Assembly (NCBI GenBank): GCA_913055845.1
Contig: CAJXKO010000001.1
Location: forward strand, 1-64,000
Source of the DNA: an uncultured Bacteroidota bacterium
GTDB taxonomy: Bacteria; Bacteroidota; Rhodothermia; Rhodothermales; Salinibacteraceae
DNA: 64,000 bases
Direction: 5' to 3'
The translations under genes were made by a program, and so were the position numbers. This document shows, in pieces, positions 1-64,000 of this stretch. Below the pieces are notes generated by a model that was not told the origin of the DNA, ran no database searches, and was given only the letters and a program-made list of their open reading frames with translations. How positions within the stretch are numbered: position 1 is the stretch's first letter; the number at the start of each line of letters is the position of its first letter.

Positions 1-90
1 ATTCGTGGGCTGCCCATAGATCAGTCCCCGTTCCCCGGAGAGTCCTCGAGCATCTCACCATCCTCACGCCTGACGGCTTTTCGATTTCCT

Positions 91-951
91 ATGTCTCTGC
101 CTGATCTTGAAGGGCCCCTTGCCCTACTCGAACAGAAAGATTTCGACACGGCCGTCGAGGTCCTAGAGCACAAAGTGACCGCGATGCCGGCGCACCTGGG
201 GGCGCACGTCCTCCTGGCCTACGCGTACGAGGCCCAACAGCGCTGGTCCGGTGCTCTTGAGTCGTGGGCCAACGCCCAGTTCTTAATGCCCAACAGTCCC
301 CTTGCCACGGCGGGGAAGCGACGTGTACTTCGGCGGATGGACGGCATCGAAGACGGGGAGAGCTCAACGCCTCTCGCCGAGGGCCCGCCCCTCAAGGCCT
401 CGCCCACCGACCAATCTGCCTCCGCGACAAACGCACCGTCCACGAAATCAGGGGCTGCGGACAAAGCCCCGGAGGAGGCGGGAACGGAGGACTCGGGACT
501 TGCTCAACTCCGGCGCCAGGCCGAGCAGGAGGCCCGCCGAGGCGGAGCCCGTCCCGACCTTTCCGACACGCCTCCGTCCCCAGAGCCTCCGTCGCCCTCG
601 GAGGAATCATCGACCCCCGAGGAGCAGGTCGAGCGCCTTGAAGAGACAGACGATGACGATGACTTAGACCGCCTGATCGACGAACTGCAATCGGCCCGGA
701 TCGAACCTGAGCCCGACGCCGCGACCGACGTGCCTTCGCCGTCCGAGAAACCCAACCCCCCCGACGAGGACGACACCGAGGAGATCGTGTCGGAGACGCT
801 CGCCCGAATTCACGCGGGACAGGACGACTACCAGACGGCTGCACGGATCTACACGCAGTTGGCCGAGCAGGAGCCTGCCCGCGCCGACGAGTTCCGAAAA
901 AAGGCCGCTGAAATGCGCGAGAAGGCGGATGGCCCCGACGATACCGCCTAA
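91..951 (+). CDS. TPR-like protein with long acidic linker
   Basis: Hypothetical 286-residue protein. Residues about 1-85 read as two TPR-like helical pairs (an N-terminal 'LLEQKDFDTAVEVLEHK' repeat and an 'AYEAQQRWSGALESW' repeat). Residues about 95-220 are a disordered Pro/Ser/Glu/Asp-rich linker with a run of five Asp. The C-terminus (about 228-280) returns to a TPR-like helix pair around 'AGQDDYQTAARIYTQLA'. No signal peptide, so probably a cytoplasmic scaffold. The ATG sits 90 bases into the window, and the next gene, anmK, follows on the same strand after about 100 bases. Function unknown; a tetratricopeptide protein-protein interaction role is inference only. Confidence 0.75.
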   Translation: MSLPDLEGPLALLEQKDFDTAVEVLEHKVTAMPAHLGAHVLLAYAYEAQQRWSGALESWANAQFLMPNSPLATAGKRRVLRRMDGIEDGESSTPLAEGPPLKASPTDQSASATNAPSTKSGAADKAPEEAGTEDSGLAQLRRQAEQEARRGGARPDLSDTPPSPEPPSPSEESSTPEEQVERLEETDDDDDLDRLIDELQSARIEPEPDAATDVPSPSEKPNPPDEDDTEEIVSETLARIHAGQDDYQTAARIYTQLAEQEPARADEFRKKAAEMREKADGPDDTA

Positions 952-1052
952 TTTATGAGGGACCATGTGTTGACCCAGGCTCCGCCGTCCCAGCTGTTCG
1001 GTTTCCATCTACTCTCTACTTCTGCCTCCCCTCTCTCCTGGTGCCCACGCGC

Positions 1053-2246
1053 ATGGACACCCTTCTTTCTCTCCATCGCCAATCGCAGCGCACGGTCGTC
1101 GGACTCATGTCGGGCACCTCGCTCGACGGCATCGACGCAGCGCTCGTACACCTTACGGGGAGCGGCCCTACCCTGGCAATGGAGCCGACGGCGTTCGTTC
1201 AGATTCCCTATCCCGACGCGCTCCGAACCCTCATTCGTCAGATCACGGATGCTGGCTCGTCGTCCGTCCACTCGTTGACACGACTCGACGTCCGGCTCGC
1301 GGAAGCATACGCGGAGGCCGTCGATTGCGTGCTGGCGGAGGCCGATCTGGACCGCACGGCGCTCGACCTCGTGGGGGCCCATGGGCAAACGGTTTGTCAT
1401 CTTCCAGAGCCGGCCGACTGCGCAGGCGCGGAAGTTCGCGCGACCCTCCAGCTTGGCAACCCGTCTACGCTCGCGACCCGCTTGGGCGTACCCGTCGTGG
1501 GCAACTTCCGGGCGGCCGACCTCGCCCTGGGAGGACAGGGCGCCCCGCTGGTGCCCTATTTTGACCACGTTGTCCTGACCGATGGGGAGGAGCACCGGGG
1601 CCTGGTCAATCTGGGAGGCATCGCCAACCTCACTGTGCTACCCGCTGGGGCATCGCCGGCGGACGTCCGGGCCTTCGACACTGGCCCGGCCAACATGGTG
1701 ATCGATGCTCTCGCCGAGCGCCTTTTCGATAGCCCCTACGACCCCGACGGCCGGCACGCTGAGGCTGGCACGCCCGACCATGATCTCCTGGCCGACCTGC
1801 TCGATGGCGACTTCTTTCGGCGAGAACCGCCGAAGTCCACCGGTCGGGATGACTTTGGCCCCGCCTACGTGGACCGCCTGCTCGGAGCGGCTCAGTCGCG
1901 GGGGCTGAGCGCCGACGATACGATGGCCACAGCCACGCTACTCACCGCCGCCTCAATCTACCAGGCGTACGCGCAGTACGTGCGGTCTACCCAGTCGCTC
2001 GACGAACTCCTCGTTAGCGGAGGCGGCGTGCACAACGACACCCTCCTCCGGATGCTGCGCGACGCCTTCGCGCCCATTCCCGTCCGCACGACGTCGGAAT
2101 ACGGCGTGAACCCTGACGCGAAGGAGGCCCTCTGCTTCGCCGTTCTGGCCCATGAAAACATAAACGGCACCCCCACGAACCTTCCCTCCGTAACCGGCGC
2201 TTCGGCACGCACCCTCCTGGGATCTCTGAGCGTACCGGAACGGTAA
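1053..2246 (+). CDS. anmK: Anhydro-N-acetylmuramic acid kinase
   Basis: Cytoplasmic enzyme of peptidoglycan recycling: it hydrolyses and phosphorylates 1,6-anhydro-MurNAc to MurNAc-6-phosphate using ATP. The N-terminus carries the family phosphate-binding signature 'GLMSGTSLDGIDAAL', followed by 'GAHGQTVCHLP', 'LNLGGIANLT', 'FDTGPANMVID' and 'LLVSGGGVHNDTLL' in the usual order for the ASKHA fold. About 397 residues, close to the normal 370-390. I chose the ATG at 1053; an in-frame GTG at 1041 would add four residues. The following gene is on the opposite strand. Assignment is secure from motifs; no MurQ partner is seen nearby. Confidence 0.95.
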   Translation: MDTLLSLHRQSQRTVVGLMSGTSLDGIDAALVHLTGSGPTLAMEPTAFVQIPYPDALRTLIRQITDAGSSSVHSLTRLDVRLAEAYAEAVDCVLAEADLDRTALDLVGAHGQTVCHLPEPADCAGAEVRATLQLGNPSTLATRLGVPVVGNFRAADLALGGQGAPLVPYFDHVVLTDGEEHRGLVNLGGIANLTVLPAGASPADVRAFDTGPANMVIDALAERLFDSPYDPDGRHAEAGTPDHDLLADLLDGDFFRREPPKSTGRDDFGPAYVDRLLGAAQSRGLSADDTMATATLLTAASIYQAYAQYVRSTQSLDELLVSGGGVHNDTLLRMLRDAFAPIPVRTTSEYGVNPDAKEALCFAVLAHENINGTPTNLPSVTGASARTLLGSLSVPER

Positions 2247-2331
2247 GCACTGGCAATTTGCTCCTCTTCGGACTAGGCACATGCGTCGTCACCTAGCGCG
2301 AGGAGCATGCGAGGAGTCGTTGGGAGGCCAA

Positions 2332-2559
2332 TTAGGCACTGGCAGACCGCCCCCCGATACCTCCCTGATCCTCCGCCGAGAGGCGATAGCGAATCTCTCC
2401 AAGCAGCTGCAGGGCTCGACCAAAGGCGGTGAGCACGAAGGACGTGCCAATCAGCATCCCACTGAGCAGTACCGGGGAGACGGGCGGATTGGTGAGCGTG
2501 GGAACGATGAGCAAAAGGGCAAGGCAGAGTGCGGAAACGACGTACAACGATCTGTGCAT
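2332..2559 (-). CDS. Small two-helix membrane protein
   Basis: A 75-residue reading frame with two strongly hydrophobic segments, about residues 4-23 and 31-47, followed by a short polar tail rich in Gly/Ser. The hydrophobic pattern in a GC-rich genome argues that it is real, and it lies alone between anmK (opposite strand, convergent) and the long hairpin-rich gap. No family recognised. It could also be a chance frame; the support is only hydropathy and an ATG start. Confidence 0.5.
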   Translation of the reverse strand: MHRSLYVVSALCLALLLIVPTLTNPPVSPVLLSGMLIGTSFVLTAFGRALQLLGEIRYRLSAEDQGGIGGRSASA

Positions 2560-3073
2560 CGGTTCTGGAAATCGGATCTGTCATCGGAATGAGTGCGATG
2601 ACCAAAGACTCACAGAACCGGAAGAACAGAATACTCTTTCAGAGCATGCCCTCTATAGAAACAGATCCGTTCCTCCCACAAAAGAGGCTGAGCCCGCCGG
2701 TTCCCCATGGATGACCGGCCCGTGATCGGTTCACGGTAGTCCCGCTCCCAGTGCCTGGCCCGCGAGCCTCCCTCCTTCTAGAGTATCCGCTTGACGAGTT
2801 TTCCGATGCTGATTTTTACCAATTCCCTGAGCCAAGTTCGCTTACTCTCCCACAGCGGATCAGCCGTCTTCGAGCATGCCCGCTGGGGACTGCTTCCGTA
2901 CTTAGCATTACGCTTTGGTAGGTCTTCTCTCCTTTTGGCCCCGGACGAGTCGACCCGGGAAGACGCCTCCGGAGCCGGACCGGGCACTGTTGGCATGTAC
3001 CTTGTACCCATAGAGGGGCAGAACACAAAACCGTAGAGCCGTCACGAACTCGGACGCATCGCCCAAGTAGATA

Positions 3074-3171
3074 GGGGCTCCGTCCGGCCCATCGGCGCGT
3101 TTCCTCTGGAATCACAGGGCCAGGGGACCACAGGGTTGTTGGCATGACGCCGGCGGGCCGGACGGAGCCCC
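3074..3171. repeat. 17-bp perfect inverted repeat, 64-base loop
   Basis: The 17 bases at 3074-3090 (ggggctccgtccggccc) are the exact reverse complement of 3155-3171. Pairing can extend inward imperfectly through the 'cggcg' stretches beside each arm. No coding frame explains it. It could be a structured RNA, a remnant of a mobile element with terminal repeats, or a terminator-like hairpin; the loop is long for a terminator and there is no adjacent T-run. Confidence 0.7.
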
Positions 3172-3308
3172 TTTCGTATGTCTCATAACGACGACACGAA
3201 AGATTTCGGTCGCTCGGGACAACGTCAAGGACGCGCGCTCATTCAGCGTCAGGCCACACCTTGTGTCAGGCAGCGCCAAGAAGGATTAACTTCCGCCCCC
3301 CGGCCACC

Positions 3309-3382
3309 AAAAAGCCCCCTACCCAGCACTGTCTCTGAAACTACTAGCAGTCAGAGGCGGGAGGCACTGGGGCAGGGGGCTT
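3309..3382 (-). terminator. Two-tier hairpin terminator, reverse strand
   Basis: Outer arms aagccccct (3312-3320) and agggggctt (3374-3382) pair perfectly, and an inner stem ctctga/tcagag (3333-3338 with 3351-3356) stacks inside. Read on the minus strand the outer stem is followed by five T (the aaaaa at 3309-3313). It lies about 105 bases after the stop of the reverse-strand gene 3488-4483, as expected for an intrinsic terminator. Confidence 0.65.
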
Positions 3383-3487
3383 CGCTGCTGCACGTCCAAG
3401 TAGAAGGGAGGCTGGGAGAGATGGGGATAGACACCAAGGAAATTCTGAAACGGTGTCGGAATTTTTCTCCGCTCCCTCCAAGACAGT

Positions 3488-4483
3488 TTAGAAATCCCCG
3501 ATCACCTTCTTGGCGAACTCCTCGCCGACGTTCCCCCCCGCATCTTCTGCCCCCTCGTCTTCCTCGGTTGCCTGTTCGCTTGCTGCCTGATTGCTCTCAG
3601 ACTGTTGCTCCTCAGGGACATTGCTACTCTCCGCCGGTTCCTGCTGATGCATGCTCTGCTCGGACGCTCCATCGTCAGGCTCCGCAGGGGTATTTTCAGC
3701 GAGGTCGGAGACGGTTTCTTCACGCTGCTCCTCATCCAGCACCTCTGAGTGCCCGTTCTGGGCCAGATCCCGTGCCGGCTCTTTGTTCGTCTGGACATCC
3801 AGCTGCTGAAGAGACGTCCGCACGACCGGGCGGAACTTCTCCAGAACGTCTTCGGACACCTCCCCTTCGTAGACCTGCGCCGCCAGGAACCGCACGAAGT
3901 GCTGATCCAGGGTCTCTTGCTGCTGGGCAAAGTAGCTTTGCAGTCGTCGGGTGTACTGGAGCTCAAAGGCGGCCGAGTGCACCGCTTCCGCGTTAAACTC
4001 GGACTTGGTGAGTCGCCTCAGAAACCGAACCGACTCCGATTCTTGATCGAGGCCTGATTCATACTCTGAGAGATCGAATTCTAAGAACGGCCGCCTAGCC
4101 CCTCCCGTTCTCTCCTCAAGCGCCGCGTAAAATTGATAACGTCGCCCATTCGTAACAGCAACAACATCAGCCACCGACGCCTCCACGCCCCGTAGAATCG
4201 AAGGGCTGTCGAGACTGTCCAGATCGGTTCCGGCCTCTTCGCACTGAAAAAGCATGGCCGGCCTCCCATCGACCCTGATGGCGTAGTCGGACCTCACTGT
4301 CTCCCCATCCCCAAGCTCCACAGCGTATCCGGGCTCTACCTCCCGCACATCGAATGGATCGTACCCAAGAACATCGAAGAAGGGGAGGAGAAGGGCATTT
4401 TTCGTCTTGTCTCGGGTGTCGAGGGCTTCTAGTTGATGCTCGGCCCGCGCTTTCAGGGCTGAGAGAGGTTCTGAAAGTCGCAT
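3488..4483 (-). CDS. HsdR_N-like nuclease-fold protein, degenerate active site
   Basis: 331 residues from the ATG at 4483 (an upstream in-frame start would add 20 unconserved residues). Residues about 1-180 resemble the stand-alone 'type I restriction enzyme R protein N-terminal' domain: a helix with 'RDKTKNALLLPFFDVLGYDPFDV', then 'RSDYAIRVDGRPAMLFQCEE'. In this PD-(D/E)xK family the third strand normally reads E-x-K; here D66 is kept but the pair is Q80 and E82, so nuclease activity looks lost. The last 120 residues are a low-complexity acidic Gln/Glu/Ser tail. No hsdM or hsdS and no helicase domain are present, so this is not a complete restriction system. Role unknown. Confidence 0.75.
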   Translation of the reverse strand: MRLSEPLSALKARAEHQLEALDTRDKTKNALLLPFFDVLGYDPFDVREVEPGYAVELGDGETVRSDYAIRVDGRPAMLFQCEEAGTDLDSLDSPSILRGVEASVADVVAVTNGRRYQFYAALEERTGGARRPFLEFDLSEYESGLDQESESVRFLRRLTKSEFNAEAVHSAAFELQYTRRLQSYFAQQQETLDQHFVRFLAAQVYEGEVSEDVLEKFRPVVRTSLQQLDVQTNKEPARDLAQNGHSEVLDEEQREETVSDLAENTPAEPDDGASEQSMHQQEPAESSNVPEEQQSESNQAASEQATEEDEGAEDAGGNVGEEFAKKVIGDF

Positions 4484-5189
4484 AACTGGAGAAGTGCGTG
4501 ATGAATAGGAGTAACAAGGAGACGCCGGGACGCCAAAATCCATATTCTAATTTTCGCAAATAGTGTACCCGGAAGCACTCCGGACCCTTTTGCACCCTCC
4601 GAACGATTCTTTCGTCGCCTTATGTTACGATTTAACAGAACGTATTGAGATTTCTACGAGAACGACTTCTCGGGGCGTGCCTCTTCGGAGCAAACCGAAA
4701 AACTGGGTTTTGTCACCGATCGAAGCAGTCCGGAGTGTTTCCTGTGGCCCGCCGCCTCGCATCCTTGGATGCAGGCCGCAATTCTCAAATACGGTCCCTC
4801 TGTGTAGGGTGTTGGCCAAAAACCCGATGGGTCGGGACGGCTCAAACTCCGAGACGCACGACCCGACTTTCTTTCCTAAAGGAGGCGCCCTCCCAACGAT
4901 TTTCGTGGTCTAACTTTTGCGAGGAACCATAGCCGGAGATGATCGGGACGACGCAGCCTTCGACACGCCCGCCTCCCGCCGGCCAATTATCTTTTACTAG
5001 TGCTAGCCACCTCTCTGTAGCCCGCAGGGAATTTCCAAAACAAGATAAGGTACGCACGTCAGGAAGCTTGGCAATGTCGCCCCGACCGGTCCCTGGTCCT
5101 GCAGGGTTCGATTGCGGACCCAGAGCCAGTTGACCTCCTCCACGTAGTCGTTTGCGCACAATTTCTCAGCATCCTCTACGCCTTACGCT
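4484..5189. other. Gene-free gap
   Basis: About 700 bases without a frame I can support. The only clear local structure is the short hairpin gcatcc-tt-ggatgc at 4759-4772. A 'ggttcgat' string near 5105 looks like a tRNA T-arm, but its flanks do not pair. The region should contain promoters for the divergent neighbours, but none is convincing. Confidence 0.5.
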
Positions 5190-5486
5190 ATGGCCCCTCC
5201 CACTCGTAACGACCTCTTGGATCTCATAGAAGAGACCTACGGAGAACGTCATCCCAATTTCGAGTCGATCCGCAAGCAGTATAGGCTAATTACCGAGCAG
5301 TGCCACGATCAGGAGATCGAGAGCGACGCGAGACTCCTGATTGCCGGCCTAGACGCCACAAAAAACACCTACGAAGACTGGAGCGACATGAACGACTACG
5401 AAAAGAATCAAGCCCTGAATGCCGTCGAGCGTATACGGAATGTAACTCGATCCACCCTCAACAAGTACGACGTGGCTGTCGGGTAG
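5190..5486 (+). CDS. Small hypothetical protein
   Basis: 98 residues, acidic, predicted mostly helical, with no signal peptide or membrane segment ('LLDLIEETYGERHPNFESI' near the start, 'NAVERIRNVTRSTLNKYD' near the end). It starts with a plain ATG and precedes the DUF2513 gene by about 115 bases on the same strand, so the two may be co-transcribed. I do not recognise the family. Confidence 0.55.
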   Translation: MAPPTRNDLLDLIEETYGERHPNFESIRKQYRLITEQCHDQEIESDARLLIAGLDATKNTYEDWSDMNDYEKNQALNAVERIRNVTRSTLNKYDVAVG

Positions 5487-5601
5487 CTTTTTTGACTGCC
5501 GGAACGCCACATGTCCGAAGGGAGACTGCCGTTCTGCCGTGCGCGACGCACTCCTCTCGGCTGTCCCCGCAACTCTCCACCACCTAAGTAGCAAACGACT
5601 G

Positions 5602-5895
5602 ATGAAACGGAACATGGACCTAGTACGGGAAATTCTCTCGGAGGTGCGGGACACGGACCCATTCTCGACGGAACCGGCCGATTTTCACGCCGGACAGCTT
5701 CCCGGTCAGTGGGGAATGAAGAAGGTCTCGTACCATCTTGTTCTTCTGTTGGAGGAAGGCTTTCTCACCCGCAGTACGCTTCATGTCGGACGGTGGCAAG
5801 ACCAAAGCAAACAGGACGAAGAGGCCGGCCTTCGCCTGACCTGGAAAGGGCACGACTTACTCAGGAAACTCAACGAAGAAAAAGCATATCTGTAA
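5602..5895 (+). CDS. DUF2513 family protein
   Basis: 97 residues from the ATG at 5602, chosen because 'MKRNMDLVREILSEV' is the usual N-terminus of DUF2513 proteins. The middle keeps the 'YHLVLLLEEGFL' winged-helix-like segment and the C-terminus has the characteristic 'LRLTWKGHDLLRKL'. Family members are small, of unknown function, and often found in accessory or phage-like regions. That fits the sparse surroundings, but no other phage gene is visible here. An upstream in-frame start would add 21 unconserved residues. Confidence 0.75.
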   Translation: MKRNMDLVREILSEVRDTDPFSTEPADFHAGQLPGQWGMKKVSYHLVLLLEEGFLTRSTLHVGRWQDQSKQDEEAGLRLTWKGHDLLRKLNEEKAYL

Positions 5896-6486
5896 GCTCT
5901 CTTGTCCGAATCTCCACCTTTTGACATGCTGTGTACTGATTCGTCGAGGTCCCGGCGGTGCCCCTGATCTGAGGTTCTCGTTTCACCTGGGAAGGTGCCG
6001 TCGCATCGAGAGCCTGGACGTAAGAATTTAACTAGGACTGAACGCAGGCAAGCAGGGCCGACACCGGCTCTTCTCCTGTGCCTAAAACAAGTTGTTCTAG
6101 TCTTGACGCCCAAACAGGAGTAGTGGGGACCCTTTCATTGATTTCCGACGGATTCAGTGATACATTGAGGTATTGACTGAGTTCTCAGCGCAATATTTTC
6201 GTCTTTGTGGACGCGGCATCAGAACCCACCATGCGCCCGATGCCGACCGTCTTCGCTCAGGCGCTTTCTTCGAGGCTTTTGGTAAGGGCAGACTATTCCT
6301 CCCCAATATCCTCACGCTTCAAGTCAGGGGGAGACGCCTCCCAGGAGCCTCTCGCCAGAAGAACTAGTTTGCGTGCCTCGATGGCACGTAGCCCCCGATA
6401 GGAAACGTGGAGCCCCCTGTGCGCCCCGCGTTTCTACCGGTATGCACCCCGCCCAACCACCACGATCAAACAAACCTTCCACGCTC
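5896..6486. other. Gene-free gap upstream of GT5-like gene
   Basis: About 590 bases without a credible gene. It contains a promoter-like string at 6173-6207 (separate entry). The overlapping short frames have no motifs and odd composition. Confidence 0.5.
6173..6207 (+). promoter_or_regulatory. Candidate promoter-like element
   Basis: TTG at 6173-6175, then 18 bases, then TATTTTCG at 6194-6201, close to the Bacteroidota TTTG-N19-TAnnTTTG pattern. The string atattttcgtctttg (6193-6207) recurs almost exactly at 50012-50027 ahead of the M1 peptidase gene. It lies nearly 290 bases before the GT5-like start, so assignment to that gene is uncertain. Confidence 0.3.
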
Positions 6487-7257
6487 ATGGCCTCTTCGAA
6501 CCGTCTGCTCTACGTTGCCGGTGCCTTGACACCGTTCACGCAGCGTTCCTCCCTCGCATCCCTGACGCGTTCCCTTCCGGAAGAGGTTCAGGCCGAAGGG
6601 GACTTCGAGGTTCGTATCATGATGCCCTGCTATAGCAGCATTAGCGAGCGCAAACACAATCTCCACGAGGTCATCCGACTCTCGAACACGGACGTGCCCA
6701 TGGGGGAGGCGATGGAGACCGTCTCGGTAAAGGTGGCCTCGGTACCGAACGCCCAGTTGCAGGTCTACTTCATGGACCACGAGGAGTATTTTGACCGAAA
6801 CGGTCAGGGCACCGATTCAGACGGCAATGCGTTCGACGACAACGCGGACCGGACCCTCTTTTTTAACCGGTCGGTCCTGGAAACGCTTCGCAAGCTCCGG
6901 TGGGGCCCTGACCTGATCCATTCGTTTGGCTGGATGAGCGGCTTGCTTCCCTCCCTCTTGGCTACCACATACGCCAACGACGACCTGTTCGGGGATACGA
7001 AGTCGGTCTTCACTCCTAACAATGAGGCCCCCGAGACACACGTCGACGCGTCCTTCGCCGAGCGCATGGGACTTCCACTAGACGGCGCGACGGGATCGAC
7101 CCTCTCTGAAATTGGACATAGCTACGCGGACGCAACCATTTTCCCACCCGGTCACTCGTCGACCGATGGGCTCCGAGCATTCGGGGAAGAGACCGAGGGG
7201 CGACGCGACCAGGCCGTTTCCCTGTATGATCAAATGCTCGGTGAAGTCCCTGCGTAG
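6487..7257 (+). CDS. GT5-type glycogen/starch synthase half-protein
   Basis: 256 residues from the ATG at 6487 ('MASSNRLLYVAGALTPFTQR'). It matches the N-terminal GT5 domain of glycogen synthases as found in Bacteroidota: 'VRIMMPCYSSISERKHNLHEVIRLS', 'VYFMDHEEYF', 'PDLIHSFGWMSGLLPSLL', and 'KSVFTPNN'. The C-terminal GT-B domain is absent, and the ADP-glucose-binding KTGGL motif expected near residue 15 is replaced by 'QRSSL'. It is therefore unlikely to polymerise glucan by itself. The gene is followed by a DUF4270-like lipoprotein gene, an arrangement known from Bacteroidota. A catalytic or sugar-sensing role is open. Confidence 0.8.
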   Translation: MASSNRLLYVAGALTPFTQRSSLASLTRSLPEEVQAEGDFEVRIMMPCYSSISERKHNLHEVIRLSNTDVPMGEAMETVSVKVASVPNAQLQVYFMDHEEYFDRNGQGTDSDGNAFDDNADRTLFFNRSVLETLRKLRWGPDLIHSFGWMSGLLPSLLATTYANDDLFGDTKSVFTPNNEAPETHVDASFAERMGLPLDGATGSTLSEIGHSYADATIFPPGHSSTDGLRAFGEETEGRRDQAVSLYDQMLGEVPA

Positions 7258-7349
7258 GGATCACCCTCTCAGAAACACCCTCCTCTCGGGCGGCTTTCAG
7301 GACCTTGATTCATAGGACGCTCGCTTTCGCTAGGGCCTAGTCCGGCGCG

Positions 7350-7361
7350 AAACCCGGGTTT
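7350..7361. promoter_or_regulatory. 12-bp perfect palindrome (possible operator)
   Basis: aaacccgggttt is fully self-complementary and lies 65 bases before the lipoprotein gene at 7426. It is immediately followed by a small hairpin, gccct-gtgtg-agggc (7363-7377). It may be an operator for a dimeric regulator or part of a terminator for the preceding gene; no regulator is known. Confidence 0.35.
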
Positions 7362-7425
7362 TGCCCTGTGTGAGGGCGATTGGGCTCTCCACCCCCTTAT
7401 TCACTGGCTGCCGCCTGCACTGACG

Positions 7426-8808
7426 ATGTTCATGAGGCTCTCCTGGCTTTGCGCCGTCCTCGTCGGCGGCGCTGCGCTCCTCTCGCTTTCTGCCTGCAGC
7501 GACTCGTCGGACGTAGGTCTAGGGGTCGGCCCACCATCCGACTCTTTGCAGGGCGGACAGCCCCTGACACTCGATGTTTCCCCTTCGCTCGCGGACACGG
7601 CACGGGACGTTCCCATTACGGGGGAGAACGCGCGCCAGCCCCCCAATCGGGATGCGTGGCGGTTTCTCGCCGGTACAGTGAACGACCCCGCCTCGGGGCC
7701 GGGTGTGATCGAGGCGGAGGGATACGTGGACTTCGCTGGGCGCAACAGCCTTCCTTCCGCAATTGCCTCCGCCGACGACGCGGACTCCCTCACCGCTGAA
7801 CTCCGTCTACCGACCGTCTACCTGCACGGCATCGCCGACGGAGAAATCTCGGTAGAGGTGTATGATCTCACCGAGGAGGCAACGATGGATTCGGCGCGGG
7901 CGGATGCCAGTTTCGAAGCCGACGAAATGAATCCGGCCTCGGTCAGTACGGCACAGATTTCGCCGACCGACTCTCTGGTAACCATCGAGCTCCGGCAGAA
8001 TTGGATCCGGCAAAACCTTACAGTCCTGCAAGACACGAGCGACGACGGCCTTTCCTTTGAGGATAATTTCTCGGGCTTCAAGATCGTCGCCCCCAATAGC
8101 GAAGCCGTCGTCGGTTTCTCGTCCTCCGATGCGGCGCTGCGCCTCACGCACGTCTCCGACACCGCATCGGCTGATTTTCCGGCCCTGAAGACGTTTACCC
8201 ATATCACAGAACGGAACGCAGCGTCCGCCCCCACGGGATACAAGCTACTACAGGGCGGCGTAGGGGCAGGACTCACGATGGAATGGGATTTCGACGCGCC
8301 GCCCCTCGATACGCTCCGGAATGCCCCCCTAAACCGGGCCGAAATTTTTGTACCCGTCGACACGTCTGAGCTAAACCGTCGCACCGGACCGGACTTCTCT
8401 CGCCCACTCCCCAGCGGTTTTCGCGTCGTTGCAACGCGACACCCTGACCCCGACACCCCGTCGTGCTCCAATATCTTTGGAGTCTTGGGACTGGCAACGG
8501 GCAATCGAGCCTGCACGCTCCCCCTCGTCTCTTCCGCCGCCCCGGCAGCAGCCCTCGTTAGCAACGACATCGCCCGTCCCATCTTTGCCCAGTCGTTCCG
8601 ACGGGTGCGGGAGACAAACGGGACATCCGACCCTCCTCTGTTCACTACGTTCCGGGTCTTTGCCGCCGATCGGCAATCAGCAGACAGCGGCTCGCGCGCA
8701 ACGCTCCAGCCCGGCTTGCCAACCACGGTCCCCGTCCTCATCCCCGACCAGACGGCCCCTGAAGACCCTGGGCCGCCCCGCGCCACCTTGACCGTAACGC
8801 CGCTTTAG
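7426..8808 (+). CDS. DUF4270-like lipoprotein
   Basis: 460 residues with a lipoprotein signal peptide: hydrophobic core about residues 8-22, lipobox 'LSAC' with the acceptor Cys near residue 24, then 'SDSSDVGLGVGP', like the 'GLxVxP' start of DUF4270 proteins. The rest is beta-rich with no catalytic motif. Such proteins sit at the outer membrane or periplasmic face. The gene follows the GT5-half gene and precedes an outer-membrane barrel gene by about 50 bases, suggesting a three-gene envelope unit. Family call rests on N-terminal pattern plus context. Confidence 0.7.
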   Translation: MFMRLSWLCAVLVGGAALLSLSACSDSSDVGLGVGPPSDSLQGGQPLTLDVSPSLADTARDVPITGENARQPPNRDAWRFLAGTVNDPASGPGVIEAEGYVDFAGRNSLPSAIASADDADSLTAELRLPTVYLHGIADGEISVEVYDLTEEATMDSARADASFEADEMNPASVSTAQISPTDSLVTIELRQNWIRQNLTVLQDTSDDGLSFEDNFSGFKIVAPNSEAVVGFSSSDAALRLTHVSDTASADFPALKTFTHITERNAASAPTGYKLLQGGVGAGLTMEWDFDAPPLDTLRNAPLNRAEIFVPVDTSELNRRTGPDFSRPLPSGFRVVATRHPDPDTPSCSNIFGVLGLATGNRACTLPLVSSAAPAAALVSNDIARPIFAQSFRRVRETNGTSDPPLFTTFRVFAADRQSADSGSRATLQPGLPTTVPVLIPDQTAPEDPGPPRATLTVTPL

Positions 8809-8860
8809 ATCGATGATGGTGTCTCCTCGGCCCACGTTCTCCACGATGCGCGACGGCTCA

Positions 8861-10213
8861 ATGCAAGTGCTCTCAACGCAACGCTTTTCTTTGTTCACGG
8901 TGCTGCTGGCGATGACGGCCCTCCTGGCGATGGCGACCGTGCCCACCGCCCAGGCTCAGTCCAACGGCGAGGGAACGATCTACTCCCGGTTCGGACTGGG
9001 AAGTCTTGACGGCTTCTCCTCGTCGCAAAGCCAAGCGATGGGAGGCGGTGGCTACGCACTCCGCTCGCTCAATTACAACCCCAACGCCAACCCGGCCCTG
9101 TGGAGCGATCAGGTGTACACCCGCCTGTCGGGCGGTGCCGGATTCCAATCCATTAGCGCGGAAGACGGACGGGGAAACTCGGGACAATTAACCTCCGGCA
9201 ACGTACAGGCTCTCCAGTTCAACTTCCCCCTCTACGAACGTACGCTGGGGGTAGGCCTCTCCTTTCAGCCATACTCGCGCACCAACTACAGTGCCGTCCG
9301 CACAGGCCGAGCACCTGTAGGCCCCCAGAAAGAGACCGAAGCCGAATACGAGGTGAACTTCTCTGGCTCGGGCGGCCTCCAGCGGCTCCGAGGCGGGCTG
9401 GGCTACCGCATCAGCGATGCACTGAGCGTGGGGGCCACGGCGGACCTTCTCTTCGGCATTATTGAAAGCCGGCGGCGAACCCAGTGGCCCGACACACAGG
9501 CCTTGCGCGACGTCATTGTCTCCGACGGCGTTCAACTCTCCGGCCTTACCAGCACTTTAGGGGCCCATCTTGCCCTGGCCGATGTCCTTGCGTCGGACGA
9601 TGCCCTCTCCGTGGGCGCCTCCGTCACACTGCCCGCCCCCCTCTCCGGCGAGCGCTACCGCACGCTCGACGAAGACCTAGCCCGCGACACGCTTTCCGTA
9701 CAGCGCGGGGACGTTACCCTGCCCTGGGCGGGCCGCCTAGGCGTTTCTTACCAACCCAATGCGCGGTGGTCGTTCACGCTCGATGGCCTCTTCGAGCCGT
9801 GGAGCACGTTCTCCACCAGCTTCTCGTCAAGCGGCGGCCAGACGTCTCCCGCCCGATTTCCCGTGGGGGGGACCCGCACGCTGACGGATCGCTGGCGCCT
9901 ATCAACCGGGGCCGAGGTGGTACCGGCTGGGGAAGACAACTTGGCCGGTTATTTCGCCCAAGTGGCCTACCGGTTCGGGGGATACGTAGAGCAGATGTAC
10001 GTACGCCCCGACGGGCAGACGAATCTTTATGAGTTTGCCGCCACTGCCGGCGTAAGCCTTCCTACGTCGCTCGCTGGCACGCGTATTGACCTGAACACAA
10101 CTGTGGGAACGCGAGGGACGACCTCGAACACCCTCGTCCGCGACACCTTTGTCGGTGTCTCCCTCCACATTAACTTCGGAGAACGGTGGTTTCAGCGCCG
10201 CAAGCTCCGGTAA
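8861..10213 (+). CDS. Outer-membrane beta-barrel protein
   Basis: About 450 residues with a signal peptide ending 'TAQAQ' and an N-terminus 'GTIYSRFGLGSL' followed by 'AMGGGGYALRSLNYNPNANPA', typical of FadL/PorV-like barrels of Bacteroidota. Alternating hydrophobic strands run to a C-terminal 'GVSLHINFGERWF' closing strand. I prefer the ATG at 8861 because it gives a normal signal-peptide n-region; in-frame ATGs at 8813 and 8846 are alternatives, and the first lies four bases after the upstream stop. Likely co-transcribed with the lipoprotein gene. Transport substrate unknown. Confidence 0.75.
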   Translation: MQVLSTQRFSLFTVLLAMTALLAMATVPTAQAQSNGEGTIYSRFGLGSLDGFSSSQSQAMGGGGYALRSLNYNPNANPALWSDQVYTRLSGGAGFQSISAEDGRGNSGQLTSGNVQALQFNFPLYERTLGVGLSFQPYSRTNYSAVRTGRAPVGPQKETEAEYEVNFSGSGGLQRLRGGLGYRISDALSVGATADLLFGIIESRRRTQWPDTQALRDVIVSDGVQLSGLTSTLGAHLALADVLASDDALSVGASVTLPAPLSGERYRTLDEDLARDTLSVQRGDVTLPWAGRLGVSYQPNARWSFTLDGLFEPWSTFSTSFSSSGGQTSPARFPVGGTRTLTDRWRLSTGAEVVPAGEDNLAGYFAQVAYRFGGYVEQMYVRPDGQTNLYEFAATAGVSLPTSLAGTRIDLNTTVGTRGTTSNTLVRDTFVGVSLHINFGERWFQRRKLR

Positions 10214-10348
10214 TCCGAGCTTGCACACCGGAGCCTCCGGCCCGCCAAGTGGGCTGGTCCAGCTATCCTGGCGCCTGAAACCCGACGCCAAACGTCTAGT
10301 CTAAAGCCCTAGCCTGTTCAAAATACCGGACAGATTTGTCTGCCTGAT

Positions 10349-11707
10349 ATGCCCTTAGCCTCCCTCCCCTTTCGGTCCTGGTCTTTCGTCGGGGGCCTGT
10401 GCCTGAGCTTCGTACTGCTTGCCCTCTCTGTCCGTCCGGCTACCGCCCAAGATAGTGAGCCGAGCAAGCAGGAGAAGCTGATGCACTACAGCCTTTACTA
10501 CGAGAACTATAAGAACGACAACTTCAAGAGCGCCCGGAGCGATCTGCTCTGGATTCTTGAGAACGCGCCGGGCACACCCGACGGAGACGACGACAACTAC
10601 CGGCGAGTTGTAAACCTGTACGTGGGCCTCGCCGAACAAGCTAGCGACGAGAACGCCCGAACGGCGTACCTCGACACTGCGGCGACGCACCTCGCCTCGG
10701 CCCCAGAGAAGCTGGAACAGCAGGGACTCGAATATGAGCCTTATAAGTGGGAGCGTCGCAAAGGTCGCTTTTTGGAGCAGCACCAGGGCTCGGTGTCCGC
10801 GTCCGACTTTGAGGGGCTGGAGTCGCCAGTGGCGCACTACCGGAAGGCCTTCGAGCTGGCCCCGAAAGAGCTGGACCCCTACTACATTCAGCAAATCATC
10901 AACGGGCACCTTGAGGGCAACGAACTTCAGGAGGCGCTCAACTTCGCCAATACGCTCGAGTCGAAGCGCGGCGACGATGAGGAGGTCGCAAGTATGATCA
11001 GTTCGGTCCGCGAGCGGGTGTTTAGCAAGAATCCGCAGGCCCAGACGGCCTACCTGGAGAAGCAGGTGGAGCAGTATCCGGACAGCACGCAGCTGTTGAC
11101 GGAGCTGTTCAACGCGTACAATCAGCAGGGAAACGTGTCGAAGGCTTCAAAGCTGGGCAAGCGGTTAATGACGAAAGATCCTTCGGCGGGGACGGTCCGT
11201 GAAATTGCACAGATGCGCCTCGAAAACGGGCGCCCGAAGGCAGCACTGGCGGCGTATGACCGGGCGGTAAAAGAAGGAGCCTCGCTCAAAGCCGAGGATC
11301 ACTTCAACCGCGGCACCGCCTACCAGAAGATGGGACAATTGTCTCAGGCCCGGGAGGCTTACCGGACGGCCATAAATATGAAAGAGGATTACGGGCGCGC
11401 TTACATTGCCATTGGAGACCTGTACGCCCGCGCCGTGAACAACTGCAGCGGTGGCGAGATGCGCCGGAAGGACAAGGCCGTGTACTGGACCGCGGTAGAC
11501 AAGTACCGACAGGCGAAAGAGGTTGACCCTTCCATTGCCTCGGTAGCTGATAGTAAGATTCGGACATACCGGAAGGTCTTTCCCACAAAGGAAGATATTT
11601 TCTACCGCGACGACTGGGAGCGGGGCGGTACATTCACCGTCGACTACGGTTGCTACTCATGGATCGGCGAGACGACCTCCGTACGGTCGGCCCCCTCATC
11701 CAACTAA
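10349..11707 (+). CDS. Exported TPR-repeat protein
   Basis: 452 residues. A cleavable signal peptide (about residues 1-34, ending 'RPATAQ') is followed by several TPR units, clearest at 'PKAALAAYDRAVKEG' and 'GQLSQAREAYRTAINM' around residues 295-345. Predicted periplasmic. The terminal part is Tyr/Arg/Asp-rich and ends with 'TVDYGCYSWIGETTSV'. It is preceded by an outer-membrane barrel gene on the same strand and followed by a strong terminator at 11731. TPR proteins of this kind often act as periplasmic assembly scaffolds, but the partner here is unknown. Confidence 0.8.
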   Translation: MPLASLPFRSWSFVGGLCLSFVLLALSVRPATAQDSEPSKQEKLMHYSLYYENYKNDNFKSARSDLLWILENAPGTPDGDDDNYRRVVNLYVGLAEQASDENARTAYLDTAATHLASAPEKLEQQGLEYEPYKWERRKGRFLEQHQGSVSASDFEGLESPVAHYRKAFELAPKELDPYYIQQIINGHLEGNELQEALNFANTLESKRGDDEEVASMISSVRERVFSKNPQAQTAYLEKQVEQYPDSTQLLTELFNAYNQQGNVSKASKLGKRLMTKDPSAGTVREIAQMRLENGRPKAALAAYDRAVKEGASLKAEDHFNRGTAYQKMGQLSQAREAYRTAINMKEDYGRAYIAIGDLYARAVNNCSGGEMRRKDKAVYWTAVDKYRQAKEVDPSIASVADSKIRTYRKVFPTKEDIFYRDDWERGGTFTVDYGCYSWIGETTSVRSAPSSN

Positions 11708-11730
11708 GTGTTTCGCCTTCGCTCCTCTTC

Positions 11731-11763
11731 AGGCCGGCGGGCCCTTTAGGCTCGCCGGCCTTT
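11731..11763 (+). terminator. Intrinsic terminator after TPR gene
   Basis: Perfect 9-bp arms aggccggcg (11731-11739) and cgccggcct (11753-11761) with a 13-base loop, followed by ttt. It starts 23 bases after the stop codon of the TPR gene. Confidence 0.75.
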
Positions 11764-11892
11764 CGTGTATTCGGGCACAATCGGGAAATTTCTCGTCTCC
11801 TCTTGTCCCCCAGGACGCTACAGGCTGAGCCAGATCTTCGATGTTTTCCACCACGGCGCTCTTGTGATTCTGGGCGTCGACCACGTAGTTGA

Positions 11893-13254
<1,362 letters not shown>

Positions 13255-13262
13255 CGTCCACC

Positions 13263-13562
13263 ATGGCTTCTTCCGACTCTGCCTTTTCCAATCCTCGTGT
13301 CCGGTGGGGATTCGGCCTGTTTCTGGCCGGGGTGTTGGTGTGGGTCGCGTTTTTCGACAGCCATAGCCTCTGGCAACGGTACCAGTGGCACCAGGAACTG
13401 GAGGCCACTCAGCAGGAGAACGCCGAGCTTCGCACCGAGATTGAACGCCTCCGCACGAAGCTCGACCAGCCTCTGTCCGACAGTCTCGTGGAGCGGATCG
13501 CCCGCGAGGAGTACGGGATGAAGCGTCCCGACGAAACGATTTACCGAATTGAGTCACAGTAG
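13263..13562 (+). CDS. Septum formation initiator (FtsB/DivIC-like)
   Basis: 99 residues with the classic layout: short cytoplasmic N-terminus, one transmembrane helix at about residues 13-31, and a coiled coil about 40-70 ('LEATQQENAELRTEIERLR') followed by 'RIAREEYGMKRPDETIY', the conserved tail of FtsB/DivIC proteins. It would sit in the inner membrane as part of the FtsL-FtsB-FtsQ division subcomplex. It begins 8 bases after eno, an adjacency also common in other bacteria (eno-ftsB). Its end is near the ROK kinase start. Confidence 0.88.
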   Translation: MASSDSAFSNPRVRWGFGLFLAGVLVWVAFFDSHSLWQRYQWHQELEATQQENAELRTEIERLRTKLDQPLSDSLVERIAREEYGMKRPDETIYRIESQ

Positions 13563-13656
13563 TGGATGGAAACGCCCGGCCCCCCAGCAAGAATTCACCT
13601 TCTGGGGTGTCATGTCTCTCATTCCTCCACTCAACTTCCACAACCTTCTTTTCCTC

Positions 13657-14640
13657 ATGGCGTCTTATGCCGTCGGTGTTGACCTCGGAGGCACGAACCT
13701 GAAGGCGGCCCTGGTGGACCGTGACACCGGCATCATCGAACGGGCCGAGTGTCCCACCGAGGCCGACCAAGGACCTAAACACGTAGCGGATCAGATCGCC
13801 GCAATTGTGGTGGAGATGATGGACGCCGCCCCCTCTTCTCCCGTCCAAGGAATCGGCATTGGCGCCCCCGGGGCCGTGAACTGGGAGCGTACCACTGTCT
13901 CGAAACCCCCGAATTTTGAGGACTGGACGTCCGTAAACCTCCGATCGGCCCTGCAAACCCGCCTGGACACCTCCCTCCCAGTGATCGTGGAAAACGACGC
14001 GAACGTCGCCGCGCTCGGGTCTGCCTTCTACGGCGCCGGGCAGGACCCCGACTCGTTCATCATGGTCACCCTCGGCACGGGCGTGGGCGGGGGAATCATT
14101 TACCAGAACAAAATTTTTCGCGGGAGCACCGGTGGTGCGGCCGAGATCGGGCATATGACCATCGACTACGAAGGTCCCTTCGCGAAGTCAGGCGTAAGTG
14201 GAGCGATCGAGGGCTACCTGGGGCAGGAGTTTTTGACGGATCACGCTCGGGACCGTCTCATCAACTACCCCGACAGTGCCGTTCGCGACCTCGTGGATGG
14301 GAACCTCGACGAACTCTCGCCCCGCGTGCTGTACGAGGCCGCGACGCAGGGGGACGACCTTGCCCAGGATATTCTGGCATGGGCCGGCCACAAACTGGGG
14401 TGTGTGCTCGGATCTGCCATCAATTTGCTCGATATCCGAACCATTGTGGTGGGGGGCGGCGTTTCTGCAGCCGGAGATTACATCCTCGCCCCCGCCCGCG
14501 ACGTCCTCCCCCGCTTTGTTGTGCCCGGCCTCCGCGATGACCTGCAAATTCACCAGGAGGAGTTGGGCAATGAGGTAAGCCTCCTGGGCGCTGCCCGCCT
14601 TGCGTTCGAGGGGGAGCAGGCTCAGGTTGGCTCCCTCTAG
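13657..14640 (+). CDS. ROK-family sugar kinase (glucokinase-like)
   Basis: 327 residues from the ATG at 13657. The N-terminal phosphate loop 'GVDLGGTNLKAAL', the catalytic-Asp segment 'VENDANVAALGSAFYGAG', and 'TLGTGVGGGIIYQNKIF' define a ROK glucokinase. The sugar-contacting His is kept in 'AAEIGHMTI', but the ROK zinc motif (CxCGxxGCxE) that should follow reads 'FAKSGVSGAIEGY': the Glu is kept, all cysteines are gone. The enzyme probably phosphorylates glucose or a related hexose with ATP in the cytoplasm, feeding glycolysis beside eno. Substrate cannot be decided from sequence. Confidence 0.88.
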   Translation: MASYAVGVDLGGTNLKAALVDRDTGIIERAECPTEADQGPKHVADQIAAIVVEMMDAAPSSPVQGIGIGAPGAVNWERTTVSKPPNFEDWTSVNLRSALQTRLDTSLPVIVENDANVAALGSAFYGAGQDPDSFIMVTLGTGVGGGIIYQNKIFRGSTGGAAEIGHMTIDYEGPFAKSGVSGAIEGYLGQEFLTDHARDRLINYPDSAVRDLVDGNLDELSPRVLYEAATQGDDLAQDILAWAGHKLGCVLGSAINLLDIRTIVVGGGVSAAGDYILAPARDVLPRFVVPGLRDDLQIHQEELGNEVSLLGAARLAFEGEQAQVGSL

Positions 14641-14717
14641 AGAGGGTTCAGAGGGCCCACGCCCCGAACCCAGGGTCTGGAGCACATCCGGAGAGGCCTC
14701 GTCGCCCGCCCCACCGT

Positions 14718-17591
14718 GTGGTCACTGTGCTTCGCTTTCCCCGTCCGTACCGGCTGCTGATTGGTCTTGGAATCGGGCTGGTGCTCGCTCTTCTGGCCCG
14801 TCCCAGCGTCGCCCAGCAGCGTCCTGCCGGCGCCCCCGACACACTCGCCTCGTCGTCGGCGTCGCAGCGCCCCGGCGGGACACCGGACGCGTCGGGAGGA
14901 GTCGAATTCTCCGCGGCCGATTCGCTGGTGATCCTCACCCGCCGGGACTCGGCCGACCAGGGAACCCTGCACGGACAGGCCGAGATGTCCTACAAGGGCG
15001 CGAACTTGAAGGCTGGGACGATCGAAATGAACTTCGCGACGAGCGTGCTCCGGGCCTCCGGCCCACCCTCCGACACCGCAGCTCAGGGACGTCCTACGTT
15101 TGAGCGGCAGGACCAGTCATTTACCGGGAGCCTCCTGTCGTACAGCCTGCGCACCGAGCGGGGACGCGTCGTGACCGCGCGGACCCAACAGCAGCAGGGC
15201 TTCGTGGAGGGCCAGGCCGTGAAGGTATACGAAGACAGCACCCTCTTCGTGGAGGGCGGCTCCTACACCACCTGCGACTGCCCCCCCGGTGAGACGCCCT
15301 CCTACTCTCTGCAGTCCGACGAGATGAAGGTGGAGGGCAAGTGGGTATACACGGGCCCCATTCAGCTTTTTCTCTTCAACGTCCCCACCCCGCTGTGGCT
15401 TCCGTTCGGGTTTTTGCCCAACGTGCAAGGGCGGCGGAGCGGACCGCTAGCCCCCACCTACGGACAGGATCAACGGAAGGGCCTGTTCCTCCGAGACTGG
15501 GGCTGGTACTTCGCGCTCAATGCCTACACCGACCTCCAGCTCCGCGCCAGCGTGTGGTCGAAGGGGAGCTTCGAGATCAACCCGATTTTTCGCTACGAGA
15601 ATCGATACAACTACGGCGGTCGGGTCGACCTAAGGTACCGGCGCACCCGAATTGGCGAGGAGGAGGATCCGGATTTCTCAAATCAGCACGAGGGGCAGCT
15701 GCGGTGGTCCCACGACCAGACCCTCTCCCCCACTGCCTCCATCCGGGGCCGGGTAAACCTCGCAACCTCCACGGACTTTGCCCGGCGCAGCAGCAACAAC
15801 TACGACGACGCCGTGAGCCAGGAAATTTCGTCGAACCTGCAGTACAGCAAAAACTGGCCGGGCGGCGGAAAGAGCTTCAACATCAGCCTCAATCAGCGAC
15901 AGCAACTCCAGAGTGGAAATGTGTCGCTCACATTCCCCAGCCTAAGCTTCTCACAGCGCTCCTTCAAACCGTTCGACGTGCAACAGGCCGTGGGGGAAGA
16001 CCGGTGGTACGAAAAGATCACGACCTCCTACAATCTGTCGGTCGACAACGATTACTCCTTCCGTCCACGCGACCCTGAGGACCTCCGGGCTCGGGGCGAT
16101 AGCATGCTAGCCGAAACCATTGAGCGGGCCGATATCGCCTGGTACGAGGCCCTTGTGGATCGGGACAAATACCAGCTTGCTACGGGCGACGACGAGCCGT
16201 TCGACTTCCAGGCCACCCACCAGATCCCGATTAGCGCCTCGTTCCGGATCAACCGCTACAACCTTAGCTTCAGTCCCAACATCAACTACAACTCGGACTG
16301 GCGGATTAGTACCACCCGCCGGACCGTAGACCTTGCCCCCAGCGACGTGGACCGGGACACGCTCAACCTGAACGCGAACACGGTCGAGCGGACCGTGCGG
16401 GGCTTCTACGCGCGGCGGTCGTTCTCGACGGGCCTGTCGGCCAACACGGAATTGTTTGGCCTCTTCCCTCTCCGTGCCGGGCCGCTCCAGGGCCTGCGGC
16501 ACCGGATGGTCCCGTCGCTCTCGTTCAACTACCAGCCCAACTTCAACGCCCCGTTTTGGGGCCGCACGCGCACGCTCCGCTTCCAGGACGGAACGCCGGT
16601 TCGCGACACGACTACGGGCGAGCCCATTCGCTACGACATTCTCGGGGGAAATCGGGTGCGGGGAAGCACCGAACAGCGCACCCTCGGCTTCAGCCTCGAC
16701 AACGAGTTGGAAACGAAGTACGTGTCCGTCGACACGACGGGGGAGCGGCAGGAGGAAAAAATCAAACTACTCGATTTCGACCTCAACACGTCCTACAACT
16801 TCACGGCCGACTCGCTGAAACTGAGCGATATTCAACTCCGAGCGCGCACGACGGTCCGCGATTTCAGCATTCGCTCGAGCATGACGTTTTCTCCCTATGC
16901 GCTCCGTCCGACGGGGTCGGGCAACAACCGCCGCTTTCGGGTTGTGGACCGGTACATGGCCGCCGAGAGCCCCCTCACGCCGGTGCGCCTCACGCGCTTT
17001 CGCCTCAATGTGGGCGGTTCGTTCGAGGGTGGGGGCGGGAGTCAGGGCGTGGGCATCCAGCAACGCCCCCGCTCGGGAACGCCGGGCCAGACGCAACGTC
17101 CCCCAGGGATCTCCCAATCGCGGTCGTCTACCGAACGTGCAGACCGCTCGTCGTCGCAAGGGTACCTGGGCACGACCCTTCCGTGGTCGCTGAGCTTCGA
17201 CTTCAGCTACAGTTTTCGGAAGCCGCGCAAGCAGATTCAAAACCAAAACGCGACGGTAAACGCCCAGTTTGGGCTCGATGTGACTCCCAAGTGGTCCCTG
17301 GAAGGCCGCACGGGGTATGACCTCATCCAAAACGACATCGCCACCACGAGCATCAACGTTAGCCGCGACATTGGACGGTGCTCGTGTTGGGTGATGTCTT
17401 TCAGTTGGGTCCCCTTCGGCGCCCGCCAGTCGTACGGCTTCAACCTCCAGGTCAAGAGCGGGCAACTGTCGCAGCTACTTCGGCTCAACATCCCCAACAC
17501 GGGCGAGGGACCACTGGGTGGATTCGGCAACCGGTTGCGGCAGACGGCCGGCAGTGTGGCCGGCGGGGGCCAAGGTCGCAGCCCCTTCTAG
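14718..17591 (+). CDS. LptD-like outer-membrane LPS assembly protein
   Basis: 957 residues starting with GTG (no in-frame ATG lies near), with a signal peptide ending 'SVAQQ'. Residues about 55-200 form the OstA/LptA-like periplasmic domain ('LTRRDSADQGTLHGQAEMSYKG'), followed by 'PTPLWLPFGFLP', typical of the LptD family in Bacteroidota, and a large barrel of some 700 residues rich in Tyr/Asn/Arg strands. It would insert lipopolysaccharide into the outer leaflet. A Cys-x-Cys pair ('TTCDCPPGE') lies where LptD proteins often have disulfide cysteines. An LptF/LptG permease gene is nearby at 18976, supporting the pathway call. Confidence 0.85.
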   Translation: MVTVLRFPRPYRLLIGLGIGLVLALLARPSVAQQRPAGAPDTLASSSASQRPGGTPDASGGVEFSAADSLVILTRRDSADQGTLHGQAEMSYKGANLKAGTIEMNFATSVLRASGPPSDTAAQGRPTFERQDQSFTGSLLSYSLRTERGRVVTARTQQQQGFVEGQAVKVYEDSTLFVEGGSYTTCDCPPGETPSYSLQSDEMKVEGKWVYTGPIQLFLFNVPTPLWLPFGFLPNVQGRRSGPLAPTYGQDQRKGLFLRDWGWYFALNAYTDLQLRASVWSKGSFEINPIFRYENRYNYGGRVDLRYRRTRIGEEEDPDFSNQHEGQLRWSHDQTLSPTASIRGRVNLATSTDFARRSSNNYDDAVSQEISSNLQYSKNWPGGGKSFNISLNQRQQLQSGNVSLTFPSLSFSQRSFKPFDVQQAVGEDRWYEKITTSYNLSVDNDYSFRPRDPEDLRARGDSMLAETIERADIAWYEALVDRDKYQLATGDDEPFDFQATHQIPISASFRINRYNLSFSPNINYNSDWRISTTRRTVDLAPSDVDRDTLNLNANTVERTVRGFYARRSFSTGLSANTELFGLFPLRAGPLQGLRHRMVPSLSFNYQPNFNAPFWGRTRTLRFQDGTPVRDTTTGEPIRYDILGGNRVRGSTEQRTLGFSLDNELETKYVSVDTTGERQEEKIKLLDFDLNTSYNFTADSLKLSDIQLRARTTVRDFSIRSSMTFSPYALRPTGSGNNRRFRVVDRYMAAESPLTPVRLTRFRLNVGGSFEGGGGSQGVGIQQRPRSGTPGQTQRPPGISQSRSSTERADRSSSQGYLGTTLPWSLSFDFSYSFRKPRKQIQNQNATVNAQFGLDVTPKWSLEGRTGYDLIQNDIATTSINVSRDIGRCSCWVMSFSWVPFGARQSYGFNLQVKSGQLSQLLRLNIPNTGEGPLGGFGNRLRQTAGSVAGGGQGRSPF

Positions 17592-17647
17592 CTGAGATGC
17601 GACGCTGCTCTCCTCCCTCCAACCCCTCGCGTCCCGGGCCCGCGGTC

Positions 17648-18829
17648 TCACACCCCCTCATTCAGCGCCGCGGTTACCTCGTCGGCCGCCTCCTTCAGCA
17701 GCACCGCCGAGCGGAGCGAAATTCCGCTTTCATCAAGGAGTCGCTTCCCTTCCTCGGCGTTGGTCCCCTGCAGGCGCACGATGAGCGGGACCTCAATGTC
17801 GATGTTGCGGGCGGCCTCAATAACGCCCTGCGCCACGCGGTCGCAGCGCACGATGCCCCCGAAGATATTGACGAGGATGGTCTCCACGTTGGGGTCTTTG
17901 AGGATGATGCGGAAACCAGCCTCTACCGTCTCGGCACTCGCCGAGCCGCCCACGTCAAGGAAGTTGGCCGGCTCGCCGCCAGCCAGCTTGATGATGTCCA
18001 TTGTGGCCATGGCCAGGCCCGCGCCGTTCACCATGCACCCCACGTTGCCGTCGAGCTTGATGTAGCTGAGGCCATGCTCCCCCGCCTCCACCTCAACCGG
18101 ATCTTCCTCATGGAGATCGCGCATCTCTTCCAGGTCGGGATGGCGGAAGAGGGCGTTGTCGTCGAGATTCACCTTTGCGTCGACCGCCGCGAGGTCGCCC
18201 CCGGGCGTCTGCACGAGCGGGTTGATTTCAGCGAGCGTGCTGTCGGTCTCTTCATACGCCTCGTAAAGCCCCTGGATCAGCGACGTGGCCTGCTTGAACG
18301 CGTCGCCCTCCAGGCCCATCGCGAATGCGAGTTGGCGCATGTGGAACGGCTGGAGCCCAATCGACGGGTCGACCCACACCTTGTGGATCTTCTCCGGAGA
18401 CTCCTCGGCCACCGTCTCGATATCGACGCCCCCCTCGGTAGACACCATGATAGCATTCATGCTCTTCTCCCGGTCGAGCGTGACGCCCAGATAGTACTCC
18501 TCGGCAATGTCGACGCCCGTGGCGACCAGGATCTTGCGCACCTTCTGCCCCGCCTCACCGGTCTGGTGGGTGACCAGGTTCATCCCCAGGATGTCGTCGG
18601 CGTGCTCGCGGACCTCGTCGACACTGTGGGCCAGTTTTACGCCGCCGCCCTTTCCACGCCCCCCGGCATGGATTTGCGCCTTTACGATGAACAAGGAGGC
18701 ATCTTCCTCGTCTTTGAGGCGACGCGCCGCATCAACCGCCTCGTCGACCGTCTCGGCCACGATGCCACGCGGCACCGGCACGCCGTAGTCTCGGAACAGG
18801 CCTTTCGCTTGGTATTCGTGGAGCTTCAT
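17648..18829 (-). CDS. sucC: Succinyl-CoA synthetase, ADP-forming, beta subunit
   Basis: TCA-cycle enzyme subunit that binds nucleotide and succinate; partners with SucD. 393 residues from the ATG at 18829 ('MKLHEYQAKGLFRDYGVPV'), the conserved start; the longer frame upstream is not conserved. It shows the ATP-grasp elements 'KAQIHAGGRGKGGGVKL', 'EINPLVQTPGGDLAAVDAKV', and the C-terminal 'NIFGGIVRCDRVAQGVIEA'. No sucD adjoins it; its neighbours are convergent LptD-like and divergent LptF/G-like genes. Confidence 0.97.
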   Translation of the reverse strand: MKLHEYQAKGLFRDYGVPVPRGIVAETVDEAVDAARRLKDEEDASLFIVKAQIHAGGRGKGGGVKLAHSVDEVREHADDILGMNLVTHQTGEAGQKVRKILVATGVDIAEEYYLGVTLDREKSMNAIMVSTEGGVDIETVAEESPEKIHKVWVDPSIGLQPFHMRQLAFAMGLEGDAFKQATSLIQGLYEAYEETDSTLAEINPLVQTPGGDLAAVDAKVNLDDNALFRHPDLEEMRDLHEEDPVEVEAGEHGLSYIKLDGNVGCMVNGAGLAMATMDIIKLAGGEPANFLDVGGSASAETVEAGFRIILKDPNVETILVNIFGGIVRCDRVAQGVIEAARNIDIEVPLIVRLQGTNAEEGKRLLDESGISLRSAVLLKEAADEVTAALNEGV

Positions 18830-18975
18830 GGAGTGGGGCGGATTGGATGAACATCGAATTTGCTGGCAAATAAACGGCTGGAGACGAAAAGGTCTAGCGG
18901 CGGCGGCCATTTTTGTGGGGTGTTCGCAAGCCATCCGCTCGGCCCTCGCGTCCCTGTTATGCTCTCGGCTCCGTC

Positions 18976-20061
18976 ATGACCACCTTCGAACGGCACATCG
19001 TGGTGCGGCTCCTGAAGGGCTTCGTGCTCTTTGTGGGGGCGCTTATCATCTTCTTCATTGTGCTGCACTGGGTGGAGTACAGCGACGATTTTCTAGACCG
19101 GGGCGCAACGACCTGGGAGGTGTTTACGGTATTCTATCCCAACTACATTCCGGAGATTGTTCGCCTCACCTCTCCCCTCGCCCTGTTCCTCTCCTGCATC
19201 TACCTCACGGGCACCCTCGCCCAGGAGCTCCAACTCATCGCCCTGCAAACTTCCGGCGTGTCGCTGTATCAGCTCATGCGCCCGTACGTGGGGGTCGGCC
19301 TGTTCGTGACCGTCTTCATGTTCGGCTTCAATGGCTGGGTGGTGCCCCGCACTAACGAGGTGGTGGTGCGCTACGAAAACGAGTACTTAAACCCGGGCGA
19401 GCGAACGGTCGAGACCAGTGAGATTCATCGTCGGAACGGCCCGAACAGTATCCTTTCCGTGGGCTACTACGACGTGGAGCGCAAGCGCGCCCACAGCGTC
19501 TCGTTGCAAACATTTGACGGCCCCTCCCGCCTCGTGGGCCGACTGGACGCCGACCACATGCAGTGGGTCGATTCGCTCGGGACGTGGCACCTGGAGGACG
19601 TGACGCGTCGCACGTTTACGGCTGGGGACGAGCAGTTCAGGACAACCGTCGCGTCTCTCGACACCACCCTTCAGGTCTACCCTCGAGACCTAGCCCGGTC
19701 GAAAAACGACGTAGCGGCCATGACCATCCCGGTCGCGGCCGAATATCTGGCGGCCCTTCGGCGCTCCGGCGTCGGAGAATTAAAGCGTCCTCTCGTGGCG
19801 TACTACAACAAATTTGCCTATCCCTTTGCCAATCTCATCCTGATTCTCATCGGGATCCCCATCGCCTCCACTCGGCGGAGGGGCGGGCAGGCGGTACGGT
19901 TTGCGATTGGACTGGCGATCGCATTCGTGTACCTCTCCGTCCAGAAGCTAGCCGAACCGCTCGGATATGCCGGCACCCTTAGTCCGGTCCTAACCGCCTG
20001 GCTCCCCCACGCCACGTTTGCGGTCGTCGCCCTCCTTGTGCTCTGGTGGGCCCGAAAGTAG
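18976..20061 (+). CDS. LptF/LptG family permease
   Basis: 361 residues from the ATG at 18976 ('MTTFERHIVVRLLKGF'), the usual family start. Six transmembrane helices in the LptF/LptG arrangement: three near the N-terminus (about 12-35, 60-82, 95-118), a periplasmic beta-jellyroll of about 150 residues, then three near the C-terminus including 'NLILILIGIPIAS'. These inner-membrane proteins pair with the LptB ATPase to lift LPS to the Lpt bridge. LptF versus LptG cannot be decided. Divergent from sucC with a 146-base gap. Confidence 0.9.
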   Translation: MTTFERHIVVRLLKGFVLFVGALIIFFIVLHWVEYSDDFLDRGATTWEVFTVFYPNYIPEIVRLTSPLALFLSCIYLTGTLAQELQLIALQTSGVSLYQLMRPYVGVGLFVTVFMFGFNGWVVPRTNEVVVRYENEYLNPGERTVETSEIHRRNGPNSILSVGYYDVERKRAHSVSLQTFDGPSRLVGRLDADHMQWVDSLGTWHLEDVTRRTFTAGDEQFRTTVASLDTTLQVYPRDLARSKNDVAAMTIPVAAEYLAALRRSGVGELKRPLVAYYNKFAYPFANLILILIGIPIASTRRRGGQAVRFAIGLAIAFVYLSVQKLAEPLGYAGTLSPVLTAWLPHATFAVVALLVLWWARK

Positions 20062-20080
20062 CCCCTCCTGGGCCCTACGG

Positions 20081-20121
20081 TTGCACCGAAACCGTCTCCT
20101 GTTATATTATTTTTACAGGAG
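20081..20121 (+). promoter_or_regulatory. Promoter with overlapping inverted repeat
   Basis: TTG (20081-20083), 19 bases, then TATATTAT (20103-20110) fits the Bacteroidota sigma pattern. The -7-like box lies in the loop of an inverted repeat: ctcctgt (20096-20102) and acaggag (20115-20121). The AT-rich loop stands out in GC-rich surroundings. This looks like an operator straddling the promoter of the cystathionine beta-synthase gene at 20297. Confidence 0.5.
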
Positions 20122-20129
20122 GAAGCAAT

Positions 20130-20158
20130 TCAGGGACGTGACAACTCTTCGTCCCTGA
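20130..20158 (+). promoter_or_regulatory. Leader hairpin upstream of CBS gene
   Basis: Perfect 9-bp arms tcagggacg (20130-20138) and cgtccctga (20150-20158) with an 11-base loop. It falls in the predicted 5' leader, about 140 bases before the start codon. I see no match to the SAM-I riboswitch core. It could be a leader structure or a second operator. Confidence 0.45.
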
Positions 20159-20296
20159 TGGCGTTGATTTGTTGAGGTTTGGGGTTGCGCAGGGAGAAGC
20201 ATCCATCCAAGAGCGGTTCCCCACTCCGCACTTGGACCTTGCCGTGTCCCCACCTCATCCTCCCTCCGCGTCCTTTCCCCTCACCGTCTTCATCCC

Positions 20297-21730
20297 ATGT
20301 GGCACGATAGCGTTCTCGGCACCATCGGGAATACCCCGTTGGTTCGGATTAACAACATCGGCACCGACCTCCCCTGCACGGTACTCGGGAAGGTGGAGTT
20401 CTTCAATCCCGGGGGGTCCGTGAAAGACCGGATTGGGCTCAGCATGATTGAGGACGCCGAGGCGAAGGGCGACATTGAGCCCGGCGGGACCATCATCGAA
20501 GGCACCAGTGGCAATACGGGCGCGGGCTTGGCCATCGCCGCCATCGCCAAAGGGTATCGATGCATCTTCACCACGACGGACAAGCAGAGCCAGGAGAAGG
20601 TGGACGTGCTCCGCGGGCTCGGAGCCGAGGTGCTGGTGTGCCCCACCAATGTGGAGCCCGACGATCCCCGGAGCTACTACTCCGTGGCCCGCCGGCTGTC
20701 AGAAGAAATCCCAAATTCGGTTTACCTGAACCAGTACGACAACCCGTCCAACGTGCAGGCGCACTACGAAACCACGGGGCCGGAGCTGTGGGAGCAAACG
20801 GAGGGACACATCACGCACTTCGTGGCCGGGGCGGGCACGGGCGGCACCATCAGCGGTACGTCGCGCTACCTGAAGGAACAGAACGAAGACATCGAGATCA
20901 TCGGGGTCGACCCCTGCGGCTCGGTCTTCCACAAGTACTTCCACGAAGGCGTCTTCGACGAAGACGAGATCTACCCGTACTTTACGGAGGGGGTAGGGGA
21001 GGACATCCTGCCCGACAACATGGACTTCGACATCGTCGATGACTTTGTAGAAGTGGAGGACAAGGCAGCCATGCAGATGACGCGCCGACTTGCCCGCGAG
21101 GAGGGCCTGTTCATTGGACAGTCCTGCGGCATGGCAATGGCGGGGGCCCTTCAGTGGATTGAGGACCATCGGGACACCCTCTCGCCGGACGACGTGGTGG
21201 TGGTTCTGCTCCCGGATTCGGGCTTCCGGTACCTCTCGAAGACGTACAACGACGACTGGATGCGCAACCACGGCTTTCTGGAGAAGAAGCCGGACGTCAC
21301 CGCCGACGAAGTGCTCAGTATTCGGCAGAAGCAAACCGACGTGATCGACGCCAGTCCGGACGATGCGCTCGGCGATGTGATTGAAAAAATGACCGATGAG
21401 GGCATCTCGCAAATGCCCGTCATCGACGACGACCACGAGGTGGTAGGCAGCGTTACTGAGACGCGCATCCTGAACCATCTCATCGAGAATCCGGAGTCGC
21501 GCAAGGCGCCGGTCCGCAACATCATGGGCACGCCGTTCCCGGTCGTGCCAGCCTCCCTGCACCTCGAACACCTGTCCGCGTACCTGGAAGAGGATGCAGG
21601 GGCGGTCCTCGTCGACCACGGCCCGGACGGGGGGTACTCCGTCCTCACGAAGAGCGACCTCATCAGCGCCCTTGCGAACGTCGGCCAGGGCAACGGCGCC
21701 AACGCCTCCAACGGCACCAACGCATCCTAG
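20297..21730 (+). CDS. Cystathionine beta-synthase with two CBS domains
   Basis: PLP enzyme that joins serine and homocysteine to cystathionine (reverse transsulfuration). 477 residues. The catalytic fold-II domain carries the PLP Lys in 'NPGGSVKDRIGL', the 'GTSGNTGAGLA' loop, and 'GAGTGGTISGTSRYL'. Residues about 345-465 are two CBS domains ('ASPDDALGDVIEKMTDEGISQMPV' begins the first), which in this family can bind adenosyl ligands. The tail is a short Asn/Gly/Ala/Ser repeat. A cystathionine gamma-lyase/synthase-type gene is found at 60517, so the pathway may be complete here. Confidence 0.92.
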   Translation: MWHDSVLGTIGNTPLVRINNIGTDLPCTVLGKVEFFNPGGSVKDRIGLSMIEDAEAKGDIEPGGTIIEGTSGNTGAGLAIAAIAKGYRCIFTTTDKQSQEKVDVLRGLGAEVLVCPTNVEPDDPRSYYSVARRLSEEIPNSVYLNQYDNPSNVQAHYETTGPELWEQTEGHITHFVAGAGTGGTISGTSRYLKEQNEDIEIIGVDPCGSVFHKYFHEGVFDEDEIYPYFTEGVGEDILPDNMDFDIVDDFVEVEDKAAMQMTRRLAREEGLFIGQSCGMAMAGALQWIEDHRDTLSPDDVVVVLLPDSGFRYLSKTYNDDWMRNHGFLEKKPDVTADEVLSIRQKQTDVIDASPDDALGDVIEKMTDEGISQMPVIDDDHEVVGSVTETRILNHLIENPESRKAPVRNIMGTPFPVVPASLHLEHLSAYLEEDAGAVLVDHGPDGGYSVLTKSDLISALANVGQGNGANASNGTNAS

Positions 21731-21775
21731 CCAAGCGTTCTCTCCCTGCTTTCCATCGGCCAAGCTTTTGGCGCA

Positions 21776-23695
21776 ATGTCTGACGGTGACGCTCAACCTC
21801 GCTCTGCCCCAGCGACCGACGATTCTTCGGGTCCGGGCTCCGAAGAATCCATTCCAAGGGGGCAACTTCGCATGCCTGACTTCGACGGCCTCCCCCACGA
21901 GACGGAGGCGATGCAGATCGAACTCGACGAGCAAACGGCTCCGGGGAGTTACGCGAACTCGGTTCGGGTTCGGCGATCCCCCGAGGAACTCGTCCTCGAC
22001 TTCATCCGCGTGATTCCGGGAAGCATGGATGCTCAACTGAAGAGCCGCGTCATTGTCTCGCCTCAGAACGCAGCGCGTCTCCTCGACGCACTGGCGGACC
22101 ACCTCGACCTTGTAGCCCCCCCTCAGGGAGATACGTCCCCTGGAGGACAGTCCGGAACCGACGAGGCTGTTCCCCCGGTGCCCGACGGCCCACTGCCCCC
22201 TGAGAACGGCCACCAATCCCCGAGCGAAAACGGTTCCGACCCCGTGCCCACCGTCGAGCCCGAGCTTCTCACGGCGACCTTCTCCCTCTCCGGAGAGGCC
22301 GTGCACTGCAATGGACCGTGGACCTCTCTCCTAGGCCCGACGGACCGCCCGTGGGCGCATCTTTCCGAAGAGGACGAGGAGATCGCGGAGTCGGCCGTAC
22401 TGGAGGCGCGAAAGGGCTCGCTCGTCACGAATCGCCTCGTATCGGCGCAAACGAGCCACCGCGAAGAGCCGTTTCCGGTCCTGCTCAACTTCATTCCTGT
22501 GCGCGACCCATCGGCCGACGAGGACGACTACCAGGCCGTTACGGTAAGCGGCGAGGTGCTGGCCGAACCGCCGTCCTGGATGATGAACCAAACTCAGCGG
22601 CACCGGATGGAGACCCTCGGGCGCATGACGATGGGGGTGGCCCACGATCTAAACAATCTACTGAGCGGCCTCATCGGCCACATCGAACTGCTCAAAGATC
22701 AAGTCGAGCGCGCGTCCCTGACCGACTCCATCCGCCCCTCAATCGAAACGATTGAGACGACCGCCGAGGATGGGGCGGCCCTCATCGAAAAGCTCCAGCG
22801 GTACATCCGCCACGACACGCAACAGCACTTTGAACCCCTCGACCTGGCGGATCTGATCGAGGACTGCATCACCCTCACCGAGCCCTACTGGTATAACGAG
22901 CCCCGGCGACAGGGCATCGAGATTACGGTCAAGACTGCGTTCGACGATACGCCCAACATCCTGGGCGCCGCCTCGGAACTCCGCGAGGTGTTTGTCAACC
23001 TCATCCTCAACGCTGTGCAGGCCATGCCGGAGGGTGGGACACTTCGGTTCAAGACCTACACCAACGACAAGGGACAGGTCTGCGTGAACGTGAGTGACAC
23101 GGGCATCGGGATGAGCGACGAGGTGAAACAGAACATCTTCGAACCCCTCTTCACCACGAAGGGCGACGACGGGACGGGGATGGGGCTCGCGGCCAGCTAC
23201 GGCATCGTGCAGGAGCACGAAGGCACAATTGACGTGCGCTCCGAACCAGGGGAAGGAACGCGCTTTACGCTCTCATTCCCTCCGGCCGAGGGAGAGCCCG
23301 AACCCAGCGACGATGCGCCCGCTGCTCCCATCGAGTCGGAAGGCACTTCGGTGCTGGTAGTGGACGACGACGAAATGGTGCGGTCGACCGTGACGCGTCT
23401 CCTCACGCTGAGCGGCCACGAGGTCGATCGGGCCTCGTCGGGGGCCGAGGCGCTTTCGATGTTCGAGGCAAACAACTACGACGTCGTATTCACCGACTTC
23501 GGCATGCCGGAGATGACCGGTGCGGAGCTGGCCGGGAAGCTCAAAGCAGAGTACCCGGACTTCCCTGTCATCTTGCTCACCGGATACACCGAAACCGAGG
23601 CGGCCATCGAGGAGGTGGACGGGGTTCTCTCCAAACCTTTCAAGCGCGATGAGTTGGAGACGGCCATTCAGAAGCACGTACATGCCACCTCCTAA
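21776..23695 (+). CDS. Hybrid histidine kinase with N-terminal DUF3467 domain
   Basis: 639 residues, no membrane segment, so cytoplasmic. Order: DUF3467-like domain about 46-110 ('ELDEQTAPGSYANSV', 'SPEELVLDFIRVIPG', 'VSPQNAARLLDAL'), Pro/Ser linker, PAS-like region about 161-265, HisKA with phospho-acceptor H290 in 'GVAHDLNNLLSGLIGH', HATPase_c with 'VNLILNAVQAM', 'DTGIGM' and 'GDDGTGMGLA', and a C-terminal receiver with acceptor Asp in 'VVFTDFGMPEMTG' and the Lys of 'LSKPF'. All catalytic residues look intact. DUF3467 is normally a free-standing small protein, so the fusion is unusual. Gene starts 45 bases after the CBS gene and may be co-transcribed with it. Confidence 0.88.
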   Translation: MSDGDAQPRSAPATDDSSGPGSEESIPRGQLRMPDFDGLPHETEAMQIELDEQTAPGSYANSVRVRRSPEELVLDFIRVIPGSMDAQLKSRVIVSPQNAARLLDALADHLDLVAPPQGDTSPGGQSGTDEAVPPVPDGPLPPENGHQSPSENGSDPVPTVEPELLTATFSLSGEAVHCNGPWTSLLGPTDRPWAHLSEEDEEIAESAVLEARKGSLVTNRLVSAQTSHREEPFPVLLNFIPVRDPSADEDDYQAVTVSGEVLAEPPSWMMNQTQRHRMETLGRMTMGVAHDLNNLLSGLIGHIELLKDQVERASLTDSIRPSIETIETTAEDGAALIEKLQRYIRHDTQQHFEPLDLADLIEDCITLTEPYWYNEPRRQGIEITVKTAFDDTPNILGAASELREVFVNLILNAVQAMPEGGTLRFKTYTNDKGQVCVNVSDTGIGMSDEVKQNIFEPLFTTKGDDGTGMGLAASYGIVQEHEGTIDVRSEPGEGTRFTLSFPPAEGEPEPSDDAPAAPIESEGTSVLVVDDDEMVRSTVTRLLTLSGHEVDRASSGAEALSMFEANNYDVVFTDFGMPEMTGAELAGKLKAEYPDFPVILLTGYTETEAAIEEVDGVLSKPFKRDELETAIQKHVHATS

Positions 23696-23785
23696 GGTCC
23701 ACACTACGGGCAACGAGGCCCATCATGACGACCCGTCGAGCCGCCAAGGCGTTGGGGCCACCTCAGCACAGAGGCAATGTCGTTT

Positions 23786-24022
23786 CTACTCCTCCCCCTC
23801 CGGACGCGGGATCTCCTCGATCACCCGGGCCTCTTCGATGTTTGGGTCCAGCTCGCGCTCGAACGCCTCCTTCGACTCCGCCGCGATCTGGGACACCCGT
23901 TCCGCCGTGGCATCGACCAGGTTGGCGGCGGCGCGGAGTACCGTGCCCCCGGCGTAGACCGTCTTGCCGAACCAGTTTAGCTCGTGGGGCTCGCGGCGCT
24001 CGCCTGGACCTTTGGGAGACAT
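23786..24022 (-). CDS. Small hypothetical protein
   Basis: 78 residues; polar N-terminus, a helix with alternating Ala/Val ('VYAGGTVLRAAANLVDATAERV'), and a very acidic end. No signal peptide. It lies 63 bases downstream of another small reverse-strand gene (24086-24370), so they probably form a two-gene unit divergent from rsgA. Amphipathic helices resemble phasin-like or envelope-associated small proteins, but I do not recognise the family. Confidence 0.55.
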   Translation of the reverse strand: MSPKGPGERREPHELNWFGKTVYAGGTVLRAAANLVDATAERVSQIAAESKEAFERELDPNIEEARVIEEIPRPEGEE

Positions 24023-24085
24023 GTCGAAAGGTGGAGGTATTTGGGGAGATGCGGCGGGGCGCGTACGCGGCCGCGGGCAATGCAG

Positions 24086-24370
24086 CTACGTGCCGGACGA
24101 TCCAATGTCGCTCTCGTTCGCCTCGCCCATGTCCGCCTGTCGCTGGGCCGTTTCCGGCTCCGCCGGCCCAGGCCCCTCGTCCGAGGACGCTGCGCCGCCG
24201 CAGGAGTTGCGCATGGTGTCGCCGAGTCCCTCGGCAAGCGTCTGCCCCAGCTGCTCAATGCCGCGGGCCAGCGTGGAGGCCGACGCTTCGATAAGAAATT
24301 GGGCCTGCTGCTCAATCTCCAGGTCCTCGAAGTCGTGGCGAACTCGATTGAAGGAGTCGTCGGTCGACAT
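24086..24370 (-). CDS. Small hypothetical helical protein
   Basis: 94 residues from the ATG at 24370. Residues 1-55 form helices ('DFEDLEIEQQAQFLIEASASTLARGIEQLG'-like spacing of hydrophobics), and the rest is disordered and acidic with Gly/Ser/Glu. First gene of the small reverse-strand pair, with 121 bases to the divergent rsgA start. The longer frame extending upstream overlaps rsgA and is not credible. Function unknown. Confidence 0.55.
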   Translation of the reverse strand: MSTDDSFNRVRHDFEDLEIEQQAQFLIEASASTLARGIEQLGQTLAEGLGDTMRNSCGGAASSDEGPGPAEPETAQRQADMGEANESDIGSSGT

Positions 24371-24491
24371 GGGGAACGAACTGTTTGAGGAGACGCCTCG
24401 TTTGCTGAGTCGGATCACAGTGGATTTTCGCTGGGTCCTACGACGTGGACGCGCAGCGAAAGCGGAAGGTTTCCCCGATACTTCCTCGTTC

Positions 24492-25466
24492 ATGGCTTCC
24501 TCCTCCCCCTCCCCCGACTCGGACGCAACGTACCTCGACGGGGTCGTGACAAGTTCGACCGGCAGTTGGTACGACGTGCAGACCGGTAACCGTACCATTC
24601 CGTCGCGGATGCGAGGGAAGTTTCGTCTGGAAACCGAGGGCGTAACCAACCCGATTGCCGTGGGGGACCGGGTCACCATTCGGCTCACCGAGGAAGACGG
24701 GACGGGGTTTATCACCGAGATTCACGACCGCGTCAACAAACTCAGTCGGCGGGCGGCCGGGCCGCGGGAGGGGCAGGAGCACATCCTGGTTGCCAATGTC
24801 GACCGCATTTGGAGTGTGCAGTCCGTGCGCCGCCCCGCGTTCAACCCGCGCTTCCTGGACCGCCTGCTGGTGGCGGCGGCCGCGCACGACATTCCAGCGG
24901 GCGTAATCATCAATAAGATCGACCTCATGACCGAAGCCACGAAGCCGAAGGTTATGAACCTGCACCTCCGATACGCCGACCTCGGCCACCCGGTGCTCGC
25001 CGTAAGTGCCACCAAGGGAGTCGGCATCGATCGGCTTCGGGCAGCCTTTCGGGATCAAATCAATGCCATCACCGGACCATCCGGAACAGGTAAAACCACG
25101 CTCATCAACGCCCTAGAGCCGGACCTGAATCTGCGAACCGGAGCTGTGAGCGACAAGACCCAGAAAGGGACCCACACCACCACACACGCGGAGCTTCACC
25201 CGCTTGCGGACGGCGGATACGTCATTGATACCCCCGGCATCCGAGAATTTGGGGTGCGCGACGTGCACCCGAAGGACCTAGCCCACTACTTTCCCGATCT
25301 TGCACCGTACGTGAATGCCTGCCAGTTTCCGGACTGCACGCACGATCACGAGCCCAATTGCGCCGTGAAAGCGGCCGTGGAGCGGGGCGACATCCATCCG
25401 GAGCGCCACGAGAGCTACTTGGCGATTCTGGAATCCCTGCGCGAGGAGCACACGCCGGAGTATTGA
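24492..25466 (+). CDS. rsgA: Ribosome small-subunit-dependent GTPase A
   Basis: Circularly permuted GTPase that checks late 30S maturation. 324 residues from the ATG at 24492; the longer frame upstream crosses the divergent small genes. Order is OB-fold about 10-85, then permuted G motifs: G4 'NKIDLM', G1 'GPSGTGKTTL', a Thr-rich switch 'KGTHTTTHAEL' and G3 'DTPGIREF'. The C-terminal zinc site is intact: 'CQFPDCTHDHEPNC'. Convergent with topA, with an 81-base gap carrying a hairpin. Confidence 0.96.
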   Translation: MASSSPSPDSDATYLDGVVTSSTGSWYDVQTGNRTIPSRMRGKFRLETEGVTNPIAVGDRVTIRLTEEDGTGFITEIHDRVNKLSRRAAGPREGQEHILVANVDRIWSVQSVRRPAFNPRFLDRLLVAAAAHDIPAGVIINKIDLMTEATKPKVMNLHLRYADLGHPVLAVSATKGVGIDRLRAAFRDQINAITGPSGTGKTTLINALEPDLNLRTGAVSDKTQKGTHTTTHAELHPLADGGYVIDTPGIREFGVRDVHPKDLAHYFPDLAPYVNACQFPDCTHDHEPNCAVKAAVERGDIHPERHESYLAILESLREEHTPEY

Positions 25467-25475
25467 ATGCCGCGG

Positions 25476-25525
25476 ATTGCGTACTCCGTTTTCTACTCCG
25501 CCATACGCAACACGAACTACGCAAT
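25476..25525. repeat. Intergenic hairpin between convergent genes
   Basis: attgcgta (25476-25483) pairs exactly with tacgcaat (25518-25525). The right arm region is itself a small degenerate repeat (atacgcaa, tacgcaatacgca). It lies between the stops of rsgA and topA, so it may act as a two-way transcription end. No T-run on either side. Confidence 0.5.
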
Positions 25526-25547
25526 ACGCACTACTCCCCCACGCGCT

Positions 25548-28139
25548 CTACCCCCGTACCTCCTGCGTCGCTTCGTCCCCCTTTTCTGCAAGCAGGTCGA
25601 GGGCCTCGTCCATCGTGAGGGCGTCGATGGACTGGTCATCCTGAAGGGATGCGTTGGTGCCGTCATGCTTCACGTAGGGCCCGTAGCGTCCATTCCACAC
25701 TTCTACCGGCTCATCACTCACCGGGTGCGGCCCGAGCACACGGTCCGGCTGGTTGCGGTTCTCCTTCCGCTGAATCAGCTCCAGCGCTCGGTCCAGGTCC
25801 ACCGTCAGTACGTCGTCCTGCTTTTGCAGCGACGCGAAGGTGCCTTCGTGCCGTACGTAGGGACCGTAGCGGCCGATGTTGGCCTCCACCTCTTTGCCCG
25901 TGTCCGGATGCGTGCCGAGCGTGCGGGGAAGATCGATGATCTGTAGTCCGAGGTCGAAGTCTACATCTTCCGGCTCCACCCCGGGCGGCAGGGACACCCG
26001 CTTGGGATCATCTTCCTCTTCGTCGTCGCCAAGCTGTACGTACGGGCCGTAGGGGCCGGATTTGAGGAGCACCGGCAGATTGGCCTCGGGGTGAATGCCC
26101 AGCACGCGGTCGCCCCGGTTTGCTTCTTCCAGAATGTCCTGGAGGCGCTCCTCCGTCGTGTCGCCCGGCGCCAAGTCGTCGGGGAGCGACGCCGTGACGG
26201 TAGTTCCGTTCATCTCCCCCTCCACGTAGGGGCCGTACTTGCCAACGCGCACGACGTAATCGCCCCACTGGTCGGGGAAAGAAATAGAACTGATGTCTCG
26301 GGGATCGATGATCTCAAGCCCCTCTTCCACGCGGGGCTCAATGCCTTCGTCTCCCTTGTAGAAGTCCCGCAGATAGGGCGTCGGCTCCTTCTTACCCCGG
26401 GCAATATCGTCGAGAACCTCCTCCATTTCCGCCGTAAAGTTGACGTCGACCAGTGGCTCGAACTGTGCCTCCATGAGGTTATTCGTGGCAAAGGCCGTGA
26501 AGGTGGGCACCAGCGCGTTGCCCTCCTTGCGCACGTAGCCCCGCTGCTGAATCGTGCCGATGATGGAGGCGTAGGTGGACGGACGGCCGATGCCTTCCTC
26601 CTCCAAGGTTTCCACGAGCGAGGCCTCCGTGTAGCGCGAGGGCGGCTTCGTCTCGTGCCCGACCGGCTCCACGGAACGAACCTGAAATCCGTCTGCGTCG
26701 GTGGATTGGACAGATGTCTCGCCCACGCTCAACGGCGGCAGGGGGCGCTCCTGGTCGCGCAGGGCAGCCTCCGGATCGTCGCTCCCCTCCACCAGCACGC
26801 GGAAGAAGCCGGGGAAGTCAAGCCGCTTGCCGGAGGCACGGAAGCGGGCCACGTCGCCGTTCACCTTGGCGTCGAAGTAGACATTTGTGTAGCGAATCTT
26901 GGCGTCCGCCATCTGCGTGGCCAGGGCCCGCTTCCAGATAAGGTCGTAGAGGGCCGCCTCCATGCCGCTGAGCCCAAGCTCGTCCCTGGTCTTCATCTCG
27001 GACCCGGCGGGACGGATGGCCTCGTGGGCCTCCTGCGCGCTCTCCGACGAGCTATACTGGCGCACCCCGTCGCTCAGGTAGTCGTCGCCATAGCGCTGTG
27101 TCACGGTGCGGCGCGCGCCCTTTACCGCCTCCTCCGATAGATTCGTCGAATCGGTGCGCATGTAGGTAATGTAACCGTTCTCGTAGAGCGACTGGGCGAT
27201 GCTCATCGTCCGGCTCGACGAGAGACTGAGCTTGCGGTTGGCCTCCTGCTGGAGGGTAGACGTGATGAAGGGCGCGAAGGGTGACTTGGTGCGCGTTCGT
27301 TCCTTGATGTCGGCAATTTGCCAGGGAGCCTCAGGCAGCTGCTCGGCCAGTGCCGTGGCCTGCTCCTCGTCGAGCAACACCACGTCTTCGCCTTCGACCA
27401 GCGACGCTTTGAGGCGCCCCGTGTCCTCGTCAAAATCTTTTCCGGAGGCGAGGCGCACTTCGTTCAGGTGCGTCATCTCGGCTTCAACGCCCACACCGTC
27501 CTTCGCGATTTGCGCGTCGAGGTCCCAATAGGTAGCCGGCACGAACGTGATGCGCTCAATCTCCTTTCGCACCAGCAACCGCACGGCGACGCTCTGCACG
27601 CGCCCCGCCGAGAGCTTGGGCTTGATTTTGCGCCAAAGCAGTGGCGAAATGGAGTACCCAACCAGGCGGTCGAGGATGCGACGCGTCTGCTGCGCCTCCA
27701 CCAGGTGCACATCGATGTCGCGGGTGTCCTCAAGGGCCCGCCGGATGGCGTCTTCCGTGATCTCGTGGAAGACCATGCGCTTCACGGGAACATCCGGGTT
27801 CAGTGTGTTCACGAGATGCCACCCGATGGATTCTCCCTCCCGATCCTCGTCGGTCGCGATGTAGAGCACGTCGGCGTCGTCAAGGGCTCGCTTCAAGTCG
27901 CGCACCACATCCTTCTTGTCTGGTGGCACCACGTAGAGCGGCTCAAACCCGTTCGTCACCTTCACACCCAGCCGGGCCCAGTCCTCATCCTTGTACTCCG
28001 ACGGAATTTGCTCTGCCGATGCGGGCAGGTCCCGAATGTGCCCCATGCTAGCCTCCACCTGAAACTCATTCCCGTCCGGCAAAAAGGCCCGGATGGTACG
28101 GGCCTTAGTGGGCGACTCAACGACAACCAAACGCTTCAT
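25548..28139 (-). CDS. topA: DNA topoisomerase I
   Basis: Type IA enzyme that relaxes negative supercoils. 863 residues from the ATG at 28139 ('MKRLVVVESPTKARTI'); the longer frame adds 23 unconserved residues. TOPRIM domain at the N-terminus with the catalytic Glu in 'VVVESPTKA' and the DxD-type 'ATDEDREGE'; active-site Tyr near residue 325 in 'YITYMRTDSTNL'. The C-terminal third lacks tetracysteine zinc ribbons and instead has several 'GxYGPYV' repeats (for example 'SGPYGPYVQLGDD', 'IGRYGPYVRHEG', 'NGRYGPYVKHDG'), as in other zinc-free topoisomerases I. A promoter-like box lies at 28213-28220. Confidence 0.97.
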   Translation of the reverse strand: MKRLVVVESPTKARTIRAFLPDGNEFQVEASMGHIRDLPASAEQIPSEYKDEDWARLGVKVTNGFEPLYVVPPDKKDVVRDLKRALDDADVLYIATDEDREGESIGWHLVNTLNPDVPVKRMVFHEITEDAIRRALEDTRDIDVHLVEAQQTRRILDRLVGYSISPLLWRKIKPKLSAGRVQSVAVRLLVRKEIERITFVPATYWDLDAQIAKDGVGVEAEMTHLNEVRLASGKDFDEDTGRLKASLVEGEDVVLLDEEQATALAEQLPEAPWQIADIKERTRTKSPFAPFITSTLQQEANRKLSLSSSRTMSIAQSLYENGYITYMRTDSTNLSEEAVKGARRTVTQRYGDDYLSDGVRQYSSSESAQEAHEAIRPAGSEMKTRDELGLSGMEAALYDLIWKRALATQMADAKIRYTNVYFDAKVNGDVARFRASGKRLDFPGFFRVLVEGSDDPEAALRDQERPLPPLSVGETSVQSTDADGFQVRSVEPVGHETKPPSRYTEASLVETLEEEGIGRPSTYASIIGTIQQRGYVRKEGNALVPTFTAFATNNLMEAQFEPLVDVNFTAEMEEVLDDIARGKKEPTPYLRDFYKGDEGIEPRVEEGLEIIDPRDISSISFPDQWGDYVVRVGKYGPYVEGEMNGTTVTASLPDDLAPGDTTEERLQDILEEANRGDRVLGIHPEANLPVLLKSGPYGPYVQLGDDEEEDDPKRVSLPPGVEPEDVDFDLGLQIIDLPRTLGTHPDTGKEVEANIGRYGPYVRHEGTFASLQKQDDVLTVDLDRALELIQRKENRNQPDRVLGPHPVSDEPVEVWNGRYGPYVKHDGTNASLQDDQSIDALTMDEALDLLAEKGDEATQEVRG

Positions 28140-28212
28140 GGACGACAGGCCAGAGTTGATGTAACAAATGGACAGGCTGTGTCTCGAGGGATCGGCACAA
28201 CGACCCATCGGA

Positions 28213-28220
28213 CAAAATTA
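28213..28220 (-). promoter_or_regulatory. Candidate topA -7 box
   Basis: On the minus strand this reads taattttg, an exact match to the Bacteroidota TAnnTTTG element, about 75 bases before the topA start. No clear TTTG is seen at the -33 position. Confidence 0.4.
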
Positions 28221-28375
28221 GCGCGATAGGCACGCCTGCTGTGGCAGGGTCGTTCCGAGATCACTTGTGACCCATTTGTTCTAAATCCAAAACGAGAATG
28301 CCACGGACTCGGCTATCGCCTCGGTTGTTACGGCGCGTTGAGGCGCTGAACCCGCACGAACTTCTGCCCGATGCC

Positions 28376-28417
28376 AAAAACAAGAGCGGCCCGGCACCGC
28401 GGGAACGGTACCGGGCC
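28376..28417 (-). terminator. Intrinsic terminator of dps
   Basis: Arms ggcccggcaccg (28388-28399) and cggtaccgggcc (28406-28417) pair over 12 positions with one wobble and a 6-base loop. On the minus strand the stem is followed by gctcttgttttt, giving the T-rich end. It starts about 54 bases after the dps stop codon. A smaller stem, ggcct-caaa-aggcc (28432-28445), lies between. Confidence 0.7.
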
Positions 28418-28470
28418 ACTGTATTTGTAGGGGCCTCAAAAGGCCACTCAATGCCGTGTGCTAGAACATG

Positions 28471-29052
28471 TTAGGCCGTTTCATCGTTTGGCCGTCCCTG
28501 TTCTAGGCTGTCCTCGCCCAGGTAATGATCGAGGTGGTGGGCACGATCCTCCACCTTGGTCAGCACCTTCTTCAGCGTGCGCTCAGTGCCGGGATCGCCA
28601 AGGTCTTTCGCCTCTGCAATGGTGGCACGGAGCTGCTCAGCGAGGATCCGCTCTGCGTCCAGGTCGTGTTGGAGCATCTGCCGGATGCGGTAGGTGCCCT
28701 CCGGTTCATGCTCTACGTGCGAGAGTTCGGCCTGAGCGTCCGGCGCGCTGGTCGGGATGCCACCAAGCGCCGTGATGCGCTCTGCCACCCGATCCACGTA
28801 CTTGTGGACCTCGTTGTAATTCTCTTCGAGGAACAGGTGGAGGTCGTTAAACTGCGGGCCCTCCACGAGCCAGTGGTGCTTCTGATACTGGTGATACAGC
28901 GTCCAGAGCGTGCACTGGATCTCGTCGAGCTTCGGGATGAGTTGCTCGGCGACCTCCTGGTCGAGTCCAATGGGATTGTCCTCGATCATCTGCTGTGGCC
29001 GCCAGGGTTCGCCGTGGGACGTGTCGGTTGTTTTCGCTTTCGTTGTAGGCAT
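28471..29052 (-). CDS. dps: Dps-family ferritin-like protein
   Basis: Mini-ferritin that stores iron and protects DNA from peroxide-driven damage; acts as a cytoplasmic dodecamer. 193 residues, somewhat long because of a polar N-terminal extension of about 25 residues. The ferroxidase site is spelled by 'HHWLVEGPQFNDLHLFLEE' (His, Asp and Glu residues at the expected spacing), upstream of 'VDRVAERITALGGIP', another family hallmark. Single-gene unit with its own terminator. Iron storage would complement the Fe-S machinery further along, but no shared regulatory site is visible. Confidence 0.93.
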   Translation of the reverse strand: MPTTKAKTTDTSHGEPWRPQQMIEDNPIGLDQEVAEQLIPKLDEIQCTLWTLYHQYQKHHWLVEGPQFNDLHLFLEENYNEVHKYVDRVAERITALGGIPTSAPDAQAELSHVEHEPEGTYRIRQMLQHDLDAERILAEQLRATIAEAKDLGDPGTERTLKKVLTKVEDRAHHLDHYLGEDSLEQGRPNDETA

Positions 29053-29420
29053 ATCGGTCGGGGAGTAGTTGTGTGTGGGTGGATGCGAGAAGGGGAGGTC
29101 TGTTGCGGAGTGTCAGGCCGTCGCGGAGTTCGGTGACAACCTGACCGTTTGTCTGCCAGCATGTACCCCAACCCCGAACAAGCAGGGCATGATTGTACAG
29201 CACAAATCCAGTGCCAGCCGGGATGATTCCGAGCTCAATTTCTTTGTTGTAACGAGTGCGCAGAAGACGCCGAGGAGATTCGCTTCTGGAGAACATAGAC
29301 AGGGTCCCTCAAAACGCATCGACCGACCCAGTGGAGAGCATCCCCGGCGGTCGGTGGGGGACGGAAAGAGTGCCCCACAGACCGCAGAAGAGACGAGCGC
29401 AGCGGCCCCAGCCCCCCCAG
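29053..29420. other. Gap between dps and acyl-CoA dehydrogenase
   Basis: About 370 bases with no supportable gene. The dps promoter should lie here on the reverse strand, but I could not pick one: a tttg near 29210 (reverse) lacks a TAnnTTTG partner at the right spacing. No Fur- or PerR-like palindrome was recognised. Confidence 0.45.
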
Positions 29421-30653
29421 CTACACGAATGCTTTTTCCCCAGTCACATCCTCCCCCACGATGAGCGTGTGGATTTCGTGGGTGCCCTCGTAAGTCACGA
29501 CACTTTCGAGGTTGTTCATGTGCCGCATCACCGGGTACATGCTAGTCACTCCGTTCCCGCCCAGCATCTGCCGCGCCGACCGGGCCACCTCCAGGGCCGT
29601 CTGGCAATTGTTGCGCTTGGCCAGGGACACCTGTTGGGGCCGCATGGTGCCTGCATCTTTGAGGGTGCCAAGGCGCCAGTTTAGCAGCTGGGCCTTCGTG
29701 ATTTCCTGCACCATGTCCACGAGCCGCTCCTGCATGAGCTGGAAGCCGCCAATGGGCTGCCCAAACTGTTCACGGTTCTGGGCGTGCTGCCGGGCGGCGT
29801 CGTAGCACGCCATGGCCGCCCCGATGGCGCCCCAGCAGATGCCGTATCGGGCCTGCGTGAGACACGAAAGAGGTCCCTTGAGGCCTTTGGCATCGGGGAG
29901 TCGAGCCGCCTCCGGCACCCGCACATCATCGAGCACCACCTCGCTGGTAACGGCCGCCCGGAGCGACCATGTGTCGTCAATGGGCGGGGTGGTGACGCCT
30001 GCCCGGTCGGTCTCGACCAGAAATCCACGCACGATGTCCTCCTCGTCCTTGGCCCAGATCACGGCCACGTCGGCCATGGTCGCGTTGGTGGACCACCGCT
30101 TGTGTCCGTCCAGGACCCAGGCATCGCCCTCGCGCCGGGCACGGGTCTGCATGTCGGCGGGATTAGACCCGACGTTCGGCTCCGTGAGACCGAAGCATCC
30201 AATGGCTTCTCCGTTGGCCAGCGCCGGCAGCCAGCGCTCCTTCTGGGCTTCGGTGCCGTATCGCCAGATGGGATACATCACCAGCGAACCCGTTACCGAG
30301 CAGAACGACCGCAGCCCGGAGTCGCCCCGTTCCAGCTCTTGCATCATGAGGCCGTACACAACGCTGCTGTGCCCGCCTCCGCCGTATTCCGCGGGAATTG
30401 TGGGGCCGAGGAGGCCGCGCCGCGCGAAGGCCGGAATGAGATGCCGCGGAAACTCGGCTCGCTGCGCGTGCTCTTCGATAATGGGCGCTACCTCCTCCGT
30501 GACGAACGTGCGCACCTCGTCGCGGAGGGCCTTGGCCTCGTCCGAGAGCAGGTCGTCCAGGGCGTAGTAGTCGGGCGCTTCGAATGCTTCGGGGGCCCAC
30601 GTCTCGGGTGCAGAGACGTCGGTATCGGGCTCGGGCGGAGCGGGCTGCGACAT
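29421..30653 (-). CDS. Acyl-CoA dehydrogenase, glutaryl-CoA dehydrogenase-like
   Basis: FAD flavoprotein of the acyl-CoA dehydrogenase superfamily, 410 residues from the ATG at 30653. 'CFGLTEPNVGSNPADMQTRA' is the FAD/substrate signature and reads most like glutaryl-CoA dehydrogenases (GLTEPxxGSxP). The catalytic base is the Glu in 'TYEGTHEIHTLIVG', at the position used by that subgroup, and 'GGNGVTSMYPVMRHMNNLE' is also typical. Expected to oxidise and decarboxylate glutaryl-CoA in lysine/tryptophan breakdown. No electron-transfer flavoprotein or other pathway gene lies beside it. Confidence 0.88.
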   Translation of the reverse strand: MSQPAPPEPDTDVSAPETWAPEAFEAPDYYALDDLLSDEAKALRDEVRTFVTEEVAPIIEEHAQRAEFPRHLIPAFARRGLLGPTIPAEYGGGGHSSVVYGLMMQELERGDSGLRSFCSVTGSLVMYPIWRYGTEAQKERWLPALANGEAIGCFGLTEPNVGSNPADMQTRARREGDAWVLDGHKRWSTNATMADVAVIWAKDEEDIVRGFLVETDRAGVTTPPIDDTWSLRAAVTSEVVLDDVRVPEAARLPDAKGLKGPLSCLTQARYGICWGAIGAAMACYDAARQHAQNREQFGQPIGGFQLMQERLVDMVQEITKAQLLNWRLGTLKDAGTMRPQQVSLAKRNNCQTALEVARSARQMLGGNGVTSMYPVMRHMNNLESVVTYEGTHEIHTLIVGEDVTGEKAFV

Positions 30654-30856
30654 GGCGTCGTGGCGGGTAGTGGGACAAACGTCGTGGAGAACCGTTGAGG
30701 CCTCCGCGGAGGCAGGACTGTTGATGATTGCCGCGCGGAGACGTACGTTCCGAATGGCCGAAGTCTGACTAGAAGGTGCGCCGAGAACTTCTCCTGCTCG
30801 GTGCCAAACAGCTACGATTCCTCTTCTTCCTTGATTCCACAAGTCCCCTGATTTTC

Positions 30857-31360
30857 ATGCGACGCCTTTTTGGTCTTCTGGTCGTTCTTGGACTGCTGGG
30901 TGGCCTTGCGGCACCTGCGCAGGCCCAGAGTGACCAGTCCCGGTTCGGCCTCGGCCTTCAACTTCTGGGCAGCACGGCCGGCAACAACGTGGGCCCCGGG
31001 GTTCATTTTCGGGCCTCCACACCGCTGAATCCTGACGTATCGCTGGCGGTGGGCTCCGGCCTGACGGGATTCATTTTCGGGGGGCGCGACGACGCGGCGT
31101 TCGCCCTCGATCCCCAAGTGTCGGCCATCGTGTCGTTCTCAACGGCGAACGCGCAGAGTACCTACGTGATTGGGGGCGCCGGGGCGTACGTTCCGTTCGG
31201 GGACACCGACACGGATAGCGGGCCTACATTCAGCATCGGCGCGGGACGCGCGTGGCTGTTGGAGGAGAGCTCGCTGTTTTTCGAGTTTAGCCCCGGCCTC
31301 CTCGTCGGGGAGGAATCGACCACTCTGGTGGTGCCCATCCGCGTGGGCGTGATTCTCTGA
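30857..31360 (+). CDS. Small outer-membrane barrel-like protein
   Basis: 167 residues from the ATG at 30857. A signal peptide ('RRLFGLLVVLGLLGGLAAPAQAQ') is followed by beta-rich sequence with Gly and aromatic alternation and a C-terminal 'TTLVVPIRVGVIL' strand, consistent with an 8-stranded OmpA/OmpX-like barrel. Frame upstream of the chosen start is not signal-like. Divergent from the acyl-CoA dehydrogenase gene, convergent with 31441-31815. Function unknown. Confidence 0.7.
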   Translation: MRRLFGLLVVLGLLGGLAAPAQAQSDQSRFGLGLQLLGSTAGNNVGPGVHFRASTPLNPDVSLAVGSGLTGFIFGGRDDAAFALDPQVSAIVSFSTANAQSTYVIGGAGAYVPFGDTDTDSGPTFSIGAGRAWLLEESSLFFEFSPGLLVGEESTTLVVPIRVGVIL

Positions 31361-31440
31361 CTCATTTAGACAATGCCCTGCCGGAGGGACGCGGCCGTGC
31401 AGGCCGGCCCGATCTGCCCGCATGTCACAAGTCCTGAAGG

Positions 31441-31815
31441 TCAGGCCCCAGAGGACGGAGGGTCGGTCGGGTCGGGGCGCTCTTCTGTCACGTTGTGTTC
31501 GAGCCCGTCTGCGGCTTCATTCAGAAGATGGTCGAGGGAGCGGAGATCGCCCTTCAGGGACTCTTCTTGCTCCGTCTCCAGCGCGGCATAGAGATGGACC
31601 CACCGTTCGAACCGGTCCCCCAGCTTCATCACGGCGTAAAGCGTGCCACGGCCCGATCCAGGAAAGACGAGGTCGATGAGGGCCGCGCCGAACGACAAGG
31701 GCATCAGCGCGATGTCCTTGAATCCTTCGAGCCAGAGCTTGGCCTGGAAGATCAGTACGTCACGGACAATTTGGGTGCGGGACGGGGATTCTTCCGAAGG
31801 GGCGGGCTCGGACAT
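31441..31815 (-). CDS. Conserved-looking hypothetical protein
   Basis: 124 residues. A central amphipathic-to-hydrophobic stretch ('DIALMPLSFGAALIDLVF') may dip into the membrane; the flanks are polar and helical ('GDRFERWVHLYAALETEQEESL'), and the end is acidic. It is the last gene of a reverse-strand run after the NurA-type nuclease and its neighbour, with about 90 bases between. Family not recognised. Confidence 0.6.
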   Translation of the reverse strand: MSEPAPSEESPSRTQIVRDVLIFQAKLWLEGFKDIALMPLSFGAALIDLVFPGSGRGTLYAVMKLGDRFERWVHLYAALETEQEESLKGDLRSLDHLLNEAADGLEHNVTEERPDPTDPPSSGA

Positions 31816-31905
31816 GACAGGATGTGGGACCGAAACGCAACAGGGACACGCAATCTCTTAACGCTGCCTCCTGCGAAAAGTTATCGTCTGGCGGCAGAGT
31901 CAGGG

Positions 31906-32520
31906 TTATAGCACGCGGCGAAGGATGGACTGGAGACGCTCGTGGTCGTCGTCGAGCAACCGGCTGAGGGCACGCCCGGCCCGTACAAGCGGAGGTCGCC
32001 CGCCCTGTTCTCCGCCGTGGGCCGCGTAGATGCGCCGGAGCACCGCCACGAGGAGGTCGTCGACCGGCACGTCCGAATCGGGGTGCTCCACGAGGGTGCG
32101 CAGAAAGTCGAAAGGAGCACCGAGGGCCCGCACCTGCTCGTCGGTGCAGAGGGCCACAAAGTCGTGGATGTCAGGAGGTTGCGGGGGAAGCGTTTGCCGG
32201 ATCTCCCCGTTCGGGCCCTCACACGCTAGCATCTGCGTGCGGACAGTGGTGCGGAGCAGTTCGTCCACCATTGGCATCTCCTGAGCGCGCTCCTCCGGCG
32301 AGAGGCCGAGCGCCACGGCTTGTCGATTCGAATCGTAGCTTCCCGTCTCCACGTGGCTCACGAGACCAAAGAGCGGGGGAGCTCCTTCCGGCTCCACCCG
32401 CACCCAGGTTCCAAAGTCCGGAGCGGCGGCCTCTTCGTACACCTCGGCCACGAATTGTCGGGTAGAGGCCTCAATGACTTCGCCGAGGGCGTCACGTTCC
32501 ATCGCGGTTGGTCGTTTCAT
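31906..32520 (-). CDS. Hypothetical protein, possible HAS-barrel partner of NurA
   Basis: 204 residues. The first 90 residues look like a small beta-barrel: 'EVIEASTRQFVAEVYEEA', 'FGTWVRVEP', 'PLFGLVSHVETGSYD'. These resemble the HAS-barrel found at the N-terminus of HerA ATPases and in stand-alone proteins encoded beside nurA. The remainder is helical, with no Walker motifs. It follows the NurA gene by about 100 bases on the same strand, which supports a functional link. The barrel call is tentative. Confidence 0.6.
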   Translation of the reverse strand: MKRPTAMERDALGEVIEASTRQFVAEVYEEAAAPDFGTWVRVEPEGAPPLFGLVSHVETGSYDSNRQAVALGLSPEERAQEMPMVDELLRTTVRTQMLACEGPNGEIRQTLPPQPPDIHDFVALCTDEQVRALGAPFDFLRTLVEHPDSDVPVDDLLVAVLRRIYAAHGGEQGGRPPLVRAGRALSRLLDDDHERLQSILRRVL

Positions 32521-32619
32521 TCAGCAGTAGTGTCCGTCCACACGTATGTGAACACTGGGACAGAGTTGCCGGCGCGTGGAGGCACTGGGACCAGACGGAA
32601 ACCCGCGCCCCTCTTCTCC

Positions 32620-33798
32620 TCAAATCCGCGGCCGCTGTTTCGATCGCCGCTTTCGGGACCCGGTGGGCCCGAGGCCCGCCTCGCGGAGGCGGCGCTCCAT
32701 GAGCCGAAAGAAGGCGTCCCGCTCCGAGGCCCGCACCACGGCGCGCTCGTGGGCCTCCGACAGCGCCAGCGGATAGCCCTCGCCCTTGCGACACTCCCGC
32801 AGCACCGTGGCGTGGACGCGGTCAAGGAGCGCCGGAGCGTCGGCCACCCAGCGGGGTACCTCAACGCGCCCGAGCTCGCCACCACTAGGCCCAGGCACCT
32901 TCAGATAGAAAAACGCAATGTCGGTCCCCGTTGGGTATTCCCCCTGAATGTGCGAGGCCGACCCAAAGACCGCCGACCGCTCACCCGGTCCTAGTACCGT
33001 GGCGAGAACATGCCGGTCGAGCAGTCCATCGAGACGGGGTGCATCAGGCGGTTCGTTAGGGGACGAGGGGGGCGCCACGTCGAGGTCGCCCCCCACAAAC
33101 CGCAGCAGGTTGACCACCTCCGTGCTGGCAGGGAGACTGACGTACGACGCCAGGGCCAGGCCCTCGTCCCGAAAGCGTTCAAGACACTCGGTGTAGCGGG
33201 CAATGAGCTCGTCTTCGAGGATTGCATTGTCCATCCCCCGAATCATCCACCGGATGAGGGTACCGTCCGCCAAGGCCACGAGGGGACGCTCCGGCACACG
33301 GGCGGTGGTGGCCGCCTCCAAGAGCTTGCTCAGCTCCAGTTCGTCGCGGAGGGCCGAAACCAGCTCGGTCGGAATTGTGTCGAGCGGGGCGTCGAACCGA
33401 GCAGCGAGCGGCTCCCGGAAGTGCAGGGACGGGGTTGCCTCCAAAAGCGCCTCCTCTGTGGTGCCGTACTGGAAGGCCACCTGACTCACGTTGAGCAGAA
33501 AAAACGGCGGCTCCATATGGCGGTCGGGGTAGATCTGGGAGCCGTCCGTGGCGACCACGGTGACCGGCGACGGGCGCTCCGGAGCCGCACGAGTACCGGC
33601 AGGAGGCTCGCGCATCTTGGCAACGAGGCGACGCGGCTGGGCCGACGTCACGGCGTCCTGCATCGCTTGCCACTGTTCGTGACAGTGCCGCAGCAGCGTC
33701 CGCGCTCGCTTCTGCTGCGCGCTCCGCCGATCCTGGCGCTCGGATTGCTCCTCCTCGAAGATCGTGAGTTGGTCGCGCAACTGGCGGAGGTCAAGCAT
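32620..33798 (-). CDS. NurA-domain nuclease
   Basis: 392 residues from the ATG at 33798. The NurA fold is indicated by the metal-binding 'VVATDGSQIYPDRH' strand, then 'LVALADGTLIRW' with a second acidic cluster, and a C-terminal 'YPTGTDIAFFYLKVP' segment. NurA proteins are 5'-3' single/double-strand nucleases that normally pair with the HerA translocase in DNA-end resection. The N-terminus has a coiled coil about 1-45. No herA is in the window; the next gene may supply a HAS-barrel. Divergent from the voltage-sensor-like gene. Confidence 0.8.
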   Translation of the reverse strand: MLDLRQLRDQLTIFEEEQSERQDRRSAQQKRARTLLRHCHEQWQAMQDAVTSAQPRRLVAKMREPPAGTRAAPERPSPVTVVATDGSQIYPDRHMEPPFFLLNVSQVAFQYGTTEEALLEATPSLHFREPLAARFDAPLDTIPTELVSALRDELELSKLLEAATTARVPERPLVALADGTLIRWMIRGMDNAILEDELIARYTECLERFRDEGLALASYVSLPASTEVVNLLRFVGGDLDVAPPSSPNEPPDAPRLDGLLDRHVLATVLGPGERSAVFGSASHIQGEYPTGTDIAFFYLKVPGPSGGELGRVEVPRWVADAPALLDRVHATVLRECRKGEGYPLALSEAHERAVVRASERDAFFRLMERRLREAGLGPTGSRKRRSKQRPRI

Positions 33799-33924
33799 GA
33801 CGGACCAAAAGAATTCTGAACGAGTGCGGTTCGGGCGTGTCGTCCTGACGGAGTGGTCCCCCCCGCCTCGCCCAACCGGCGTGACCCGCCTCATCGCTCG
33901 TTTCCCTCAACACAACTTGCCCCC

Positions 33925-34953
33925 ATGGCCGACCGATCGACTCGCGAAACACTGGGCCTGATCGTCGACGTGGTGATGATGGTCCTCATCGTCGTCAACC
34001 TTGCCCTCATCATTGTTGACTGGGGCTTTGCCAGCCCGTTCGTACAGGCTCAGATGCAGTCCCATACGCCCGCCTTGTACAGTTGGTACGACCAGACGAT
34101 CCACCAGCACTTTATTGTCTACGACCTGGCGTTCGTAACGGTCTTCGTGGTGGAGATTCTGATACGCTGGGGACTGGCCATCTACCGGCAGCGCTACCAC
34201 CGCTGGTTCTTCTATCCCTTCGTCCACTGGTACGACGTCCTCGGCTGCATCCCCGTGGGCTCGTTGCGCTCACTGCGCCTCTTACGGCTGATTGCGATGG
34301 TGCCGAAGCTCCAGCGCACCGGCCTGGTCGACCTCCGCGACACCTACCTCTACAAAACGTTTGAGAAGTACCGCGACATCGTGCTCGAAGAGATCAGCGA
34401 CCGGGTGACGGTGCGCATTATTGAGGGCCTGCAGAACGAGATTCGAACGAGCCAGAAGGTTACAACGCGAATCGGCAAGGAGGTAATCGCACCGCAGCGG
34501 GAGGCCCTCATCGAGGCCGTTACCCACCGGTTGCAGGAGGCCACGGCCGTCGCCTACGAGAGCCAGCAGGACGACTTTCACGAATACCTTGACGGGGTGA
34601 TCGAGAACGCCGTGACCCGCAATCGAGAAATCAGTACCATTGCCTCGCTGCCCGGTGTGGGGCGCCCCGTGGCCGAGCTCCTCGAAAGCGCCATCAGCGA
34701 CATCGTCTTCAACGTCGTCGACCAGATGGTGCGGGACGTGTGCTCGCTCGACAACGATCAGGCCGTCGCGGAGGTGACGTCAGTCTCGGCAGACGCCCTG
34801 ATGAGCCCCAAGTACGATCGGCGCCTCAATCAACTCGCCCGGTCGATGGTGCTCCAGTCCCTCGACGTGATCAAGGACCACGTCCAGATCCGACGGTGGA
34901 AGGAGCAGGACCCGCTCGCTGTCTCGTCCGACGGAGCCCCCGCCACGCCCTGA
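33925..34953 (+). CDS. Membrane protein with voltage-sensor-like region, no pore
   Basis: 342 residues from the ATG at 33925. Residues about 11-33 and 62-83 are transmembrane helices, 95-110 is S3-like ('HWYDVLGCIPVG'), and 113-127 is S4-like with Arg at every third place (R115, R118, R121 in 'SLRSLRLLRLIAMV'). That is the pattern of ion-channel voltage sensors. No P-loop selectivity filter follows; instead about 200 residues of cytoplasmic helices and coiled coil ('GLQNEIRTSQKVTTRIGKEV'). It overlaps nothing and ends four bases before the HemW-like gene, so the two are probably one operon. Function unknown. Confidence 0.72.
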   Translation: MADRSTRETLGLIVDVVMMVLIVVNLALIIVDWGFASPFVQAQMQSHTPALYSWYDQTIHQHFIVYDLAFVTVFVVEILIRWGLAIYRQRYHRWFFYPFVHWYDVLGCIPVGSLRSLRLLRLIAMVPKLQRTGLVDLRDTYLYKTFEKYRDIVLEEISDRVTVRIIEGLQNEIRTSQKVTTRIGKEVIAPQREALIEAVTHRLQEATAVAYESQQDDFHEYLDGVIENAVTRNREISTIASLPGVGRPVAELLESAISDIVFNVVDQMVRDVCSLDNDQAVAEVTSVSADALMSPKYDRRLNQLARSMVLQSLDVIKDHVQIRRWKEQDPLAVSSDGAPATP

Positions 34954-34957
34954 TTTC

Positions 34958-36010
34958 ATGGCCGCCCTCTACGTTCACGTTCCATTTCGGGAATCGCCCT
35001 CCTCGGCCGAGGCCGCCGCGTTTGTGGCGACGGTCGTTCGCGAGATGGCGCAATACGCCCGCCCTCCCTTCGCCGCCGCGTCGTTCCAGACACTCTACGT
35101 GGGGGGCGGTCGCCCATCCCTCCTTCCTGAATCCTCGATGCGCACGCTCTTGGAGGCGTGCTATCAATATTTCGACACAACGGACGTGCAGGAGGTAACT
35201 CTAGAACTCCACCCATCCGACGCGTCGCCGCCCGTTCTGACGGCGTTTCGTCGGCTCGGGATCACGCGGCTGAGTATTGCCTCGCGACCGCTCACGGGTG
35301 CGACCCTGCGCCCGCTTCTCCAAAAAATCCGGCACGCTGGCTTCGAACGAATCTCGCTCGACCTCTTTTTCGGCGGCCCCGGGCACTCGCTCGGGGCCTG
35401 GAAAGCCCGTCTCCACCAGGCCGTGGACCTACGAGTGCCCCACGTGGCGCTCCACGAACGGGTCCCGACCGGAGATCAGGACGCCCCTGAACGAACTGGT
35501 TACTTCGCGTACGCCATGACGTTTCTCGGCGCCAAGGGCTACGTGCAGTACGAACTCACCCACTTTGCCCGACCCGGCCACCGCTCTCACTACCAGACCC
35601 ACGTCTACGCCCACGGCAACGTCCTGGGGCTGGGCCCGGGCGCCGAGAGTTTCTGGTGGACCGACCGCACCGATCCGTCGGCGGCGCGGCGATGGTCGAA
35701 CGCGGCGGACGTAGCGACGTACAGAGAGCGACTGCACCACGATGCATCCCCCGTGACACAGCGCGAGCGCCTTGCCCCCCTCGCCCTAGCCCACGAGTAC
35801 GTCCTCCTTCGTCTACGGACGGGCACAGGCCTGGATCTCAGCGTGCTCGCGAACCGCTACGGCCTTCCGCTACGCGACCGCCACGCCGAAACCCTAGAGC
35901 GCCTCGCAGCAGAAGGACTCATCCACGACGATCCCGACCGCGTCCGCCTCACCGCCCGTGGGCGTCTCCTCGCCGATGCCATCACGAAGCGATTGATGCG
36001 GGATTCGTGA
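34958..36010 (+). CDS. HemW/CPO-like protein lacking radical-SAM cysteines
   Basis: 350 residues, overall alignment to HemW (oxygen-independent coproporphyrinogen oxidase-like): 'MAALYVHVPF' start, 'TLYVGGGRPSLL', 'LELHPSD', 'ERISLDLFFGGPGHSLGAW', 'YELTHFARPGHRSHYQ' and 'LGLGPGAESFWW', plus a C-terminal winged helix ('LVxxxxx' region to the end). The CxxxCxxC cluster motif that should follow 'PF' is replaced by R11-S15-E18, and the whole protein contains a single Cys ('LEACYQYF'). It cannot bind the usual [4Fe-4S]-SAM centre, so it is a non-enzymatic paralogue or has a new role, perhaps heme binding as in HemW. Probably in an operon with the preceding membrane protein. Confidence 0.82.
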   Translation: MAALYVHVPFRESPSSAEAAAFVATVVREMAQYARPPFAAASFQTLYVGGGRPSLLPESSMRTLLEACYQYFDTTDVQEVTLELHPSDASPPVLTAFRRLGITRLSIASRPLTGATLRPLLQKIRHAGFERISLDLFFGGPGHSLGAWKARLHQAVDLRVPHVALHERVPTGDQDAPERTGYFAYAMTFLGAKGYVQYELTHFARPGHRSHYQTHVYAHGNVLGLGPGAESFWWTDRTDPSAARRWSNAADVATYRERLHHDASPVTQRERLAPLALAHEYVLLRLRTGTGLDLSVLANRYGLPLRDRHAETLERLAAEGLIHDDPDRVRLTARGRLLADAITKRLMRDS

Positions 36011-36118
36011 GGCATGAGAACGGAGTTCGGAGAAGATCACGCGTCACGCCTTCCGCTCCCTTGCCCAAAGCACTCCCTCCTTCGAAGACCAGCACAACCC
36101 CAGCAATCGCTCACCGCA

Positions 36119-36583
36119 ATGCCTGAAATTCGCCGTGCCAGCACTGAGGCCGACCTGGATGCCGCTCGGCGTCTGTTCCGGTCGTACGCCGAGAGCCTGG
36201 ACTTCGAGCTCGACTTCCAGGATTTTGAGGCGGAACTGGCGGCGCTCCCCGGCCCGTACGCGTCTCCCGACGGTGCAATTCTGCTGGCGGAAATCGACGG
36301 GGCGCCGGTCGGCATCGTGGCCGTGCAGCCGCTCGGCGACGATGCCTGCGAGATGAAGCGCCTCTACGTGACCCCTGACCACCGAAACCAGGGCATTGGC
36401 CGCGCCCTCGCGTCCGCCATCGTCGAGGAAGCCCGGACGCTCGGCTACGACGTGATGCGGCTCGACACCGTGGCGTCCATGACGGCCGCCCGACGTCTCT
36501 ACTGGTCCCTCGGGTTCGAAGAACGAGAGGCCTACTACCACAACCCGCTGGACGATGCCGTGTATATGGAGCGTCCCCTCTAG
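36119..36583 (+). CDS. GNAT-family N-acetyltransferase
   Basis: 154 residues from the ATG at 36119. Acetyl-CoA motif A is seen in 'MKRLYVTPDHRNQGIGRALASAIV' (V-x-x-x-xRxxGxGxA) with the usual preceding beta-strands ('ILLAEIDGAPVGIVAV'). The tail 'ARRLYWSLGFEEREAYYHNPL' is the common 'lone' GNAT ending. Substrate unknown. The upstream in-frame extension to 36014 is unconserved. Its stop is 14 bases before the DUF192 gene, so it likely begins a three-gene unit. Confidence 0.88.
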   Translation: MPEIRRASTEADLDAARRLFRSYAESLDFELDFQDFEAELAALPGPYASPDGAILLAEIDGAPVGIVAVQPLGDDACEMKRLYVTPDHRNQGIGRALASAIVEEARTLGYDVMRLDTVASMTAARRLYWSLGFEEREAYYHNPLDDAVYMERPL

Positions 36584-36599
36584 CCACAGCCGGTTCCCC

Positions 36600-37088
36600 A
36601 TGCGTTCCCTCTTGTTTTGTCTTTCTTTCACCCTCGCCATCCCGCTGCTGGCCGGGTGCACAGAAACCGGTGACCGGACCAGCACCGACGACCTGCGCAC
36701 GTTTCGGGACGAGGGCGTCCTGGCCTTTACCCAGCCAACTGGCGACACGCTCGCAACGATCACCATCGACGTGGCCGACACCGACGCGGAGCGACGGCGG
36801 GGGCTCATGCAGCAGCGGAGCCTCGGCTACGATCGGGGCATGCTCTTCGTGTTCGAGACCGTGGACCGCGGCAGTATGTGGATGAAAAACACGCCCCTGC
36901 CCCTCGACATTATCTTCGTGGCGCCGGACTCACAGATCATCAACATCACCCGCCGTACGACGCCCCTCTCGGAGGAGCAAATTACCCCCGAGGCGCCGCG
37001 CAAGTTCGTCGTGGAAGTCCGCGCCGGCTTTGCCGATCGCTTCGGCCTGACCGATAGCACCCGCGTCCGGTGGACCCACACGAACTAA
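36600..37088 (+). CDS. DUF192 lipoprotein, copy 1
   Basis: 162 residues from the ATG at 36600, with a lipoprotein signal: hydrophobic core then 'LLAGC' (Cys near residue 20). The DUF192 domain covers about 45-160: 'TITIDVADTDAERRRGLMQQ', 'GMLFVFETVDRGSMWMKNT', 'PLDIIFVAPDSQIINI', 'RKFVVEVRAGFADRFGL'. DUF192 proteins are small secreted or lipid-anchored proteins of unknown function with a compact beta fold. Directly followed by a paralogue. Confidence 0.88.
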   Translation: MRSLLFCLSFTLAIPLLAGCTETGDRTSTDDLRTFRDEGVLAFTQPTGDTLATITIDVADTDAERRRGLMQQRSLGYDRGMLFVFETVDRGSMWMKNTPLPLDIIFVAPDSQIINITRRTTPLSEEQITPEAPRKFVVEVRAGFADRFGLTDSTRVRWTHTN

Positions 37089-37091
37089 CTG

Positions 37092-37120
37092 CCTCGCCTC
37101 CCCTCGCCTCCCCTCGCCCC
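37092..37120. repeat. Ten-base tandem repeat between DUF192 genes
   Basis: cctcgcctcc is repeated twice with a shortened third copy (cctcgcccc) in the 32-base gap between the two DUF192 genes, ending immediately before the second ATG. A slippage-prone spacer that could tune translation of the second copy. Confidence 0.6.
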
Positions 37121-37648
37121 ATGGATGTCTCGCTGTCCCTCCGTCGCACCCTGTTTCTCACGACCCTAATCGGCACGGTGCTCGTCGGCAGCCTCGCCTG
37201 TGGCCGCTCGGGCGACTCGCCCTCGACGGACGCCGACGCGGACACGACGGGCCCCATTCCCTTTACTATAGAGGGCCGCCTCGCGTTCATTCAGGACGGC
37301 GACTCGACCGTCACCATCGACATCGAGATTGCCGACACGGACTCGGCCCGAGAGCGCGGCATGATGCAGCGCGAGGGATTCCCCAATGACCGGAGTGGAA
37401 TGCTCTTTCCATTCCAGAAGGAAGAGCCTCAGAGCTTTTGGATGTCGAACACGCCCGTCGCGCTCGACATCATTTTCGTTGACGCAGACTCGCAGATCGT
37501 GAACATCGCGAAGTACACCACGCCGTTCTCCTCCGAGAACTACCGCTCCGGCGAGCCGGCACAGTACGTAGTGGAGGTGCCCGCCGGTTTCGCGGACTCG
37601 CACGGGATATTGGAGGAAGACCGCATTCGGTGGCGGCGGCTGGACTGA
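37121..37648 (+). CDS. DUF192 lipoprotein, copy 2
   Basis: 175 residues from the ATG at 37121. Lipobox 'GSLAC' near residue 27 after a hydrophobic stretch; DUF192 domain follows with 'VTIDIEIADTDSARERGMMQ', 'GMLFPFQKEEPQSFWMSNT', 'VALDIIFVDADSQIVNI', 'AQYVVEVPAGFADSHGI'. Clear paralogue of the preceding gene with the same architecture, most likely a tandem duplication that has diverged. Convergent with the A-type Fe-S carrier gene. Confidence 0.88.
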   Translation: MDVSLSLRRTLFLTTLIGTVLVGSLACGRSGDSPSTDADADTTGPIPFTIEGRLAFIQDGDSTVTIDIEIADTDSARERGMMQREGFPNDRSGMLFPFQKEEPQSFWMSNTPVALDIIFVDADSQIVNIAKYTTPFSSENYRSGEPAQYVVEVPAGFADSHGILEEDRIRWRRLD

Positions 37649-37696
37649 GGAGAGCGGTAGAATGCCGCCACGCCTGTCCGCATCCGAACTGCGAAG

Positions 37697-38029
37697 TTAC
37701 ACCCCGAAAGACTCCCCGCACGCACACTCGCGAGAGGCCTGGGGATTGGAGAAGTGAAAGCCGTCCCCATTCAACCCGTCGGTGAAGTGCAATTCGGATC
37801 CGTCAAGGTAGAGGCGGCTCTTTTTGTCCAGTACCACCGTGATGCCGTCGTGCTCTTCAACCTTATCCTCCTCCTGCACGGTCGTCTCCCACCCGAGATC
37901 GTACGTGAGGCCCGAGCAGCCGCCCGGCACCACGGCCACGCGGAGAAGCGTCTCGTTGAGGTCCACGTCTTTGTTCAGCGCCACCGTCTCAATCTGATCG
38001 ACGGCCGCATCGGTCATCGTAATGGTCAT
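37697..38029 (-). CDS. A-type Fe-S carrier (SufA/IscA/ErpA family)
   Basis: Iron-sulfur cluster carrier that accepts clusters from SufBCD and passes them to apo-enzymes. 110 residues from the ATG at 38029. The three conserved cysteines are present: one in 'VVPGGCSGLTYDL' and two in 'SRECACGESFGV'. The upstream in-frame extension to 38365 is unconserved. It faces away from sufB with a 356-base shared intergenic region that contains a palindrome, so both may share regulation. SufA versus ErpA cannot be settled. Confidence 0.93.
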   Translation of the reverse strand: MTITMTDAAVDQIETVALNKDVDLNETLLRVAVVPGGCSGLTYDLGWETTVQEEDKVEEHDGITVVLDKKSRLYLDGSELHFTDGLNGDGFHFSNPQASRECACGESFGV

Positions 38030-38385
38030 GGCAGAACCAGCGTTCGTGCAGGCATCCATCGGACCATTGAATACCGCCGCACAAAACCGGAGGTTTCTCC
38101 CAACCCGTCTCCCTCGCGCCGACGACCTTTCCCTCTTGCCCCCTCCCCGTACACCCGAGCCCACGGCGCCCCCCCGACCGTCAACTTCCCACGAAGATGT
38201 AACGCACCTTCCCCCGGAGGAACGACCCGTGCCCCCCCTTGTTGTAACCGCACGTTGACACAGAGAAAAGCGTAAACATCGGTTTACACTCGGGGCCATC
38301 ACTCGGCGCCCAAGAGCGGCCTCCCCCGAGAAACCGGTGCTCTCCATCCGCATCGGACCACGCACGAGATGACGAGGGACCGTTT
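38030..38385. other. Divergent control region, A-type carrier and sufB
   Basis: 356 bases with no supportable gene, flanked by divergently transcribed Fe-S genes. It holds a palindrome at 38272-38287 and a TTGACA at 38255-38260 without a well-spaced -10/-7 box. No SufR-type CAAC-N6-GTTG or obvious IscR site was recognised. Confidence 0.5.
38272..38287. promoter_or_regulatory. Inverted repeat upstream of sufB (candidate operator)
   Basis: gtaaac (38272-38277), four bases atcg, gtttac (38282-38287): a perfect 6-4-6 inverted repeat about 100 bases before the sufB start. Its position in the carrier/sufB divergent region suggests control of Fe-S assembly. The binding protein is unknown. Confidence 0.45.
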
Positions 38386-39849
38386 ATGAGCACTTCCGAG
38401 ACCGAATACCTTAAGGGAAAGGCCAGCGAGGACTACAAGCACGGCTTTTACACCGACATCGAGACGGAAAAAGCGCCTAAGGGCCTCACCGAGGATGTCG
38501 TTCGCTACATTTCGCATCGTAAGGACGAGCCCGAGTGGCTTCTGAACTGGCGCCTGAAAGCCTTCCGCCACGTTCGTGACCGCATTGACAGCGGAGAGAC
38601 GATCGATTGGGCGCACCTCGACTACGAGGCGCCCAAGTTCGACGAGATTAGCTACTTTTCCGCCCCGAAGGACAAGGCCAGCTACGACAGCCTCGACGAC
38701 GTGCCCGACGAGATTCTGGAGACGTTCGAGCGGCTCGGCATTCCGCTGGAAGAGCAGAAGGCGCTCACCGGCGTGGCCGTCGACGCCGTCATGGATAGCG
38801 TCTCGGTGGCCACTACGTTCAAGGAGAAGCTGAAGGAGAAGGGTGTGATCTTCAAGTCCTTCGGCGAGGCCGCTCGCGACCACCCCGAGATCGTACGGGA
38901 GTACATGGGCACGGTCGTCCCGTACACCGACAACCTGTACGCCGCTCTCAATTCGGCAGTCTTCAGCGACGGGTCGTTCGTGTACGTGCCGGAGGGCGTG
39001 ACCTGCCCGATGGAGCTGTCCACCTACTTTCGCATCAACGAGGCGGGCACCGGTCAGTTTGAGCGCACACTCATTGTCGCCGAGCCGGGCGCCTACGTGA
39101 GCTACCTGGAGGGCTGTACCGCACCGATGCGCAAGGAGAACCAGCTCCACGCAGCCGTGGTGGAGCTCATCGCCCACGAGGACGCGGAGATTAAGTACTC
39201 CACGATCCAAAACTGGTACCCGGGCGACCCGGACACCGGTGAGGGCGGTGTGTACAACCTCGTCACGAAGCGCGGCCTCTGCAAGGGCGACAACTCCAAG
39301 ATCAGCTGGACCCAGCTGGAAACCGGCTCGGCCGTCACCCAGAAGTACCCGAGTGTCATCCTGGCCGGCGACGACTCGGTCGGCGAGTTCTACTCGGTGG
39401 CCTTCACGAAGGGGCACCAGCAGGCCGATACGGGGACGAAGATGCAGCACATCGGGAAGAACACAAAGAGCACCATCATCTCGAAGGGCATCTCGGCCGA
39501 CGTGGCGGACAACAGCTACCGTGGCCAGGTAAAGGTGAGCAAGAATGCCGACAACGCCCGCAACTTCTCGCAGTGCGACTCGATGCTACTCGGGCCCGAC
39601 TGCGGCGCACACACCTACCCCTACATCGAGAGCAACAACCCTACGGCTCAGATCGAGCACGAGGCGACCACCTCGAAGGTCGGCGACGACCAGATGTTCT
39701 ACTGTCACCAGCGCGGCCTCGGTGAGGAGGAAGCCCTGAAGCTGATCGTAAACGGCTTCTGCCAGGAGGTTCTCCAGGAGCTCCCGATGGAATTCGCCGT
39801 GGAGGCGAAGGAGCTCCTCGACATTGAGCTCGAAGGGTCGGTCGGCTAG
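38386..39849 (+). CDS. sufB: Fe-S cluster scaffold protein SufB
   Basis: Central scaffold of the SUF machine, where clusters are built on the SufB2C2 or SufBC2D complex. 487 residues, normal length. Family marks: 'SYDSLDDVPDEILETFERLGIP', 'DGSFVYVPEGVTCPMELSTYFRI', 'LEGCTAPMRKENQLHAAVVEL', and the functional cysteine in 'NFSQCDSMLLGPDCGAHTYPY', followed by the Glu/His-rich 'IEHEATTSKVGDDQMFYCHQRG'. First gene of sufBCDSE-sufT. Confidence 0.98.
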   Translation: MSTSETEYLKGKASEDYKHGFYTDIETEKAPKGLTEDVVRYISHRKDEPEWLLNWRLKAFRHVRDRIDSGETIDWAHLDYEAPKFDEISYFSAPKDKASYDSLDDVPDEILETFERLGIPLEEQKALTGVAVDAVMDSVSVATTFKEKLKEKGVIFKSFGEAARDHPEIVREYMGTVVPYTDNLYAALNSAVFSDGSFVYVPEGVTCPMELSTYFRINEAGTGQFERTLIVAEPGAYVSYLEGCTAPMRKENQLHAAVVELIAHEDAEIKYSTIQNWYPGDPDTGEGGVYNLVTKRGLCKGDNSKISWTQLETGSAVTQKYPSVILAGDDSVGEFYSVAFTKGHQQADTGTKMQHIGKNTKSTIISKGISADVADNSYRGQVKVSKNADNARNFSQCDSMLLGPDCGAHTYPYIESNNPTAQIEHEATTSKVGDDQMFYCHQRGLGEEEALKLIVNGFCQEVLQELPMEFAVEAKELLDIELEGSVG

Positions 39850-39868
39850 GCCCTGACCTGAACGGATC

Positions 39869-39904
39869 GGAGGGGTGGGCGTGCGGACGCTGCTCGCCCC
39901 TCCC
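39869..39904 (+). terminator. GC-rich imperfect hairpin between sufB and sufC
   Basis: ggaggggtgggcg and cgcccctccc can pair with a small bulge around a 13-base loop. No T-run follows. It may be a leaky stop or mRNA-stabilising hairpin that sets the ratio of SufB to SufCD. Confidence 0.3.
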
Positions 39905-39963
39905 CCCCGTCCCCTTACGTCCCAACTTCCAATCATCCACACATACACTCTCAACCCCCGAAC

Positions 39964-40737
39964 ATGGCACTCCTAGAAATCGAAAATCTGCACGTTGGCG
40001 TCGAAGGTGAAGACATTCACATCCTCAAGGGCGTGGATCTCACGTTGGACACGGGCGACCTCCACGCCATCATGGGGCCGAACGGCTCCGGCAAGAGCAC
40101 GCTCGCCTCGGTGATTGCCGGGCGTGAGGAGTACGAAGTCCTTGATGGAGAAATTCGCTACGACGGGGATGACCTGCTGGAACTGGAACCGGAAGAGCGC
40201 GCCGAGGAGGGAATCTTCCTCGCGTTTCAGTATCCGGTGGAGCTGCCCGGCGTGAGCATGACGAACTTCTTGAAGGAGGCCGTCAACGCTGTCCGTGAGG
40301 CGCGCGGCCAGGACGAGCTCTCTTCGGCCGAGTTCCTCCAGCAGATGCGCGAACGGGCCGACATGATGGGCCTCGACGCCGACCTTACGAAGCGGTCGGT
40401 CAACGAAGGCTTCTCTGGTGGCGAGAAGAAGCGCAACGAGATCTTCCAGCTTGCCATGCTGGAACCCCGACTCGCCATTCTCGACGAGACGGACTCCGGC
40501 CTTGACATTGACGCCCTCAAAAATGTGGCCGACGGCGTCAACAAGTTGCGCGACGAGGATCGCGGCTTCCTGGTCATCACCCACTACGAGCGCATTCTGC
40601 AGTACATCGTCCCCGACCGCATACACGTCATGATGGACGGGAAGGTGGTGCGCTCCGGCGACAAGGACCTCGCCCAGCAGCTTGAGGAGCACGGCTACGA
40701 ATGGATCCGTGAAGAAGCGGCGGCGGCCGCGGCATAA
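39964..40737 (+). CDS. sufC: Fe-S assembly ATPase SufC
   Basis: ABC-type cytoplasmic ATPase of the SUF complex; drives structural change in SufB/SufD. 257 residues. Walker A 'GPNGSGKSTLASVIAG', SufC-type signature 'SGGEKKRNEIFQLAML', Walker B 'LAILDETDSGLDIDAL', and H-loop 'VITHYERIL'. No membrane partner, as expected. Gap to sufB 114 bases with a hairpin, gap to sufD 96 bases. Confidence 0.98.
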   Translation: MALLEIENLHVGVEGEDIHILKGVDLTLDTGDLHAIMGPNGSGKSTLASVIAGREEYEVLDGEIRYDGDDLLELEPEERAEEGIFLAFQYPVELPGVSMTNFLKEAVNAVREARGQDELSSAEFLQQMRERADMMGLDADLTKRSVNEGFSGGEKKRNEIFQLAMLEPRLAILDETDSGLDIDALKNVADGVNKLRDEDRGFLVITHYERILQYIVPDRIHVMMDGKVVRSGDKDLAQQLEEHGYEWIREEAAAAAA

Positions 40738-40833
40738 CCCTCTGGCCGCATTCTAGGGCCGCGGGATGACCGTCGCGCCCCCCCGTCCTCCAGCCGCATC
40801 CTTCTCCCGATTACACACCCAACGCTTCTCATC

Positions 40834-42174
40834 ATGAGCACCGCACTCGACACGGATGTTCGCCCCGAAGATCGGTTCATCTCAGCCTTTGAGGTGAACC
40901 ACGGCCAGGCGCTAAACGGGACGAACGCCTCCATCGCCCAACAGCGCGAGGACGCCATCGAGCGCTTCTCAGCGCTCGGCATCCCAACCAACAGCCTGGA
41001 GGCCTGGAAGTACACCGACATCTCGAAGATCATCGACCGGCCGTACGCCCTCCCCCTTGCCCCCGAGGTCCCGTCGGTCGACCCGAGCGACATCGCGCCC
41101 TTCACCATCGACGACATGGACGCACACCGCGTTGTGCTCGTCAACGGCCGCGTTGATCCGTCGCTCTCTGATCTCGGCGACCTGCCGTCGGGCGTCGTCG
41201 TAAGCAGCCTTACCCAGGCTGGCGACGCGCACCCCGACATTGTGGAGGCCCACTACGGCCAGTACGCAGACTTCGAAGACGAGGCGCTTACGGCCCTCAA
41301 CACCGCCTTCGTACAGGATGGCGCGTTCGTCTACGTGCCCTCCGGCACCGTCGTGGAAAAACCAATCTTCTTCCTTCACGTGACGGCCGGGCAGGAGGAT
41401 CTCTTTCTCCAACCGCGCCATCTGTTCGTGGTCGAAGACGGCGCCATCGCCCGCATCGTGGAGGCCCAGCACTCACTGACCGACGCCCACACGTTCACCA
41501 ACACGGTGACCGAGACCTTCGTCGGCGAACGGGCCAACCTTGAGCACTACCTCGTTCAGGACGAAGGCCCCAACGCCTCCCAGGTGCACACCCGCGCCGG
41601 ACAACAGAAAGACGACAGCGTGTACTCGACCAACACGGTTACCTTCAGCGGCGAGGTGGTGCGCAACAACGCCAACATTGAGGCGGACGGCTCCTTCTGC
41701 GAGTCGAACCTTTACGGCCTCTGCATCGGCAAAGAGGACATGCACGTGGACAATCACACGCAGATGAACCATGTGCAGCCGGACTGCAACAGCAATGAGC
41801 TGTACAAGCACGTTCTCAACGACGAATCCACCGCCGTCTTTAACGGCAAGGTGCTGGTCACACGTGGGTCCCAGCGGATCGACGCCTACCAGCAGAACGA
41901 CACCATCGTTCTGACCCACGACGCGAACATCTACACCAAGCCGGAACTTGAAATTTACGCCGACGACGTGGTGTGCAGCCACGGGGCCACGACGGGGCAG
42001 GTCGACGAGGAGGGCGTCTTCTATCTCCGCTCTCGCGGCCTCTCGGAGCGCCGCGCCCGCATCCTCATGCTGCAGGCCTTCTGCGATGAGGTCCTGAGCG
42101 AGTACAAGATCGACGCGCTGCGCAACCACATCACCGAGAAAATCCGGCAGCGCTTCGCCAACTACTTCTCATAA
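40834..42174 (+). CDS. sufD: Fe-S cluster assembly protein SufD
   Basis: SufB paralogue that completes the SufBC2D scaffold and helps acquire iron. 446 residues; N-terminal helical part, then a beta-helix core ('[21 protein letters not shown]', 'NAFVQ'-like strands), and the conserved '[20 protein letters not shown]' and '[18 protein letters not shown]' segments, ending in '[20 protein letters not shown]', typical of SufD. Reads in one run with sufC and sufS. Confidence 0.97.
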
Positions 42175-42195
42175 CGCACGGAGGCATGGATGCGC

Positions 42196-42235
42196 GGATG
42201 AATGGAGGCGGTCCCCCCTATGCCTCCATGCGTCC
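42196..42235. repeat. Intergenic hairpin between sufD and sufS
   Basis: ggatgaatggaggc (42196-42209) pairs with gcctccatgcgtcc (42222-42235): 12 of 14 Watson-Crick plus one wobble, 12-base loop. The left side holds an extra related copy (ggaggcatggatgc from 42180), so the arms are built from a degenerate short repeat. Confidence 0.5.
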
Positions 42236-42259
42236 ATTTTCCCCAAGCCCACAACCGCT

Positions 42260-43516
42260 ATGCCTGCGACGACACACCCTACTCCCGACACGGCTTCGTT
42301 CGATGCCGATGCGTTCCGTGCGGACTTTCCCGCACTCGCGCAAGATGTGTACGAAGACACGCCCCTGGCATACCTCGACAACGCGGCCACCTCGCAGAAG
42401 CCAACCCCAGTGATTGAGCGGCTGGACCGCTTTTACCGGAAGGAGAACAGCAATGTGCACCGGGGTGTGCACCGGCTCAGTCAGGACGCGACGGAGGAAT
42501 ACGAGGAGGCCCGCGCCTCTCTCTCCCACTTCCTGAACGCGCCGCACCCGGACCAGATCATCTTTACGCGGGGGACGACGGAGGGGCTGAACCTCATCTC
42601 CTCTACGTTCGGGCAAATGGTGGTCGGGGAGGGCGACGAGATCCTCCTAACGGAGATGGAGCACCACTCCAACATCGTCCCTTGGCAGATGCTGGCCGAG
42701 CAGGTGGGAGCATCGATTGAGGTACTGCCCGTCACGGACCGCGGCGAATTGCGGATGGACCTGCTTCCGGCAATGCTCACCGACGACACGGCGCTCGTGG
42801 CCGTGAGCCACGTCTCCAATACGTTGGGCACCATCAACCCGATGGAAGCTCTCATCGATGAGGCCCACGCGGAAGGAGTGCCGGTGGTGGTGGACGGAGC
42901 GCAGTCGGCCCCGCACTTGCCCGTGGACGTGCAGGCGCTCGACGCAGACTTCTATGTCTTCTCGGGACACAAGATGTTCGGCCCCACGGGCATCGGCGTG
43001 TGCTACGGGAAACGTGAGCACCTGGAGGCGATGCCCCCCTACCAGGGCGGCGGCGACATGATCGACCAAGTCTCGTTTGAAAAGACGACCTACGACGGCC
43101 TGCCCCATAAATTTGAGGCGGGCACTCCGAACATCGCCGACGCCGTCGCGCTCGGGACAGCCGCCGAATACATGATGGCGTTGGACTGGGACGCCGTGCA
43201 GGCCCACGAGGATGCCCTCCTGGAGTACGCGACCGAGCAGGTCGACGCCGTGGAGGGGACCCGAGTCATCGGCACGGCCCCCGATAAGACCAGCGTGCTC
43301 TCGTTCGTCTTCGACGACATCCATCCCTACGACGCCGGGACGGTGCTGGACCGCGAAGGCGTAGCCGTCCGCACGGGCCACCACTGCACGCAGCCGCTCC
43401 TCAGTCGCTACGGCCTTCCCGGCACCATTCGGGCCTCGTTCGCGGCCTACAATACGCGGACAGACGTGGATCGTCTCCTCCAAGGCCTTGAAAAGGTCCA
43501 GCGCATGTTCGGGTGA
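42260..43516 (+). CDS. sufS: Cysteine desulfurase SufS
   Basis: PLP enzyme that takes sulfur from cysteine as a persulfide. 418 residues, class II (SufS) by length. PLP Lys in '[19 protein letters not shown]'; the active-site Cys in '[16 protein letters not shown]'; His and Asp contacts in '[11 protein letters not shown]' and '[15 protein letters not shown]'. The persulfide is passed to SufE, encoded next. Starts 85 bases after sufD. Confidence 0.98.
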
Positions 43517-43599
43517 CGGAGCCTGGCGGTAACCTCTGCCCGCCAGGCCCGTATGTAGCACTGATGAAACGCTCTTCGCAACGACGCGCACTGTCTTCC

Positions 43600-44031
43600 A
43601 TGTCCACCTCGAACACGGTCTCGGATCGTGCCGAACAGATTGTTGACGAGTTTTCGCTGTTCGACGACTGGATGAGCCGGTACGAGTACCTTATCGAGCT
43701 TGGCGATGACATTCCCCTGCTCGATGAGGAGCAGAAGACGGACGACACCTACATTCACGGGTGCCAGTCCGACGTCTGGATTCAGTCGGAGCTCGACGAG
43801 GACGACCGAGTGCTCCACTTTCAGGGCGACAGTAATGCCAAAATAACGAAAGGGCTCGCGGCTCTCATCATCCGGGTGCTCGACGAGCAACCGCCCGACG
43901 CGGTCGCGAATGCGGACTTTGACTTTCTCGACGACATTGGGCTCCACGATCACCTGAGCTCGCAGCGCAATAACGGGCTCAAGGCCATGATCGAGGCAGT
44001 CCGGGAGCGCGCCCAGGCAAATCGGAACTGA
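43600..44031 (+). CDS. sufE: Sulfur acceptor protein SufE
   Basis: Receives persulfide sulfur from SufS and delivers it to SufB. 143 residues from the ATG at 43600 ('MSTSNTVSDRAEQIVDEF'), the length normal for the family; an in-frame ATG at 43564 and a GTG at 43513 overlapping the sufS stop are less likely. The sulfur-carrying Cys lies in 'TYIHGCQSDVWIQ'. Gap to sufS about 80 bases; ends before a hairpin at 44041. Confidence 0.95.
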   Translation: MSTSNTVSDRAEQIVDEFSLFDDWMSRYEYLIELGDDIPLLDEEQKTDDTYIHGCQSDVWIQSELDEDDRVLHFQGDSNAKITKGLAALIIRVLDEQPPDAVANADFDFLDDIGLHDHLSSQRNNGLKAMIEAVRERAQANRN

Positions 44032-44040
44032 GGAGTGAGG

Positions 44041-44083
44041 CGTGAAACGTGAGGCCTGAGGGATTGAAATCTCACGTGTCACG
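44041..44083. repeat. 13-bp inverted repeat between sufE and sufT
   Basis: cgtgaaacgtgag (44041-44053) and ctcacgtgtcacg (44071-44083) pair over 12 of 13 positions with a 17-base loop. The arms contain a repeated acgtgag-type unit. Not followed by a clear T-run, so it may end or protect the sufBCDSE message. Confidence 0.55.
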
Positions 44084-44158
44084 ACTTGCACGACACTCGG
44101 CTCCTTCACGTGAGCCGACACACGTACAACACAATTCCCCACAATCCTTAACGACACG

Positions 44159-44620
44159 ATGAGTCCTTCAGGAGGTGCTATGCCCGGTGGAATGGGTGGA
44201 ATGGGCGGTATGCCCGGCGGGGCAGGCGGCGGTGCCGCCGACATCCCCGACGACAAAGAGCAGTCCGAAATTGAACTGCCGGAAACCATTCCAGACCACG
44301 TACAGGATACACCGGACGACGAGCTGTACCAGCGGGTCGTGGAGTCGCTCCGCGACATTTATGATCCCGAGATTCCGGTTAACATTTACGACCTCGGGTT
44401 GATCTACCACCTGGAGGTCGGCGACGATGGACACGTGGACGTACTCATGACCCTCACGGCCCCCAATTGCCCCGCGGCGGGCATCCTGCCCGGCCAGGCC
44501 GAAGACGCGGTGCGGGAGACGGAAGGGGTAACGAGCGTGAACCTAGAGATGACGTTCGAGCCCCCGTTCTCCCCCCAGATGATGTCCGAAGAGGCCCGCC
44601 TCGAACTTGGCTTCATGTAG
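44159..44620 (+). CDS. MIP18/DUF59 protein, SufT-like
   Basis: 153 residues. Residues about 1-30 are an unusual Gly/Met-rich stretch ('MPGGMGGMGGMPGGAGGG'); then a MIP18-type domain: 'VVESLRDIYDPEIPVNIYDLGL', 'VDVLMTLTAPNCPAAGILPGQ' with the conserved Cys, and the family end 'NLEMTFEPPFSPQMMSEEARLEL'. SufT-type proteins help Fe-S maturation of target enzymes in SUF-using bacteria. Its place right after sufE agrees with that. The N-terminal repeat is not part of the family core. Confidence 0.9.
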   Translation: MSPSGGAMPGGMGGMGGMPGGAGGGAADIPDDKEQSEIELPETIPDHVQDTPDDELYQRVVESLRDIYDPEIPVNIYDLGLIYHLEVGDDGHVDVLMTLTAPNCPAAGILPGQAEDAVRETEGVTSVNLEMTFEPPFSPQMMSEEARLELGFM

Positions 44621-44680
44621 CCCCGCGCCAATGCCGGATCGGTGCCCGACACCTCGACGGTCGTACCCTCCCTCTTAACG

Positions 44681-46858
44681 ATGAAACACGCCCGCACCAT
44701 TGCGATGGCCACGACGCTGCTCGCCGACGGGCGGGCCGACGACGTGGTAGCCATGGTGGAGCCGTTGCTCGACTCGGTGACGGCCCCGGCCGCCAACACG
44801 GGACAGCTCCTGCTCCGGGGACTGCTGGCGCGTGTGGAAGGGACTCACCGCGACCGTCCGGAGCGGGCGCTCGAGTTGCTGCCGAGGACCGACGACGTGT
44901 CGGATGCCTGCACGTGCGTGCGAGCTGAGGTTGCGCTCTGGCGGGGCTGGGCCCGTGCCCGACGCGCCCCCCGCATGGACGAGGCCTCTCGCGCCCTCCG
45001 TTTGCTCAAGGAGAGCCAGGAATTGTTCGTGTCGATCTGCGACCCGGGAGGACGCTGCTGGGCCTTGCTCGGTCAAGCCCAGGCCTACGCGGCCCTTGAA
45101 GAATACGGGTTGATGCGACGAATGCTCGACGACGCGGAGGGCCTTTCGAGCCGCCTCCAAGACACCCAGGCCGAGCGGTGGCTCCACGAGCTTTCAATTT
45201 CAGCCCTCCGGTGTGCCGACGAGTACGAGCGTGCAGCCGAGCATCTGACGGCACTTCAGTCGATCGCCGACTCCTGGTCCGACCGACGCGTGGATGCACA
45301 CGCTGCCGCTCACACGGCGGCCCTCCGGCACGACCGGGAGGCCGAGCCGGCCGCTGTGCTCGACGCCGCCGACAAGGCCCTCTCCCGACTTCGCCCCAGC
45401 ACGGCCGCGGCTCTTCCCGCGGTGCTCCGTGCTGTAGACGCCCGCACGAGGGCCCTGTGCCGGCAGGGCGCATGGGACCGTGCCCTCGAGGGAATCGACG
45501 ACATCGAGTCGTCTCTTTCCGAAGAGAAGACTGCGGGCGCCTTCCTTCAGATGCTTCGAGCCCGCGTCGCGCTCCGTCGCGGCGAGCCAGAACGTGCTCA
45601 CGCGCTGCTCGACGCGACGTTCGACGAATCACTGCCGTCCCTCCCTGGCATTCCCCGCTCCCGCATCGCGCTGCTGTACGGCGCGATCTTCGACGCTCAG
45701 AACCGCCCCGAGCAGGCCCGGCGGTGGCAGCGACGCGCCCACCGGATCGCGCAGGAAAGCGGTCACCACTCTAATCAGCGACGCGCCGCTCAGGCCCTCC
45801 CGACTCGCACCGAGAGCCCCCCCGAGGTCTCCCCCACCGATCCTCTCATGCTCGTCGACGGCCTCGTGGCCGAGAGTCGCGAGATGCAGGCAGTGGCCGA
45901 GACGATCCGGCAGGTTCAGCCGAGCCACAGTCCAGTGCTCGTCACCGGCGAGGGCGGGACCGGCAAACGTCTCGTGGCACGGGCCCTACACGCAACGAGC
46001 ACACGAGCGAACGGGCCGCTGGAGACAATCTCCTGCGATCCGACGCAGGCCGGCGAGTCCCTGGAGACACGACTCTTTGGGGACGACCGAACCGAGGCCC
46101 CGAGATCCGGCGCTCTCCAAGCAGCCGACGGGGGGACGCTCATCGTCGAGGACGTGGATGCCCTTCCTCAACCGCTCCAATCGCTGCTTCTCGACGTTCT
46201 CGACACGGGACGCCTTGCGGCCCGAAGTGACTTCCACAAACCGGTAGACGTCCGTGTAATCGCCACGACGACCGCCGATCTTGACGCTCGTGTTCAGGAA
46301 GATCGGTTTCGGCGAGCCCTTCGAGACCGCCTCCGCGTGATCTCTCTGCACGTACCACCGCTTCGCGAGCGGCGTCCCGACATCCCGCTTCTCGCCCGCT
46401 ACTTTCTAGACCAACTCCGGCCAACCGACTCGGCGCTCGTCTCCATTACGCAGCCGGCTATGGAGGCGCTTCTCCGCTACAACTGGCCCGGCAACGTGCG
46501 CCAGCTCCGAAACGAGATTGAACGCGCCCTGGTGCACGTGCAGAGCGAACCGGCCCCCACGATCGGCCTTGATATTCTAAGCGATGCGATCGTGGAGGGC
46601 GCCCGAAAGAGCCGCTCGCCCCAAACGGCCCAGGAGAACCCCGACGCCATCCTGGAGCCCGACCAAACGCTCAGCGATGTCCTCTCGCGCACCGAGAAGG
46701 CCGTGATTGAGCGGGTGTTGGGGGCCTGCGACGGCCAAGTGACTGCATCGGCAGATGTGCTCGGGCTCACCCGTCAGGGCTTGTACAAAAAGATGAAGCG
46801 TCTCGACATCGACGCTTCTTCATTTCAGTCCTCCTCCGAACCAACCCCTACGGCTTGA
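44681..46858 (+). CDS. AAA+/Fis regulator without GAFTGA, TPR-like sensor
   Basis: 725 residues from the ATG at 44681 (a GTG at 44642 would add 13). Residues about 1-400 are helical TPR-like repeats with cysteines at 77, 79, 120 and 126 ('DACTCV', 'ICDPGGRCW'). Residues about 415-640 resemble the sigma-54 activator AAA+ domain: Walker A 'GEGGTGKR', sensor 'VRVIATTTADLDARV', arginine-finger region 'FRRALRDRL', 'PPLRERRPDIPLL', 'YNWPGNVRQLRNEI'. The sigma-54-contacting GAFTGA loop is absent (the slot reads 'LFGDDRTEAPRSGALQAAD'), and Walker B is 'LIVEDV', not the usual 'LFLDEI'. C-terminus is a Fis-type helix-turn-helix ('RVLGACDGQVTASADVLGL'). Like TyrR-class proteins it probably acts without sigma-54. 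It starts 60 bases after sufT on the same strand. Confidence 0.85.
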   Translation: MKHARTIAMATTLLADGRADDVVAMVEPLLDSVTAPAANTGQLLLRGLLARVEGTHRDRPERALELLPRTDDVSDACTCVRAEVALWRGWARARRAPRMDEASRALRLLKESQELFVSICDPGGRCWALLGQAQAYAALEEYGLMRRMLDDAEGLSSRLQDTQAERWLHELSISALRCADEYERAAEHLTALQSIADSWSDRRVDAHAAAHTAALRHDREAEPAAVLDAADKALSRLRPSTAAALPAVLRAVDARTRALCRQGAWDRALEGIDDIESSLSEEKTAGAFLQMLRARVALRRGEPERAHALLDATFDESLPSLPGIPRSRIALLYGAIFDAQNRPEQARRWQRRAHRIAQESGHHSNQRRAAQALPTRTESPPEVSPTDPLMLVDGLVAESREMQAVAETIRQVQPSHSPVLVTGEGGTGKRLVARALHATSTRANGPLETISCDPTQAGESLETRLFGDDRTEAPRSGALQAADGGTLIVEDVDALPQPLQSLLLDVLDTGRLAARSDFHKPVDVRVIATTTADLDARVQEDRFRRALRDRLRVISLHVPPLRERRPDIPLLARYFLDQLRPTDSALVSITQPAMEALLRYNWPGNVRQLRNEIERALVHVQSEPAPTIGLDILSDAIVEGARKSRSPQTAQENPDAILEPDQTLSDVLSRTEKAVIERVLGACDGQVTASADVLGLTRQGLYKKMKRLDIDASSFQSSSEPTPTA

Positions 46859-46891
46859 GCGCACGAATTGCCTCTCGCCTTTCTCCACCCC

Positions 46892-47305
46892 ATGGCTACG
46901 AAGAATCCCTCGACACCGGACTCGACGATTTCTACCGATGTCCGCCTGGACCATGCCTCGGTCATGACGTCCGACCTCGACGAGGCGGTGTCGTTCTACG
47001 TCGACGTCATTGGGCTGTCGCTCCGCACCGTCGAAGACGATCCGGTTCGGGATGGGCGCGAGCGGGCCATGCTGACGGATGCACAGGGGGGAGACGTCAT
47101 CGAACTCATTGAGATGGAAGAGATGCAGCATCCCTCCGTGCCAGGACGCGGCGGCATTCACCACCTCGGTTTTTCCCTTTCCCCGCGCGAATGGCACTCG
47201 CTGCGCTCCCGCCTCGACGCGGCCGACCACTCCTACGAAGAGGTCAAAGGCCGCATATTCGTACGGGACGCGGACGGCCTAGTGCTCGAGGTTGAGAAGA
47301 AATAG
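46892..47305 (+). CDS. VOC/glyoxalase-fold protein
   Basis: 137 residues from the ATG at 46892. 'VRLDHASVMTSDLDEAVSFYVDVIGL' opens a vicinal-oxygen-chelate module; a second half with 'GGIHHLGFSLSPREWHSL' and an ending 'RDADGLVLEVEKK' follow. Candidate metal ligands are His in 'LDHAS' and 'GIHHLGF' and Glu in the last strand ('LVLEV'), as in glyoxalase/dioxygenase relatives. Substrate unknown. It follows the regulator by about 33 bases and may belong to the same transcript. Confidence 0.82.
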   Translation: MATKNPSTPDSTISTDVRLDHASVMTSDLDEAVSFYVDVIGLSLRTVEDDPVRDGRERAMLTDAQGGDVIELIEMEEMQHPSVPGRGGIHHLGFSLSPREWHSLRSRLDAADHSYEEVKGRIFVRDADGLVLEVEKK

Positions 47306-47340
47306 CCGCCTGCACTGTCTCTATTCCGAGTGCGCAAGGA

Positions 47341-48021
47341 CTACTCCGCTTTGTCCTCGGACCGACGGCCCGGTGTCCGCACGACATCCGTGAGCTCATT
47401 CTCATCGTCGGGCTGCACCTCAACGCCCCGCCGCTCCAGTAGGCGCCCACACATCTCAATCGCCTCGACGAGCCCTTCCGTGAGGTTGTCGTTTTTGATG
47501 CCACGTCGGATGCGCGTCACGACCTCTGCCCAATCATCGGGCGCAACCTGTTGATTGATGCCGGTGTCGCCAAGCACCTCAATCCGGTGCTCGCGGAGCG
47601 ACACGAAGAGCAGGATGCCGGTACGGTCGCGAGTGTCGAACACCTCCTCCTCCACGAACGCCTGGAGAGCCCGCCGGTGCACCGTGTCGTCGAGACGTTC
47701 GCTTCCCGCAAGGAGTCGCTGCAGCGGGTACACGTACCGGGCCAGCAGCGCCCCAACCGTGCCCGCCGCAAGCACCGACAGGGCCACCCCCCACGGCGCA
47801 AAGAGCCAGGCCAGTCCCCACCCGGTGTAGAAGCGGAGGGTGAGGAGCACGACGAGGAGCGTTACCAGTACCGCGGCGCCGGCGCCCCGCCACACCGCCT
47901 CCTCGTAGTCGTCGCTCCGCGGCACGACCACCGGCACAATCTCGCCGGCGGTCCGCTCCTCCGCACGACCCACCGCATCTTGGATGCGATCCAGATCGAG
48001 ACGATCAATCATCGTGTACAT
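47341..48021 (-). CDS. TPM-domain membrane protein
   Basis: 226 residues from the ATG at 48021. The TPM (YgcG-type) domain is split around two transmembrane helices (about 50-70 and 75-98): 'IQDAVGRAEERTAGEIVPVVV' before and 'RTGILLFVSLREHRIEVLGDTGINQ' with 'LVEAIEMCGRLL' after. TPM proteins are found at membranes and some have phosphatase-like activity; none is proven here. The C-terminal tail is acidic. Convergent with the VOC gene. Confidence 0.8.
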   Translation of the reverse strand: MYTMIDRLDLDRIQDAVGRAEERTAGEIVPVVVPRSDDYEEAVWRGAGAAVLVTLLVVLLTLRFYTGWGLAWLFAPWGVALSVLAAGTVGALLARYVYPLQRLLAGSERLDDTVHRRALQAFVEEEVFDTRDRTGILLFVSLREHRIEVLGDTGINQQVAPDDWAEVVTRIRRGIKNDNLTEGLVEAIEMCGRLLERRGVEVQPDDENELTDVVRTPGRRSEDKAE

Positions 48022-48122
48022 CGCGACGGGGCGCTCTGGTCCGGGAAAATCCGAGCGTCTGAAGGTGAGTAGGTGGTTACGCAAACGCAGGCCATCGGTT
48101 GCGAAGCCCCTTCCGCCCCGAC

Positions 48123-49427
48123 TTAGTCTCCGCCGTCCGCCCCTCCCCCTGCAGACGCCTCCCGTCGCTCCTCGATGACCGTGAGGGCCCGATCGGCCTG
48201 CTGAAAGAAGGGCGACCCGTTCTCGGCAAACCGCTTTACCTTCTCAAACTGCCGGGTTGCCTGATCCAGTCGGTTGATCTGCAGGAGCGCAAGCCCCTTC
48301 TGGAACCGTGCCGGGACGAAGGTAGAGTCCTCCTCTAGCACGCCATTAATGGCCTCAATCCCCTGCATCGGCTCGTTGGTGAGCAAATAGGCCTCCCCCA
48401 TGCGAGTGCGGGCGTCAAGATCGTCGGGACGCTGCTCGGCCACGGTCCCGTAGGCCTGCGCGGCGTGCCGGGCCACCTGGAAGACCTGCTCGCGCTGACC
48501 CTGTCCCTGCAGCTTTTGCATCCACCGGTACAGCAGATCGGCAGTCCGACGACGGGCGTCGACCCTGTCCGTGGCGTCCGCAACCTCTTTTTGCACGAGG
48601 GCCGCCCGGCCTGGGTGCCCGGCCCCAATGTAGAGATTTACGAGTTCCACCTGGAACTGCCGCTTGCCACTGCCGGAGGCCTGCTGGACGCGGGTGCGCA
48701 GCGAATCGATCTGCTGTGCGATGGAGCCGGTAAGCGAATCCGCGGTCTGGTCGAGAAGCGTCTGAAGATCCGTGGGGGCCGGCTGCCCGCCGCCGGATGC
48801 CATCGGACGCTGCTGCTGTCCTCCCGGGGAACGAGCCCCCGCTCCCCCTCCTGTGCCGTCCGTTTGGCCGGCCTGGGCGGAGGGGCCGTTCGCGCCCTCC
48901 CCTTCACTCCACGTCTGTTGGGCACTCCATTGAGTCGCGAAAAACAAACCAATCACCAGTGCCAGCGCCCCCCCCACGACGAGCACAATCTGGCGCCCCA
49001 TGGCGACCTGCTCGCCGTCGCCTGAATCGTCAGACGCCTCGCGTTGCTCAGCGTCCTTCGGCTCGGGCTCGGTGGAACTGGAGCCAGTGGGAAGATCGGC
49101 GGCCACGCGTCGGGTGCCGGCGGGCGCGGCGGCGGAAAGGTCCTGAAGCTCTTCGCCACACTGGCTGCAATAGCGGGCCCCCGGCGGGTTCTCCCAGCCG
49201 CACTGATTGCAAAATACGCTTTGCCCTTCGGACTCCGCCGCGTCCGGTTCCTCCGCTCCCCCTGGAGCGTCCGCGGCCGCTGGGGTGTCGTCCAAAGCGT
49301 CCGTGTCGTCGGATTCGTCCGGGGCGTCGGAGGCCGCGTCCAGCATCGTTCCACATAGGTCACAGCGAGCCGTCCCGGCAGGCACGCGGGCCCCGCAGGA
49401 CGGGCACGTTCGATTGTCGGCAGTCAT
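48123..49427 (-). CDS. Zinc-ribbon, transmembrane, TPR protein
   Basis: 434 residues from the ATG at 49427. Two zinc ribbons begin the protein: 'CPSCGARVPAGTARCDLCG' and, after an acidic spacer, 'CNQCGWENPPGARYCSQCG'. One transmembrane helix lies near residues 147-165 ('IVLVVGGALALVIGLFFATQW'), followed by a Gly/Gln/Pro-rich stretch and TPR-like helices to the end ('ARTRMGEAYLLTNEPMQGIEAI', 'LLQINRLDQATRQFEKVKRF'). Ribbons would be cytoplasmic and TPRs periplasmic. Likely a membrane scaffold; function unknown. Confidence 0.75.
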   Translation of the reverse strand: MTADNRTCPSCGARVPAGTARCDLCGTMLDAASDAPDESDDTDALDDTPAAADAPGGAEEPDAAESEGQSVFCNQCGWENPPGARYCSQCGEELQDLSAAAPAGTRRVAADLPTGSSSTEPEPKDAEQREASDDSGDGEQVAMGRQIVLVVGGALALVIGLFFATQWSAQQTWSEGEGANGPSAQAGQTDGTGGGAGARSPGGQQQRPMASGGGQPAPTDLQTLLDQTADSLTGSIAQQIDSLRTRVQQASGSGKRQFQVELVNLYIGAGHPGRAALVQKEVADATDRVDARRRTADLLYRWMQKLQGQGQREQVFQVARHAAQAYGTVAEQRPDDLDARTRMGEAYLLTNEPMQGIEAINGVLEEDSTFVPARFQKGLALLQINRLDQATRQFEKVKRFAENGSPFFQQADRALTVIEERREASAGGGADGGD

Positions 49428-49471
49428 GATGCGGTAGTTAGGCAACACACAGGATGATGCAGGGGCCGGGG

Positions 49472-49768
49472 CTACTCCTCGTCCGCCTTGTGGGCCGCGT
49501 CTACGGCGTCACTCAGCTTGTCCGATGGGCGAAAGACCGGCTTGTACCGTGCTTCGATCTCAACCGGTTCGTTGGTCTGGGGGTTGCGCCCTGTTCGGGG
49601 CGCGCGGTGCTGGACCTCGAACACGCCAAAGCCCCGAAGCTCAATGCGCTTGCCCTCCTTCATTGCGCCTCGCACGGCGGTCATAAAGCCCTCCACGACC
49701 GCCCGCGTTTCGATTTTCGTGAGGCCTGTTCCATTCGCAATCTGGTCAATGAGATCTGCTTTGGTCAT
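49472..49768 (-). CDS. HU-family DNA-binding protein
   Basis: Histone-like nucleoid protein, 98 residues. 'MTKADLIDQIANGTGLTKIETRAVVEGFM' is the standard HU helical start, 'KRIELRGFGVFEVQHRAPRTGRNPQT' the beta-arm with the DNA-intercalating 'GRNP' turn. The end 'KPVFRPSDKLSDAVDAA' is also standard, then a few acidic residues. Binds DNA as a dimer in the cytoplasm. HU versus IHF cannot be decided. Divergent from the M1 peptidase gene. Confidence 0.95.
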   Translation of the reverse strand: MTKADLIDQIANGTGLTKIETRAVVEGFMTAVRGAMKEGKRIELRGFGVFEVQHRAPRTGRNPQTNEPVEIEARYKPVFRPSDKLSDAVDAAHKADEE

Positions 49769-50011
49769 GGACTCGATGGAATGAAAGTGAGTGGAGTCGC
49801 GAGCGTGTGCCTCCGGTTGGAGGGTCGTCGGCCGCGCGTTGACGATCGCGCGTTGGAATCCGCGGTCAACGCTCTTTATGGAACGGGTTGTGCATGTCTC
49901 TCACACGTTTGCGGTGCGACCCATGATTCGGAAGGCGGCAAGAATCTTTTTTCGTTCGGGGATGAGGCAGAAACATTCAGGCCCATACGCCGAAGGATAG
50001 ACTCAGTATTG

Positions 50012-50027
50012 ATATTTTCGGTCTTTG
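50012..50027 (+). promoter_or_regulatory. Promoter-like element before M1 peptidase gene
   Basis: atattttcggtctttg, nearly the same as the 6193-6207 element, 25 bases before the ATG at 50052. The TATTTTCG core resembles a TAnnTTTG box; no TTG lies at the expected -33 position. Confidence 0.3.
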
Positions 50028-50051
50028 CTGTTCTCCCACCTGTCCGCTCCA

Positions 50052-53000
50052 ATGACCACTCGCCTGGCCCCGCTGCTCGCCGCCACGCTTCTTTACGTGC
50101 TTCCCGCCCTTGGCCAATCCCCGAATCAATGGCAACAGCACGTGGACTACGAGATGGACGTGCGCCTGAACCCCGAAACGCATCAGGTGGACGGACAGCA
50201 GCGGCTCACCTACACCAACAACTCGCCGGACACCCTCCACACGGTCTATTACCATCTCTACTTCAACGCCTTCCATCCCGAGTCCATGTTTGCGGAGCGC
50301 CACCGCCACCTCCCCGACCCGGACGGGCGGACCGTGCCCCGCATCTTCAACCTGGAGCCCGATGAGCAGGGCTGGTACGAGATCGGATCGCTCACCCAGG
50401 ATGGAGAGTCGGTGTCCTACGAGGTCGACGAGACGATCCTGCGCGTGGACCTGGCGGAGCCCATCCGGCCGGGCGAGTCGACCACGTTCGTCATGAACTA
50501 CCGCTCGCAGGTGCCCCTGCAGACGCGACGCAGTGGGCGCGACAGTCGAGGCGACCAGATCGACTACACCATGACGCAGTGGTACCCCAAGATGGCGGAA
50601 TACGACGAGCGGGGCTGGCACGCCAATTTCTACGTCAACCGCGAGTACTACGCACCCTACGGCGAGTTCGACGTCGAGATCACCCTTCCCACCGAGTACA
50701 CGATCGGCGCGACGGGCGTCCTCCAGAACCCCGAGGAAGTGGGCCATGGCTACAACATCAAGGGGGACGGCACCTGGCGTCCGTCGGACGGCCTGCCGGA
50801 CACCGACTCGCTCACGTGGCACTTTACCGCCGAGGACGTGCACAACTTCGCGTGGTCGGCCGATCCGGACTACATCCACGACAAGGTGACGGAGGACGGC
50901 ACCACGCATCACATCCTCTACAAACCGAACGTGGCCGAACAGTGGCAGCCGTTCAAGGACGACATGCCGGAGCTCACGGCGTATTTCAACGAGGAGTACG
51001 GCCCCTACCCCTATCCGCAGATGACGGTGGCGCAGGGAGGCGACGGTGGCATGGAGTACCCAATGTTCACCGTCGTGAGCAGCTACGACGGCCCGGCCTT
51101 CGAGGAAAAAAGCAGCTACCGCTCAGTGCTGGGGACCACCGTGCACGAGTTTGCGCACATGTGGTACTATTCGGCCCTGGGTACGAACGAGGCCGACTAC
51201 GCCTGGATGGACGAGGGCTTCACGACCTACGCGACAGAGGAGGGCATGGCGTACCTTATGGACCGCCCCGCCGACCACACGGGCGACCGGCGTGCTGTAG
51301 TCTACATGCACAAGCTCGGGCTAGCGGAGCCCTTCAGCACCCCCGCCGACTGGTTCCAGACCAATCTGGCCTACGGCATCACCTCCTACCCCGGCGGATC
51401 GATGTTCGTAGATATGATGGGCTACGTGATTGGCGACGAGCAGCGCGACCAGTGGCTAAAGCGCTATTTCCGGGAGCGTGAAGGCATGCATCCGGACCCC
51501 TACGACCTGGAGCTGTTTGCGGAGCAGGAGAGCGGCCTCATGCTCGACTGGTACTTCTACCAGTTCACCCGCTCGACGCGCACGGTGGATGACGCGATTG
51601 CGGACCTTGACCAGCAACAAACCCCGAACGGCGTGGAGGTGGACCTCACCCTCAGGCGCGAGGGCTCGATTCGAATGCCCCAGGACGTGAAGCTCACCCT
51701 GGCCGACGGCTCCACGCAGTGGCTCAACGTCCCCCTCGCGTCGATGCACGGCCACAAGCCAGTGCCCGACGACTGGATCGTCACCGAGCCGTGGCCCTGG
51801 GTCGCACCGAAGAAGACCTTCACGGTGACGGTGCCGAGTCGGGTGGAAAAGGCGGTGATTGATCCGAATGGCGAGACGCCGGACGTGAACCGCCTCAACA
51901 ACTCGACCTCCCTGCCCCTTAAGACGCGGTTCCTCCGTGCTCCGCAGTCGCGCTGGTCGCACTACGAACTGGGCGTGCGGCCGCTGGCCGGATACGCGCA
52001 CGACTTCGGCTTCGGCGGCGGCGTGCAGGTGCAGGGCCAGTACTTCCGGGGCGAGCGTCGACTCCGCGGCATGGTCACCCTCTGGCCCGAGGTGCTCTTT
52101 TCCGGAGGTGACGATCCGTCGCTGGTCGACGAGCCGATGACGCCCACTCCGATTCTCTTTCCTGATATGGACACGGGCTCGTGGTTCGACGGGCTCGACT
52201 ACGAACTTCGCTACGAGCGCCCCTTCCCCCCCTTCGGCGCCCGCGCTACGGTCGAACTGGCCGCCACGAAACACCTCGGCGTACTGGAGAACCGACTCTC
52301 CCTCCGGGCCCCGCTCCGTTCGCCACTTGCGGAGACGAACGAGCGCCTTCGCCTCTCGCTTCTTCAGCAGCTGAACCCGAGTGATCGTGTCTACGGGCTT
52401 ATCCGAACCGGCATCACGTACCGAAATCCTCAGGGACGGACTCAGACAGCCCTGTTCACCGCAAATCCCTGGGGCCAGTCGCATGCCGTTTCCGCCCGGC
52501 TCGACTACACGAAGACTCGGGACGGGGACCGGCTGTCGGCCTTCGCGGAACTTGGCGGGACCCTTCGCGCCTTCGAAACTCCCGGCCTTCCTGGGAGCTT
52601 CGACCAGGCCTCTCGCCTCTCCCTGACGGCACAAGAAACCGAACACTTCGGCCCCTTCACCGGCCAGGCGAACGTCCAATTCGGCCTCGGCACCGATGGT
52701 TTGCTCCCCCACAAGCGCTTCGTACTGGGCGGGCGCTCCCTGGAGTCGCAGTGGCGCAACGACACGTATCGCCAGAGCAGCGCGGCGTTCGAGCAGCCGG
52801 TTGTTGATGGCCATCTCGTTGGATTCGGCCCGGCGGGCCCGGTGGCCTATCTTCGTGCCCCGAACGGCCGTTTCGGGCTCGCGGGCGAAAACGTCGTGGC
52901 CGGCCGCCTCTCGATCGGCGGCGCTCCCTTTTCGAACGTGAATCCCCTGTCCCCCCTGCGGCTCTCTGTCTTCTCTGGCCTCGGTACCACGTGGGACGAG

Positions 53001-53231
53001 GGCGCGTTCCTCGCCGGCTTTGACACGGATGATTTAAAGGCCGACGCTGGATTCGGGGCAAGCTACGATGTGTCACAGATCCCGCATCTCGGACGCTGGA
53101 CCGCGCAGTCCGATTTCCTCCAGAACCTCAAGATCGTCTCGAAATTCCCTGTTTGGGCCAGCGACCCGGAATTCATTGAGGGCAACAGCGATGAGTTTGA
53201 GTTCCGCTGGCTCATTGGGATCGAGCTCTAG
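50052..53231 (+). CDS. M1 peptidase fused to an outer-membrane barrel
   Basis: 1059 residues from the ATG at 50052, signal peptide ending 'LPALGQ'. Residues about 20-560 are an M1 (gluzincin) metallopeptidase: substrate-binding 'GGDGGMEYP', zinc motif HEFAH at about 365-369 followed 18 residues later by the Glu in 'WMDEGFTTYATEEG', and a catalytic-type Tyr further on. Residues about 625-1059 do not match peptidase domains; they show alternating amphipathic strands, Gly/aromatic turns and a final 'SDEFEFRWLIGIEL' strand, as in surface-antigen type outer-membrane barrels. So the peptidase is probably held at the outer membrane, and faces either periplasm or outside. The fusion is unusual. Confidence 0.85.
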   Translation: MTTRLAPLLAATLLYVLPALGQSPNQWQQHVDYEMDVRLNPETHQVDGQQRLTYTNNSPDTLHTVYYHLYFNAFHPESMFAERHRHLPDPDGRTVPRIFNLEPDEQGWYEIGSLTQDGESVSYEVDETILRVDLAEPIRPGESTTFVMNYRSQVPLQTRRSGRDSRGDQIDYTMTQWYPKMAEYDERGWHANFYVNREYYAPYGEFDVEITLPTEYTIGATGVLQNPEEVGHGYNIKGDGTWRPSDGLPDTDSLTWHFTAEDVHNFAWSADPDYIHDKVTEDGTTHHILYKPNVAEQWQPFKDDMPELTAYFNEEYGPYPYPQMTVAQGGDGGMEYPMFTVVSSYDGPAFEEKSSYRSVLGTTVHEFAHMWYYSALGTNEADYAWMDEGFTTYATEEGMAYLMDRPADHTGDRRAVVYMHKLGLAEPFSTPADWFQTNLAYGITSYPGGSMFVDMMGYVIGDEQRDQWLKRYFREREGMHPDPYDLELFAEQESGLMLDWYFYQFTRSTRTVDDAIADLDQQQTPNGVEVDLTLRREGSIRMPQDVKLTLADGSTQWLNVPLASMHGHKPVPDDWIVTEPWPWVAPKKTFTVTVPSRVEKAVIDPNGETPDVNRLNNSTSLPLKTRFLRAPQSRWSHYELGVRPLAGYAHDFGFGGGVQVQGQYFRGERRLRGMVTLWPEVLFSGGDDPSLVDEPMTPTPILFPDMDTGSWFDGLDYELRYERPFPPFGARATVELAATKHLGVLENRLSLRAPLRSPLAETNERLRLSLLQQLNPSDRVYGLIRTGITYRNPQGRTQTALFTANPWGQSHAVSARLDYTKTRDGDRLSAFAELGGTLRAFETPGLPGSFDQASRLSLTAQETEHFGPFTGQANVQFGLGTDGLLPHKRFVLGGRSLESQWRNDTYRQSSAAFEQPVVDGHLVGFGPAGPVAYLRAPNGRFGLAGENVVAGRLSIGGAPFSNVNPLSPLRLSVFSGLGTTWDEGAFLAGFDTDDLKADAGFGASYDVSQIPHLGRWTAQSDFLQNLKIVSKFPVWASDPEFIEGNSDEFEFRWLIGIEL

Positions 53232-53240
53232 GGGTGGACG

Positions 53241-53306
53241 GTGGAGGTATGAAGGATGAACGGATCAGAAACGGCTCCTCAGCCCCTCATACTTCCATCC
53301 TTCCAC
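53241..53306. repeat. 20-bp imperfect intergenic hairpin
   Basis: gtggaggtatgaaggatgaa (53241-53260) pairs with 53287-53306 over 16 of 20 positions plus one wobble. It starts just after the M1 peptidase stop and ends just before the convergent DUF4174 stop. The arms are built of related ggaggtatg/gaaggatg units. Likely a two-way terminator or 3'-end stabiliser. Confidence 0.55.
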
Positions 53307-53308
53307 AC

Positions 53309-53782
53309 CTACCCTCCTCCAGACTCCTGCATCTCGCGCTGGCGCATCGGCATCGCGTCGATGGTGTCGAAGATGGAACGGGCGGTGACGGGCTCGGCGT
53401 CCCGGCGCTTCTCGGTACCGTCCTTCCCTACGAGGACGATCCGAAACGCGTCCGGCGCCACGCCGAATCGGTCGCGCAACCGCCGGGCTGCCGCCTCTGT
53501 GAGCGGCTGGGGATCGGTGCCCGGGACCAAGCGGCGCGTGCCCCAGTCGCTCCCCGTCACGGTGAACAACAGAAGGTCGCGGTCCCGAAACCCCGCGTCG
53601 TGCTCGGCGAACGCCTTTTCTTGCCGGACCAGCGCCTCGCTGGTGTCGGACGCCGCAAACACGAAGAGCAGGCGGTGCTCCCACCGCTGCTCCTCAAGAC
53701 GGAAATCGATGGAGTCCGTGGGGGGCGTGGCCATGGCAGAGAGGGGAATCAGTGCGAGGCCGCAGGCGAGAAGAAGTCGCAT
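53309..53782 (-). CDS. DUF4174 family exported protein
   Basis: 157 residues from the ATG at 53782, signal peptide 'RLLLACGLALIPLSAMA'. DUF4174 signature: 'LEEQRWEHRLLFVFAASDTSE', 'GFRDRDLLLFTVTG', 'LRDRFGVAPDAFRIVLVGKDGTEKRR', and the conserved end 'IFDTIDAMPMRQREM'. The family has a thioredoxin-like fold with no catalytic cysteines and unknown function; predicted periplasmic. Convergent with the M1 peptidase gene. Confidence 0.85.
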   Translation of the reverse strand: MRLLLACGLALIPLSAMATPPTDSIDFRLEEQRWEHRLLFVFAASDTSEALVRQEKAFAEHDAGFRDRDLLLFTVTGSDWGTRRLVPGTDPQPLTEAAARRLRDRFGVAPDAFRIVLVGKDGTEKRRDAEPVTARSIFDTIDAMPMRQREMQESGGG

Positions 53783-53847
53783 AACCGGGACCACTATGTG
53801 GGAAGAGAGACGGGTCGCGGGGCGTCGATGGGCGGGCGGAGATCCAT

Positions 53848-55062
53848 TCAGCCCTGTTCCGTCCGGGACGCTTCCGCGTCGGTCGATGCCTCGCCGTCCT
53901 CGAAGCGCGATACGGTAAACAGCTCAAGGGCTTGGGGCCGTTCTTCCCCCACGAGGGTCGCGAGGAGACGTCCCATCCGAAAGCCGTAGCCCATGCCGTG
54001 CCCCGTAAACCCGGTGGCAAAAACGCCCTCAGCATGCTCCGGCACACGCCCCACCACGGGCCGTCCGTCCGGCGAAAACCCCATGGTGCCGCTCCAGCGC
54101 TGCTCGACGGAAAGCGACTGCGTCCACGGAAAGTGGGTATGGAGGTACCGCTCGATGGTGGCCTGCACCGCCGGGGTCGTGCTGTCCGTACTGGTTTCCT
54201 CGGCATCGCGGTGCTGGTGCCGACCGCCCCCCGCAAGCACACGTCCGTCCTGAAGTTGTCGCACGTAGAATCCACCGCGGTGCGAATAGACGGGCACCGG
54301 GACGTGGCGAGTATCGGCGGGCGCCGTGGCCAGCATCTGTGCCCGCACCGGCCGGACGACGGCAGACGTCGGAGGAACGAGGTCCGGCAGCGAGGGCCCG
54401 AGCGCGAGCACCACACGGTCGGCTCGAAAACGGCGGGTGGGGGTGTCGAGAAGCACGGAGGCGTTGCGCCAGTGCATGTGCCGCACCGGGTGCTGGGTAT
54501 GAATATCAGCGTCGCTCTGAGCAGCGACGTGACGCACGAGCCGAAGCGGATCGACGACGCCCCCCGTAGTGACGAACAGCCCCCCTTCGAAACCGGAAGC
54601 CCCAACACGGTCGTTGGCCTCCTCCGGGTCCAGGTAGATGGCCGAAGCCCCTGCGGTCCGCAGGTGTGAGAGACTCGATCGGAGACGGACGGCCTCGTCG
54701 GCACTCCCGGCCGCCGTAAGGCTTCCGTCCGAGCGCCAGTCGAAGGCCGTCCCTCGCAGCTCAGCCGCCAGGAGGTCTCGATTTTCTCGAGTAAAGTTCC
54801 AGAGCCGACGGGCCGTTCGCTCTCCGTACCGGGCCATGTCCGACCGGTAGTCGGCGTGGGTTCCCTGGAGAACAAAGCCCGCGTTGCGGCCGCTCGCCCC
54901 GGTCCCGAGCGCGCCTGCCTCCAACAGGCCCACCCGCAACGACGGCTGCTGGCGACCGAGCCAGTAGGCCGTCGAGCAGCCCACAATGCCGCCCCCCACC
55001 ACGATGACGTCGTACGCCGTTTCTCGCCTGCGATGGGCCTGCTGCCAGATCGACACTGTCAT
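53848..55062 (-). CDS. FAD-dependent oxidoreductase (DAO family)
   Basis: 404 residues from the ATG at 55062; the frame continues upstream for 91 residues without conservation. The N-terminal dinucleotide fold reads 'DVIVVGGGIVGCSTAYWLG', with 'GTGASGRNAGFVLQGTH' next, and the C-terminal FAD contact 'TGFTGHGMGYGFRMGRLLATL'. D-amino-acid-oxidase/sarcosine-oxidase type; probably oxidises an amine or amino acid. Upstream, 55063-55291 is a 229-base gap before the next reverse-strand gene, with no gene inside. Confidence 0.87.
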   Translation of the reverse strand: MTVSIWQQAHRRRETAYDVIVVGGGIVGCSTAYWLGRQQPSLRVGLLEAGALGTGASGRNAGFVLQGTHADYRSDMARYGERTARRLWNFTRENRDLLAAELRGTAFDWRSDGSLTAAGSADEAVRLRSSLSHLRTAGASAIYLDPEEANDRVGASGFEGGLFVTTGGVVDPLRLVRHVAAQSDADIHTQHPVRHMHWRNASVLLDTPTRRFRADRVVLALGPSLPDLVPPTSAVVRPVRAQMLATAPADTRHVPVPVYSHRGGFYVRQLQDGRVLAGGGRHQHRDAEETSTDSTTPAVQATIERYLHTHFPWTQSLSVEQRWSGTMGFSPDGRPVVGRVPEHAEGVFATGFTGHGMGYGFRMGRLLATLVGEERPQALELFTVSRFEDGEASTDAEASRTEQG

Positions 55063-55291
55063 ATGATCGCGTCCCGGCCACTGCCGGGAAGAGTGCAGAA
55101 GGAGGCGGAAGAAGAACGCCCGTGTGGAAGTTGAAATATGTACGCGACAACCCATTGCTCGATTCAACCCAAGGGGCGAGTGCCGAACCAGACTGGAGAA
55201 TGTAACCAATGCTCGGCATGCTGCGGGAATCGCAACTCCGTGCGACAGTGCCAGGACCGCCCCACCAGCATGCCCCAGAGCACAACGCGCC

Positions 55292-56293
55292 CTACCTCTG
55301 CACATCCACCAGAATGCGCCCCTGTACCTGCCCATTCACAATCTCGCGGCCGGCTGCCGGGACATCGCCAAGCGTAATGGTGCGGGCCCGGATCCGGTCG
55401 TAGTGGGATTCCGTGAGGAGATCCGCAAGCCGCATCCAAGCCCTGCGGCGACGGTCGTTGGGACAGGTGTTGGAATCGATGCCCAGGAGATTAACGCCCC
55501 GTAGAATAAATGGCAGCACAGACGTATGGAGGTCGTGCCCTCCAGCATTGCCAAACGCCGCCACACTGCCGTGGCGCTGCATCTGTGAGATGAGCGTCGC
55601 GAGCGTGTCGCCCCCCACAGCATCGATGGCCCCGGCCCACGCCCCCGACTCCATGGGGCGCGCTGGGCCGTCCTCGAATCGTTCCCGGTCCACAATCCGC
55701 TCCGCCCCGAGCGCCCGCAGATACGTGTGAGCGCCCTCGCTACCGGTGGAAGCGACGGCCGAGTATCCGAGGGCGCCGAGCAGCGCTACCGCAATGCTCC
55801 CAGCCCCACCGGAGGCACCCGTGACCACAACGTCTCCTGCATCCGGTTCCCCCCCATGCTCCTCCAGCGCCAGGACCGACAGCATCGCCGTAAGCCCAGC
55901 CGTTCCAACAACCATGGACTGCTCGGGGGAAAGCCCGTCCGGGAGGGGCACCAGCTTATTGCCATCCACCTTCGCCCGCTGCGTGTACCCGCCCCACACC
56001 ACCTCGCCCAGTTGCCACCCCGTACCGATGGCTAGATCACCGGCCTCAAATGCGTCGTGGCGGCTCTCCAGCACGCGCCCTACGAGGTCAATGCCAGGCA
56101 CGATCGGGTAGTCGCCCCGAATGACCTGTCCGCGTCCCGTGACCGCTAGGCCGTCTTTGTAGTTGAGGCTCGAATAGAGGACCTCTAAGCGCACCTCCTC
56201 CGGCCCCGCATCCGGAAGATCGTGCAGTTCCAACGAACGAACCCAGGCCTGGACCTCTCCATCGTCCGTATCGAGAACCAGTGCGGAGAACAT
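55292..56293 (-). CDS. YhdH/AcuI-type zinc-free oxidoreductase
   Basis: 333 residues from the ATG at 56293 ('MFSALVLDTDDGEVQAWVRSL'). Medium-chain dehydrogenase fold of the YhdH/YhfP subgroup: 'SSLNYKDGLAVTGRG', 'YPIVPGIDLVGRV', the Rossmann segment 'TGASGGAGSIAVALLGALG', and 'INGLEGIDS'-like 'GVNLLGIDSNTCPNDRRRRAW'. Related enzymes reduce acrylyl-CoA with NADPH. Catalytic zinc ligands are absent, as usual for the subgroup. Single gene, divergent from the TonB-like gene. Confidence 0.9.
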   Translation of the reverse strand: MFSALVLDTDDGEVQAWVRSLELHDLPDAGPEEVRLEVLYSSLNYKDGLAVTGRGQVIRGDYPIVPGIDLVGRVLESRHDAFEAGDLAIGTGWQLGEVVWGGYTQRAKVDGNKLVPLPDGLSPEQSMVVGTAGLTAMLSVLALEEHGGEPDAGDVVVTGASGGAGSIAVALLGALGYSAVASTGSEGAHTYLRALGAERIVDRERFEDGPARPMESGAWAGAIDAVGGDTLATLISQMQRHGSVAAFGNAGGHDLHTSVLPFILRGVNLLGIDSNTCPNDRRRRAWMRLADLLTESHYDRIRARTITLGDVPAAGREIVNGQVQGRILVDVQR

Positions 56294-56473
56294 CGGCGGC
56301 AGAGATAAACAATCAGAAGAGTGACGGACCACCCGGATGCCACACTCGACGTCCGGATTTGTTCGGGGGCGGCCATACCTCCAAAATCTCTTTCGTCCGG
56401 GAATCTTTTCAACTCATATTCGTAAGAAGAATCCGTTGATCTATGCGGCTTCGCCCCTTATTTGGTCCTCGCC

Positions 56474-57184
56474 ATGGATACGTCTCGCGCTCCCGTTCCG
56501 GGATCCTCCCTTCTTGACACCTACCCGATCCGGATCATGGTCGGATTGGTTGCGAGCCTCGGTCTCACAATTGGCCTAGTGCATCTGCCCCTCCATCCCC
56601 CGGTCCAGCGGGTCGGGTGGTCCGCCCAGCCCGCCCCTGAGCAGATTGTGCTGGACGAGGTCACGTCGGATCGGTCCGGCGAGTCCGCTGCCAATGAGCC
56701 AGCGCAGGGGGCGCCTCCCGTTACGGATCTGCAGTCCGTCTCGTCCAATCCGTCGTCCGAGGACGTCTCCCCCGAAGAGTCCGGTCCCCCCTCAGCAGAG
56801 CGGGACTCGGAGTGGGCCGCGCAGTACAAAGACCTAGAGTCGATTGCAGAACTGAGCACCGCGGAAAAGACCCCAGGGATCGTAGGCGGCACTGGAAGTC
56901 TGTATCTCCAGATCAACTACCCGACCGAGGCCATCGCGCAGGGCATTGAGGGCAATCTAGAATTAGCTTTCACGGTCGAGGCCGACGGAAGCGTCACCGA
57001 GATGGAGGTAATCAACTCCCTCCATCCACTGTGCGACTCCGCCGCCGTCGCCGGCGTGCGCGCTGTCCAATTTGTGCCCGCAACCCACGACGGCACCCCC
57101 ATTCCAATGCGGCTCCGCCTACCCGTGAAATTTCGGCTCGCCGCCGTTTCGGGAACCGCTTCAACGAGTGGTTCCTCTCCCTAA
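56474..57184 (+). CDS. TonB-like energy-transducer protein
   Basis: 236 residues from the ATG at 56474. One transmembrane helix about 19-40 ('IRIMVGLVASLGLTIGLVHL') anchors it in the inner membrane. A Pro/Ser/Glu-rich spanner about 45-125 precedes a C-terminal TonB domain ('PTEAIAQGIEGNLELAFTVEADGSV', 'DSAAVAGVRAVQFVPATHDGTPI', 'RLRLPVKFRL'). It should transmit proton-motive force to an outer-membrane receptor, but no ExbB/ExbD or receptor gene is adjacent. Precedes hppD by 106 bases. Confidence 0.87.
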   Translation: MDTSRAPVPGSSLLDTYPIRIMVGLVASLGLTIGLVHLPLHPPVQRVGWSAQPAPEQIVLDEVTSDRSGESAANEPAQGAPPVTDLQSVSSNPSSEDVSPEESGPPSAERDSEWAAQYKDLESIAELSTAEKTPGIVGGTGSLYLQINYPTEAIAQGIEGNLELAFTVEADGSVTEMEVINSLHPLCDSAAVAGVRAVQFVPATHDGTPIPMRLRLPVKFRLAAVSGTASTSGSSP

Positions 57185-57290
57185 TCCCCCTGCGTTTTGC
57201 GAAACGTTCAGTCGAAGGAAAAGTACAGTTTTCCCCTCTTTGGAAGCGCTTCTACCCGTCCTCCCTCAAACTAACTTCTGCGGATCCCTC

Positions 57291-58436
57291 ATGGCCGACC
57301 CAACCGTTGCTCCCGACGCCGATGTCGACACCCCGGAGGACTTTCTTCCTCTTAACGGCACCGACTACGTTGAATTCTACGTCGGCAATGCCAAACAGGC
57401 CGCTCAGTACTACGCCCATCTTTTCGGCTTCGACATCCGCGGCTATCTGGGTCCCGAAACAGGCCACAAGGAAAAGACGAGCTATTTGATTGAGCAGAAC
57501 GACATCCGGTTCGTCCTGACGTCGGCGCTGGGTCCAGACTCTTCGATCAGCGAGCATGTGCATCGCCACGGCGACGGGGTGAAGGACATCGCGCTACAGG
57601 TGGACGACGCCACCTCGTCGTTCGAGGAAACCACCAAGCGAGGGGCCACACCGGTACAGGAACCGACGGTTCATGACGATGAGGACGGGCGAATCGTGAC
57701 TGCCACTATCGCCACCTACGGGGACACCGTGCATACTTTCGTGGAGCGCACGGACTACGACGGACTCTTCTTCCCGGGGTTTGAGACGTGGGAGAACCCC
57801 TTCTGGGAGCCGCCCGCGGACACCGGCCTGCAGTACGTGGATCACTGCGTAGGGAACGTGGAGAAGGGCGACATGGACAAGTACGTGGACTACTACGGTC
57901 GGACGATGGGCTTCTACAACATGCTCCACTTCACCGATCAGGACATCTCCACCGAGTATTCGGCCCTGATGTCGAAGGTGATGGCCAACGGCGATGAGAA
58001 GATCAAATTCCCCATCAACGAGCCGGCAGAGGGAAAGAAGAAAAGTCAGATTGAGGAATTCCTCGAGTTCTACCGCGGCCCGGGCGTGCAGCACGTGGCC
58101 CTTTCGACGGACGATATCATTGGGGCCGTTCAGGAGCTACGGCGCCGGGGCGTCGAGTTTCTCCACGTGCCGGACACATACTACGACCGTGAGGTACTTT
58201 CCGAGCGCGTGGGGGCCATCGACGAGTCGATCGACGCACTCGAAGAGTTGGGCATTCTCGTGGACCGCGACCCCGACGGCTACCTCCTCCAGATCTTTAC
58301 CAAGCCGGTACAGGACCGTCCGACCGTCTTCTTCGAAATCATCCAGCGCGAGGGAGCTCGCTCCTTTGGGGCCGGAAACTTCAAGGCGCTCTTCAAGGCG
58401 ATGGAGCGCGAACAGGAACGCCGCGGTAACCTTTAG
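57291..58436 (+). CDS. hppD: 4-hydroxyphenylpyruvate dioxygenase
   Basis: Fe(II) dioxygenase that converts 4-hydroxyphenylpyruvate to homogentisate in tyrosine breakdown. 381 residues from the ATG at 57291. Two VOC modules are present; the iron ligands are His in 'YVDHCVGNV', His in 'GVQHVALSTDDI', and Glu in 'VFFEIIQREGARSFGAGNFKAL', which is also the diagnostic C-terminal block. No homogentisate dioxygenase lies beside it. Probably its own transcription unit, since the TonB-like gene upstream is unrelated. Confidence 0.97.
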   Translation: MADPTVAPDADVDTPEDFLPLNGTDYVEFYVGNAKQAAQYYAHLFGFDIRGYLGPETGHKEKTSYLIEQNDIRFVLTSALGPDSSISEHVHRHGDGVKDIALQVDDATSSFEETTKRGATPVQEPTVHDDEDGRIVTATIATYGDTVHTFVERTDYDGLFFPGFETWENPFWEPPADTGLQYVDHCVGNVEKGDMDKYVDYYGRTMGFYNMLHFTDQDISTEYSALMSKVMANGDEKIKFPINEPAEGKKKSQIEEFLEFYRGPGVQHVALSTDDIIGAVQELRRRGVEFLHVPDTYYDREVLSERVGAIDESIDALEELGILVDRDPDGYLLQIFTKPVQDRPTVFFEIIQREGARSFGAGNFKALFKAMEREQERRGNL

Positions 58437-58755
58437 GCATGTACTGACGGACCCTCGTGCCCTCCCCAAGACCCGGACTTGCTCGCCAACGGACGGGGTT
58501 CCATGCGGCTCGTTTCGGGAGTACTCTTGCCCGCGAACACGCCTCTTCCCGAGTACTGGGCGGCCCCGTGACTGCGTCCCCATTCAGGCCCTTCTCCAGA
58601 ACAGTCCTTGAGCGCCGCGAAGCCGTCCCTCTGTAAATTTCCCGGGACGGGGTTGCGTTCTGAGACCCTGTGATCTACGTTATTCAAGCGTCGATCTAAA
58701 CCCTCTGCCGGCGCCGTTTCTCCGTCGCCGCGAACGCACGGCTTCCTCTTCGTCT
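58437..58755. other. Gap between hppD and dnaA
   Basis: 319 bases with no gene. I find no TTATCCACA-type DnaA box here on either strand, so it does not look like a classical oriC. It contains a promoter-like site at 58653-58683, another TAAATTTC string at 58634 without a well-spaced partner, and two agtact palindromic cores near 58525 and 58553. Confidence 0.5.
58653..58683 (+). promoter_or_regulatory. Candidate dnaA promoter
   Basis: TTG (58653-58655), 20 bases, TACGTTAT (58676-58683), the same layout as the site before the CBS gene. It would give a leader of about 65 bases to the dnaA ATG. Confidence 0.35.
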
Positions 58756-60495
58756 ATGGTTCCGTCCGCCTCCGACGCTTGGCGTACTGCGCTCCGCGAT
58801 CTCCGCGAGACGCTCCCGGAGCGAACGGTTCAGAACTGGCTCGACCCCATTAATCCCCTCGGGCTTGATACCGACGAAGGCGCGCCTACGCTTACGCTGC
58901 AGGTGCCCACGCCCTTCGGGGTACAGTACCTCCGCAGCCGTTTTCAGCGGTCAATTCGACAGGCCGTCACCGAAGCTGTAGGGGAGCCGACGGACGTAAC
59001 CTATCAGGTGGCCCCGGAGGAGGAGCGTCCCGACGAAATTACGGCGGAGTCCGGCGAGGAACGGGCGGATTCCGAGCGTTCCTCGCCTCCGTCGTCGTCC
59101 GGTCGGTCCTCTCCGTCTCCCTCCTCCCCCCGAACAAATGGGACTCGCCCCGAACAACCCCCAGAGCAGTCTTCAGGGGCGGAGGCGACCAACCAGGCGT
59201 CTGCGCCGAAAAACGGCCAAGACCCCCCCCCGCAGTCTCCGTCGACCCCTTCAGGCCACGCGCCCGACTCCGAATCGTCGTCGGATCACGGTTCAGCCTC
59301 AGAGCAGGCCTCCTCGCTCCCTTCCTCCTCTACGGAGGTGGCGGAAGAGGCCCCAGGGGTGTCGGAGGATGTCGCATCCGAGACGGAACTCCCCTCGCAG
59401 CGCAACGGCGCAGGCTCGGCCGACGAGCGCTCGGCCCTCTACGAGGAGGCCAAGCAGCACCTCCGCCCCGAGTACACGTTCGACGAGTTTATTGAGGGCG
59501 ACGGGAACCGGCTGGCCCGCAGCGCGGCCTTTGCCGTGGCTCAGGAACCGGGAAGCACTAATTACAACCCGCTCCTGGTGTACGGCGGCGTGGGGCTTGG
59601 CAAAACCCACCTCGCGCAGGCCGTGGCCAACTACGCCCTGGAGCACGAGACCGCCGAGCACGTGTTGTACGTGTCAAGTGACCGCTTCACGAGCCAGTTC
59701 GTACAGTCGGTTCGCGAAAATCGAATCGCGGCATTCTCCAGCTACTACCGACAGGCGGATCTCCTTATCGTCGACGATGTGCAGTTTTTCGGCGAGAAAG
59801 AGAAAACCCAGGAGGAGTTCTTCCACATTTTCAACGACCTGCACCAGAACGGAAAGCAGATTTTTCTCTGCGCTGATCGCCCCCCGGCGGAGATCCCGGG
59901 CATTGAGGAACGCCTTCTCTCCCGCTTCCAGTGGGGCCTAAGTGCCGATATCCAACGCCCCGACCTAGAAACGCGCATCGCCATTCTCCAGCGCAAGGCC
60001 GCCCGGCAGGACATTGCTGTCTCCCCCGACGTGCTGGAACTGATTGCTCAGCGCATCGACTCGAACGTGCGCCAGCTCGAGGGCACGCTTACTCGCCTTA
60101 CGGCCCTTGTACAGCTCGACGGCCGCACGCTGGACCTGGATACGGCCCGCCGCTTTCTTCGGGAGCATACCGACGACGAACCGGCCGCCCTCGATGCGGG
60201 CGACATCATCGAGCAGGTGGCCGACTACTTTCGCCTCGAAAAGGGAGACCTGCTCTCCCGGTCCCGAAAGCAGTCGGTGGCACAGGCGCGCCAAATCGCA
60301 ATGTATCTCTGTCGCGAACTCACGGAGGAGTCGTACGCACACATCGGCTCCCGATTCGGGGGACGCGACCACTCGACGGTGATTCACGCCTACCGCAAGA
60401 TTGACGATGCCCTGGAGTCGGACACCGACCTTCAGGACGACGTTTCTACACTCACGTCCAAATTGCAAAACCGGTCGCTGTCTTCAAGCCTGTAG
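58756..60495 (+). CDS. dnaA: Chromosomal replication initiator DnaA
   Basis: Binds oriC and opens the duplex. 579 residues, longer than usual because of domain II. Domain I about 1-85 ('WRTALRDLRETLPERTVQNWL'), domain II about 90-225 is a very acidic Ser/Pro/Glu linker, AAA+ domain III with Walker A 'GGVGLGKTHLAQAV', Walker B 'LLIVDDVQFF', and sensor segment 'RLLSRFQWGL', and domain IV with 'GSRFGGRDHSTVIHAYRKI', the DnaA-box reader. Not followed by dnaN; the next gene is a transsulfuration enzyme. Confidence 0.97.
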   Translation: MVPSASDAWRTALRDLRETLPERTVQNWLDPINPLGLDTDEGAPTLTLQVPTPFGVQYLRSRFQRSIRQAVTEAVGEPTDVTYQVAPEEERPDEITAESGEERADSERSSPPSSSGRSSPSPSSPRTNGTRPEQPPEQSSGAEATNQASAPKNGQDPPPQSPSTPSGHAPDSESSSDHGSASEQASSLPSSSTEVAEEAPGVSEDVASETELPSQRNGAGSADERSALYEEAKQHLRPEYTFDEFIEGDGNRLARSAAFAVAQEPGSTNYNPLLVYGGVGLGKTHLAQAVANYALEHETAEHVLYVSSDRFTSQFVQSVRENRIAAFSSYYRQADLLIVDDVQFFGEKEKTQEEFFHIFNDLHQNGKQIFLCADRPPAEIPGIEERLLSRFQWGLSADIQRPDLETRIAILQRKAARQDIAVSPDVLELIAQRIDSNVRQLEGTLTRLTALVQLDGRTLDLDTARRFLREHTDDEPAALDAGDIIEQVADYFRLEKGDLLSRSRKQSVAQARQIAMYLCRELTEESYAHIGSRFGGRDHSTVIHAYRKIDDALESDTDLQDDVSTLTSKLQNRSLSSSL

Positions 60496-60516
60496 CGGCT
60501 TCGACCGGAGTTTCCA

Positions 60517-61665
60517 ATGTCTACACTCGATACACGTTCGATTCACGCTGGGGAGCCCTCCCCACGCATTGAGGGTGCTGTTACGCTGCCCCTCTTTCAG
60601 ACCGCCACCTACACCCACGAGGATCCGGACGCGCCGCCCCGCTACGTCCGCTACAGCAACTCCCCGAACCACGAGGCCCTTCACGAGAAGCTCGCGTCCC
60701 TTACCCGCACAGAAAGTACCCTCGTCACGGCGAGCGGGATGGCCGCCATCTCCGCGGCGCTCTTGAGTCTGCTCGACGCGGGCGATCACCTCGTGGCACC
60801 CCGCAGCCTCTACGGCGGCACGCTGTCGCTCTTCGACGACCTGCTGCCACGGTTGGGCATCGAGCATACATTGGTGACGGGCAACACGAGGGAGGCCTGG
60901 GACGCAGCTCTCCAACCGAACACGACCGTCCTCTACGCCGAGTCGATCGCGAATCCACTGTTGGCGGTGCGTGACCTGGAGGCGATGGTAGACGTTGCCG
61001 ACGCATACGACCTCGTGGCCGTAATCGACAACACGTTCGCCTCACCAGTCAACCTCCGCCCCGCCGAGCTGGGCTTCGATCTGGTGCTGCACTCCGGCAC
61101 CAAATATCTCGGGGGACACTCGGACCTCGCGGCGGGCGTCGTGGCGGGCCCCAACGATTTGTTGGACAACGTGCGACACACGACAAAGCTTCTCGGAGGC
61201 ATGCTCGACCCGCACGCCTGTTTCCTGCTCCACCGCAGCCTTAAGACGCTTGGGGTGCGGGTGCGAAAGCAGAATGAAACGGCGCAGGCCGTGGCCGAGG
61301 TCCTCACGCATCACGACGGCATCCACCGCGTGCGCTACCCGGGACTTGCCTCTCACCCGCACCACGATCGCGCCAGCACCCTCCTCGACGGCTTTGGGGG
61401 CATGGTGAGTTTCGATCTCGCCCCGGAGGCCGATGTCGACGCGTTTTTCGAGGCCCTGTCTCTCCCTATCCGCGCCCCCAGTCTCGGAGGGGTCGAGACC
61501 CTCATTACCCAGCCCATCCACACGTCCCACAAAGAGGTCGCGCCCTCTGTCCGGGACAAACTTGGGATCACAGAGCGGCTCGTGCGCCTCTCCGTCGGGC
61601 TCGAAGGGAGCGACGATCTCGTGGATGATCTGACGACGGCGCTCGACACTAGTTTGACGGCGTAG
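60517..61665 (+). CDS. Trans-sulfuration PLP enzyme (cystathionine gamma-lyase/synthase type)
   Basis: 382 residues. Cys/Met-metabolism PLP family: 'LDTRSIHAGEPSPRIEGAVTLPLFQTATY', 'TASGMAAISAALLSLLDAGDHLV', 'YAESIANPLL', PLP Lys in 'LHSGTKYLGGHSDLAAG', and 'SLGGVETLITQP'. It could split cystathionine to cysteine (gamma-lyase) or form it (gamma-synthase); the sequence does not decide. With the cystathionine beta-synthase at 20297, gamma-lyase is the more economical call. Starts 21 bases after dnaA, on the same strand. Confidence 0.93.
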   Translation: MSTLDTRSIHAGEPSPRIEGAVTLPLFQTATYTHEDPDAPPRYVRYSNSPNHEALHEKLASLTRTESTLVTASGMAAISAALLSLLDAGDHLVAPRSLYGGTLSLFDDLLPRLGIEHTLVTGNTREAWDAALQPNTTVLYAESIANPLLAVRDLEAMVDVADAYDLVAVIDNTFASPVNLRPAELGFDLVLHSGTKYLGGHSDLAAGVVAGPNDLLDNVRHTTKLLGGMLDPHACFLLHRSLKTLGVRVRKQNETAQAVAEVLTHHDGIHRVRYPGLASHPHHDRASTLLDGFGGMVSFDLAPEADVDAFFEALSLPIRAPSLGGVETLITQPIHTSHKEVAPSVRDKLGITERLVRLSVGLEGSDDLVDDLTTALDTSLTA

Positions 61666-61667
61666 CT

Positions 61668-61687
61668 CTCCCCTGCAAGGAGGGGAG
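61668..61687. terminator. Hairpin between convergent genes
   Basis: Perfect 7-bp arms ctcccct (61668-61674) and aggggag (61681-61687), 6-base loop, in the 29-base space between the stops of the transsulfuration gene and the reverse-strand hydrolase gene. No T-run on either side; probably a two-way transcription end. Confidence 0.5.
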
Positions 61688-61694
61688 CGGAGTC

Positions 61695-62543
61695 TCAGAG
61701 CTGGGCCTGGAAGAACGCGACGGTACGATTCCACACGGTTGCCAGAGACGTGGGGACCGTGCCGTCGAACGGATGTGCACCACCGAAGGTATGTCCACCG
61801 TCGGCCTCAACGAGTGTCGCCGTCTCCGTAGCACCCGCCAGCGTTTCCGCGGCCCTAAAGTCGACGGACGCATCGTCTCGGGCGTGCACCACGAGCCAGG
61901 GCACGTCGATGCGCGCCGCAGCCCCCGGCACGTCGAGCTCGTCTTGGTACGCCATCGTGTCGTCGTAGAGCACCTTGTTGAGACGCAGGATTCGCCCGGT
62001 GCGGCTGTTGCGGACCTCCGTGTAGCCCTGCGATTCCCAGTCCGCGATCTGGTCGTCACTGAACCGGTTCACGAACGTAGCGACGGACGACCAGGTCACG
62101 AGTGCGTCGACCCGATCGTCGCGGGCCGCCTGGAGGATCACAGTGCCCCCGCCGCGCGAGTGCCCCATCAGGGCGATGCGATTCGGGGCCGCGGGCGTCT
62201 CCGGAAGCCCCCCCTCCTCGACCGCCCCCAGAACAGCCTGGAGGTCATCGAGCTCGCGAGTAAAGGTGTTGTCCGCAAACTTGTCGGGCTCCGTAAACTC
62301 CGTCGGTGCGTCCCGGTGCACGCCGTTGTAGGAAAAGTTCATGTGGACCGAGACAAAGCCCGCCCGGGCGAGACGCCGGCCCCACTCCGGAAACGGGCCC
62401 CAGTCCTTGAAGCCCTTGAACCCGTGGCAGAAAACCACTACAGGCTTGGAGCTTTCTCCCTCAACAAACCGCACGTCGCAGTCCACGGCGTCGCCGCGGG
62501 CATTGTCGACGACGAATGAATTCTCACGGACTGACGTGCTCAT
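61695..62543 (-). CDS. Alpha/beta hydrolase (dienelactone hydrolase-like)
   Basis: 282 residues from the ATG at 62543 (a GTG one codon earlier is possible). Oxyanion-hole strand 'VVVFCHGFKGFKDWGPFPEW', nucleophile elbow 'LMGHSRGGGTVIL' with Ser, acid Asp in 'VVHARDDASVDF', and His in 'ADGGHTFGGAHPFDG' complete a catalytic triad. No signal peptide, so cytoplasmic; substrate unknown. Downstream of rplI on the same strand, with about 108 bases between. Confidence 0.88.
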   Translation of the reverse strand: MSTSVRENSFVVDNARGDAVDCDVRFVEGESSKPVVVFCHGFKGFKDWGPFPEWGRRLARAGFVSVHMNFSYNGVHRDAPTEFTEPDKFADNTFTRELDDLQAVLGAVEEGGLPETPAAPNRIALMGHSRGGGTVILQAARDDRVDALVTWSSVATFVNRFSDDQIADWESQGYTEVRNSRTGRILRLNKVLYDDTMAYQDELDVPGAAARIDVPWLVVHARDDASVDFRAAETLAGATETATLVEADGGHTFGGAHPFDGTVPTSLATVWNRTVAFFQAQL

Positions 62544-62651
62544 CACGAGATGCGTCGGCCGGCGACGTCAAACAGATGAACTCAGCGGGCGTGATCGGAG
62601 GGGCTTTCACACACATCACGAGGGACACCGTAGGGGGGCACGCAATACGAG

Positions 62652-63101
62652 CTACCCGGACTCCGGAATTACCTGAATGTCAAGCGTGGCGGTCACGTCG
62701 TGTCCCAGGTCGATGCTCGCCGTGTAGGCCCCGACAAACCGGATGTCCTCGTCGAGCTCAATATCGCGGCGGTCGATGTCGAACCCGCGGTTGGAGAGCT
62801 CGACCGCAATCTGCTGGGTGGTCACCGTGCCAAATATGCGGTTGTCTTCGCCCACCTTCGCGGTAAAGACAACCTGCATGTCTTCGAGCTCGTTCCTGAG
62901 CTCCTCGACCTGCTCTTTCTTCGCGGCCTCCTTGCGGGCCTGCTGGCGCTGCTCATCCCGGAGCTGGCGCACGGCTCCGTCGGTGGCCACGCGGGCCAGT
63001 CCTTGAGGAATCAGATAGTTGCGGCCGTAGCCGTCGGCCACCTCGTGGATTTCCCCCTTTTCGCCGAGGTGCTCCACATCGTCAAGTAGAATAATCTGCA
63101 T
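62652..63101 (-). CDS. rplI: 50S ribosomal protein L9
   Basis: 149 residues. 'MQIILLDDVEHLGEKGEIHEVADGYGRNYLIPQGLA' is the L9 N-terminal domain (shown in pieces of fewer than twenty residues elsewhere: 'LLDDVEHLGEKG', 'YGRNYLIPQGLA'), then a long connecting helix and the C-terminal domain with 'GTVTTQQIAVEL'. Structural protein at the L1 side of the large subunit. Last gene of the rpsF-rpsR-rplI set. Confidence 0.97.
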   Translation of the reverse strand: MQIILLDDVEHLGEKGEIHEVADGYGRNYLIPQGLARVATDGAVRQLRDEQRQQARKEAAKKEQVEELRNELEDMQVVFTAKVGEDNRIFGTVTTQQIAVELSNRGFDIDRRDIELDEDIRFVGAYTASIDLGHDVTATLDIQVIPESG

Positions 63102-63149
63102 AGTGCAATCGGGTCGGTGAAGTGGTGGAGACAGTTCGCCCGGGGTCGA

Positions 63150-63362
63150 TTACCGAATCGACTCGGACACGTAGGGCAGTAGGGCCAAATGCCGCGCACG
63201 CTTGATGGCCGTCGTAATCTGGCGTTGCACGCGGGCCGGCACACCGGTCACGCGACGGGGCAGGATCTTGCCCTGGTTGTTGATGAACTGCTCCAGGAAT
63301 TCGGTGTCCTTGTAGTCGACGTATTCAAGGTGCTCGTAATCAACGTCGTTTTGATCAGCCAT
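63150..63362 (-). CDS. rpsR: 30S ribosomal protein S18
   Basis: 70 residues, normal for the family, with an acidic N-terminus ('[18 protein letters not shown]'). The conserved core '[21 protein letters not shown]' (interrupted here for length) and the end '[14 protein letters not shown]' identify S18. Pairs with S6 on the small-subunit platform. Sits 48 bases before rplI. Confidence 0.97.
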
Positions 63363-63416
63363 GGGTCATCGTTGACTTGAATTCGGGGGACTCAGAGAGG
63401 GTCGAGAGGGGACGCG

Positions 63417-63800
63417 CTACTCGTCTTTGTCGGTCTCTTCCGCCGATTCCTCTTCGGCCTCCTGCGCACGGCGCTGCTTGCGCTTCTCGTAGTGGCGCTT
63501 CATCTTCGCATCCATGCGCAGGGTGAGGTAGCGCAGCACGTCGTCGTTCACTTCCAGTTCGCGTTCGAGCCGCTCGATCAGCGGGCCCGGGGCCTGGAAG
63601 TACATGTTGACGTAGTAGCCGCTGCGCTTGCGATCGATCTCGTAGGCGAGGCGCTGATTGCCCCACTCGTCGACCTCCAGGACATCACCGTCGTTGCTCT
63701 CGATGAGATGGTTGACCTTGCGGACAATGTCGTCCACTTGGTTCTGCTTGACGACCCCACTGATGACGTACGTGAGCTCGTACTGATATTTTTGTGCCAT
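63417..63800 (-). CDS. rpsF: 30S ribosomal protein S6
   Basis: 127 residues from the ATG at 63800; the frame upstream to 63914 is unconserved. 'YELTYVISGVVKQNQVDDIV', 'GNQRLAYEIDRKRSGYYVNMYF' and 'LRYLTLRMDAKMKRHYEKRK' are S6 landmarks; the last 25 residues are Glu/Asp-rich, a common S6 tail. First gene of rpsF-rpsR-rplI; no ssb gene lies between rpsF and rpsR. The leader carries a candidate hairpin at 63851. Confidence 0.97.
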   Translation of the reverse strand: MAQKYQYELTYVISGVVKQNQVDDIVRKVNHLIESNDGDVLEVDEWGNQRLAYEIDRKRSGYYVNMYFQAPGPLIERLERELEVNDDVLRYLTLRMDAKMKRHYEKRKQRRAQEAEEESAEETDKDE

Positions 63801-63850
63801 GTCGTGTGTGCAGGTCCCTATGGGATGATAATGATCATACCCCTCGTAGA

Positions 63851-63867
63851 ATTCCAGACGCCGGAAT
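63851..63867 (-). promoter_or_regulatory. rpsF leader hairpin (possible S6:S18 site)
   Basis: On the minus strand attcc and ggaat form a 5-bp stem around a 7-base loop, 51-67 bases before the rpsF ATG, with CCG at the stem-loop junction. Known S6:S18 autoregulatory leaders present a CCG next to a stem. A match this short could be chance. Confidence 0.3.
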
Positions 63868-64000
63868 GCGGAGGAGCAGGGAGAATTTTCCAGTCTGTAT
63901 GTACGACCGTCCACCCTCGAGGTCGCAGAAACGCCTTGAAAACAGGGTGAGGATTGCGGGCGCGAGGGAAATACCGCCTTGAAGAAGAGGTCAGAGCCCT

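Follow-up and report, generated by a model that had tools for sequence, protein, structure and literature searches.

Introduction

HemW binds one haem and delivers it (PMC11442138), and a short sequence, HNxxYW, has been described as its haem motif (PMC10320005; PMC11834973). The E. coli protein is reported to bind haem without its [4Fe-4S] cluster but to need the cluster for transfer to NarI (PMC10320005, citing Haskamp 2018), from which it follows that a cluster-less protein could bind haem and yet not carry out the cluster-dependent transfer. The roles of the cluster and of SAM in HemW are not settled, and a bacterial family in which the protein persists without the motifs for either, beside intact relatives, offers a natural experiment.

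The protein considered here is encoded in a 64,000-nucleotide stretch of contig CAJXKO010000001.1 (hereafter the window) from an uncultured member of the Salinibacteraceae. A sequence-only reading of this DNA had noted a HemW-like open reading frame that lacks the cluster cysteines, and had suggested either a pure haem or porphyrin binder or a new role together with the membrane protein encoded just upstream.

Results

The window protein is the HemW of its genome

The reading frame begins with ATG and its product has a single Cys. It lies in the following setting:

32620-33894, minus strand: NurA-domain protein, conserved left neighbour (Pfam, locus comparison)
33925-34953, plus strand: family-specific predicted membrane protein, 4 bp upstream of the HemW start
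34958-36010, plus strand: Cys-less HemW orthologue, candidate pseudo-radical-SAM protein, 350 aa (locus, gene tree, translation)
36555-37648, plus strand: two DUF192 proteins, conserved right neighbours (locus comparison)
37697-42174: Fe-S assembly genes, an Fe-S_biosyn (A-type) protein on the minus strand, then SufB, a SufC-like ABC protein and SufD on the plus strand

When 20 loci of the same family were compared with 20 from other families of the order, HemW commonly proved to be a neighbour of nurA, with one or two DUF192 genes downstream of it and, in many cases, an A-type Fe-S protein and sufBCD after those. This neighbourhood occurs both with and without the HemW cluster, parts of it being missing at contig ends and in some genomes. 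The cluster-less protein is encoded next to Fe-S assembly genes, in an arrangement common to many intact HemW of the order.

Profile searches place the protein less directly. Among the NCBIfam models the best E-value belongs to STM4012 (NF006067; 102.1 bits, cut-off 380). HemW (TIGR00539; 93.8 bits, cut-off 205.4), HemN (TIGR00538; 59.1 bits, cut-off 324.95) and PsgB (TIGR04419; 48.7 bits, cut-off 300) score lower, and membership of the STM4012, HemN and PsgB families was rejected because all three scores are far below their cut-offs. Five of six related proteins scanned in the same way score best with HemW. In the gene tree, from which the truncated L061 was excluded and in which L048 was used in part, the Cys-less proteins all fall to one side of a branch that lies next to the order's intact HemW (support 100/99, and 100/97 in a second tree). 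Because of its locus and its place in the gene tree, we regard the window protein as a HemW orthologue and not a second copy. The separate intact HemW that the earlier reading had thought worth seeking in the same genome was not found: the only other relative found there is an intact HemN (584.5 bits), none of 13 genomes of the genus holds a HemW above the TIGR00539 cut-off, and the altered protein is itself the orthologue. An extra paralogue beside an intact HemW was accordingly rejected, as no intact HemW was found in the genome and the locus is the HemW locus. We take the window protein to be the HemW that this halophile of Salinibacteraceae type inherited vertically.

Loss of the cluster motif and changes in the pocket

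Aligned with its relatives, the protein shows these elements:

34985-35011, plus strand: former [4Fe-4S] loop, residues 10-18 (FRESPSSAE), with Cys replaced by Arg at 11 and about 10 residues deleted (alignment)
35102-35119, plus strand: former SAM motif GGGTPS, now GGGRPS, residues 49-54 (alignment)
35456-35458, plus strand: E167 (alignment column)
35591-35608, plus strand: residues 212-217, YQTHVY, where the haem motif HNxxYW would lie (alignment; motif as given in PMC10320005 and PMC11834973)
35777-35971, plus strand: HemN_C domain (PF06969), 52.4 bits where the cut-off is 24 (Pfam)

The loss of cysteines is real. CX3CX2C is absent from all six frames of 34601-36200, so that neither a displaced motif nor a simple frameshift accounts for the loss. 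The earlier reading of R, S and E at residues 11, 15 and 18 is correct, but the relatives reveal a deletion of about ten residues in the window protein, so S15 and E18 are not strict equivalents of Cys2 and Cys3, and R11 is the sole clean substitution of a cluster cysteine. Most relatives have R-x3-R-x2-D at the former cluster site. The claim that every HemW landmark outside the cluster is recognisable was too strong: the HemN_C domain is retained, but GGTP has become GGRP, and GVQSF Q, the E-x3-TPL loop and HNxxYW are lost or altered. Pfam Radical_SAM (PF04055) has no match in the window protein at E values up to 1, against 86.3 and 89 bits in the intact L066 and L176, 40-44 bits in the Cys-less genera g5 and g4, and 25 bits in L053; across the proteins in which this score falls, HemN_C stays at 38-52 bits.

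Some of the changes are uniform across the Cys-less proteins and others are not. With L061 and L062 left out of the column counts, Glu occupies position 167 in all 19 scored Cys-less rows, and not one of the 24 aligned intact rows has it there; the Arg of GGRP (R52) is present in 17 of 19, the two g5 rows having Thr, and hence in 17 of 17 outside g5. R11 is missing in G012 and g2, and the old cluster loop is deleted in G012 and in the window protein. At the haem motif N is kept in four of the 19 rows and W in four; positions 248-249 are mostly HQ in the family, HNxxYW is retained in g4, and the strict pattern is also missing from 22 of 90 intact HemW in a phylum-wide sample. In the long-branched L177-L179 (genus g47) the cluster is intact and HNxxYW has changed to HTxxYW (HTxxHW in L178).

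Cluster loss is widespread in the family

Among 27 genomes of the family, 21 have a HemW without the motif, four have an intact one (G102-G105) and in two (G088 and G101, both incomplete, where a search for nurA also gave no match) none was found. The 21 are the window protein and L044-L063, from six genera, L061 being counted through its N-terminal deletion. CX3CX2C is thus present in 0 of 20 further family loci, as against 20 of 20 HemW fetched from the order's other families (a subset of the 79 genomes searched outside the family). It is intact in 90 of 90 HemW of the phylum sample, which comprised 99 genomes: 90 scored (nine of them from the order as well), 8 not fetched, and the genome that holds the window. 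A scan of a contig collection found the motif in 72 of 80 loci; the eight without it are family members, the named organisms being Salinivenus lutea, S. iranica and Longimonas halophila. With search patterns drawn from the Cys-less proteins, the scan is not a census, and similar losses may therefore exist elsewhere.

The orthologues with the same loss that the earlier reading had called for therefore exist, and they dispose of the sequencing error that it had named as a possible refutation. An artefact, whether a sequencing error, a wrong start or a displaced motif, is refuted for the family as a whole by the same loss in 20 other loci, and for the window, with its single Cys and no CX3CX2C in any frame, it is exceedingly improbable; the window copy could differ in details alone.

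Fold and selection

An AlphaFold2 model of the window protein (pLDDT 94.6, pTM 0.92) most closely resembles, among solved structures, HemN 1olt (Z 31.0; 340 residues superposed at rmsd 3.3; the next entry has Z 11.8). The structural check that had been proposed thus bears out a HemN-type barrel, confidently predicted.

It might be supposed that the family simply needs HemW less, that the catalytic half was lost first, that the gene is now disappearing and that what is left is a weakly selected or leftover remnant. Such slow decay is a serious rival to a functional cluster-free protein, second to it in probability and ahead of the re-purposing considered below, and the selection data bear on it in both directions. 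Over 11 pairs, dN/dS of the Cys-less HemW is 0.12-0.41. In four close genus pairs it is 0.28-0.39, the highest of the correctly paired locus genes (mispaired IscA and DUF192 rows, marked by dN over 1 or by very low identity, were excluded), and in six genus pairs it is about 1.5-2.5 times that of NurA, compared with 1.2-1.4 times in two intact pairs. Two of the 21 Cys-less copies look broken: in L061, from an isolate of Salinivenus iranica, a clean deletion has removed the start and the N-terminus, while L062, from a genome of low completeness, has a frame change near the C-terminal end. These features, together with the further deletions in the window protein and G012 and the failure to find HemW in the incomplete G101 and G088, are what decay would produce. 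Against it, dN/dS is as low as 0.12-0.16 within g3, g4 and g5, and 19 of the 21 copies are full-length at dS up to about 1.6, whereas neutral simulation at distances of 0.35 or more left an open frame in no more than 8 of 400 runs. The newly fixed R52 and E167 also speak against decay, as does the confident predicted fold. Selection on the Cys-less HemW is purifying but somewhat relaxed.

Constraint is also distributed differently along the protein. When 18 of the 21 Cys-less sequences and 12 intact ones were compared half by half, the N-terminal half was the less conserved in 133 of the 153 pairs of Cys-less sequences but in 25 of the 66 pairs of intact ones (the pairs are not independent): in the Cys-less HemW, constraint has shifted to the C-terminal half.

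One loss or two

The cluster was lost at least once in the family, and the evidence for one loss or two is divided. In a species tree built from rpoB, IF-2 and five locus genes (an earlier concatenated tree had dropped nine loci with little data), the Cys-less g5 branches deepest (99), followed by the intact g46 (66) and g47 (100) and then by the other Cys-less genera; G098 has an oddly long branch in this tree. The intact g47 shares T186, T237 and H238 with the Cys-less genera outside g5, T186 being present in g5 as well, and g5 retains GGTP and GVQSF Q, plus N at 249 and W at 253. The species tree, the residues shared with g47 and those kept by g5 suggest two independent losses. The gene tree, on the other hand, suggests one, as do R11, E167, A20, T22 and the loop deletion, and these last features, apart from A20 and T22, are common to g5 and most other Cys-less members. 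A constrained tree in which the non-g5 Cys-less rows and g47 form a clade is not rejected (p-AU 0.106), and one that joins g5 and g46 alone is rejected (p-AU 0.003).

A history in which the cluster was lost separately in g5 and in g1-g4 plus g6, with like changes in the pocket each time (Arg at Cys1, Glu at 167, the loop deleted), and which led to a cluster-independent haem or porphyrin carrier or to a partner of the family-specific membrane protein, strikes us as doubtful. Were it true, the cluster would be separable from whatever role HemW has retained.

The upstream membrane-protein gene

The protein encoded at 33925-34953 has no Pfam family over cut-off, the Ion_trans match (E 0.2) falling far below it, and its structural model is poor (pLDDT 48.6); the label 'voltage-sensor-like' that it had been given is a guess. 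Over the same pairs the protein shows stronger conservation than HemW does. Its gene is present in 20 of 20 family genomes (26 of 27 in a fuller count) and in 0 of 79 genomes from the rest of the order. In L061 the deletion (~7150, compared with L057) that removes the start of hemW also takes the stop of the membrane-protein gene.

It is tempting to speculate that the emptied SAM and cluster pocket, with R11, R52 and E167, binds some other ligand and now serves with this membrane protein in a role unrelated to haem. In favour of such re-purposing, the membrane-protein gene is restricted to the family and immediately precedes hemW in the window and in 17 of 20 further family loci, as against none of 20 loci from other families; the four-base spacing that had been read in the window is confirmed, the gap is 10-19 bp in 10 of 16 other loci (starts being approximate), and some residues are invariant in a clade-specific way. 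The linkage, however, may be chance gene order. The gap is 34-158 bp in the remaining 6 of 16 loci, with the same approximation of starts, and the gene is not adjacent to hemW in g5, in L062 or in the four intact family loci. It is unlinked in g46 and g47, and both G102-G105, with intact HemW, and the Cys-less g5 carry it elsewhere. Its presence therefore does not track cluster loss, and its linkage to hemW looks secondary. The absence of R11 from G012 and g2 and the loop deletions in G012 and the window also fit poorly with a conserved new pocket, and the membrane-protein model is too poor to use. We consider a re-purposed, non-haem role rather improbable. The membrane protein as the cause of cluster loss was rejected, since it is present, unlinked, both with intact HemW and in Cys-less g5.

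Discussion

The explanation that we favour, tentatively and at somewhat less than an even chance, is that the Cys-less HemW is a pseudo-radical-SAM HemW with a plain haem- or porphyrin-binding role that resides in its retained C-terminal half. The window protein would no longer bind a [4Fe-4S] cluster or SAM and would form no radical; the retained barrel and HemN_C domain might carry or sequester haem or a porphyrin, and handover might perhaps require docking and nothing more, dispensing with the cluster-dependent step that has been reported for transfer by E. coli HemW. The haem reading is weakened by YQTHVY at the HNxxYW position, and the alteration of this motif in most family members, a dN/dS higher than that of NurA and the two broken copies all count against the explanation as a whole. 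Bacterioferritin, a reported partner of HemW, is uninformative here, since 0 of 99 genomes of the order have a Bfr match over cut-off. A role in defence was considered and rejected, since PADLOC matched none of the three proteins concerned (HemW-like, membrane and NurA).

There is also a practical consequence for annotation, as Cys-less HemW fall under the HemW and Radical_SAM cut-offs or risk being labelled coproporphyrinogen oxidase by homology. A literature search covering titles and the beginnings of abstracts recognised no report of a Cys-less HemW.

How, then, does the protein compare with what has been described? With HemW (TIGR00539) it shares the locus, ancestry, a similar length, the HemN_C domain and many residues of the C-terminal half, but it has neither CX3CX2C nor GGTP, the E-x3-TPL loop is deleted and HNxxYW is altered. 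HemN, the oxygen-independent coproporphyrinogen III oxidase (TIGR00538), provides the closest solved fold (1olt), and the genome encodes an intact HemN of its own besides. The STM4012 family radical SAM protein (NF006067) gives the best E-value, yet with a score far below its cut-off. CgdH2 of Campylobacter jejuni resembles HemN and is reported to bind haem although it has no HNxxYW (PMC10320005); it differs in keeping the cluster motif and in sitting in a menaquinone-methyltransferase clade. PsgB (TIGR04419), 'HemN-related non-iron pseudo-SAM protein', is to judge by that name a cluster-less relative of HemN, and gives proteins of this general kind a precedent. It is a parallel case and not the same family, because the PsgB profile scores the window protein far under its cut-off and no higher than it does the intact L066 (62.6 bits) and L176 (84.2 bits). 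Going by the name of PsgB, a family of cluster-free HemN relatives has already been described, and the window protein is a separate variant, a Cys-less HemW.

Follow-up and report, generated by a model that had tools for sequence, protein, structure and literature searches.

The suf locus and the domains of REG

The window, as we call the whole stretch of 64,000 nucleotides that was analysed, carries a forward-strand gene cluster in the order sufBCDSE-T. The proposed target operon opens with sufB (38386-39849), which is followed by sufC, sufD, sufS, sufE and sufT (39964-44620), and a divergent iscA/HesB-type gene on the reverse strand (37697-38029) borders the operator-bearing intergenic region 38030-38385. 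Two adjacent small proteins with mutual similarity (36555-37088 and 37070-37648) are found upstream of iscA in many relatives. The cluster is closed by the gene studied here, REG (44681-46858, forward strand), which starts with ATG, encodes 725 aa and begins 60 bases after its upstream neighbor, a SUF_assoc/SufT-type protein ending at 44620; the preliminary description of this DNA had given the same spacing. An alternative in-frame GTG is located at 44642, yet every orthologue aligns from the start at 44681.

Pfam searches of REG yielded Sigma54_activat (1.7e-32), AAA_lid_14, HTH_8 (2.9e-9) and a weak TPR_12 match. Four parts were delimited, all on the forward strand: the N-terminal half (residues 1-372, 44681-45796), helical and TPR-like by alignment and AlphaFold2; the AAA+ domain (residues 393-560, 45857-46360), with the Walker A sequence GEGGTGK retained and a Walker B reading LIVEDV; the AAA+ lid (residues 561-650, 46361-46630), with WPGNVRQLRNE retained; and the Fis-type HTH (residues 660-712, 46658-46816), delimited by Pfam and alignment. 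The AlphaFold2 model, made with 27 orthologues, had a mean pLDDT of 87.7 and was all-helical over residues 4-372, in agreement with the TPR-like half read earlier from the sequence; the TPR_12 match was weak and was found in 13 of the 27 orthologues. All 27 carried the combination that defines the bEBP superfamily (Sigma54_activat AAA+, AAA lid and Fis-type HTH), and RQGLxKKxxRL of the HTH was invariant among them.

Inside the AAA+ domain, the L1 loop (about 46073-46135) is shortened and lacks GAFTGA; LFGDDRTEAPRSGALQAADGGTLIVEDV pairs with the GAFTGA region of ZraR in the alignment. The hhhhDE form of Walker B expected of a sigma-54 activator is also missing. Pfam and the ZraR alignment thus confirmed a sigma-54 activator plan without GAFTGA and with LIVEDV at Walker B, as first described. 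Misreading or misalignment of the loop was ruled out by the same alignment and by five other aligned AAA+ proteins of this genome, which retain GAFTGA or a near form.

Orthologues of REG and the four cysteines

We searched 245 genomes of the class, 114 of them in the order Rhodothermales, with a profile built from the first 150 residues of the protein. REG was present as a single copy in 36/114 genomes of the order (genome G039 added a second, weak match at 2.7e-4), and the profile had no match in the 131 members of the class outside the order. The gene lies between sufT and a glyoxalase-like gene in every genome where the flank is sequenced, so the expectation that orthologues would stay beside suf genes held wherever REG is present. 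Orthologues are usually about 910-1005 aa long, the longest exceeding the window protein by ~270 residues. In an R. marinus-type model, this extra part adds further helices of TPR-like type and, at residues 523-640, an a/b domain; neither the window protein nor its nearest relative has it. The strand order of the a/b domain may be read as GAF-like, a reading made on the model; Pfam gave no match for this domain, and fold searches with the whole chain returned AAA+ matches only. REG has shrunk further, to 528-535 aa, in the S. ruber/S. altiplanensis group; at four loci of this group (L069, L070, L073 and L074), the protein of ~530 aa lacks the counterpart of window residues ~172-366. Parallel short forms of 493-510 aa occur in families f8 and f6 (G025).

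Cysteines at 77, 79, 120 and 126 occur in the window protein as described, but the metal or Fe-S site proposed on them was not borne out by the alignment, in which they vary. Conservation of Cys77 and Cys79 (CxC) is limited to genus g1. A cysteine at position 120 is shared by the window protein and its five nearest relatives alone, with His, Leu, Tyr, Ala or Ser in the other sequences, and position 126 varies between Cys, Ser, Tyr, Gly and other residues. The family therefore has no conserved cluster-ligating cysteines, and a four-cysteine site was ruled out as a family feature. The preliminary description had staked its case on orthologues keeping both the cysteines and the suf neighborhood: the first failed and the second held. 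Elsewhere in the same genome, on contig C13, an Rrf2-family regulator (L129, 1300-1887) has an IscR-like cysteine cluster, CX6CX5C, although its score falls below the IscR equivalog cut-off. The genome may therefore possess a further cluster-sensing regulator.

Loss of GAFTGA and constraint on the AAA+ domain

HEKGAFTGA and TLFLDEI are intact in REG of Rhodothermus (f11), f4 (G019) and f7 (G028), whereas GAFTGA is missing from all members of f1 and from f5 (G020), f8 and f10. Because Rhodothermus, f4 and f7 retain GAFTGA and LFLDE, the loss is secondary. It occurred at least twice, since f8 diverges before the GAFTGA-bearing families on the SufBCD tree and its loss is separate from that of f1, f5 and f10. 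Within f1, the Walker B pair reads ED, GD, DD, HD, RN, KA, HR, HQ or RQ, and the Walker A lysine is gone in genus g4. Loss of rpoN was considered as a cause and rejected: RpoN was present in 77/77 good genomes, including the source genome.

The dN/dS of the AAA+ domain was 0.03-0.05 in Rhodothermus, where it is among the most constrained parts of REG, and 0.12-0.18 in Salinibacter; the HTH stayed low at 0.01-0.15 and is the most constrained part in the Salinibacter lineage, with dS high and near saturation in several of these comparisons. By this measure, constraint on the AAA+ domain is several-fold weaker after the loss of GAFTGA, and the HTH remains strongly constrained.

The candidate operator upstream of sufB

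A palindrome resembling the TyrR box, TGTAAAC-N4-GTTTACA, is shared upstream of sufB. In the window, candidate site 2, CGTAAACATCGGTTTACA (38271-38288), agrees with it at 13/14 positions, and the weaker candidate site 1, TGTAACCGCACGTTGACA (38243-38260), lies 28 bp from site 2. The region 38030-38385, singled out earlier as the place to look, thus contains a likely operator. At least 10/12 TyrR-box positions were matched in 28/28 REG genomes scored, and at most 9/12 in 23/23 genomes without REG, among them genomes that lost REG inside REG-bearing clades (G058, G059 and G021, the last scored on an upstream stretch of just 159 bp). The presence of REG changed at least seven times on the tree, and all five well-supported independent pairs agreed with the operator, a number of pairs for which the p-value of a sign test cannot fall below 0.0625. 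By sequence, REG is accompanied by a TyrR-box-like operator.

The exact core occurred solely at suf in 18/23 genomes; the remaining five had no copy at all. A second exact core is present in six genomes (G065, G071, G074, G075, G077 and G029), a short way beyond iscA at its 3' side. It is separated from the sufB copy by ~550 bp, so that the two flank iscA; such paired copies could allow DNA looping. The window has no good copy at that place. When up to two mismatches were accepted, the source genome had just two palindrome matches, namely sites 1 (38243-38260) and 2 (38271-38288) ahead of sufB, and G067 and G063 likewise had only the two. A genome-wide regulon motif was ruled out, as the matches are confined to suf.

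Another inverted repeat, TTTAGAYTNARTCTAAA, is present just upstream of sufB in f13, f6, f14 and f2, which mostly lack REG, and in f4, f7 and f8, which have REG or probably have it; examples are loci L123, L125, L094 and L102. It is absent from the sufB upstream regions of f1 and f11. Such a distribution points to an older regulator whose place REG took.

Promoter elements at sufB

Between the operator and sufB, a -24/-12-like site ranked in the top 5% against dinucleotide shuffles in 6/10 GAFTGA-bearing versus 0/26 GAFTGA-less genomes (G018 among the ten was classed by family, its REG contig being missing, and G031 among the 26 by operator). Fisher's test gave 1e-4, uncorrected for kinship and with only one to two independent evolutionary pairs behind it. 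Every Rhodothermus sequence whose upstream region is available has GGCA[CT]-N5-[CT]TTG at the same place; the sigma-54-like sites are weak in some of them, where -12 reads TTGT and not TTGC. In the window, no -24/-12 promoter was detected at sufB (best score p=0.69).

The window has a promoter-like element, GGAACG-N16-GTTGTA (38219-38246, forward strand), whose function is putative. Box 1 overlaps its downstream half and box 2 lies beyond it. GGAACG was found upstream of sufB in 45/61 regions against 9.5% expected, irrespective of REG, and GTTGTA or a similar sequence follows it by 16-18 bases in many of these regions, including those of genomes without REG. The GGAACG-N16-18-GTTGTA-like element looks like an ECF-type promoter.

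Proposed mechanism and alternative explanations

The sequences support the descent of REG, its synteny, the loss of the loop, the co-occurrence and uniqueness of the operator and the loss of the -24/-12 site. We infer from them the binding of REG to the boxes, the sign of regulation and the existence of a signal. REG is likely a dedicated, single-target suf regulator, once a sigma-54 activator, now independent of sigma-54 and probably a repressor in the Salinibacter lineage. Of the preliminary proposal, a dedicated SUF regulator that does not use sigma-54 in this lineage and is undescribed in the papers found has stood, and cluster sensing by four cysteines has not.

REG would descend from a conventional sigma-54 enhancer-binding protein, and its Fis-type HTH would bind two tandem palindromes, 28 bp apart, upstream of sufB. 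In the ancestral, Rhodothermus-like form (TPR, GAF-like domain, GAFTGA-bearing AAA+ and HTH), the boxes would serve as an enhancer for a -24/-12 promoter situated between them and sufB. In the Salinibacter lineage, GAFTGA, the Walker B signature and the -24/-12 promoter have disappeared while the HTH and boxes persisted, and the subgroup of the window has lost the GAF-like domain as well. There, REG is probably a DNA-bound oligomer that binds nucleotide without remodelling and represses the GGAACG-N16-GTTGTA promoter, the remaining TPR part receiving a signal or partner. Repression is the most likely sign in this lineage because the putative promoter-like element runs, with its downstream half, into box 1, the one feature from which the sign is read.

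The same boxes might instead let REG activate a sigma-70 or ECF-type sufB promoter, as GAFTGA-less R. capsulatus NtrC or VpsR do. GAFTGA-less bEBPs at sigma-70 promoters are on record (PMC10274813) and the boxes are conserved in all REG genomes, but box 1 on the downstream half of GGAACG-N16-GTTGTA and box 2 past it is a placement more usual for repression, and we regard activation as rather unlikely. Continued cooperation with sigma-54 through an altered L1 loop is given very little credence. Although rpoN is present and most of Walker A, the R-finger region and the lid is retained, L1 is short and shows no conservation, relatives carry HD, RN, KA, HR or RQ in a degraded Walker B, Walker A is lost in g4, and the -24/-12 site is missing upstream of sufB in 26/26. 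Sensing of cluster status by an Fe-S or metal cluster on Cys77/79/120/126 is equally hard to credit: the window protein has all four and g1 keeps the CxC, but even close relatives that share the operator have other residues in place of Cys120 and Cys126, and the wider family shows no cysteine pattern, so the alignment largely refutes it.

That the palindrome belongs to a different protein co-inherited with REG seems quite improbable. The pairing of REG with the boxes is known from sequence only; however, the two co-occur through at least seven changes, including losses nested in REG-bearing clades, the palindrome is similar to the TyrR box, the site of another bEBP, and no part of REG is under stronger constraint in the Salinibacter lineage than the HTH. 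Progressive deletion of the N-terminal half and degraded ATPase motifs in f1 might suggest a decaying, functionless gene, but the frame is open in all relatives and dN/dS is well below 1 in every domain, which refutes decay for the HTH and leaves it a negligible chance for the gene as a whole.

With one locus and one operator, the family may offer a natural series of stages from sigma-54 activator to pseudo-ATPase repressor, in which loop, cognate promoter and sensor domain were lost while operator and HTH persisted, and may also represent a previously unknown class of AAA+-based dedicated SUF regulators; we put the chances of this at about even. As GAFTGA-bearing and GAFTGA-less orthologues share the locus and operator, the sigma-54-to-sigma-70-type conversion is directly testable, and protein and promoter swaps between Rhodothermus and Salinibacter provide a way to do so.

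Comparison with known systems

The suf regulators known to us are Rrf2, SufR or Fur-type proteins. No description of a bEBP-derived dedicated suf regulator was found in the open-licence papers searched, nor anything relevant on suf with sigma-54 or with Salinibacter.

E. coli TyrR, like REG, is an AAA+/Fis-type protein of the bEBP superfamily with strong and weak boxes in tandem. Its operator is TGTAAAN6TTTACA. The TyrR-box consensus of A. brasilense is reported as TGTAACG-N4-CTTTACA (PMC6375630). Unlike TyrR, REG has a TPR-like N-terminal half in place of ACT/PAS, and its target is suf and not aromatic amino-acid genes. The TyrR equivalog model scored 132.5 bits on REG against a cut-off of 576, over the AAA+ part only, so REG is not a TyrR; a TyrR structure was not among the PDB matches of the REG HTH at E up to 10.

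In Caulobacter and Rhodobacter capsulatus, NtrC is reported to have lost GAFTGA with a switch to sigma-70 promoters, as is VpsR (PMC10274813). The GAFTGA-less NtrC resembles REG as a bEBP whose L1 lost GAFTGA within a lineage, and it acts at sigma-70 promoters; for REG, we infer action at a non-sigma-54 promoter from the missing GAFTGA and the missing -24/-12 site. Those NtrC proteins are response regulators with wide regulons, whereas REG has no receiver domain and apparently one target. VpsR and NtrX (PDB 7v2b, 5m7n), among the best structural and sequence matches of the REG AAA+ part, share the shortened L1, and Walker B is degraded in VpsR; unlike REG, both have a receiver-type N-terminal domain and other targets, and VpsR binds c-di-GMP. 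IscR, SufR, RirA and RisR, as proposed for REG, control suf genes adjoining them or from upstream of the operon, but they belong to the Rrf2 or SufR-type winged-helix proteins and carry Fe-S clusters, whereas REG belongs to the AAA+ proteins and has no conserved site for a cluster.
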